A DNA stretch of 28,489 nt. Source: a virus. Below the pieces are notes generated by a model. The model was not told the DNA's origin. It did no database searches and worked only from the letters and a program-made list of their open reading frames with translations. Every line of letters begins with the position of its first letter. Position 1 is the stretch's first letter. The DNA lies in IMG/VR virus record IMGVR_UViG_3300036828_000573, positions 1-28,489 of that record; one strand, written 5' to 3'. The position numbers were made by a program, and so were the translations under genes. Shown piece after piece: positions 1 to 28,489 of this stretch.

Positions 1-2314
1 GGCCGACCTGCTTTATGGCGCCCCAGATCTGCGACCAGTGCTTAGAGAGCAGGTCCACCGCCAGGGCGATCATGCCGACCGGGCCGAGCAGCGGCAGCAG
101 CCATTTGCCGAACCCGTTCCAGATGAAGTTCCACGCGTCCATTGCCCACTTCTTGATATCACCCCAGATAGTCTGCCAGTGCTCGGCCAGGTAGCCGATC
201 GCGATGCCGATCAGGGCGATGGCTGTGGGGATGGGCGCGATGGCCAGCATGACCAGCGCAAGTATGGGGATCAACAGGTGCGACTCGCTGGCCCAGGTGA
301 TGATGTTGGCGATCAAGTGGGCGAGGATCACGATGATCGGCGTCAGCACGACGGCCAGGGCCGTGATCGCGTCGCCGAGCCCGCGGGCCATCAGCGCAGC
401 CAGCTGGCTGATCACCGGAACCAGCGCGACGACGACCTGGAGCAGCGGGGGCAGCAGCGCCATGACGAGCTTGTCCAGGATCGGCAGCAGCGCCATGATC
501 GCGTCCGTGAAGATCATGATCCCCGCGTTGACCAGGGCACTGAAGATCGCGAGCAGCGGTGGGATGAACGGCGCCAATTCCTTTACCAATAGGTTTATAA
601 AACTGGCCAGAGGTCCGACCACGCCGAGCAGCGCGGAGGCGAGCACCTGGAAGATCCCGGTGTTCTCCAGCGCGTTGAACACGGCGCCGAGCACCTTGCC
701 GAGGATGGCGAAGGACGGAGCCAGGGCGCCGACCAGCTGGACGAGCGGAGCCAGGATGCCGATCAGGTCGGTGAGCACGGCACCCGCCAGCTCGGCGAGG
801 ATCTTGCCGATCGGGATCAACACCGGCTCGAGCTGCTTGAGCAGCCCGGCGAACAGCGCGAACGCGGGAGCCAGGGACGAGGCCATCAGCGCAGCCAGCT
901 GGCCGATCAGCGGCAGGAACCCGAGGATCAGGTCGAGTATCGCCTTGAGCAGCACCGCGGCGGGCTGCATCACCGGGGCGAAGTCGGCGAACAGGGCGCC
1001 GAGCTGCTTGCCCACGGTGCCCAGGATTCCTTCTAAAGTACCTAATATTGGCTGTATTGCTTTAAACGCAGTGATAAGCCCGGGCATCAAGTTCGTGAAC
1101 AGCATGCCGATCGCCATCAGGAACGGCTGCATCAGCGGGGCCACGGCCTGGAACGCCTGGCCGAGGGCGGGTAGCACGGACTTCGCCAGGCCACCGATCC
1201 CGGTCAGCAGCGGCTGGACCAGGGTCATCGCGCTGGTGAAGAAGGCGGTCAGGGTCGGTTGCAGCTGGGTGAACATCGTGCTCACCGTGCTAAGGATCTT
1301 GGCCACCGCAGGCTGGAACGACGCCGTGAGTTGCCCCCAGGTGTCCTTCAGCGAGTTGAGCGACTGGAAGATCGAGAACCCGGAGGCGCCCTGCGCCTGT
1401 GCACCCTGGGTCGCCATCGCCATCTGCTGCTGCGCGGCCTTGGCCTGGGCCGGGGTCTGGGCTGTCTGGAGCGCCGTCTGGGCCTGCTGGTACTGGCTGG
1501 AGAACCCTGAGACGTTGCCGATCGCGCCCTTGATGATCAGACCCGCCGCGCCCGCACCGGCGGCGCCGACGCCGAGCGCGGCCAGCGGCCCGAGCAGCGC
1601 GGGCAGCGCGCCCAGCACGGACCCGCCGACGCCGATCCCGGTGGCCGCCTTCCCGCTCAGCCCGAGGATGCCCGGCAGCGCGGCCGAGGACAGCCTGCCG
1701 ATGGCGCTGGGGCCTCCTGCGCCGGGCGCACCTCCGCCTCCACCGGCGCCGCCTCCGCCGCCGAAGAACTTGCTGAAGATCCTGGTCAGCATGTTGTCGG
1801 TCTGCTGGTTCTGCTGCTGCTGCTGCGACGGGCTGGGCGCGAACTGGCCCGCGGCGTTGCGTGCCTGCCCGGCGTTGCCGCCGCCGCCCGGGACCGCGTC
1901 CTGCGGACCTGCCATGCGCTGCTGCGCAGCTGCCGGGGCCGGTCCGCCGACGCTGCCTCCGCCGCCGCCGGGGGTGCTGAACATCTTGCCGAGCTGGCCC
2001 TGCTGGCCGGACTGCGCGGCCGTAGGAGAGCCCGTCACAGGGTGTGGGGAGAACAGGGCGTTAAGAGAGCCCAGAACGGAGCCCTGCGGGCTGCTGCGCA
2101 GCCGCTGCGCGGCGTCCCGGGACACCTGCTGGTCGAGGTCCGCGAACATCTTGCGGGCCTTGGAGAACGAGGCGGAGTCGAAGACGGCCGCGACATTGAC
2201 CTGATGCTTCTCCGCCTCGAAACGCCGGACGCGGGCCTCGGCCTTGTCCAGGTCCGCGTTGAACTGGTCGAGGCGCACGGTGAGTGACGCTTCGATGCTG
2301 CCCGCGTCGAACAT
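1..2314 (-). CDS. Tape measure protein (3' end beyond the window)
   Basis: Sets tail length and probably helps DNA passage. The frame is open from an ATG (TGATG overlap with the chaperone T stop) to base 1, so at least 771 residues are present and the C-terminus is missing. The N-terminus (MFDAGSIEASLTVRLDQF) is the charged coiled-coil typical of phage tape measures. A Gln-rich stretch, Gly-rich linkers around residues 110-225 and then a long series of hydrophobic helices follow. Near the left edge come spaced Trp-x-x-Ile units (HWQTIWGDIKKW, HWSQIWGAIKQ), typical of tape measure repeats. Position directly after frameshifted chaperones supports the call. Odd points are two AT-rich islands and a repeated helical block. 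A long plus-strand open frame here is a shadow. Confidence 0.93.
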   Translation of the reverse strand, partial: MFDAGSIEASLTVRLDQFNADLDKAEARVRRFEAEKHQVNVAAVFDSASFSKARKMFADLDQQVSRDAAQRLRSSPQGSVLGSLNALFSPHPVTGSPTAAQSGQQGQLGKMFSTPGGGGGSVGGPAPAAAQQRMAGPQDAVPGGGGNAGQARNAAGQFAPSPSQQQQQNQQTDNMLTRIFSKFFGGGGGAGGGGGAPGAGGPSAIGRLSSAALPGILGLSGKAATGIGVGGSVLGALPALLGPLAALGVGAAGAGAAGLIIKGAIGNVSGFSSQYQQAQTALQTAQTPAQAKAAQQQMAMATQGAQAQGASGFSIFQSLNSLKDTWGQLTASFQPAVAKILSTVSTMFTQLQPTLTAFFTSAMTLVQPLLTGIGGLAKSVLPALGQAFQAVAPLMQPFLMAIGMLFTNLMPGLITAFKAIQPILGTLEGILGTVGKQLGALFADFAPVMQPAAVLLKAILDLILGFLPLIGQLAALMASSLAPAFALFAGLLKQLEPVLIPIGKILAELAGAVLTDLIGILAPLVQLVGALAPSFAILGKVLGAVFNALENTGIFQVLASALLGVVGPLASFINLLVKELAPFIPPLLAIFSALVNAGIMIFTDAIMALLPILDKLVMALLPPLLQVVVALVPVISQLAALMARGLGDAITALAVVLTPIIVILAHLIANIITWASESHLLIPILALVMLAIAPIPTAIALIGIAIGYLAEHWQTIWGDIKKWAMDAWNFIWNGFGKWLLPLLGPVGMIALAVDLLSKHWSQIWGAIKQVG
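386..902 (-). repeat. Direct repeat inside the tape measure gene (two 22-bp exact copies)
   Basis: Bases 386-407 and 881-902 are identical and lie 495 bp (165 codons) apart in the same reading frame. Both encode QLAALMA at the same point of a hydrophobic helical block, and the flanking codons are similar but not identical. This looks like an old in-frame duplication within the tape measure gene, which is a known way of changing tail length. Confidence 0.75.
1031..1070 (-). other. AT-rich, rare-codon island in the tape measure gene
   Basis: About one third of these 40 bases are G or C, against roughly two thirds in the flanks. The reading frame stays intact but uses TTT, AAA, ATA and two TTA codons (FKAIQPILGTLEG). 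A second, shorter island at 581-604 encodes FINLLVKE with ATA, CTA and GTA codons. Elsewhere this gene is almost entirely G- or C-ending at third positions. Confidence 0.7.
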
Positions 2315-3038
2315 CAGCCGTTACCACCTCTCCGCTTACGTGCCTCCTCGAGATCGGCGCGCATGGCATTAAGATCCAGCACGTTAGCGCCGATGTCCAC
2401 GCCCTCCCGGATCGCCGGGCCGCTGCCAGCTGGTGCGTCTTCATCCTCGGGAGCGTTGAGGCGGAAGGGGATGTCCTCGTCCTCGTCCAGATACTCCAGG
2501 TACATCCGCTTGTAACCCCAGTGCAGCGCGTCCCATTCGGACGGGCTGATCTGCAGGTACCGGCGTACAGTGCAGAGGATTACCCGGCGGCTGACGAACG
2601 CAGCGGAATCACCGCTGCGGTCCCAGCGCCGGTTCCGGCTTCCGGGGAAACCACCTCCTGCATCACCCAGGCGAAGAACCGCAGCCGGACGCGCAGCGGC
2701 AGCGCGGAGATCTCCTCGGGCGACGGCGTACCCGAGCACAGCTCGGAGTACGCACTGGCCACACCGCTGTAGACGCTGAGGAACTTGTCCGGGTCGTAGC
2801 TGTCGAGCTGGCCGAGGAACGCCGTCGGGTCGGTGAAGTCCTCGACTGCGCCGGAGCCGTCACCGGCCAGTGACTTCGCACTGGTCATCGAGTCGCGCAG
2901 GTGTCCGATGAATGCGGCGATCTTCTCGTCGGTGGGCTCGGGTATCACACCCTTGGCCTTGCGGTGCGGATATCCCTTCACCGTGGTGAAGTCGTAGTCG
3001 AGTGGCTCGACTACGGACCCGGCGTCGAATTTCGGCAT
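2314..3038 (-). CDS. Tail assembly chaperone fusion G-T (by -1 frameshift)
   Basis: The longer of two tail chaperone products, needed to load and fold the tape measure. It shares the start and N-terminal part of the shorter G protein, then reads the -1 frame to a TGA at 2314-2316. The T part (SPSEWDALHWGYKRMYLEYL, then an acidic tail ending RKRRGGNG) has no credible start with a ribosome-binding site of its own, and its frame is open well upstream of the G stop. The best slip site seen is TTTCCCC at 2650-2644. Overlapping open frames of this kind directly before a tape measure are a conserved tailed-phage arrangement. The exact slip point is inferred, so the fusion's junction residue is uncertain. 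Confidence 0.8.
2580..3038 (-). CDS. Tail assembly chaperone G
   Basis: A 152-residue protein that ends at TAA without frameshifting, the short and normally more abundant tail chaperone. ATG start with AGGAG seven bases upstream. The N-terminal part (MPKFDAGSVVEPLDYDF) is beta-like and the rest is mainly helical (RVRLRFFAWVMQEVV), as in other chaperone G proteins. It lies between a beta-rich structural gene and the tape measure gene. The assignment rests on position, size and the overlapping second frame rather than on a diagnostic motif. Confidence 0.82.
   Translation of the reverse strand: MPKFDAGSVVEPLDYDFTTVKGYPHRKAKGVIPEPTDEKIAAFIGHLRDSMTSAKSLAGDGSGAVEDFTDPTAFLGQLDSYDPDKFLSVYSGVASAYSELCSGTPSPEEISALPLRVRLRFFAWVMQEVVSPEAGTGAGTAAVIPLRSSAAG
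2644..2650 (-). promoter_or_regulatory. Candidate -1 programmed frameshift site TTTCCCC
   Basis: On the coding strand the zero frame reads GTT TCC CCG. Slipping one base back gives TTC CCC and continues into the T frame. Ser-tRNA on TCC can re-pair with TTC through a G-U pair. It is the only heptamer close to X-XXY-YYZ form that I found in the overlap of the two frames. No strong downstream pseudoknot was identified by eye. Confidence 0.5.
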
Positions 3039-3047
3039 CTGCAGCTC

Positions 3048-3533
3048 CTACGGCTGGATCGGAATCAGCTGGTACGCCCGGACGGACAGGGTGGTCGTGG
3101 TCGTGAAGTCGACCACCACGGTTCCCTGAGCCGCTGAGGTCAGCGCCGTCGCGTTGATCGCCCCAGCGTACGTCACGTTCGCCGGTGCCTGCTGGTTGAA
3201 GGTGGCAGGTGACCAGGGGCCGAGCCAGCCGGAAGAACTGGCGGCGATCGTGTACTGATAGGCCGTGGCAGGTAGCACCTGGCCGGTGGCGCCGACCAAC
3301 TCGCCGACCAGCACCTGGCACACGCCGCCAGCCGTGGCGCCGCAGACGTAGTAGAGGAGAACCTCACCGTTGTTCGGGATCTCCACCCCGGAGATCGTGC
3401 CCGGCCAGGCTGTGGCGAATGCGGTGCCTCCGGCGCCCACGGCGTCGACACCCGCCGCCGGGGCCACGGGGAAGGCACTGCCTAGGGCCCCGGAGTTGAA
3501 GTTGACTGGTGCGACCAGTACTCGAGCTGCCAT
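3048..3533 (-). CDS. Beta-rich virion protein, probable tail or decoration component
   Basis: 161 residues. ATG follows the tail terminator stop by one base (TGACATG). The sequence is Ala/Gly/Val/Thr-rich with alternating beta-like segments and ends LSVRAYQLIPIQP. It has few charged residues and no signal peptide or enzymatic motif. In many siphophages this slot, between the tail terminator and the chaperones, is filled by the tail tube protein. Here a better tail tube candidate lies at 5628-6236, so this could be a second tail protein or a tail-associated decoration protein. Function is inferred from position only. Confidence 0.6.
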   Translation of the reverse strand: MAARVLVAPVNFNSGALGSAFPVAPAAGVDAVGAGGTAFATAWPGTISGVEIPNNGEVLLYYVCGATAGGVCQVLVGELVGATGQVLPATAYQYTIAASSSGWLGPWSPATFNQQAPANVTYAGAINATALTSAAQGTVVVDFTTTTTLSVRAYQLIPIQP

Positions 3534-3534
3534 G

Positions 3535-3945
3535 TCACACTCCCGCGATCATCACGTAGTTGCAGGTGTACTCGAAGCGGCGGTCTGCCGGGTCGAGGGG
3601 CAGCGGAGCAGGCCGTGACGCCAGCCGATGCACATTCTGAATCTTCACACCGTCCACGACGGTCGGGAACGACGCTTTGAGGATCATCGTATCGAGCAGG
3701 TCGGCGGCGGCCTCGGCCGATAGCGCGTCGTTGGCCGGTCCGCGGACCCGGGCCTGGAAGCTCCAGGCGTCGGTGGCGGGCTCCTCGGTGGTATAGCCCG
3801 GTCCACCTGTCCCGGTGATGTGCACGATCTTGTCCGGCTCTTCTCTGATCTCCGGACCCGGGTACAGGGGGTATCCGGTCTCCTGCGTATCGTCCCATCC
3901 GAGGGACGTGACCCAGTTGATGATCGTCTGTGTCGGCGCGGTCAC
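3535..3945 (-). CDS. Probable tail terminator / minor capsid-like protein
   Basis: 136 residues from a GTG that overlaps the preceding stop as GTGA. The sequence has the alpha/beta pattern of tail terminator and 'minor capsid' (PF12691-like) proteins: an N-terminal helix (TIINWVTSLGW), a conserved-looking PLYPGPEI turn, strands around KIVHITGTG and SFQARVRGP, a long helix, and the C-terminal strand YTCNYVMIAG. Members cap the tail tube and join it to the head. Its place just after two connector-type genes supports this. The family match is from memory of the pattern and has not been searched. Confidence 0.6.
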   Translation of the reverse strand: MTAPTQTIINWVTSLGWDDTQETGYPLYPGPEIREEPDKIVHITGTGGPGYTTEEPATDAWSFQARVRGPANDALSAEAAADLLDTMILKASFPTVVDGVKIQNVHRLASRPAPLPLDPADRRFEYTCNYVMIAGV

Positions 3946-4472
3946 AGTCGGCCCCGCAGCCCGTGCGGCTCGTTCTTGCCGGGGATGCGCATGACCTTGC
4001 CATGGCGCATGAAGTAGACCGTGAGTCCGGCCGCCAGCCGTGCCCGCAGGACGGCCCGACTCTTGGCCCGCAGCTCCTCCTTGGTGAGCCGGTGCACCTT
4101 CGGCGGCCGGTCGAAGACGGGCCTGTCGCCGAGGTGGACCTGCGGATGGCCGGACTTCATCAGGTCGCCCCATTCGCGCGGGGCGCCCAGCTCGACCTCG
4201 TCGGACAGATCCTCGGCCGCCTGGCGCATCGCCGCCTGGCCGCCGTTGCGCAACACGGTGCGCGCGTACGCGGCCAGGTAGTCCGAGTACTTCTCCATCA
4301 AGGGCCGCTCGAGGAACTTCGCCCGTCCTCCGCGCGGGTGATGGAACTCGAGGTGCTCGTGCTGGTAGTGGGCGTAGACCTGGTCGACCACGACGCTGGC
4401 CCGGATCGTGCCTTCCCGGCTGCCGGTCATCTCCCGCAGCTGGTCGAGCCGGTCCCTGAAGTCGCCAGTCAT
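3942..4472 (-). CDS. Head-tail connector / neck protein (gp10-like candidate)
   Basis: 176 residues. ATG overlaps the preceding stop (ATGA). The protein is basic and mostly helical, with an Arg/Lys-rich C-terminal third (KEELRAKSRAVLRARL, then MRHGKVMRIPGKNEPHG). Small basic proteins between a gp36-like adaptor and the tail terminator are commonly HK97 gp10-like neck components, which is the basis of this call. I see no definitive motif. The central segment with MEKYSDYLAAYARTVL is predicted helical. It ends in a GTGA junction with the next gene, implying coupled translation of the neck genes. Confidence 0.5.
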   Translation of the reverse strand: MTGDFRDRLDQLREMTGSREGTIRASVVVDQVYAHYQHEHLEFHHPRGGRAKFLERPLMEKYSDYLAAYARTVLRNGGQAAMRQAAEDLSDEVELGAPREWGDLMKSGHPQVHLGDRPVFDRPPKVHRLTKEELRAKSRAVLRARLAAGLTVYFMRHGKVMRIPGKNEPHGLRGRL

Positions 4473-5014
4473 CCGGACCAGGCGCTCCCCTCGCCGAACT
4501 GCTCGGCCATGTCCGTGTACCCCGGGCGCCACATGTCCGAGGGCACGTCGGCCTCGAGGAACCCGGTCATCGGGTTGTAGACCGTGTTCGAGTCGTCGCC
4601 GTTGAAGACGTTCGGGATGTTGTTGATCACTACCCCGATCTCCTCGCCGGGGCCGCCCGGAGCTCGGATGTCGAGCCGCAGCTTGCCGTCGCGCACCGCG
4701 TTGAGAATCCCCTGCGCGTCGTTGTAGCGCAGCCGGACCGGGTCGTCGGGGGCGATGGCCTTGCTCTTGCGGTACGTGACGGTCGCCCAGAACGCCGCCA
4801 GGTCCAGCGTCAGGTCGTGGAAGATGTCCGGCGGCGTGGCCTGTTGAGAGGAGCCGTCGAAGATGTTCCCGGCGTACACGCTGACCCGGTTGGACGCCGC
4901 CTGCAGCGCGAGGTTGAGCTGGGCGTCCGTCAGCTGGGCCGCGGTGCCGGAACCGGCGTCGGTCCCGTCCATGGTCAGCCGCAGGTCCGCCAGGGTCGCG
5001 TACAGCGTCGTCAT
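4469..5014 (-). CDS. Head-tail connector, DUF1320 / Mu gp36-like
   Basis: 181 residues, ATG in an ATGA overlap with the 57-aa membrane protein gene. The N-terminal half follows the gp36/DUF1320 pattern: an opening MTTLYATLADLR, a helix with LTDAQLNLALQAASNRVSVYAG, then helical DLTLDLAAFWATVTYRKS and RYNDAQGILNAVRDGKL. These small all-helical adaptors bind the portal ring and form the first connector layer. The C-terminal part (about residues 125-181) is an extension rich in Asn, Gly and Asp. Flanking neck and terminator genes agree with the role. Confidence 0.75.
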   Translation of the reverse strand: MTTLYATLADLRLTMDGTDAGSGTAAQLTDAQLNLALQAASNRVSVYAGNIFDGSSQQATPPDIFHDLTLDLAAFWATVTYRKSKAIAPDDPVRLRYNDAQGILNAVRDGKLRLDIRAPGGPGEEIGVVINNIPNVFNGDDSNTVYNPMTGFLEADVPSDMWRPGYTDMAEQFGEGSAWSG

Positions 5015-5184
5015 GACACACCGATGCCAAAGTGGAAGTGCCCGGCGTTGAAGGAGAGGTCGCCGCCGCCGAGCGAGTGGATGATGATCCCCAGAATGAT
5101 CAGAATGAAGATCACGAACAGCACCCAGAGGATCCACCAGACGACGTACGGGACCGTGACGCTTCCCAGCGTGCGCGGCGCCAT
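5011..5184 (-). CDS. 57-aa single-span membrane protein in the neck operon
   Basis: A short gene starting at an ATG within a TGATG junction with the upstream gene and ending in an ATGA junction with the gp36-like connector gene. Both junctions fix its frame. Residues 10-36 form one long hydrophobic stretch (TVPYVVWWILWVLFVIFILI and on through LGIIIHSL), clearly a transmembrane helix. A short basic N-terminus (MAPRTLGS) precedes it and a His/Phe/Gly C-terminus (AGHFHFGIGVS) follows. No family is recognised. It could be a holin-like or membrane-targeting protein, but it is far from the endolysin, so no lysis role is claimed. Confidence 0.8.
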   Translation of the reverse strand: MAPRTLGSVTVPYVVWWILWVLFVIFILIILGIIIHSLGGGDLSFNAGHFHFGIGVS

Positions 5185-5597
5185 CAGTTGCTCACGCCCA
5201 TCGCGAGCCCGGTCGACGAGCCGGTACCCGACCAGCAGCCGGTGCCTCCCGCCAGGGAACGCGAGGTGCTGCCCACCGGCGGCTGCTGAAGGATACTGTT
5301 CGGCGACGCCTGCGCGGTGATCAGGTTCTCGGCCGCGTACACCGACGGGAACTGGTACGGCTCGTACGAGGCCAGCCAGGTCCAGGTGCCGACCACGCTG
5401 TACGTGATCGAGATCGAGTAGCCCGGGGGCAGCAGGTATGTGCCGTTGGTCGTGCCGATCTGGACCTGGTTGCCCGACTGGTCGTAGCTGTAGACGAACG
5501 TCGAGGTGAACCCGGCCAGGGTGACCTGCGCATACTGGCCGGTGTTGTTGGCGACCTTGGTGGTACTGGCCGGTACGGCCGGGCTCGGTATCGACAT
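5184..5597 (-). CDS. Small beta-sandwich virion protein, paralogue of the 7540-6881 protein
   Basis: 137 residues, ATG preceded by AGGGAG at six bases. The N-terminal 80 residues share a clear pattern with the middle of the 219-aa protein at 6881-7540: VPAS near the start, FT-x-TFVY, GTTN, then IS-x-TYSV-x-GTWTW. This is a duplicated all-beta domain. The C-terminal part (residues 85-137) is Ser/Gly/Thr-rich with no recognised motif. It lies between the tail tube gene and the membrane protein gene. A decoration, baseplate-like or tail-tube-associated role is possible, but nothing in the sequence decides. Confidence 0.65.
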   Translation of the reverse strand: MSIPSPAVPASTTKVANNTGQYAQVTLAGFTSTFVYSYDQSGNQVQIGTTNGTYLLPPGYSISITYSVVGTWTWLASYEPYQFPSVYAAENLITAQASPNSILQQPPVGSTSRSLAGGTGCWSGTGSSTGLAMGVSN

Positions 5598-5627
5598 CTC
5601 AGCTCCCTGTTGTCTGGGCGCCGTCGA

Positions 5628-6236
5628 TTACGACGTCGCCACCGCGGTCAGGTCGGTGTACGTGATCTGGTTGAACGGGCAGATCGCCGACAGGGTCAGC
5701 GGGTACAGGCGCTGCTGTGCGGCGCGCCGGTACGCGGTCTGCACCTGGCCAGCCGAGACGACGGTGGGGATGTAGACGACCCGGGCGAAGCCGTAGAGGT
5801 TCTTGCCGACGACCGCCACGGCCACGTTGGCCAGGCTGGTGGACAGCGTGAGCACCGACTTGCCGGGCTGGCCAGCGCCGGGCGCGGTGACCGCGATGGT
5901 GCCCGCGTTGCCGTAGGCCAGGCTGATGTTGGACAGCGTCTCCTCGGACATGGAGGTGGTGATCTCCATCTTGGCCGTGGTGACCGCCACGCCGACCGGC
6001 GTCGGCTGCTCCTCGATCGAGATGTCCTGCGTGGTGGGGTTGAAGGTCACCGTGACACCGGCCTCGGTGGATCCGACATACGCCCAGCCCAGGCCCGTCC
6101 ACGAGGACCCCACGCCCAGGTTCTGGTCGGACGGCACCGCGGTGCCTGTCGCCGCGGTGAACAGGATGCCGGTGCCGTACACGACGTTGGTCGTGGTGTA
6201 GTTCGGCGGCGCATAAGTGAGCGGTGGTCCGGACAT
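5628..6236 (-). CDS. Tail tube (major tail) protein
   Basis: 202 residues, ATG with AGGAGG about six bases upstream. The pattern is that of the actinophage major tail protein. An N-terminal strand region (GWAYVGSTEAGVTVTFN) leads into FNPTTQDISIEEQPTPVG, close to the 'FNP-x-x-QDI-x-x-EE-x-x-x-PV' signature of tail tube proteins. A helical segment (MSEETLSNISLAYG) and C-terminal strands follow. It should polymerise around the tape measure to form the tail tube. It lies upstream of the connector genes rather than just before the chaperones, which is not the usual order. Confidence 0.75.
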   Translation of the reverse strand: MSGPPLTYAPPNYTTTNVVYGTGILFTAATGTAVPSDQNLGVGSSWTGLGWAYVGSTEAGVTVTFNPTTQDISIEEQPTPVGVAVTTAKMEITTSMSEETLSNISLAYGNAGTIAVTAPGAGQPGKSVLTLSTSLANVAVAVVGKNLYGFARVVYIPTVVSAGQVQTAYRRAAQQRLYPLTLSAICPFNQITYTDLTAVATS

Positions 6237-6237
6237 G

Positions 6238-6552
6238 TCAGCCCTCCTGGTCCTGAGTGAGGGTTACGCCTGCGTCGGCCGCACCCGCCATGAGTGCGGC
6301 GGCGATGCTCGCGGGCACCTCGGTGAACTCGGTCCCGATGACGTGACCGGCGTAGTGCATCGCCGCGTGCGGCGGTTCGACCTTCAGACGCACCGAGGCC
6401 TGCCCGGCGGCCGGGACAAATCCCGCAGGACGACGGGCCTCAGCCAGCTGCTTCTCCAGCTCGGCGATCTTCTCGTCGCGGGGGTCCGGGACCGCCGCCT
6501 TCTGTCCGGATCCGTCGTCGTCCGGCTGCTGGGCCTTCGTTGCTGCTGGCAT
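6238..6552 (-). CDS. Hypothetical protein with a short coiled coil
   Basis: 104 residues, ATG with AGGGGAG upstream, ending two bases before the tail tube gene. The first 25 residues are polar and Pro/Asp-rich, followed by a short heptad-like helix (DEKIAELEKQLAEARR). A compact region (ASVRLKVEPPHAAMHYAGHVIGTEFTEVPASIAAALMAGAADAG) follows, resembling the small beta-plus-helix domain found in head and tail accessory proteins. I do not recognise a family. Context between capsid and tail tube genes suggests a small structural or neck component. Confidence 0.65.
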   Translation of the reverse strand: MPAATKAQQPDDDGSGQKAAVPDPRDEKIAELEKQLAEARRPAGFVPAAGQASVRLKVEPPHAAMHYAGHVIGTEFTEVPASIAAALMAGAADAGVTLTQDQEG

Positions 6553-6563
6553 GTCCGCTCCCC

Positions 6564-6881
6564 TCAGTTGCTCAGGCCGGAGTGGCCGACGTCGTCGACC
6601 GCGGTGATCTGCACGAGGTTGCCCGCGCCGATCGCTGTGTAGAGCGTGCCGGTCGGGTCGAGCAGCAGCTCCATACCGGCCAGCCAGGTGGTCGATCCGG
6701 CGACCGTGCCCGCGCCGCTTCCGTACACCCCCACGCCCTGGGCGTAGCTCCCGGTGCCGAAGTTGGCAGGGGCGCCCACGCCGGGCGTGACGGACGGCGT
6801 GCCGGAGCTGATGTCGTCATGGGAGAACGTGCCGGACGGCAGCGTCACCTTCGACGTCAGTCGGTATCGGTTGATCGCCAT
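6564..6881 (-). CDS. Small structural protein with an AIGAGNL motif
   Basis: 105 residues. ATG overlaps the upstream stop as TGATG. Gly/Ser/Thr-rich and beta-like in the middle, ending with ELLLDPTGTLYTAIGAGNL and a short polar tail. The TAIGAGNL motif recurs in the 67-aa protein at 9758-9961, so the two probably share a strand-loop-strand unit and a related role. No enzymatic motif or membrane segment. Probably a capsid or tail accessory protein, on position only. Confidence 0.6.
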   Translation of the reverse strand: MAINRYRLTSKVTLPSGTFSHDDISSGTPSVTPGVGAPANFGTGSYAQGVGVYGSGAGTVAGSTTWLAGMELLLDPTGTLYTAIGAGNLVQITAVDDVGHSGLSN

Positions 6882-7540
6882 CAGAACCCCCAGCCCGGGG
6901 GTGCCGGAACCGCCTCGCCTACTCCGACTCCGGAGTAGGCGGAGGTGAGCACGAGGTCGCCGAAGCTCTTGCCCGTGCCGTGGGCGTTCGCGAAGCCGTT
7001 ACCGGCGATCACGATGGACGTGCCGGTCGAGCTCGGGCCGACGGTCACGATCTCGGACAGGGCGCCGTCGGAGACGTACAGCTGCTCGCCGCTGGTGAAC
7101 GCGGCGCCACCGGCTGCGATGGGCAGCGCGAGCGCGCCCGCGGCCACCGAGCCGTTGCTGGTCGGCAGCACCCACGTCCAGGTACCGGCCACGGAGTACG
7201 TGACCGATATCGTCCCGCCAGCGGGCACCGCGTAGGCCGCGTTCGTCGTGCCGACCTGCACGCCGTTCACGTAGACGAACGTCAGCGTGAACGTGGACAG
7301 GGTGACGATGACGATCGAGCCCTTGGTGTTGGTCACCAGGTTCGTGGTGGCCGTACCGCTGGCCGGGACACCGGGAGCCGCGCCGACCGTCACGAGCCCG
7401 GGCGTGAACTGCCACTCGCAGCCGGAGCACCTAAAGTGCGTGCCGTCGATGTTGAGCAGGTTGCGCCGTACTGGCTTGCCGCATCGCGGACATGTGACGG
7501 GGGAGGCCAGCGGCTCACTCGGGATCCCAGACGAGGCCAT
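6881..7540 (-). CDS. Zinc-ribbon plus beta-sandwich protein
   Basis: 219 residues, ATG two bases after the preceding stop, with only a weak ribosome-binding site, so translation is probably coupled. The N-terminus carries a four-Cys zinc ribbon (CPRCGK, then CSGCEW; about residues 17-42). Residues 55-125 form the beta domain also present at 5184-5597 (FTLTFVY, GTTN, ISVTYSV, GTWTW). A C-terminal beta-like region (ALPIAAGGAAFTSGEQLYVS, GTGKSFGDLVLTSAYSG) follows. The zinc ribbon on a phage structural protein is unusual. A decoration, fibre or binding role is possible. Confidence 0.7.
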   Translation of the reverse strand: MASSGIPSEPLASPVTCPRCGKPVRRNLLNIDGTHFRCSGCEWQFTPGLVTVGAAPGVPASGTATTNLVTNTKGSIVIVTLSTFTLTFVYVNGVQVGTTNAAYAVPAGGTISVTYSVAGTWTWVLPTSNGSVAAGALALPIAAGGAAFTSGEQLYVSDGALSEIVTVGPSSTGTSIVIAGNGFANAHGTGKSFGDLVLTSAYSGVGVGEAVPAPPGWGF

Positions 7541-7543
7541 GGA

Positions 7544-7939
7544 TCAGTTTCCCGTCCCGGCACCCGCCGTGGTCCGTGCACGCCTCGGCGGGATGTCGAG
7601 CGCCTCCGTCGTGGCCGCCTTCGTCTCGCTGTCCAGCTGCGGCTCGGTCAGCTCCGGGATCAGCACCTGGACGGCGCTGGACTTGGCCGGGTCCGGGCGC
7701 GCGTCGGCCGGGGGGCCGAACTGCCGGTTGGAGACCTGCCTCGGCAGGATCGTCGGCAGCGGCTGCTTCTGCTCCTCGATCTTGCGGATCCGAGGCGGTC
7801 CGAACTTCGGGGTCAGCAGGTTCGCCACCCGAGCCTCTTCCGCGTCGAACACCTCGCCGGGGCGGATGAGGTCGGTCTGCTTCTCGACATCGCCCTTGCG
7901 GGGCAGCGAGATGTTTACGAGCGCTTGCCAACGTGGCAT
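7544..7939 (-). CDS. Hypothetical basic/proline-rich head-region protein
   Basis: 131 residues. ATG in a TAATG junction with the upstream gene, with GGAGG 11 bases upstream. The N-terminal part (MPRWQALVNISLPRKGDVEKQTDLIRPGEVFDAEE) resembles small head accessory or stopper-like proteins in which a short beta region gives 'pGEvv.l'. The rest is low-complexity Pro/Arg/Glu-rich sequence. No family is claimed. The tail looks disordered. Confidence 0.6.
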   Translation of the reverse strand: MPRWQALVNISLPRKGDVEKQTDLIRPGEVFDAEEARVANLLTPKFGPPRIRKIEEQKQPLPTILPRQVSNRQFGPPADARPDPAKSSAVQVLIPELTEPQLDSETKAATTEALDIPPRRARTTAGAGTGN

Positions 7940-8310
7940 TACTGGTTCGCCTCCACCCAAAATGTGAATGTGGGGTCAGGTGACGTTTCGTAGGCGAACG
8001 CCTCCAGATTGCCACGGATGAACCTGTACGACCCTGTGGCGCTGTACGGGCCGTACTGCGTGTCATCTACCGGCTCGATAGCGCCCGAATCCCAGATGTC
8101 GTACCAGGTCGATCCGTCCGTAGACCCTTCCAGACGGAACTGCAGCTCCGAGGGACGCGGGCCGCCGCCGAGAGTCCCGACGATGGAGAAACTGGTGTAC
8201 GTAGCTCCGAGATCGAAACTGGCCCCGACGCCCCTGACCTCTACCGCTTCCAGCAACGTGCAGAACTGGTAGTTCGGTGAAAATGGCCAGGTGTACAGGG
8301 GATTCGTCAT
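7939..8310 (-). CDS. Beta-sandwich-like hypothetical protein next to the capsid gene
   Basis: 123 residues from ATG one base after the capsid stop. A GTG four codons upstream is a possible alternative start. The sequence is beta-rich with many aromatic residues (LYTWPFSPNYQF, then GSTDGSTWYDIWDSG and GSYRFIRGNLEAF). Strand patterns such as FRLEGSTDGSTW recall discoidin or jelly-roll-like receptor-binding domains, but the likeness is weak. The Trp- and Tyr-rich surface hints at binding a carbohydrate or partner protein. Confidence 0.6.
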   Translation of the reverse strand: MTNPLYTWPFSPNYQFCTLLEAVEVRGVGASFDLGATYTSFSIVGTLGGGPRPSELQFRLEGSTDGSTWYDIWDSGAIEPVDDTQYGPYSATGSYRFIRGNLEAFAYETSPDPTFTFWVEANQ

Positions 8311-8311
8311 C

Positions 8312-9223
8312 CTACACACCACTCAACAGGCACACAGCGTAGGGCTGGTCCAGGCCGATGGCGCTGGCCCGCTGGGTGTCCGAGCGCCAGGTCTTGCGCG
8401 GCTCGTCGCGGTAGAGCGGACCGGCCAGGAACGGCAGCTCGTCGGCGTAGAAACCGGCGCGGTGCCGCTGCATGACGATCGCGTTACCCGCCGGGACCTG
8501 CCGGGAGACCAGCACGTCCAGGTTGAAGATCTTCTGCGGCAGCACGCCCGTGTAGAGCAGGTTCTCGGACGCGATGTCGCCGATGTACGGGGCGGCGAAG
8601 GTCGAGGACTGCAGCAGCGTGTTCTTCGTCGCGTGGTTGATGATCAGCGTGTCGGCCTCGAAGCCGAGCCACTGCGTGACACCCGACGGCGAGACGATGT
8701 TGCTGTTCTCGACCAGGTAGCACGCCTGGGCGATGTCCGCGCGGATCGTCGCCGCGGCCGAGGCCCAGGTGTTGGACACCGCGAGGGTCTGGATCGAGGC
8801 GTTGGCCACCACGGCCGAGTAGAACGCGGTGTTCCACGAGTAGACCATGGTGTTCTTGACCTGGAGCAGCTGGCGGGTGACCGGGTCGATGGTCTGGCGT
8901 CGGCGCATCTCGTCCGAGACCATGATCGCCATGGCGCGCTCGTGCGTGAACACGACGCGCGGGATGCCGATGGACGTCGGAACGACCGGGACCTCGCCGA
9001 ACTCGGGCCGGACCTCGGGGTAGTCGTCCGCGTACAGCGGCGTCGACTCCGAGTACCGCACGGCGCCGCTGGGCGCGGCGCCTCCGTTGCGCAGCACCGA
9101 GTCCACGATGAACTCGTTCTGCGTGATGTCCAGGATCAACGCGGGGATGACCAGCGGATCCTTCAGCAGCTCATTGACTGTGATTCGTGGTGCGTCGGAA
9201 TATCCGCGAGCGCCTGCAGGCAT
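8312..9223 (-). CDS. Major capsid protein (HK97 fold, Mu T-like)
   Basis: 303 residues, ATG with GGGGAG upstream. An upstream in-frame extension lacks a good start. Length fits Mu T-like major capsid proteins, which lack the large N-terminal delta domain because a separate scaffold is used. Characteristic features are an N-terminal arm (RGYSDAPRITVNELLKDP), the E-loop region (GEVPVVPTSIGIPRVVFTHERA), a long spine helix (MRRRQTIDPVTRQLLQVKN) and a P-domain/A-domain with strand-rich C-terminal sequence (IFNLDVLVSRQVPAGNAIVMQRHRAGFY). Decoration and protease/scaffold genes lie immediately upstream, as expected. Confidence 0.88.
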   Translation of the reverse strand: MPAGARGYSDAPRITVNELLKDPLVIPALILDITQNEFIVDSVLRNGGAAPSGAVRYSESTPLYADDYPEVRPEFGEVPVVPTSIGIPRVVFTHERAMAIMVSDEMRRRQTIDPVTRQLLQVKNTMVYSWNTAFYSAVVANASIQTLAVSNTWASAAATIRADIAQACYLVENSNIVSPSGVTQWLGFEADTLIINHATKNTLLQSSTFAAPYIGDIASENLLYTGVLPQKIFNLDVLVSRQVPAGNAIVMQRHRAGFYADELPFLAGPLYRDEPRKTWRSDTQRASAIGLDQPYAVCLLSGV

Positions 9224-9237
9224 GTTGTCACTCCCCT

Positions 9238-9741
9238 CTAGAAGATCCGGGCCCGGCCCAGGAAGTAGGTCGAACCGCCGATAAGCGTGTTCGCGACGAG
9301 CTGGCCCGCCGCCACGCCGCCGGGTTGCGTGCACCTACCGAAGATCACCTTCGGATCGGTGCCGCTGCCGTTGGAGATCACGGTGCCAGGTGTGGTGGCG
9401 CTGTGCGTCAGCAGGTCACCCTCGGAGACGATGCCGTTGTACCAGACCCAAATGTCCACCCCGCCGTAGTAGACGGAGGTGTAGTCGTCCAGCACGCTGA
9501 TGTCGATCGCGGGCTGGCCGTACGAGTTGGCCGACCCGGTCTGCACCGAGATGACGTTCGCGTCCTTGCCCGCCACGCCCAGTACATATTGGGACGACCC
9601 CGCTGCGACCGGGCACGGTGCCACGGTCAGGTCGGTGGTCGAGCCGATGGTCGTCGGGCGGACGATCATACCGCCGATGACCAGCGTGGAGACCTGCTTG
9701 TTCAGTGGACCTTGCTTGTAGTGCGGGAGAACCGCGCTCAT
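9238..9741 (-). CDS. Capsid decoration protein (DUF2190-like)
   Basis: 167 residues, ATG preceded by GAGGAGG-type purine tract. Beta-rich with conserved-looking turns: VLGVAGKDANVISVQTG, an aromatic segment (DDYTSVYYGGVDIWVWYNG), then SEGDLLTHSATTPGTV and the C-terminal GRCTQPGGVAAGQLVANTL. 'Gly-Arg-Ala/Cys-...-Gly...vaaGqlv' in the C-terminal half is typical of DUF2190-type decoration proteins that stabilise the shell. Placement right before the capsid gene agrees. Confidence 0.75.
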   Translation of the reverse strand: MSAVLPHYKQGPLNKQVSTLVIGGMIVRPTTIGSTTDLTVAPCPVAAGSSQYVLGVAGKDANVISVQTGSANSYGQPAIDISVLDDYTSVYYGGVDIWVWYNGIVSEGDLLTHSATTPGTVISNGSGTDPKVIFGRCTQPGGVAAGQLVANTLIGGSTYFLGRARIF

Positions 9742-9757
9742 CGGCTCCGCCTCCTCC

Positions 9758-9961
9758 TCAGAATCCGTTGCTGACGGCGAAGCTTTCGCCGGATGTCTCG
9801 TGCGTGGTCGTCGTGGCCACCGCACGCAGGTTCCCGGCGCCGATCGCGGTGACTTCGGCCGCGTTCAGTTCCAGCACCTCGCTCTTGTGGACCAGCCGGG
9901 GCGGGGCGTTGTAGCCGGACCCGGCCACCAGAGTTGCCACGGTGACGACGTAGCGGGCCAT
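9758..9961 (-). CDS. 67-aa small head protein with AIGAGNL motif
   Basis: 67 residues. ATG lies two bases after the protease/scaffold stop with no clear ribosome-binding site, which suggests reinitiation. Beta-like throughout (RYVVTVATLVAGSGYNAPPRLVHKSEVLELN) with TAIGAGNLRAV near the centre, a motif shared with the 105-aa protein at 6564-6881. Its place between the scaffold and decoration genes suggests a minor capsid component. No stronger function is supported. Confidence 0.65.
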   Translation of the reverse strand: MARYVVTVATLVAGSGYNAPPRLVHKSEVLELNAAEVTAIGAGNLRAVATTTTHETSGESFAVSNGF

Positions 9962-9963
9962 CG

Positions 9964-11142
9964 CTACATCCCGAACATCTGGGCGCGGGCGCGTCCCACG
10001 ACGTCGTCACGGGCCTGCGCTGCCTCGCTCTGGCGGTCGATGGGCTCGTCCATCGCCGAGCCGAGCTCGACCGACATGTCCATCATCTTGGCGGCCTTGG
10101 CGAACTCGGTGAGCACCTTGCGCATGACCTGCCCAGCGTCCACCGACTTGCCGTTCGACAGGTCGACGGTCTTCCCGGTGCCCTCGAGCAGCGGGCGGGC
10201 CATCTCCACGATGAAGGGCGGAACGCCGGAGTCGCGCACCAGGCGCGCCCGCTCGGCCTCGTACCGCTGCGTGTCCAGCTCGGAGATGACCACCGAAAGC
10301 TGGCGGTCGGTCTCGTCGGCCCGGACGTTGGCCATTTCGATCGCCATGGCGGCCTCGTTGGACAGCCCTGGCGCAGCGGCGGCGACCTCGAGCTGGAACT
10401 CCTGCTCGAGAGCGGCCAGATCCTCGTCGGACATGTTGCCGACGAGCTGTGCCAGCTCCTCGTCGGTCAGCTCGGTGGACCCTGCGCCCTCGCCGGTCAG
10501 CAGGTTCTCCGACCCGGCGATGGCCGCGAGTGCGTCGATCTTGTCTTCGGGGATCTGGAGCAGCTTCGCGAGCCGCCCGCGCTCCTCCGTCGTGAACGTG
10601 TCGGTCACTGCTGTCTCCTGACCCGTGAAAACGGATGTTGAAAGGTCCAGGACCATGTTGACGTCGTTGGACGCCTCGACGGCCTGCCAGCCGCCCAGTC
10701 CGGGGATGCGCGGGTCGAGGGTGCCGAGCACGTGCTGGACGGCCGCGGAGAAGAACTTGCCGTCGCTGCGCGCGTAGTCCTCCACGATCCGGGCGGACAC
10801 CCCGAGGTTGGGGTTCTCCTTCAGCACCTGCGCGCCGCGCTCGGTGGCCGCGAGCTTGATATACAGCCCGTCGTCGCCCAGCTCGAAGTCGGTGACCGCG
10901 CCGCCGAACCGCTCGACGTCGTTGGTGTGGCTGTTGTCGCTCCCGGCCAGCTGGAACGGGACCTGGTCGTAGGCGCGGTCGCGGAAGGACTGGACCAGAC
11001 CGGCCAGGTAGTCCTTGGTGAAGTGCAGCATCCGGCCCTTGTACTCGACATCGCCGACGGGCAGCACGCGCTTGCGCCACATGCTGTTGCCCAGTTCGAC
11101 GGCCCTGGCGCCGGTGAACGGGGTCAGGACGGCCGTGGTCAC
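9964..11142 (-). CDS. Capsid maturation protease fused to scaffold (Mu gpI-like)
   Basis: 392 residues from GTG in a GTGA junction. Residues 20-155 form the protease: PFQLAGSDNSHTND with candidate catalytic His72, GAVTDFELGDDGLYIKL, and NLGVSARIVED with candidate nucleophile Ser116, as in gpI-type capsid proteases. From about 170 to 340 the chain is Glu/Gln/Ala-rich and helical (ELTDEELAQLVGNMSDED, EAAMAIEMANVRADETD), matching an internal scaffold. The C-terminus (RARAQMFGM) is basic and could bind the capsid. The scaffold directs shell assembly, and the protease then clears it. Lacking is a check of the third catalytic residue. Confidence 0.85.
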   Translation of the reverse strand: MTTAVLTPFTGARAVELGNSMWRKRVLPVGDVEYKGRMLHFTKDYLAGLVQSFRDRAYDQVPFQLAGSDNSHTNDVERFGGAVTDFELGDDGLYIKLAATERGAQVLKENPNLGVSARIVEDYARSDGKFFSAAVQHVLGTLDPRIPGLGGWQAVEASNDVNMVLDLSTSVFTGQETAVTDTFTTEERGRLAKLLQIPEDKIDALAAIAGSENLLTGEGAGSTELTDEELAQLVGNMSDEDLAALEQEFQLEVAAAAPGLSNEAAMAIEMANVRADETDRQLSVVISELDTQRYEAERARLVRDSGVPPFIVEMARPLLEGTGKTVDLSNGKSVDAGQVMRKVLTEFAKAAKMMDMSVELGSAMDEPIDRQSEAAQARDDVVGRARAQMFGM

Positions 11143-12140
11143 GAAGACGCCTTTTTGAAACTACCGGCGCCCATGTTCTGGGCGCGCTTGGCGAACGCGA
11201 GGGCGCGCTCCGGCGGGAACCCGCGGGCCTTGAGCTTGGCGTAGATCGCCTTGCCCTTGGGGCTCAGCCCGTCCGTGTTCTCGCCGCCCGCGCCCATGGA
11301 GGTGACGCGCGGTCCGTCACCGGCCGAGTTCGACGGGTTGGCCAGCGCGCTGATCGCCGGGACGCCGAACCTCTCCATCAGCGGGGTCTGCTCGGGCGCC
11401 TGGGCGTACGGCACCCCGGCCTTCTCGGGCGCCTTCGCCGCGCCGTTCCAGGTGCCGAGCAGCTCCATGAGCGCGGACCGCTGGTGCGGGTGCCCGGTCA
11501 GCTTCGCGCCGGTGGCGGTCTGGGCCGCCCAGCTGCCGTCGTCCCCGCGCTTGATCGTCCCGATGTCCATGCCGCCGCGGCGGTGGCGCACCTGCGCGCT
11601 GCCGTCGGCCGCGCGGCTGACCAGGATGTCCCACGGACTGATGACCGGGAGCTTCTGCGCCAGGGACACGGCCCGGCCGCCGGTGTTGGACTGGGATCCG
11701 TAGTTGCCGGTCTTCGACCCGACGCCGAGGCGCTGTGCCTGGAAGCCGGTCGAGTGCTGTCCGCCGTCCTGCGGGGTGCGCAGCTTCGGCGAGCAGTTCT
11801 CGGCATCGCTGACACCGCCGGACGTCGAACTGCCCTCGCGCATCTCACCCCGGGGGCTGTAGCCGCCCGCCATGCCGTCGTGCGTGTGCGCGAGGGACGC
11901 GAAGTCGTGGCTGTGCGTCACGACGTGGCTGTGGCTGTAGCCGCCCTCTTCCGAGGCGAGACCGAGTGCGTTGCTGTGCGAGTGGGCCGACAGCTTCGCC
12001 ATGCCCTTGCGCCCGTACTTCTTCCGGCCGATGAAGGCGGCCAGCCCACCCGGGTTGCTCGCACCCCTCGCGGCAAGAGCACCCTTCAGCTTGGCGAAGT
12101 TGGCTCCTGATCCGGGCGGGGCTCCGGCGTACGTCGCCAT
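11139..12140 (-). CDS. Large head-region structural protein with a His-rich segment
   Basis: 333 residues, ATG with GGAGG eight bases upstream. The N-terminus (NFAKLKGALAARG, then NPGGLAAFIGRKKYG) and C-terminus (GKAIYAKLKARGFPPERALAFAKRAQN) hold the short helical units common in actinophage minor head and protease-associated proteins. Between them lie a His-rich segment at residues 52-85 (SHSHVVTHSH, HTHDG) and a compact beta/alpha domain around VRHRRGGMDIGTI, GHPHQRSALMELLGTWN. The His cluster could bind metal. It directly precedes the protease/scaffold gene (GTGA overlap), so a head role is likely, but no enzymatic function is claimed. Confidence 0.75.
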   Translation of the reverse strand: MATYAGAPPGSGANFAKLKGALAARGASNPGGLAAFIGRKKYGRKGMAKLSAHSHSNALGLASEEGGYSHSHVVTHSHDFASLAHTHDGMAGGYSPRGEMREGSSTSGGVSDAENCSPKLRTPQDGGQHSTGFQAQRLGVGSKTGNYGSQSNTGGRAVSLAQKLPVISPWDILVSRAADGSAQVRHRRGGMDIGTIKRGDDGSWAAQTATGAKLTGHPHQRSALMELLGTWNGAAKAPEKAGVPYAQAPEQTPLMERFGVPAISALANPSNSAGDGPRVTSMGAGGENTDGLSPKGKAIYAKLKARGFPPERALAFAKRAQNMGAGSFKKASS

Positions 12141-12221
12141 GCGGCCTGCCTCCTGTACGCATCAGCGCATAGATCGTTTGCAGGCATGATACCGCCTAAC
12201 AGGCGTAACGGCATCTGTACC

Positions 12222-12407
12222 TTACGAACCGCCGTACTCGGTCCTGTCGGCCTCCGGCTGGAGGTGCCTGCTCTGCAGCTCCTCCGCCAGCGCCAGGGCC
12301 ACGGCCTTGCGCTTGTCCTCAGGCATATCCGCGTAGCCAGGGGGGATACTCAAAAACTCCCGGTGCGGAGTGCTCGGTGACTGAGCCTCCGGTGCCTGCT
12401 GTGTCAA
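12222..12407 (-). CDS. 61-aa hypothetical protein, TTG start, overlaps the 1121-aa gene
   Basis: A TTG seven bases after a strong GGAGGTAAGG ribosome-binding site gives a 61-aa reading frame. Its first 89 bases overlap the 3' end of the 1121-aa gene in another frame. The first half is polar (TQQAPEAQSPSTPHRE); the second is helical (DKRKAVALALAEELQSRHL). An ATG nearer the end of the large gene would give 34 residues but has no ribosome-binding site. An 81-base spacer with only a weak hairpin follows before the next gene. No family is recognised. Confidence 0.6.
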   Translation of the reverse strand: MTQQAPEAQSPSTPHREFLSIPPGYADMPEDKRKAVALALAEELQSRHLQPEADRTEYGGS

Positions 12408-15400
12408 TTTCCTTACCTCCAACCACGTCCCAGATGGCCACCTGGTCGCGCGCCTTCCCTGCCCTGATCGCTTCGCCCTGGTCGGCGATGTTCTCCGACG
12501 GGTCCAACCACAGTTTACCGTCAGACACCCATCCGCCGAGGTGGGCGTTGGGGTTGTTCTTGAACACCTCGCGCTCGTCCATCAGGAACTTGTCGATCGC
12601 CGCGGCCAGCTGGTGCTTGTCCTTCATGACAGAATCCGGATACTGATGAGTGTGTCCGGGCAGGGACACCATGTAGCCGTGGCTCGGCGCCTTGCCCGTC
12701 TTAGGGTCCAGAGAGAACCCCTCCGGCTTCACATGCTCGGCTAGCGCGGATCCGCCGCCGCCGCCCTTGGTCCACCGGCCCTTCGCGTCCCGGAGCTCGA
12801 GAGCCCACTCCATGGCGATCTCCAGGGTGTCGTCCACGTCGTGAAGCATTGACAGCGCCGTGGTGCCCGACGCGGTCTGGATGTTGTTCGCCTGGGCGTG
12901 GGAGATCCACTTCTTCCAGGCGTTGGCGGTGGCGGTGGCCCGCCCCTTGGCGGCGCTGGACTTGTTCGCGGCATCCTCGGCGTCGTTGGCGGACTGCTGC
13001 ACGAGCCAGGTGATCGCCTGCATCTGGCTCGGGCTGATCGTCCTGCCCTCGCGCTTGCTGGCTGCGACCGCGGCCTTTCGGTACTCGTCTGCGACGACCT
13101 GGTAGTACCGGTCGTCACCGATCGGCGGCTTCTCCTTGTCGCCGAGACGCTCACCGGCCGCCACGCTCAATGCGTGCCGGTCGATCACCACCTCGCCGTA
13201 CGGGTCGTGCGGGCTGTCCTCGCCCTTCTGCTCGATGAGCTTGGCGAACGCGTTGGTCTTGGGCGCGGGCAGGGCCTCGTCGAAGCTCTTGCCGTCCATG
13301 ATCTTCTGTGCGGCGTTGGCGTGCGATGTCATGGCGGTCGTGCCCTCGCCCGGTCCGATCGGCCGTCCCAGTTCGACCGACCGGGCCGCGTTGAACATGT
13401 TGACCGGCCAGGAGGTCTGCGGCGAGTAGGCCGAGAGCAGACCGGCGCCCTTGTGCTGGTCGCCGTGTGCGATGGCCCCGGCCACCAGACCGGCGTCTGC
13501 GTACCAGCGCATGCCCTGCGCCTTCTGCCCTTCGCTGGCCATCGAGTAGGCGTGCAGCACGTGCTCCGCCTTCATCGGGTGCGCCTTGAAGAACGGGTGG
13601 TCGGACGGGTCCGGATACGACGAGCGCGGATTGATCAGCCGCGCGTGCGGAGGCACCTTGTACGCGGGCTCGGGGGATCCGCTCGGCCCGCCGGGCGAGC
13701 GCGACCACTCGCCGTGCGCGCCGCGCATCTCGTGCATCCAGTTGTCCTGGAACTTGCCGAGCTCGACGGCCTGGCCGGTTATGGTGCCGGACTCACCACT
13801 GCGGAAAGGGGGCGGCTCCGAGGACTCGTCGGCGAACTGGATGGTGTTGATCTGCTCGGTGATGTTGCCCGGCGAAGGTGCCTGCGTCAGCCGCCAGCCC
13901 TCGGTCTGCATCCACTGGTCGACCATCGACTGGGCCGTCTGCTGCGCGACGTCGGGGCTCAGGCCCTCCTTCATCAGGACGGTGGCCAGCACCTCGATGG
14001 CCTGCTCGGTCACGTCGCCCGGCTCGTTGGACAGCTGCTGAGGATTGGGCCTGCGGGGGTTGAGCGTCTGCAGGGGGTGCGCGACGAACCTCGCGCCCTT
14101 GCCCCGGGCCGCCACGTGGAACTCGGCGACCTCACCGGCGACGCCGTGCAGCAGGGGGATCGCGAGCGCGACGCTGACCGGCAGCGCGGCTCCGGCCGTC
14201 AGCGCGGCGATGACCACTCCGACGGTCAGCACCCCGATCCGCACCGCCAGCCTGGCCCTCGGCTCGGTGTGCTTCTCACCCTCCACCTGATCGCGCAGCT
14301 TCTTGATCTCATCCAGGGCCTTGCCGACTTCCTTGTCGGTGTACACCCGTTGCTGCGTGTAGACGCTCGCCGCCACCTTCACGTTCGACGCGGACGCAGC
14401 GCGCATCGATGCCGGGGGCGGCGCTGCGCTGGGCGCGTGCGGCGCGCGCATCGAGGCCGTGTGCGGAGCGCTGATGCGGACCCCGCCCGAGGAGTGCGAG
14501 GCGGCGTGGTACGAGGAATCCATGTGCACGAAACGGCCGTTCGGACCCCGGGGGTGCACGGACGAGTCGAACGACAGCGCCAGGGCCTGGCTGGAGATGT
14601 TCTCCATCGACAGATCCTCCTTCTTTGTCAGCTCCTTGAGGAAACCGGCCTCCTGCGGATAGTTATCGGCGATATGTTCGGCGAGCTTGCGCGCGTGCTC
14701 GTGCGCGCCGTGCGTGTGCTTCTCGGCGTGGTCGGCGTCGAAGTTCCAGGCCTTGTCATCCGTGTCGGCGAGCATCGCGGTGGAGTGCCGCCGGGCGTGC
14801 GCCCCGTCGTACTTGATCGTCTGGAGCAGGTGGGCGAACGACGCGGCCTTGGTCACCGGGTTGACCGACTTCGACATCTCCACGGGCCCGCCGCCGAGCG
14901 GGTACCGCATCACGTCGGAGCCGCGGTGCACCGTCAGGTGGGTGAACGTCACCGGGGTCGGCGGCACGGGGTCCGGCAGCGGCTCGCCGGGGTCCAGCAT
15001 CGCCAGGGTGACGTGGGGCCGCCAGTCTTTGTGCTGGCTCGCGGAGAGGTCTTCCAGCGCGCTGCGGATGCGCTCCGCCCCGGGCAGCACGACACCGGCC
15101 CACGCGGGCGTCATGCCCTCGTCGTCCGGCGGGAACGTACCCACCCCGCCGACCGTGCCGGACAGCGGGCCGGGCATCGCGAACGCCGCCTCCCGGGCCC
15201 GGCGGCACGCCTCGGCGTATGCCTCGTCGTCCACGTCCTTGCCGAGGTAGACCACCGTGATGTGGTGGTCCTCGACACCGTTCGGCGTCGTTGGGATCGT
15301 CCCCGGCGGAATGTCCAGAGAGATCATTCCCGACCGCTTGTTCAGGCTGTATCCCGCCAGGTCCATCACCTGGTTCAGCGCTGCCCACTCGGCCGCCTCG

Positions 15401-15684
15401 GCCGGGTAGTGCGCCATCATGTTGTCCTTGAGCAGTTCGGCCTGCTCCATGGCCGACTTCAGGTGGTTGTCGTAGTGCAGCGTGTGGTAGCGGCGCATGT
15501 CGCCGCCGGACTTGCGCGCGGCCTTCATGCGCTCCTCGGCGTGTGCCAGCTCGTTGCCGATGTCGTTGACCATGTGCGCGGTGGACATCGCCACCGCAGC
15601 CCGGTCGGCGGGCACCGGTGGCAGGTCGTGCAGCGCGCCGCCGACGTCCTTGGCGCCCGTGTTCATCTGGCTGCTGATGCTCAC
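12319..15684 (-). CDS. 1121-aa modular head-region protein with 2H phosphoesterase signature
   Basis: Starts at GTG in a GTGA junction with the 461-aa gene. Residues 137-255 contain the two HxT motifs of 2H (LigT-type) phosphoesterases, H141-I-T143 in HHITVVYLG and H224-V-T226 in RPHVTLAML, 83 residues apart as expected. Two similar helical segments flank this domain (78-103 and 327-352, both with YP-x-EA). Residues 479-517 are strongly hydrophobic. Residues 676-850 (SPQTSW, LPAPKTNAF, VVIDRHALS) resemble DUF7178-type phage sequences and loosely the HhH-GPD glycosylase pattern. Residues 995-1096 (LGGWVSDGKLWLD, EAIRAGKARDQVAIWD) match a domain seen in phage minor capsid proteins. Three RxxxGR[FW]-like motifs mark module borders. 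Likely virion-associated; function unproven. Confidence 0.85.
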   Translation of the reverse strand: MSISSQMNTGAKDVGGALHDLPPVPADRAAVAMSTAHMVNDIGNELAHAEERMKAARKSGGDMRRYHTLHYDNHLKSAMEQAELLKDNMMAHYPAEAAEWAALNQVMDLAGYSLNKRSGMISLDIPPGTIPTTPNGVEDHHITVVYLGKDVDDEAYAEACRRAREAAFAMPGPLSGTVGGVGTFPPDDEGMTPAWAGVVLPGAERIRSALEDLSASQHKDWRPHVTLAMLDPGEPLPDPVPPTPVTFTHLTVHRGSDVMRYPLGGGPVEMSKSVNPVTKAASFAHLLQTIKYDGAHARRHSTAMLADTDDKAWNFDADHAEKHTHGAHEHARKLAEHIADNYPQEAGFLKELTKKEDLSMENISSQALALSFDSSVHPRGPNGRFVHMDSSYHAASHSSGGVRISAPHTASMRAPHAPSAAPPPASMRAASASNVKVAASVYTQQRVYTDKEVGKALDEIKKLRDQVEGEKHTEPRARLAVRIGVLTVGVVIAALTAGAALPVSVALAIPLLHGVAGEVAEFHVAARGKGARFVAHPLQTLNPRRPNPQQLSNEPGDVTEQAIEVLATVLMKEGLSPDVAQQTAQSMVDQWMQTEGWRLTQAPSPGNITEQINTIQFADESSEPPPFRSGESGTITGQAVELGKFQDNWMHEMRGAHGEWSRSPGGPSGSPEPAYKVPPHARLINPRSSYPDPSDHPFFKAHPMKAEHVLHAYSMASEGQKAQGMRWYADAGLVAGAIAHGDQHKGAGLLSAYSPQTSWPVNMFNAARSVELGRPIGPGEGTTAMTSHANAAQKIMDGKSFDEALPAPKTNAFAKLIEQKGEDSPHDPYGEVVIDRHALSVAAGERLGDKEKPPIGDDRYYQVVADEYRKAAVAASKREGRTISPSQMQAITWLVQQSANDAEDAANKSSAAKGRATATANAWKKWISHAQANNIQTASGTTALSMLHDVDDTLEIAMEWALELRDAKGRWTKGGGGGSALAEHVKPEGFSLDPKTGKAPSHGYMVSLPGHTHQYPDSVMKDKHQLAAAIDKFLMDEREVFKNNPNAHLGGWVSDGKLWLDPSENIADQGEAIRAGKARDQVAIWDVVGGKEIDTAGTGGSVTEHSAPGVFEYPPWLRGYA

Positions 15685-17066
15685 AGTGCCGCCGCCTGCT
15701 TGGTCAGCGCAGCCGCCTGGGCCAGCGTGCTCTTGACCTGCTGCTGCAGCCACTTGCCCTGGTCGCCCTTGCTCATGCCCGACGTCGCCGCCTTGAACTT
15801 CGCATGGGCGATGCTCGCCGGGGTCTGCTTAGCCGGGGTAGTCTTCTTCGCCGGGGTGGCGGACGCGGTTTTTCCGGTCGCACCGGCCGCGGTCGCCGCC
15901 GCGGTGGCCGTGGCGGCCTTCTTCGCCGTCGCGGCCTTCGCCTTCCCGAGCGCGACGAGCATCTTGCCGTACTCGGCGGCCAGCGCACGGTCCTGGGCGG
16001 CCTGGGCCAGCAGCTGCGCCTTCTTCGCGGCCTTCTGCTGGGCTGTCTGCGCACCGGCGGGCGCGGAGCCTCCACTGCCGAACGTCCCCAGCACAGTGCG
16101 CGGGTCCTGCGCCGCTCCGGCCGCGGTGCCGGTCAGCTCGATCTGCCGGACCACGTCGCCCCAGGTGATCGAGTGCGCGTGTCCGTGCTTGGTGGCCTCG
16201 TCGGCCAGGGCTCCGGCCGCCGCCGCACGGACCTCACCGTGCTTGCTCTTGGCCCGCCACCGGCGCAGCGCGCCCCAGGCCACGGCCGACGCCTGCCCCT
16301 TGCTCATGCCCCGCTTGTCCATCAGGGCCTTGACGATCTGCTCGAAGTAATCGGAGTGCTTCTGGCCCTTGACCCCGTACAGTCCCGGCCCGCCGGGCTT
16401 GCCGTAGGGCGCGGGCGTGACCGCGAGCATGCCCGTGCGGGTGGACAGCTCGATCAGCCGGTCGAGGTCCGACCAGGACAGCACCGCCTGCGGCATCGGG
16501 CGCCCCGGGAGCTGCGTCTCCGTCCGGCTCGGCGCCTTCGGTCCACCGGCCACGGCCCGGTCGGTGCCGGTATTCTGCTTCGGGGCCGGGACCATGGCGG
16601 CCTTCGTCGACTTGGGGAAGCCGGGCCCGCCGTCCGGCCCGGCCGCGCCGGGGAGCTTCGTCGGGTTCATGGAGCTGCCGAGCGGCAGGTTGCTGGGCTG
16701 GGTGAAGGTGGCAGGCGTGGCCTTGACCGACTCGTTGTGACTCTCGCCGTCCTGAAGGTCGCTGACCAGCAGGTGGTGCCTGTTGATCAGGTCCATGTTG
16801 ACCTTGGCCTTCGACTGCCCGTCGTCGTCCAGGACGCCGTGGCGCATCAGCGACATCGGCGTCATGGTGTGCATGGCAGCCTGCAGGTGCCGCTTGGCGC
16901 CGTCGTGGTTACCGGACTCGAGCGCGTGCGCGGCGTCGCGCAGGTGCTGCGGCGCGGCCATGCCGGGCAGCTCCTCGTCGATCTTCCCGGCCAGGGACCG
17001 CATTCCACTGGCCGTACGCTGCTTGAGCTGCGAGAGCGGTACGGGTGTCTTGCGTGCGAATGTCAC
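15681..17066 (-). CDS. 461-aa head-region structural protein
   Basis: GTG start with GGGAGGG six bases upstream. Residues 1-110 are helical with clustered His (HLRDAAHALESGN, AAMHTM, INRHHLL). A Pro/Gly-rich linker runs to about 200. Residues 205-300 hold a helical domain with KGQASAVAWGALRRWRAKSKHGEV and ALADEATKHGH, the unit that in actinophage minor head proteins reads 'alkk.Gms.s.A.aiA..alkrW'. The C-terminal 140 residues are Ala/Lys/Thr-rich and probably disordered, DNA-facing or linker-like. It shares a GTGA junction with the 1121-aa gene, so the two products may be made in similar amounts. No catalytic motif seen. Confidence 0.78.
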   Translation of the reverse strand: MTFARKTPVPLSQLKQRTASGMRSLAGKIDEELPGMAAPQHLRDAAHALESGNHDGAKRHLQAAMHTMTPMSLMRHGVLDDDGQSKAKVNMDLINRHHLLVSDLQDGESHNESVKATPATFTQPSNLPLGSSMNPTKLPGAAGPDGGPGFPKSTKAAMVPAPKQNTGTDRAVAGGPKAPSRTETQLPGRPMPQAVLSWSDLDRLIELSTRTGMLAVTPAPYGKPGGPGLYGVKGQKHSDYFEQIVKALMDKRGMSKGQASAVAWGALRRWRAKSKHGEVRAAAAGALADEATKHGHAHSITWGDVVRQIELTGTAAGAAQDPRTVLGTFGSGGSAPAGAQTAQQKAAKKAQLLAQAAQDRALAAEYGKMLVALGKAKAATAKKAATATAAATAAGATGKTASATPAKKTTPAKQTPASIAHAKFKAATSGMSKGDQGKWLQQQVKSTLAQAAALTKQAAAL

Positions 17067-17076
17067 GGTTCCCTCC

Positions 17077-17676
17077 CTAAGCGGGGATGAGCTCGCCGTT
17101 GCGGATGAACCCGTGCCAGCCGCTCGGTTGGCTGTGCCAGATGGACGGGGTTACGTCGATCATCGGCGGAGTTCCGTTGACTGTCCAGAACCCGCCGCCA
17201 CTGGCCGCCTGGCTGGTGACCCACTCGCCGCCGTCCGGCAGCTGGATGCGCCACGACTCGACGTGCTGCGGGTGCCGGACGGACATGTAATGGTCGGCCC
17301 ACGGCAGGCGGCACATCGTACCGGCTGGGACCTGGCTTATATCGCCCCAGAGCACGAACTCGACGCCGTCCGGGCGCCGGTAGAGCGCGTTGTCGTTGCG
17401 CTGCCACTCGTCGGTGTCCGCGAACCGGTACCCGCAGTGCGCGCACTGCTCCGGCCAGCGGTGGTCGTCGTGTGTCCAGTTGTCCCCGTGGACCAGCTTG
17501 GACTCGGACTCCGGAACGTTGCCGATCACTGTGAAGGCGTCGTGCCCGGCCTGCCAGGTGGCCGTCGAACGGCCCGGGCACGTGTTGCCGCCGTCCCTTG
17601 CGCTGCCCCAGGTGAACCGGCGCAGGTTTCTCTGGTACTCGCCGGTGAGTTCTGCGATGACCAGCGGAATTCCCAC
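17077..17676 (-). CDS. DUF6527-like hypothetical protein with CxxC pair
   Basis: 199 residues, GTG start after AAGGAAGG. A CAHCGYRF segment at 78-85 and Cys33 suggest a small metal-binding site. The C-terminal half (VPAGTMCRLPWADHYMSVRH, then PDGGEWVTSQ, NGTPPMIDVTPSI, SGWHGFIRNGELI) follows the pattern I associate with DUF6527 phage proteins, which end in W/Y-HGfi..G.l. Its function is unknown. The gene lies between the gpF-like protein and the 461-aa protein, so it is expressed with head genes. Could instead be a moron-type gene; codon use looks like the neighbours. Confidence 0.7.
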   Translation of the reverse strand: MGIPLVIAELTGEYQRNLRRFTWGSARDGGNTCPGRSTATWQAGHDAFTVIGNVPESESKLVHGDNWTHDDHRWPEQCAHCGYRFADTDEWQRNDNALYRRPDGVEFVLWGDISQVPAGTMCRLPWADHYMSVRHPQHVESWRIQLPDGGEWVTSQAASGGGFWTVNGTPPMIDVTPSIWHSQPSGWHGFIRNGELIPA

Positions 17677-17692
17677 AACGCACCTTCCTTCG

Positions 17693-18376
17693 TCAGGCGG
17701 ACGGCAGCAGCCGCGCGCCGGGGAACGGCTTGACCGGCGTACACCGGCACTTCGCGTGCACGGTGCCGGGAAACCCGATCAGCGGCATCGCGTCGGCCCG
17801 GAAGTTCTTCCCGTCGGCCGCCAGGCAGTCCGGGGTGACCCGGTCGTCGTCGTGGGCGCGCCAGCCGAGCAGCAGCCCGTACTGCATCGCCGCCATGTCG
17901 ACGGCCATCGCGGCCTTGGATCGGTTCCACATCGCGTCCCGGTGCATGCCGTAGTACCGCCGCTCGCGCTGCACCGCGTCGAGCAGCGCCTGCGCCACGC
18001 TCTCGCCCTGCGCGCGCGCCTGCTTCACGTCGGCGGAGACGCGCCGGGCGATCGAGAGGAACATCTGCCCGCGCCGGACCCGGTTGAGCCGGTCGATCTG
18101 CATGGTGGCCGGTCCGGCGATGCCGGTCACCTCGGGAGGCATGGACATGACGACCTCGGCCGCCGCGTGCAGGGTCAGCTGGTCGATGCCCGCCTGGATG
18201 TACATCCGCGCCAGCAGAGCGACGGCCGCAGGGCCGCCTATGGCCACTCCCAGCGCCGCCGTGGCCGCCGCTGCCAGGGTCGCGTCGCTAGGCCCGGTGT
18301 AGACCGGCGGTGGCGGCGGGGGCGGTACCTGCTGTCCCTGCTGCTGTTGCTGCTGCGGCTGTGTGGTGGTGGTCAT
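17693..18376 (-). CDS. Minor head protein, Mu gpF / SPP1 gp7-like
   Basis: 227 residues, ATG in an ATGA overlap with the portal gene. A Gln- and Pro-rich N-terminus (residues 6-25) looks like a flexible linker. The middle is helical with an Arg-rich stretch (IDRLNRVRRGQMFLSIARRVSADVKQAR). The C-terminus carries the family signature: HDDDRVTPDCLAADGK and then FPGTVHAKCRCTP, with the conserved His-Ala-x-Cys-Arg-Cys. These proteins bind the portal and the capsid interior and help head morphogenesis or DNA ejection. Immediate downstream position of the portal is the standard location. Confidence 0.88.
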   Translation of the reverse strand: MTTTTQPQQQQQQGQQVPPPPPPPVYTGPSDATLAAAATAALGVAIGGPAAVALLARMYIQAGIDQLTLHAAAEVVMSMPPEVTGIAGPATMQIDRLNRVRRGQMFLSIARRVSADVKQARAQGESVAQALLDAVQRERRYYGMHRDAMWNRSKAAMAVDMAAMQYGLLLGWRAHDDDRVTPDCLAADGKNFRADAMPLIGFPGTVHAKCRCTPVKPFPGARLLPSA

Positions 18377-19971
18377 GGCCTGGGCGGAGCCTGGCCGCCC
18401 GCTCCGAGGCGGGACGGTGCCGGAGGCGGTGTCGGCGGTCCGGCCGGTACGCCGCGCAGCCCCTCGGGCACGCCGCCCTGCTTCTGGGCGGCCTGCTTGG
18501 TCAGGTTCTGCGCCGCGCCGACCAGGCCCTGCACCGCTCCGAGGCCGCCCGCCGCCGACGGCGGCATCCCCGGCGGTGGCTGGGACGACAGCTGCTCGGA
18601 CCGCTGCTGCACGGTCGAGACCAGCGCCTGGTGCACCTGGTCGATGGGCAGCTGCAGGATAGAGGCCATCCGCTCGGTGATCAGGTCGAGCACCGGGACG
18701 GGGATGTGCAGCGCGGGCGCCGCGGCCAGCTGTCCGAACAGGGTGAGCAGCGCTTGGAGCTGCTCGTCCTGCAACGGGCCGAACCGCCAGGTGGGGAACG
18801 CAGCTCCGGGGCCGTAGTTCAGCATGACCAGCGGACGGATGACGTCGTAGGTGAGCGACTCGGCGATCTCCTTGGCCACGGCCTGCCGTGACTTGAGGAA
18901 GAACGCGCTCTGGTCCTGGCTCAGCGAGTACGCGCCCTTGCCGCCGGTTCCGCCGCTGACCAGGCCCATGAACCCGGCCAAGACCGACTGCGTCTGCCAG
19001 CCCTCCAGGAACATCATGGCCTCGGAGAAGAACGCGCCGACGTTGGTTCCCTGCGGGATGGTCTCGAAGGCCTTCTTGCCGTCGGTCGGGTGCACCAGGC
19101 CGACCACTCCGGCGCCCTTGAGCTGGGAGATGTCGTCCGCCCTGGCGTTGGCCTCGGGCTGGTCGTTCCCGTAGACGATGATCCTCTGCATCGCCTGGTT
19201 CTCCAGGAAGTAGTACCAGAGGAACAGCAGTTTCATCTTGGTCTGATACACCCAGTAGCTGACGTCCATCTCGGACACGCCGATCAGCGGCTCGCGGTGC
19301 TTGCCGTTGGTGTGGATGTAGGACCGCACCTTGGGGATGTCGACGTAGCCGGGGACCTTCTGCTCCTTGGTGAGCATCAGGTTGCCGCCGAACAGCCACA
19401 CCTGCTGCCGGAAGCCGTTCGGCACCGCGGTGCGCGAGTTGTACCGCGCCTGGCAGGTGGCCGGTGGCCGGAAGGCGATCTTGTCGTAGACGACCCTGCC
19501 GTCGGACTCGCGGACCTTCCACACCTTCTCGAAGAACGCGCGCCGGTATACCTGGGCGCTGGTGACCTGGCCGACGAGCTCGCGGATCGGGGTGGACATG
19601 CCGCCCTCGATGTCCGGCGTGCTGATCACGCTGTTCACGAAATCGGTCTCGCCCTGGTCGCCCTTGGACGGCTCGATCGACACCTCGGCCTCGCGGATCG
19701 GCAGGGTGAGCACCGACTCGACGGCCGAGCAGATGCCGTCCCTGCGGAACATCGCCTTCATATCACGGGCGGTGTACTCCCCGTAGTCGAAGACGTCGCC
19801 CTCGCCGTACCACGCGAACAGCCGCTGCCCCAGGTCGAACTGGGTGCCCATCTCCTTGCCGAGCAGCTCGCGCTTGGACGATGTCTTGATGTCCGGGAAC
19901 GCCAAGATCTTCGCCGAGCTGCCGTCCGTCGGCGGAGGCACCGCGTTGAATCCACCCTGTCCCTTTGCCAC
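18373..19971 (-). CDS. Portal protein
   Basis: 532 residues. GTG chosen because GGAGG lies six to seven bases upstream; in-frame codons further upstream lack a site. The dodecameric portal forms the DNA channel and the terminase docking site. Residues 75-105 (DMKAMFRRDGICSAVESVLTLPIREAEVSIEPSKGD) match the start of DUF935/Mu gp29-type portals. The core is mixed alpha/beta, with the wing and clip around FFEKVWKVRESDGRVVYDKI and LLFLWYYFLENQAMQRIIVYGND. The C-terminal 80 residues are Gln/Pro/Gly/Ala-rich. Terminase upstream and gpF-like downstream confirm the role. Confidence 0.88.
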   Translation of the reverse strand: MAKGQGGFNAVPPPTDGSSAKILAFPDIKTSSKRELLGKEMGTQFDLGQRLFAWYGEGDVFDYGEYTARDMKAMFRRDGICSAVESVLTLPIREAEVSIEPSKGDQGETDFVNSVISTPDIEGGMSTPIRELVGQVTSAQVYRRAFFEKVWKVRESDGRVVYDKIAFRPPATCQARYNSRTAVPNGFRQQVWLFGGNLMLTKEQKVPGYVDIPKVRSYIHTNGKHREPLIGVSEMDVSYWVYQTKMKLLFLWYYFLENQAMQRIIVYGNDQPEANARADDISQLKGAGVVGLVHPTDGKKAFETIPQGTNVGAFFSEAMMFLEGWQTQSVLAGFMGLVSGGTGGKGAYSLSQDQSAFFLKSRQAVAKEIAESLTYDVIRPLVMLNYGPGAAFPTWRFGPLQDEQLQALLTLFGQLAAAPALHIPVPVLDLITERMASILQLPIDQVHQALVSTVQQRSEQLSSQPPPGMPPSAAGGLGAVQGLVGAAQNLTKQAAQKQGGVPEGLRGVPAGPPTPPPAPSRLGAGGQAPPRP

Positions 19972-20018
19972 GGTGCTCCTCCGCTGGTGATCGATGGTTG
20001 AAGGATAGCGCTGACAGG

Positions 20019-21665
20019 TCAGAGCGGCGATGAGCTCGAAGACCACGAGCGCACGTTGCCGCGCCCGCTGGTTTCGTGCACGTCGTCAGGGTCCTGCGGA
20101 CCCCACTCGTCCAGGCCGTCGAATCCGTCCGACATGGCCGACTCGTGGCGCAGCCGGGCGCGCAGCCCGCGCGGGACGGTGGACTCCTCCTGCTGCGGCG
20201 GGGCGATCGGGTCTCCGCCGCGCTCGCGCTCCAGGGGCACCGCGTTCGCCAGCTCTCCGCCCTGGCGCGTCCACTTCGCCACCAGCGCGCGCTGCACCGG
20301 CCCGAAGCTCATCGACAGGAACGGGTGGCAGCACCACACCAGGGAGTCGAGCCGGTCCGGGGACCGCTCGTCCTTGCCGCCGGTGAAGGTGGCCATCTGA
20401 TCTTCGAGGTCGACGAACGGGCCTCCGGCGTGCTTCACCACGCCGCGCTCGTACAGGCCGGACAGCGGCTCGGCGCGGGTGCGCTTGGACTCGCTCGCGT
20501 GGACCTTCTCCACCCGCACGCGCTTCTTGAGCACGCCGCTCTTCAGCAGATCCTTCTGGATCTGCTCGATCAGGTCCATCATCCACTGGCCGCCGTGGTT
20601 CTTCTCCACCACGACCGTGGCGTCCAGCTGGGCGGCCCGGATCAGGAAGCGCTTGGCGAACGGCGCCGGTGCCTCCTGGCCGCCCCAGGACTCGACCACG
20701 TAGACCTCGTCGCGGTGCGGGCCGAGCCCGGCCACGGTGTATGCCTGCTCGTCGGACTCCTCGCTGCCGTCGGACGGGTCCACCCCGATGCGCACGGACG
20801 TCAGGTAGTCGGGGCCGCCGTCCGCGCCGACGGCCGGGCACTGCGCGGCGTTGAGCGTCTCGCGGGTCCACAGCGAGTTGGCCACGTCGTCGAGCAGCTC
20901 GCCCTCGAGCTCCTGGCGTTCGAGCCGGGTTCCCTTGGCCATGCCGACGACGGAGCGGACGAACGCCTCGGACAGGTTCTTGATGTTGTCCGTGGTCTTC
21001 AGCCGACGCACGATCACCGGGCCGTCGGCGAACTCGTCGTCTCCGCGGCTGGCTTTGATCAGGCGCCGCACCAGTGCGCGGGCCGGTCGGGACGCCTTGG
21101 GCGTGCCGGTGACGATGATCTTGGATTCGCCCTTGCGGACCGCGAACCTGATCGACTCCTCCCAGGCCACCTTCCAGCGCTTCCACAGGCCGATCTCGTC
21201 GCACCACGCCGCGCTGAGGTTCTTGCCCTGGACCCGCAGTGCGCCGTCGTCGGCGGAGTCGACGTAGATCACGTGGCCGCTGCGCAGCCCGATCTCGCCG
21301 TAGCTGCGGTACGCGTACTCGACCGTGCGGGACAGACCGTGCTTGACCTCGCCCGCCGTCGTGCCGAGCGCCTTGAGAATCCCTGCCTCGCCCTCGACGC
21401 ACACCGTCCAGGCGTCCCGGTAGGTGGGCGCGATGATCGCGTACTCACTGTGCAACTCGTGGTCGTCTTCTATGATCTCGGCGAGACCCGAGGATCCGGA
21501 CCTGGTCTTGCCGCTGCCACGGCCGCCCTGGAAGTAGATCACGCGCCAGTCGCCCTCGGGCAAGGTCTGCTCCGGGCGCGCGTCGCGCCGCCAGCGCGCA
21601 CGAGCGGACTCGACGACCGTGTTGGGGTCCAGCCGCCGGGCCCATTCCTTCAGGAGGCTCGCCAT
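20019..21665 (-). CDS. Terminase large subunit
   Basis: 548 residues, ATG start; GGAGG sits 12 bases upstream, a rather long spacing. ATPase domain: Walker A GGRGSGKT at 47-54, Walker B AAWCDE with Asp156-Glu157, coupling motif TGTPK at 186-190. RNase H-like nuclease: Asp296 in GVDPSDG, Glu354 in VEKNHGG, and Asp437/Asp440 in SPDRLDSLVW. It cuts concatemeric DNA and drives it into the head through the portal encoded next. The C-terminus is a Ser-rich tail. No small subunit gene is recognisable upstream in this window. It begins a new unit after a hairpin terminator. Confidence 0.95.
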   Translation of the reverse strand: MASLLKEWARRLDPNTVVESARARWRRDARPEQTLPEGDWRVIYFQGGRGSGKTRSGSSGLAEIIEDDHELHSEYAIIAPTYRDAWTVCVEGEAGILKALGTTAGEVKHGLSRTVEYAYRSYGEIGLRSGHVIYVDSADDGALRVQGKNLSAAWCDEIGLWKRWKVAWEESIRFAVRKGESKIIVTGTPKASRPARALVRRLIKASRGDDEFADGPVIVRRLKTTDNIKNLSEAFVRSVVGMAKGTRLERQELEGELLDDVANSLWTRETLNAAQCPAVGADGGPDYLTSVRIGVDPSDGSEESDEQAYTVAGLGPHRDEVYVVESWGGQEAPAPFAKRFLIRAAQLDATVVVEKNHGGQWMMDLIEQIQKDLLKSGVLKKRVRVEKVHASESKRTRAEPLSGLYERGVVKHAGGPFVDLEDQMATFTGGKDERSPDRLDSLVWCCHPFLSMSFGPVQRALVAKWTRQGGELANAVPLERERGGDPIAPPQQEESTVPRGLRARLRHESAMSDGFDGLDEWGPQDPDDVHETSGRGNVRSWSSSSSPL

Positions 21666-21701
21666 GTGATCAGGATGCCTCCTGTCTGCCGATCAGAGGA
21701 A

Positions 21702-21731
21702 GAGACCGCGGATACCGACGTCCGCGGTCTC
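21702..21731 (-). terminator. Hairpin terminator before the terminase gene
   Basis: An 11-bp perfect stem (21702-21712 with 21721-21731) and 8-base loop lie in the 99-base gap between the PLD-fold gene and the terminase gene. On the minus strand a pyrimidine-rich run (TCTTCCTCT) follows the stem. No CDS overlaps it. A terminator is the simplest reading; a leader structure of the terminase message is the alternative. Confidence 0.65.
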
Positions 21732-21764
21732 ACCTGGCTCCGGATAACGACACCGGTCTATACC

Positions 21765-22400
21765 TCAGGCGCCGTGCGCCTTGACCGCCTCGCCGATCGC
21801 CACGATGTGCTGCTGCTGGACGGCTGTCATGTGCTCCGCGTCCAGCCGGGCGGCGAACCTGGCGAGGAACACCGGGTTGGCGCTGACCAGCAAGGTGTTG
21901 TTCTGCGCCTTGTAGCCGGGCTTCGGCTTGCGCGTCGGATCGGCGACCATGATCCCGGTGCCCTCGCCGGAGGCGGACCAGTTGGTCGAGCCCTCGAAGC
22001 CGATGCCCTGGCCGACCAGGACGCCGCCCTTGGTGTGGCTGATCTGGTGCGTCTCGGACATGCCGACGGCGAACGAGTTGAAGAAGTCCGGGTGATTGGC
22101 CACGTCGCTGGCGAGGATCTTGCGCTCGTGCACGCCGCCAGCCTGCGACTTGTCGAGGGTGCCCTGCACGCGGATGTTCGGGTTCGACATCAGCTCGAGG
22201 ATCACCGCGTTCAGATCCTCGTCGTCGTACCCGAACATGTTCAGCTTCAGGCCCATCGTCTCGCCGGTGAGCAGCTTCAGCAGGATCCCGTGCACGTCGT
22301 CGCGGCCGACCAGGAACAGATAGTGGTCCCCGTAACCGGGGGTGAGCCGCTGCTCCGGGGTGTACGCCCCGAGATCGGCGAGGCGCGGATCGTCCGTCAC
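21765..22400 (-). CDS. PLD-superfamily protein (possible nuclease)
   Basis: 211 residues, GTG in a GTGA junction. The C-terminal half has the PLD signature H-x-K (SHTKGG) followed by GSTNWS, the GSxN element. The N-terminal part (MFGYDDEDLNAVILELMSNPNIRVQGTLDKSQAGG) matches the start of a PLD half-domain. The usual Asp of HxKxxxxD is replaced by Val (HTKGGVLV), so catalysis may be altered. One PLD unit implies dimer function, as in Nuc-type nucleases. Its location next to terminase genes is where phages often place packaging-associated nucleases; that role is inferred. Confidence 0.8.
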   Translation of the reverse strand: MTDDPRLADLGAYTPEQRLTPGYGDHYLFLVGRDDVHGILLKLLTGETMGLKLNMFGYDDEDLNAVILELMSNPNIRVQGTLDKSQAGGVHERKILASDVANHPDFFNSFAVGMSETHQISHTKGGVLVGQGIGFEGSTNWSASGEGTGIMVADPTRKPKPGYKAQNNTLLVSANPVFLARFAARLDAEHMTAVQQQHIVAIGEAVKAHGA

Positions 22401-22681
22401 GAGATCTTCTCCTCTTTCGCTGGTTCGATGTGCCGGTCGACCCGATAATCGTCCAGGCACGGCTCGTGCGTGATGACCTCGACGCGGCGCACAGGGGTCA
22501 GCTCGTACTCCCATGCGACTCCGGCGGGGTTGTTCTTCAGCCAGGTGATGACCTGGCTTTCGACCACGTGCACCTGGATCGGCCACGTGCCCCGGGCCTG
22601 GGTGAGCCAGACTCGGCCGGTCAGTTGCTCGTCTGTGTGGCCGGGCAAGCCTGCCGAGATCTCTCCGCGGCCGGTTGTCAT
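22397..22681 (-). CDS. 94-aa hypothetical protein
   Basis: ATG in an ATGA overlap with the upstream gene, GTGA overlap with the downstream one. A small, mixed alpha/beta sequence (VWLTQARGTWPIQVHVVESQVITWLKNNPAGVAWEYELTPVRRVEVITHEPCLDDYRV) without a recognised motif. It has no membrane segment. The tight junctions show it belongs to the same operon as the N4 gp49-like and PLD-fold genes. Confidence 0.72.
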   Translation of the reverse strand: MTTGRGEISAGLPGHTDEQLTGRVWLTQARGTWPIQVHVVESQVITWLKNNPAGVAWEYELTPVRRVEVITHEPCLDDYRVDRHIEPAKEEKIS

Positions 22682-23031
22682 CGGTCGCCCTCGGCGGAGT
22701 CGGGGACGAAGGACTGGGGCGTCTCCTGGTCGTACAGACTCTGGCGCAGCAGGTATCCCTCGAGCGCCCAGATCTGCTCGCGGGCCTTGTCCTTGGCCAG
22801 CTTGCGGCCGATCGTCACGTCGAAGTTCTCCGCGGAGGCCGAGGCGGCATGTCCGATGACGTAGAAGCCGTTGGCCAGCGTCAGCATGCAGACCGTCATC
22901 GTGGTGCCCTCGGGCTGCCAGTACCACTCATCGGCGATCTTGCTGTCGATGTGGTCGGGCGTGACCCGCGGCGCGGTGTGCCCGGTCGCCTCGTGGTCTG
23001 CCTGCAGCTGCTCGTCGGTGTACTGCCCCAT
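22678..23031 (-). CDS. N4 gp49 / Sf6 gene 66 family protein
   Basis: 117 residues, ATG with AGGA nine bases upstream. The central and C-terminal part (GTTMTVCMLTLANGFYVIGHAASAS, then ENFDVTIGRKLAKDKAREQIWALEGYLLRQ) closely follows the PF13876 pattern: T-V-C-...-L-NGF-x-V-x-G..., ENFD...IG...A...IW.LEGY.LR. The family is common in phages and its function is unknown. It sits between the peptidase-fold genes and a PLD-fold gene. Confidence in the family is high; no activity is claimed. Confidence 0.85.
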   Translation of the reverse strand: MGQYTDEQLQADHEATGHTAPRVTPDHIDSKIADEWYWQPEGTTMTVCMLTLANGFYVIGHAASASAENFDVTIGRKLAKDKAREQIWALEGYLLRQSLYDQETPQSFVPDSAEGDR

Positions 23032-23045
23032 CAGGGTTCTTCCTT

Positions 23046-23588
23046 TCACTGCCACTGCTCGTTGAAGTCCCACCAGTCGCCGGGCGTGACCATCTCTTCC
23101 CTACGGGCCGGGCTGAGCAGCCCGAGCCGTCCGTACGCCCACGCCGCCGCGCTGGAGCAGACGACGTGCGGCGGCCGGGCGACGTTGTCGTCCCACCCCC
23201 ACCAGTGATCGATCAGCTTGGCCAGCTCGTCGGCGCGCAGGACGTTGTCGAAGTCGGCCACGATGCCGCCGACCCAGTCGTACCCGGTGCCGAGGATGCC
23301 CTCCATCAGCTTGCACACGGCCTGGTTCTGCGCGTCCGACCGAGGCTGGATGCTGTTGCCGCGCGCGTGCCTCAGCTGGCTCGGCGTGGTCAGGTAGGTG
23401 GCCATGTCCACCCAGCCGACGCCGGACGGACGGCCCTCGATGCCCCACCAGACGTTGTTCTTGTCCATGTGGTGCGCGACGACGACGTGATCGACCGGGG
23501 CGCGGTGCCCGGTCAGCCACGACCCGATCATGATGGGGATGCGCCCGATCCCGGCCGCGTCCACGGCCCAGACGTCGCCGGGTCTCAC
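23046..23588 (-). CDS. NlpC/P60-like (YiiX-type) papain-fold protein
   Basis: 180 residues, GTG in a GTGA overlap with the upstream gene. The layout fits permuted NlpC/P60 proteins: GDVWAV at the N-terminus, candidate catalytic His34 in PVDHVVVAHH, an acidic residue near WWGIEGRPSG, and candidate nucleophile Cys154 in PHVVCSSAAAWAYGRLG. Such proteins cleave peptide or thioester/amide bonds, often in cell walls or lipid-linked substrates. No signal peptide is present. It may assist lysis or be virion-associated; placement after the endolysin and a papain-like gene favours cell-wall action, which is an inference. Confidence 0.7.
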   Translation of the reverse strand: MRPGDVWAVDAAGIGRIPIMIGSWLTGHRAPVDHVVVAHHMDKNNVWWGIEGRPSGVGWVDMATYLTTPSQLRHARGNSIQPRSDAQNQAVCKLMEGILGTGYDWVGGIVADFDNVLRADELAKLIDHWWGWDDNVARPPHVVCSSAAAWAYGRLGLLSPARREEMVTPGDWWDFNEQWQ

Positions 23589-24550
23589 AGCCACTTCTTC
23601 AGTTCGGCGAGCAGGTGCTCCACCCGGTCGACCAGCCACTGCACGAACCCCTCCGGCGGCGCCGGGGGCGTCGGCGTCGGCACGGGAGGCGGAGTCGGCG
23701 TCGGGGTCGGAGTAGGAGTCGGTGGCACGGGAGGCGTCGGGACCGGCGGCGCCGGGGGCACCGTAGCCGGGAACGGCTTGCCGGTGATGCTCGTGTAGTC
23801 GGCGGCGAGCTGCGCCAGGTCGACACCGGCCAGGAACTCGTGCGAGCCCAGGTGCTCCGGCCAGACCACGACCCAGCACTCCTGGACCTGGTTGGACCAG
23901 AACGCGTCGGTGAACGACGTCTCCTGCGCCCAGGTGATGAACTTCTCGTCGCCGCCGAGCTGCGCGGACCCGCCGGAGGCGCCGTAGCCACCGGCCAGCA
24001 CGCTGTGCCCGCCGACGTCGGGCGAGCCGGGCACGTAGTCCCACGGCTGGTTGCTACCGAACTCGTCCTCGTTGGCCGACGTAACGTCAAGGCCCACCCA
24101 CACGCCGCCGAAGAGCGCGATGGCGGCCTTGACCTCGTCCGGATTCGTGTAGTCGACTGCAGCGAATCCGAGCGCCTTGACCCCGTCGGGTCCGCCGGTC
24201 GACACCAGGTACTCAAGCAGCGTCTGGATGTCCATGCCGTTGTCGTCGGACGGGAACGCAGGGTTCTGCGTCCGGTACACCGCCTCGACCTCAGCCAGGG
24301 ACGGGTACACCTCGGTGGACAGGTTGGCCGTGGTCAGCCTGCGCAGGTTCGCCCAGGTGACCGCGACGCAGTCACCGTACTGGTCGTTGCCGAGCATCTG
24401 CCAGCCGCTGAGACCGGCCAGGTAGTCGTCGGCGGTCGGGTACGCGGGCACCACTCCGGTCAGGGACTCGGACAGGTAGAGCCGCGGACGGACCGGGTCG
24501 TTCGGCTTCCGACCGTACTTGCCGGGCAGCCGCATCTCGTTAGTCGTCAT
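23585..24550 (-). CDS. Papain-like cysteine peptidase-fold protein
   Basis: 321 residues, ATG one base after the endolysin stop. Residues 1-255 hold a papain-like layout: Gln57 and Cys61 in NDQYGDCVAV, and His182 in GGHSVLAGGYG. The usual Asn/Asp of the triad is not obvious near ITWAQ. A Pro/Thr-rich linker (about 262-300) and a C-terminal amphipathic helix (FVQWLVDRVEHLLAELKKWL) follow, suggesting attachment to a membrane or partner. Close relatives are frequent beside actinophage endolysins, but their substrate is unknown. It could cut cell-wall peptides or act on virion proteins. No signal peptide or transmembrane span is seen. Confidence 0.75.
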   Translation of the reverse strand: MTTNEMRLPGKYGRKPNDPVRPRLYLSESLTGVVPAYPTADDYLAGLSGWQMLGNDQYGDCVAVTWANLRRLTTANLSTEVYPSLAEVEAVYRTQNPAFPSDDNGMDIQTLLEYLVSTGGPDGVKALGFAAVDYTNPDEVKAAIALFGGVWVGLDVTSANEDEFGSNQPWDYVPGSPDVGGHSVLAGGYGASGGSAQLGGDEKFITWAQETSFTDAFWSNQVQECWVVVWPEHLGSHEFLAGVDLAQLAADYTSITGKPFPATVPPAPPVPTPPVPPTPTPTPTPTPPPVPTPTPPAPPEGFVQWLVDRVEHLLAELKKWL

Positions 24551-24551
24551 G

Positions 24552-25538
24552 TCAGCTCGCCGGGGTCTCGTTGTGCTCCTGGACCGCCTCGGCGTGCGCC
24601 ACCGCGGCGCCCAGTGCCGCGAGCAGCGCCGGGTCCATCAGCGCGCTCTTGACGGCGGCGGCGATCGAGGCGGCCAGCGCGGTGGCGTCGACCGTGACCT
24701 GTGCCACGGCCATGGCGGACAGGTGCGCCTCGTAGTCGGCCGGGGCGGCGGTCAGCTCCCCGCCGTACCGGGCGACGAGCTGGACCGCGTACTCGTTGGT
24801 GTCGATGTGAGACACCCGGTTGCCGTCCACGAGGAACAGCCCGGCACCGCCGCCCCCTGGGTTGGTCGGGTCGGGGGTGACACTGATGATGTGCGTCATA
24901 TCAGTCTCCTGAATCGGAGGGGGAGGCGGAGGCGGCGGAGGCGGGCTTACCAGCCCGAGCAGCGCCTTGAACTGGGCGACGGTGCCGCGGAACGCGTTGA
25001 AGTCGACGGACTGGCCGCTGTACGGCTGCACGTTGGTGTACTGCCAGACCTGCGGCGCCAGGCCGCCGTACGACGCCCATCCAGGGCCGGTGTCGCTGTA
25101 CGCCGTGTAGCTGCTGGAGACCAGGGCGAGGTCCGAGACCGGCGCCAGCGACGGCGAGCCCATGGTGCCCGACCAGTACCAGTGCGGCAGGTAGTTCAGC
25201 CGGACCAGGCCGCCGAGCTTGCGGTACGCGTCGCGGAACGCGACGAGGTCCGAGAGCATCGGGTTGGACCCGGCCGTTGGCTCGACGTCCACCATCAGTG
25301 GCACGTCGCGGCCGACGGCGGCGAAGCAGTTCGCCGCCTGGGCCGAGGCGTTCCCGGCGTGCAGGAAGTGGTACGCCCCGAACACGGCGCCGACGCGCGC
25401 GGCCTCGGCCTTGAAGTGGGCGTAGTACAGGTCCTTATACGTCGTGCCCTCGGAGGCCTTCGCGATGCACGCCGGGGTTCCGGCCGTCAGGGCCATGTTG
25501 CCCTGGAAGTTCGAGACGTCCGGGTACTTCAATGTCAT
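24552..25538 (-). CDS. Endolysin, GH25 muramidase
   Basis: 328 residues, ATG with CGGAGG seven bases upstream. Residues 1-197 are a GH25 lysozyme: Asp7 in YPDVSNFQG, Glu30 in AKASEGT, the catalytic DxE (Asp84, Glu86) in MVDVEPT, and Asp179 in SVDFNAF. It cleaves the glycan strands of peptidoglycan. A run of ten or more prolines (about 199-208) links it to a C-terminal domain of about 115 residues, probably cell-wall binding. An in-frame ATG with its own AGGAG lies at the linker/domain border, so a separate C-terminal product may be made. No signal peptide is visible, so a holin or equivalent is needed, but none is recognised nearby. Confidence 0.92.
   Translation of the reverse strand: MTLKYPDVSNFQGNMALTAGTPACIAKASEGTTYKDLYYAHFKAEAARVGAVFGAYHFLHAGNASAQAANCFAAVGRDVPLMVDVEPTAGSNPMLSDLVAFRDAYRKLGGLVRLNYLPHWYWSGTMGSPSLAPVSDLALVSSSYTAYSDTGPGWASYGGLAPQVWQYTNVQPYSGQSVDFNAFRGTVAQFKALLGLVSPPPPPPPPPPIQETDMTHIISVTPDPTNPGGGGAGLFLVDGNRVSHIDTNEYAVQLVARYGGELTAAPADYEAHLSAMAVAQVTVDATALAASIAAAVKSALMDPALLAALGAAVAHAEAVQEHNETPAS
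24897..24910 (-). promoter_or_regulatory. Internal ribosome-binding site and ATG inside the endolysin gene
   Basis: AGGAG at 24910-24906, a six-base spacer and an in-frame ATG at 24899-24897 (Met214, MTHIISVTPDP). Translation from here would give a 115-residue C-terminal domain ending at 24552. The site sits just after the proline-rich linker. Internal starts that make extra cell-wall-binding domain are known for several phage endolysins of Gram-positive hosts. Whether this one is used is not shown by sequence. Confidence 0.6.
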
Positions 25539-25556
25539 CGCCGTGCCTCCGGCCGG

Positions 25557-25835
25557 TCAGAGACCGCTGACGGCCAGCGAGGCCAGGGCGGCCTGCACGT
25601 CGGCCTCGAGCTTGGACACGAGCGCCTGGACTGCGGCCTTGAGACCGGGCTCGGCGTCCGTGACGAGGGTCTCGGCGTCGGCCTTGGCCTGCGACAGCAG
25701 ACCACTGACGGCGACGTGCACCCGGTCCGCCTCGGTCTTGAGGTCCGCCAGGGCTACCTCGGCCACGCGGGCCGCGTCTCCGTCGATCTCGCTGAGGACG
25801 CGCTTGACGTCGCCGATGATGCTGCTGATGCTCAT
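25557..25835 (-). CDS. 92-aa helical hypothetical protein
   Basis: ATG with GGGAG nine bases upstream. The sequence is Ala/Val/Leu/Glu-rich with heptad-like spacing (VKRVLSEIDGDAARVAEVALADLKTEADRVH, then ETLVTDAEPGLKAAVQALVSKLEADVQAALASL). Probably an elongated helix or coiled coil. No transmembrane segment. It is the first gene after a predicted promoter and directly upstream of the endolysin. Similar short helical proteins sometimes accompany lysis genes, but no function is claimed. Confidence 0.75.
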   Translation of the reverse strand: MSISSIIGDVKRVLSEIDGDAARVAEVALADLKTEADRVHVAVSGLLSQAKADAETLVTDAEPGLKAAVQALVSKLEADVQAALASLAVSGL

Positions 25836-25873
25836 GATCGAATCTCCCACCGCCTGAGGACAAGGTCGGTTCG

Positions 25874-25901
25874 AGCATAGCGCACTGCGGACAGATGACC
25901 A
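25874..25901 (-). promoter_or_regulatory. Predicted promoter for the endolysin operon
   Basis: On the minus strand TGGTCA (25901-25896), a 16-base spacer and TATGCT (25879-25874) resemble sigma70-type -35 and -10 boxes. It lies between a strong hairpin (25910-25937) and the 92-aa gene start at 25835, giving a predicted leader of about 30 bases. The order terminator, promoter, gene supports the call. Box scores are moderate. Confidence 0.45.
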
Positions 25902-25909
25902 GGCACAGC

Positions 25910-25937
25910 GAAGGCCCGGACGGCGGTCCGGGCCTTC
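25910..25937 (-). terminator. Strong hairpin terminator after the small-gene cluster
   Basis: A 12-bp perfect GC-rich stem (25910-25921 with 25926-25937) with a GGCG/CGCC loop lies 12 bases beyond the stop of the upstream 101-aa gene. The stem flanks include AA/TT, so it could work in both directions. No U-tract follows, which is common in actinobacterial terminators. It ends the right-hand operon. Confidence 0.75.
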
Positions 25938-25949
25938 TGTGGGCACACT

Positions 25950-26255
25950 CTAGCGCAGCTGCCATCCGGCGGCCGTGCGCTCCCAGGTGCGGGTGTCGTC
26001 GGTCGAGCGCAGCAGCGTGCCGGGCTCCTCCGCATCGGCCACGGCGGATGCGATGATCACCTCGCACTGCGCGCCGGTGGCGTGCAGCACCGCACGGTTC
26101 TGCGACTCCGCCAGTTCGTCCTTCAGCCTGGCGATCTCGGCGTCCGACTCGGCCAGCGCGGCGGTCGCCAGGTTGTAGACGAGCATGGTGGGCGAACCCT
26201 CCACGAGCCCGGTACGGACCATCCGCAGCTTCGTGCGGGCGTCGAGCTCGGTCAT
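25950..26255 (-). CDS. 101-aa hypothetical protein with a helical centre
   Basis: ATG in an ATGA overlap with the upstream gene and GGAAGG eight bases ahead. The centre (LATAALAESDAEIARLKDELAESQNRAV) is a predicted helix. The C-terminal 20 residues (TDDTRTWERTAAGWQLR) are beta-like. One Cys (Cys64) is present, no clear metal site or membrane segment. Last gene before a strong terminator. No family recognised. Confidence 0.7.
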   Translation of the reverse strand: MTELDARTKLRMVRTGLVEGSPTMLVYNLATAALAESDAEIARLKDELAESQNRAVLHATGAQCEVIIASAVADAEEPGTLLRSTDDTRTWERTAAGWQLR

Positions 26256-26506
26256 GTCGCACACCTTCCGTGGTGGCCGGTGTGCAGGACGCACCCGGCC
26301 GTCTTCGAACATTCACCCGGCCAGGGGCCGACGTACTCGCGGCGGTCTCCGGCGTGCCACGCTATCAGCGTGTAACCCTCCGGAGACGCCTCGTTGGGGT
26401 GCATTCCACGGTGGCTGTCGTCGCCGATGTGCCGGTCCCGGCCGCACTGCGTGGTGGACTCCTGGCCCACGCCCCAGTGGATCTTCCACGGGCACGGAAT
26501 CGCCAC
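26252..26506 (-). CDS. Small Cys/His-rich protein
   Basis: 84 residues from GTG, chosen because GGAGG lies seven bases upstream. An ATG six codons earlier would lie in the upstream gene and lacks a site. Six Cys and many His, including a C-terminal cluster (CSKTAGCVLHTGHHGRC), suggest a zinc-binding fold. Trp and Asp/Arg-rich middle (YTLIAWHAGDRREYVGPWPGEC). No family is recognised. It could bind nucleic acid or protein, but nothing decides. Confidence 0.7.
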   Translation of the reverse strand: MAIPCPWKIHWGVGQESTTQCGRDRHIGDDSHRGMHPNEASPEGYTLIAWHAGDRREYVGPWPGECSKTAGCVLHTGHHGRCAT

Positions 26507-26508
26507 GG

Positions 26509-26763
26509 TCAGACCTCCGCCCATCCGTACTGCTCGGCCAGGGCCGGTAGATCACCCGAGATGATGCCGTGGCAGGCGATGTAGATCCGCGGCACGCGCC
26601 AGGCGGCCAGGCCGCCGCCGACCGGCACCGTGGGCAGCTTGCCCTTGATCTCGCGCTGGAACTTCTCCCAGGCCGTCCGCTTCATCCGGTGCGCCGACCC
26701 GCAGCAGCAGTCCGTGATCTCCACGAACGAGACCGGGGCGGGCGCCGCGTCCTTCTTGCTCAT
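26509..26763 (-). CDS. 84-aa protein with a Cys-rich start
   Basis: ATG in an ATGA overlap with the upstream gene. A Cys cluster (DCCCGSAH) at residues 18-25 and His72-containing segment (IYIACHGIISGDLPALAEQYGWAEV) suggest metal binding. The middle is a helical, basic segment (KRTAWEKFQREIKGKL). No known motif is recognised. It belongs to a run of small Cys-containing proteins from 26252 to 27396. Confidence 0.7.
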   Translation of the reverse strand: MSKKDAAPAPVSFVEITDCCCGSAHRMKRTAWEKFQREIKGKLPTVPVGGGLAAWRVPRIYIACHGIISGDLPALAEQYGWAEV

Positions 26764-27068
26764 GACCTGGCGCCCTTCTTGTCGACCATGGACCGCAGCT
26801 CGTCCTTGATCCGGCGGGCGGTCTCGCCGCGCCACGACCCGGCGTTGGCCAGGAAGTAGCGGACGATGTGCACGCCGGGCTCCACGCCGTAGAGCTGGTC
26901 GACGCCGCGCAGGCTGTTCATCGCGTCGATGTACGGCACGGCCCCGAAGTACGGCCGCTGCCACTCCCGGCGGATCTCCTGCGCGATCTCCCACAGATCG
27001 CGGACGCGGGGCTCGGGCGCCTTCGCGGCGGGCTTGACCGTGATCTTCCGTGCACTCGTCTTACGCAT
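26760..27068 (-). CDS. 102-aa conserved actinophage hypothetical protein
   Basis: ATG overlapping the upstream stop by eight bases (ATGCGTAA). A basic, disordered N-terminus (RKTSARKITVKPAAKAPEP) is followed by an all-helical domain: DLWEIAQEIRREW, YFGAVPYIDAMNSL and FLANAGSWRGETARRIKDEL. The order 'iA.eIr.dW....fgAvPYl.Am.sl...Y...sa..iv.yFL.Na..WrGe.Ar.iK.eL' is a recurring pattern in actinophage proteins of unknown function. No enzymatic motif seen. Confidence 0.78.
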   Translation of the reverse strand: MRKTSARKITVKPAAKAPEPRVRDLWEIAQEIRREWQRPYFGAVPYIDAMNSLRGVDQLYGVEPGVHIVRYFLANAGSWRGETARRIKDELRSMVDKKGARS

Positions 27069-27396
27069 CCTCGTGTCCTCTCTCGTTGATCTCGATCTTC
27101 ATCCCTGAACCGGGGCATCTGCCGTCGTGCCAGCCGTCGTCGTCGAAGTACCGGCTGTAGTGCGCCCAGACGGTGCCCTTGGTCGTCGTCTCGAACGCCT
27201 TGCGACAGACCGGGCACGGCTGCTTGCCGAGGTACTTGACCTCGACAGGCCTGGGAGCTGGCTTGACCAGCTCCCGGTACCGGAACTGGGCCCGGATGGC
27301 CAGGCTGTAGTCCCGGTACGAGCGCGTGAGCTCGAACCGCTCGCGGGCGCTGATCCACGTGTCCCACCACTCCGCGGGCGTCTTGGCGAGGGTCAC
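27061..27396 (-). CDS. Zinc-ribbon-like small protein
   Basis: 111 residues from GTG in a GTGA overlap with the small membrane protein gene, preferred to an upstream start that would overlap that gene. The N-terminal half is helical (AEWWDTWISARERFELTRSYRDYSLAIRAQF). The C-terminal half has CPVC (Cys72/Cys75 area), His and a later Cys in HDGRCPGSG, consistent with a Cys2-His-Cys metal site. DNA- or RNA-binding is possible; no family is recognised. Confidence 0.7.
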   Translation of the reverse strand: MTLAKTPAEWWDTWISARERFELTRSYRDYSLAIRAQFRYRELVKPAPRPVEVKYLGKQPCPVCRKAFETTTKGTVWAHYSRYFDDDGWHDGRCPGSGMKIEINERGHEDA

Positions 27397-27563
27397 CGCG
27401 CGCCGACGCACTGCTCGACGGTCCTGTGGCTTGCGATGACCCACGTAGACACCGTGTGGCCGCCGCGGTCCGAGCAGCTCGGCGAGGTCGCACGGTCCAC
27501 GGCCACGTACGCCACGAGCGCGATCAGGGCGGCGGCCAGCAGGATGGTGAGCGCCTTGATCAC
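27393..27563 (-). CDS. 56-aa small membrane protein
   Basis: GTG in a GTGA overlap at the start and another GTGA overlap at the end, so translation is coupled on both sides. Residues 2-21 (IKALTILLAAALIALVAYV) are one transmembrane helix near the N-terminus, followed by a polar domain with two Cys (Cys30, Cys52) and WVIASHRTVEQC. Type II orientation is likely. No family is recognised; a holin is not supported because only one span and a long polar tail are seen. Confidence 0.72.
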   Translation of the reverse strand: MIKALTILLAAALIALVAYVAVDRATSPSCSDRGGHTVSTWVIASHRTVEQCVGAR

Positions 27564-27922
27564 AGTGGATTCCCGTCCTCGTCCACGGTCCGCAGGAACG
27601 CCGCCACGGCCGCGCGCAGGCCCTTCGAGAGCCGGTAGTCGTCGAGACCGGCGGCCTTGAGCGTCTCCGTGTCGGCGTCCCGATCCTCGGCCCAGTCCAG
27701 CTGCGCCTGCGTGACGATGTAGCCGGTGTCGTCGATCTTGCGACCGGTGACCTTGTCGTACTTGCCGTTCAGGTACGGGAAACCGAAGTCCACCGTGGCG
27801 TACTTGCGCGCGACGTCGGTGACCTTGCCGGGGGTCCAGTCCTTGACCTTGCCGTAGCCCTTGCGCGTGAACACCTCGTCGCCGACCTTCAGGTCGAGCA
27901 AGGGTCGCTGGTAGTCGGCCAT
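27560..27922 (-). CDS. SH3/KOW-like small protein
   Basis: 120 residues. ATG chosen by AGGAG six bases upstream; the frame extends further upstream through the structured RNA, which is not coding. The N-terminal half (LKVGDEVFTRKGYGKV, then PGKVTDVARKYATVDFGF) has the beta-barrel pattern 'vGd.Vft...G...pg.VtkVarkyatV', like SH3/KOW-type domains seen in actinophage proteins. The second half is helical (TQAQLDWAEDRDADTETLKAA, LSKGLRAAVAAFLRTV). Function unknown. It is the first gene after the tRNA-like RNA. Confidence 0.75.
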   Translation of the reverse strand: MADYQRPLLDLKVGDEVFTRKGYGKVKDWTPGKVTDVARKYATVDFGFPYLNGKYDKVTGRKIDDTGYIVTQAQLDWAEDRDADTETLKAAGLDDYRLSKGLRAAVAAFLRTVDEDGNPL

Positions 27923-27960
27923 CTCGGCTCCTTCTTCTAGATCTTCCCTGAACCTGTTGT

Positions 27961-28171
27961 AAGTGCCAGCGTGTGGATTCGAACCACACTCGCCTCGATT
28001 CGAGGGGGACGGCTGGGCCGGAAAGCTAGTTCGGCCCTCTCCCCTCTTCGCTACCGCTCGCAACTTGGTTTGAGCGGATGTGCTACGTCTGGGCTGGTCC
28101 CATTGCTGCGCGGTTTCAGGTCCTGACTTGTCGTACGTCCGGTCTACCCCTACGCCGTGGCGCTGGCACTT
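27961..28171 (-). ncRNA. 211-nt structured RNA with tRNA-like T arm and perfect closing helix
   Basis: No credible gene occupies 27923-28220. The RNA ends form an 11-bp perfect inverted repeat (28171-28161 with 27971-27961). Just inside the 3' strand is a canonical T arm: a 5-bp stem around TTCGAAT (27988-27972). Next comes an arm CCTCG-AAT-CGAGG (28005-27993), like a long variable arm, then GGGCCG/CGGCCC with an 11-base loop (28037-28015), and CCGCTC/GAGCGG (28077-28054). A promoter lies just upstream. The span is too long for a normal tRNA and too short for typical tmRNA, and no tag frame ending like ALAA was found. It could be an intron-bearing or degenerate tRNA, a tRNA mimic, or an attachment-site remnant. 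Confidence 0.5.
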
Positions 28172-28187
28172 TGTCTTACTGATGACA

Positions 28188-28215
28188 AGTCTAGCACTGC
28201 AGCGGCGCAATGCAA
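28188..28215 (-). promoter_or_regulatory. Predicted promoter upstream of the tRNA-like RNA
   Basis: On the minus strand TTGCAT (28215-28210), a 16-base spacer and TAGACT (28193-28188), preceded by TG (extended -10). TAGACT is a common actinobacterial -10 form. A start near 28181 would lie about ten bases before the RNA's closing helix. It also could drive the small genes downstream. Confidence 0.5.
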
Positions 28216-28220
28216 GCCCG

Positions 28221-28489
28221 TCAGCCCTGCTGGACGACTGCGCCGCACTCCTGCGCCAGGGTGGCCGGAGCCTCGGGGTACACGAGCCCGCTGGCCCCGT
28301 CCACGGCGGTGACCTCCACGATGAACAGCTTGCCCAGCAGCAGCTTGTCGATGTCGTACGGGCCGCCGAACTCCTGGACGAAGGCCGTTTCGGCCTGCCC
28401 CGTGGCGAAGGTGTACACGGTGACCTGCTCGTAGTCGGCGAACTGCCCGCTGGCGTACTGGTTCCCGGCGAAGTCCCGGTTGCCGTACA
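28221..28489 (-). CDS. Hypothetical protein, C-terminal fragment (5' end beyond the window)
   Basis: The frame is open from the right edge to TGA at 28221-28223, giving the last 88 residues or so. The visible part (TVYTFATGQAETAFVQEFGG, then KLLLGKLFIVEVTAVDGASGLVYPE) is a mixed beta/alpha sequence with no recognised motif. An in-frame GTG at 28418 is not required since the frame continues to the edge with typical coding composition. Function unknown. Confidence 0.65.
   Translation of the reverse strand, partial: YGNRDFAGNQYASGQFADYEQVTVYTFATGQAETAFVQEFGGPYDIDKLLLGKLFIVEVTAVDGASGLVYPEAPATLAQECGAVVQQG

Follow-up and report, generated by a model that had tools for sequence, protein, structure and literature searches.

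A 1121-aa protein encoded in the head operon of a virus contig (hereafter the window, the whole stretch of 28,489 bases that was analyzed, with 68% G+C) contains a genuine 2H phosphoesterase domain, which looks catalytically intact. The association of this domain with phage heads was strongly supported by the sequences of its relatives, and virus particles probably contain it. We tentatively favored the view that the protein is head cargo of an actinobacteriophage-like phage, and that its injected 2H enzyme could remove nucleotide signals.

The head operon was located on the minus strand of the window and extended from the terminase to the major capsid protein:

20019-21665, minus strand: terminase
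18373-20046, minus strand: portal protein, Mu type (PF06074, E 3.6e-32; phrog_113)
17693-18376, minus strand: MuF-like minor head protein of 227 aa, assigned by position and by conservation in relatives, without a family match
17077-17676, minus strand: DUF6527 protein (PF20137)
15681-17066, minus strand: uncharacterized protein
12319-15684, minus strand: multi-domain head-module protein with the 2H domain, 1121 aa, a reading frame with a GTG start
11139-12140, minus strand: second uncharacterized protein
9964-11142, minus strand: capsid protease/scaffold-like protein, an assignment from its position, the character of its sequence and its relatives, without a family match
8312-9253, minus strand: major capsid protein (phrog_1650, E 2.8e-73; PF25209)

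The GTG start of the 1121-aa protein shared four bases (GTGA) with the stop of the upstream gene, and the start was therefore considered well placed. The DUF6527 gene was inserted between the MuF-like gene and the gene at 15681-17066; it was present in some relatives and absent from others. PADLOC gave no match. An earlier sequence-only reading had placed the 1121-aa protein among portal, scaffold and capsid genes, in agreement with its portal, MuF-like, protease/scaffold-like and major capsid neighbors. The following features were located within the protein:

15256-15264, minus strand: catalytic motif 1, H141-I-T143, invariant in 53 of 53 homologues
15007-15015, minus strand: catalytic motif 2, H224-V-T226, followed by Met229 at the position of LigT Arg130
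14881-15351, minus strand: 2H phosphoesterase domain, residues 112-268 (PF13563/PF02834, AlphaFold2, Foldseek, VIA-align)
14530-14550, minus strand: junction motif RGPNGRF
14119-14256, minus strand: hydrophobic stretch between the 2H and DUF7178 modules, residues about 477-522, read from the sequence
13705-13725, minus strand: junction motif RGAHGEW, immediately in front of DUF7178; the separate DUF7178 protein of locus L012 begins at the matching point
12973-13641, minus strand: DUF7178 region, residues 682-904 (PF23802, E 2.6e-36)
12772-12792, minus strand: junction motif RDAKGRW
12418-12606, minus strand: C-terminal conserved region, residues 1027-1089 (phrog_17808, no functional assignment)

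Metal-independent phosphodiesterase activity is a trait of the 2H phosphoesterase superfamily. The two HxT motifs of the domain, which are 83 residues apart, occupied one half each of the 2H fold. The sequence-only reading had noticed these motifs, assigned them to the 2H/LigT superfamily and put the domain at 14920-15297; the motifs and the assignment were confirmed and the location stood, but the limits did not, the true domain being slightly wider. The HxT/S pattern alone is weak evidence, because it occurs five times in the 1121-aa protein. With the domain alone as the query, the scores were 27.7-28.8 bits for PF13563 (cut-off 27) and 26.1-26.8 bits for PF02834 (cut-off 23.3); with the whole protein they were 25.6 and 19.7 bits, respectively, both slightly below the cut-offs. 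These profile matches were above chance, and the domain is real.

A structure prediction and the conservation of both histidines had been proposed as checks on the assignment, and both bore it out. The AlphaFold2 model of the domain, built with 53 homologues, displayed the full 2H fold (pLDDT 93.1, pTM 0.87) and was matched to solved structures by Foldseek and VIA-align. In the VIA-align comparison the best solved match was the Deinococcus CPDase 5h7e (Z 15.6), followed by Thermus 1iuh, Pyrococcus 1vdx and E. coli LigT (Z about 14). The best solved matches were RNA 2',3'-cyclic phosphodiesterases (Z 14-15.6), and next came Usb1 (14.1), rotavirus VP3 (11.4), Acb1 (10.7) and the poxvirus cGAMP PDE (10.2). 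The family profile ranked proteins alike by sequence, with values of 1e-9 to 1e-7 for CPDases and related proteins and of 0.05 to 0.4 for Acb1.

Seven residues (H141, T143, L147, G148, F184, H224, and T226) were invariant in the 53-row alignment of phage homologues. This set was gathered with HxT-containing patterns, which biases the conservation counts for at least one motif, and a separate check was therefore made on 12 cultured phages found by overall similarity with tblastn. Both motifs were kept in all 12. Motif 1 reads HCT in Chidiebere and DalanDe, and motif 2 reads HCT in GMA6. The dN/dS of the domain (a simple NG86 estimate) was 0.17 against L009 and 0.20 against L010, the two closest relatives, which indicated purifying selection. 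In LigT, Arg130 keeps the phosphate and the attacking water in place (PMC5283653). This position was occupied by Tyr in 51 of the 53 homologues, as it is in T4 Acb1 (PHITLSY), and by Met only in the window and in the 89% identical L009. The phage family therefore differs from standard ThpR, and the window is in turn a slight exception in its own family. Single-protein searches of viral contigs recovered at most one close relative, and an alignment of six sequences was needed to find more. Scanning of the genome contigs with the close alignment gave no matches; a second scan gave 11 loci, six of which (L112 and L114-L118) resembled ordinary cellular ThpR.

Among 80 viral loci with the 2H domain, the portal was found in the same polypeptide in 31 and a MuF-like domain in 20, while 10 carried a NUDIX domain and seven an ADP-ribosyltransferase-like domain; these counts came from phmmer searches started from Pfam-identified segments. 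The portal fusion was backed by Pfam in L015, L022, L032, L035, L037, L042, and L046, L022 being a hair under the portal cut-off. Homologues of head genes were present in 66 of the 80 loci, some of which are short. Proteases were fused to the domain as well: an S78-like prohead protease in the Streptomyces prophages L108, L110, and L111 (phrog_80, head maturation protease, in L108), and the XkdF protease in Arthrobacter phages (Laroyevirus gp18). In 12 cultured phages (Edmundo, Kovu, Waltz, Pupper, HyRo, Dexdert, Chidiebere, ValentiniPuff, Cantare, Ottawa, DalanDe, and Stultus) the 2H gene lay downstream of the annotated portal or MuF gene, either next to it or a few genes further on; in GMA6 the large gene upstream of the 2H gene carries no annotation. 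The fusions and the gene order together upheld the head association that had been proposed. The 2H domains of the window and L022 were 65% identical, while the portals belonged to PF06074 in the window and to PF04860 in the L022 fusion, with no detectable similarity between the two. This indicated that the domain travels between unlike heads and yet stays in the head module, which pointed strongly, if indirectly, to a module associated with the virion. A literature search found no virion proteomics of a 2H head protein and no activity data for any member, and no 2H head protein was seen in the accessible part of the Omega virion protein list (PMC3706429).

Some loci showed further peculiarities. 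The portal-2H polypeptide of L042 (5213-10465) also had Hint/intein-like matches (PF13403, PF14890), and in L015 intein-bearing models matched weakly in the stretch that separates two portal pieces. The protein at 2390-10804 of L059 comprised 2805 aa with two 2H, four rifampin-ADP-ribosyltransferase-like and two GNAT-like domains.

The 1121-aa protein is modular by comparison with its close relatives, which either lack the DUF7178 part or have a separate gene for it. Of the whole protein, L009 and L021 kept just the 2H part and stopped about 110 residues past the domain; L010 combined the 2H domain, a GNAT-like stretch, DUF7178 and the C-terminal part; L012-L014 had two genes, the second of which started at the point corresponding to GTITGQAVELGKFQDNWMHEMRGAHGEW in the window. 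The DUF7178 model (AlphaFold2, pLDDT 90.4) was matched best by OGG2-type DNA glycosylases (Z 10.7-11.4) in VIA-align, with the queuine salvage enzyme DUF2419 at Z 8.6. The top 25 matches were all glycosylases, queuine salvage enzymes (DUF2419) or 1xg7, after which Z dropped to 2.6; Foldseek alone gave no match at E<=0.001. With moderate confidence, DUF7178 was predicted to have an HhH-type DNA-glycosylase-like fold, and some DUF7178 proteins are already annotated as glycosylases in phages. A lysine and an aspartate were invariant in DUF7178 (K128 and D154 in the numbering of the modeled stretch), and it also occurred alone in many Streptomyces and Microbacterium phages.

A motif resembling HPRDxxGR[FW]xxGG recurred between modules of the head polyproteins, with three copies in the window and three in L010. 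Two proteins of L079 (8222-12769 and 13332-19427) had five and seven copies, respectively, and the motif was also found in Edmundo gp18 (L002, 8761-9873). In the ORFs of the 80 loci it was observed 72 times, against about 29 expected in shuffled ORFs. A second short tag, [IV][ST]xQ[AILM], marked the termini of the 2H protein and of its relatives L009, L011, L012, and L021, as well as the borders between their modules; in the window it was found at 14575-14598 and 13759-13782 and at residues 3 and 608. Five copies were observed in the 1121-aa protein against 0.18 expected, for a pattern chosen after the fact. This tag could be a prohead-protease site or a packaging signal. The protease-like protein had a related [QR]A[VI]EL[SG] core close to residue 13, and the protein at 15681-17066 had one as well, but the window's portal, terminase and capsid proteins did not.

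We favored an enzyme that is injected and acts on nucleotides, because the catalytic residues are invariant, the gene lies in the head module, and NUDIX and ADP-ribosyltransferase-like domains are frequent partners, which themselves point to nucleotides. The 1121-aa protein would be built into the head with the portal and the protease, and would enter the cell along with the DNA. There the 2H domain would cleave either a cyclic phosphate or a phosphodiester that adjoins a 2'-OH. As a guess, the likeliest targets may be soluble nucleotide signals or their products (cyclic oligonucleotides, ADP-ribose derivatives), and the signals would be erased in the first minutes of infection. The rarity of RNA-repair partners and the Tyr shared with T4 Acb1 were counted toward this reading; the closer sequence and fold similarity to ThpR/LigT than to Acb1, together with the Met of the window, were counted against it. 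A broader proposal, which we consider unlikely, is that 2H serves actinophage-type heads as a widespread and exchangeable enzyme cartridge, which moves between unlike portals but remains in the portal-to-capsid cassette and is attached by the short junction tags RDxxGRW and ISxQAxEL, and that virions are preloaded with a 2H, NUDIX and ADP-ribosyltransferase signal eraser before phage gene expression.

The same matches to RNA 2',3'-cyclic phosphodiesterases and Usb1, the nearest in both fold and sequence, speak for a head-carried RNA end-processing enzyme, which would open the 2',3'-cyclic phosphates that abortive-infection nucleases of the host leave behind on tRNA or other RNAs, or would trim RNA as Usb1 does; a Usb1-like RNase is also one of the two proposals for the MuF and portal fusions in the accessible text of PMC5512222 (2017). 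We held this explanation to be doubtful, since among 21 long 2H-bearing contigs, which may be fragments, RtcB scored over its cut-off in one and RNA_ligase and KptA in none, LigT Arg130 is replaced by Tyr or Met, and the ThpR equivalog score was 18.1 bits against a cut-off of 65.7, on which ThpR (TIGR02258) membership was rejected.

Two other explanations were considered. The position between portal and capsid genes, which hardly varies among dissimilar phages, and the fusion to portal, MuF and proteases would also suit a part that head assembly needs for contact with the portal or scaffold, and whose catalysis is secondary or missing. This is quite unlikely, as all four catalytic residues are invariant, and the occurrence of the domain beside portals of different Pfam families argues against a fixed structural contact. 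Finally, the Met that only the window and L009 have in place of the Tyr of the other 51 homologues may have left the domain of this phage weakly active or shifted in substrate; with the HxT tetrad intact and the low dN/dS between the two sequences, we regarded this as very unlikely. The nucleotide-signal reading remained our tentative preference.

When a phage encodes an enzyme that erases immune nucleotides in an ordinary gene, the enzyme can be made only once infection has begun; a virion-borne 2H enzyme, if true, would act before phage gene expression. It would also explain the "RNA ligase" annotation beside the portal in many actinophage head cassettes. The cultured members grow on M. smegmatis, Gordonia, and Arthrobacter hosts, which makes the proposal directly testable. 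The general idea, a 2H domain fused to MuF or portal that is injected and destroys nucleotide signals, is already in print, as far as the accessible text of PMC5512222 (2017) and PMC9503650 (2022) goes; the idea of virion delivery in the sequence-only reading is therefore sound but already published for the class. New here are the wide range of fusions, the unvarying gene position, the occurrence beside portals from different families, and the Arg-to-Tyr signature by which the phage family is set apart from ThpR.

Among known systems, Acb1 cleaves 3'3'-cGAMP and related cyclic oligonucleotides, and a comparable action on signal nucleotides has been proposed for the phage 2H domain. Acb1 (T4 57B; PF23474; PDB 7t26, 7t27; described in PMC9117128) belongs to the same superfamily, and motif 2 of most relatives, PHxTLxY, resembles the T4 PHITLSY. 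However, Acb1 is a small separate protein that ranks lower in fold, with a similarity confined to motif 2. The specific suggestion of an anti-CBASS, Acb1-like enzyme was not supported: the window domain had no Acb1 profile match and membership was rejected. PF23474 matched 16 of the 53 relatives weakly (best E 1.1e-4, against 8e-16 for PF13563). T4 Acb1 scored 11.9 bits against the family profile, around motif 2 only, while cellular ThpR-like proteins scored 42-48 bits, and profile-profile comparison with the single T4 Acb1 sequence gave no alignment. As regards the base-stacking residues of the Acb1 cGAMP pocket and its C-terminal lid (Y12, W74, F107, W147, and E141 in FBB1), the T4 Acb1 profile alignment spans motif 2 only.

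ThpR/LigT proteins (TIGR02258; PDB 5h7e, 5ldi, 1iuh, 1vdx) are closer in fold and share a motif 1 of the H-x-T-L-x-[YF]-L-G type and the HxT/HxT tetrad; they differ in that the window domain is under their cut-off, has another residue in place of the Arg, and is built into a phage head-module protein. The nearest cultured counterparts, Laroyevirus gp18 (Arthrobacter phages Edmundo, Salgado, and Laroye), gp92 of Gordonia phage Pupper and gp87 of Mycobacterium phage HyRo, are annotated as RNA ligase or capsid maturation protease. Their 2H domains were 27-32% identical to that of the window, with both HxT motifs, and the genes had the same position between portal/MuF and capsid. However, gp18 is fused to the XkdF protease, gp92 and gp87 stand alone, and DUF7178 was seen in none of the three.

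The polyvalent proteins offered a close parallel. In its accessible text, PMC5512222 (2017) reported 2H domains both within phage polyvalent proteins and as fusions to MuF or portal, and suggested that they act as RNases or break down counter-invader nucleotides; the available part of the 2022 survey (PMC9503650) considered such 2H proteins likely to be packaged and injected. The 2H protein of the window differs in being separate from the portal and in having the DUF7178 and phrog_17808 modules, a combination with 2H that was not seen in the accessible portions of either paper. It resembles those systems, as far as they are described there, as a multi-domain head-module protein of a portal-terminase phage, with a 2H domain beside other enzyme-like domains and the same predicted delivery. 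Unlike domains (2H, the glycosylase-like DUF7178 and phrog_17808) are joined in one polypeptide whose gene sits among late head and packaging genes, and the 1121-aa protein is a new member of this class with an uncommon domain combination.
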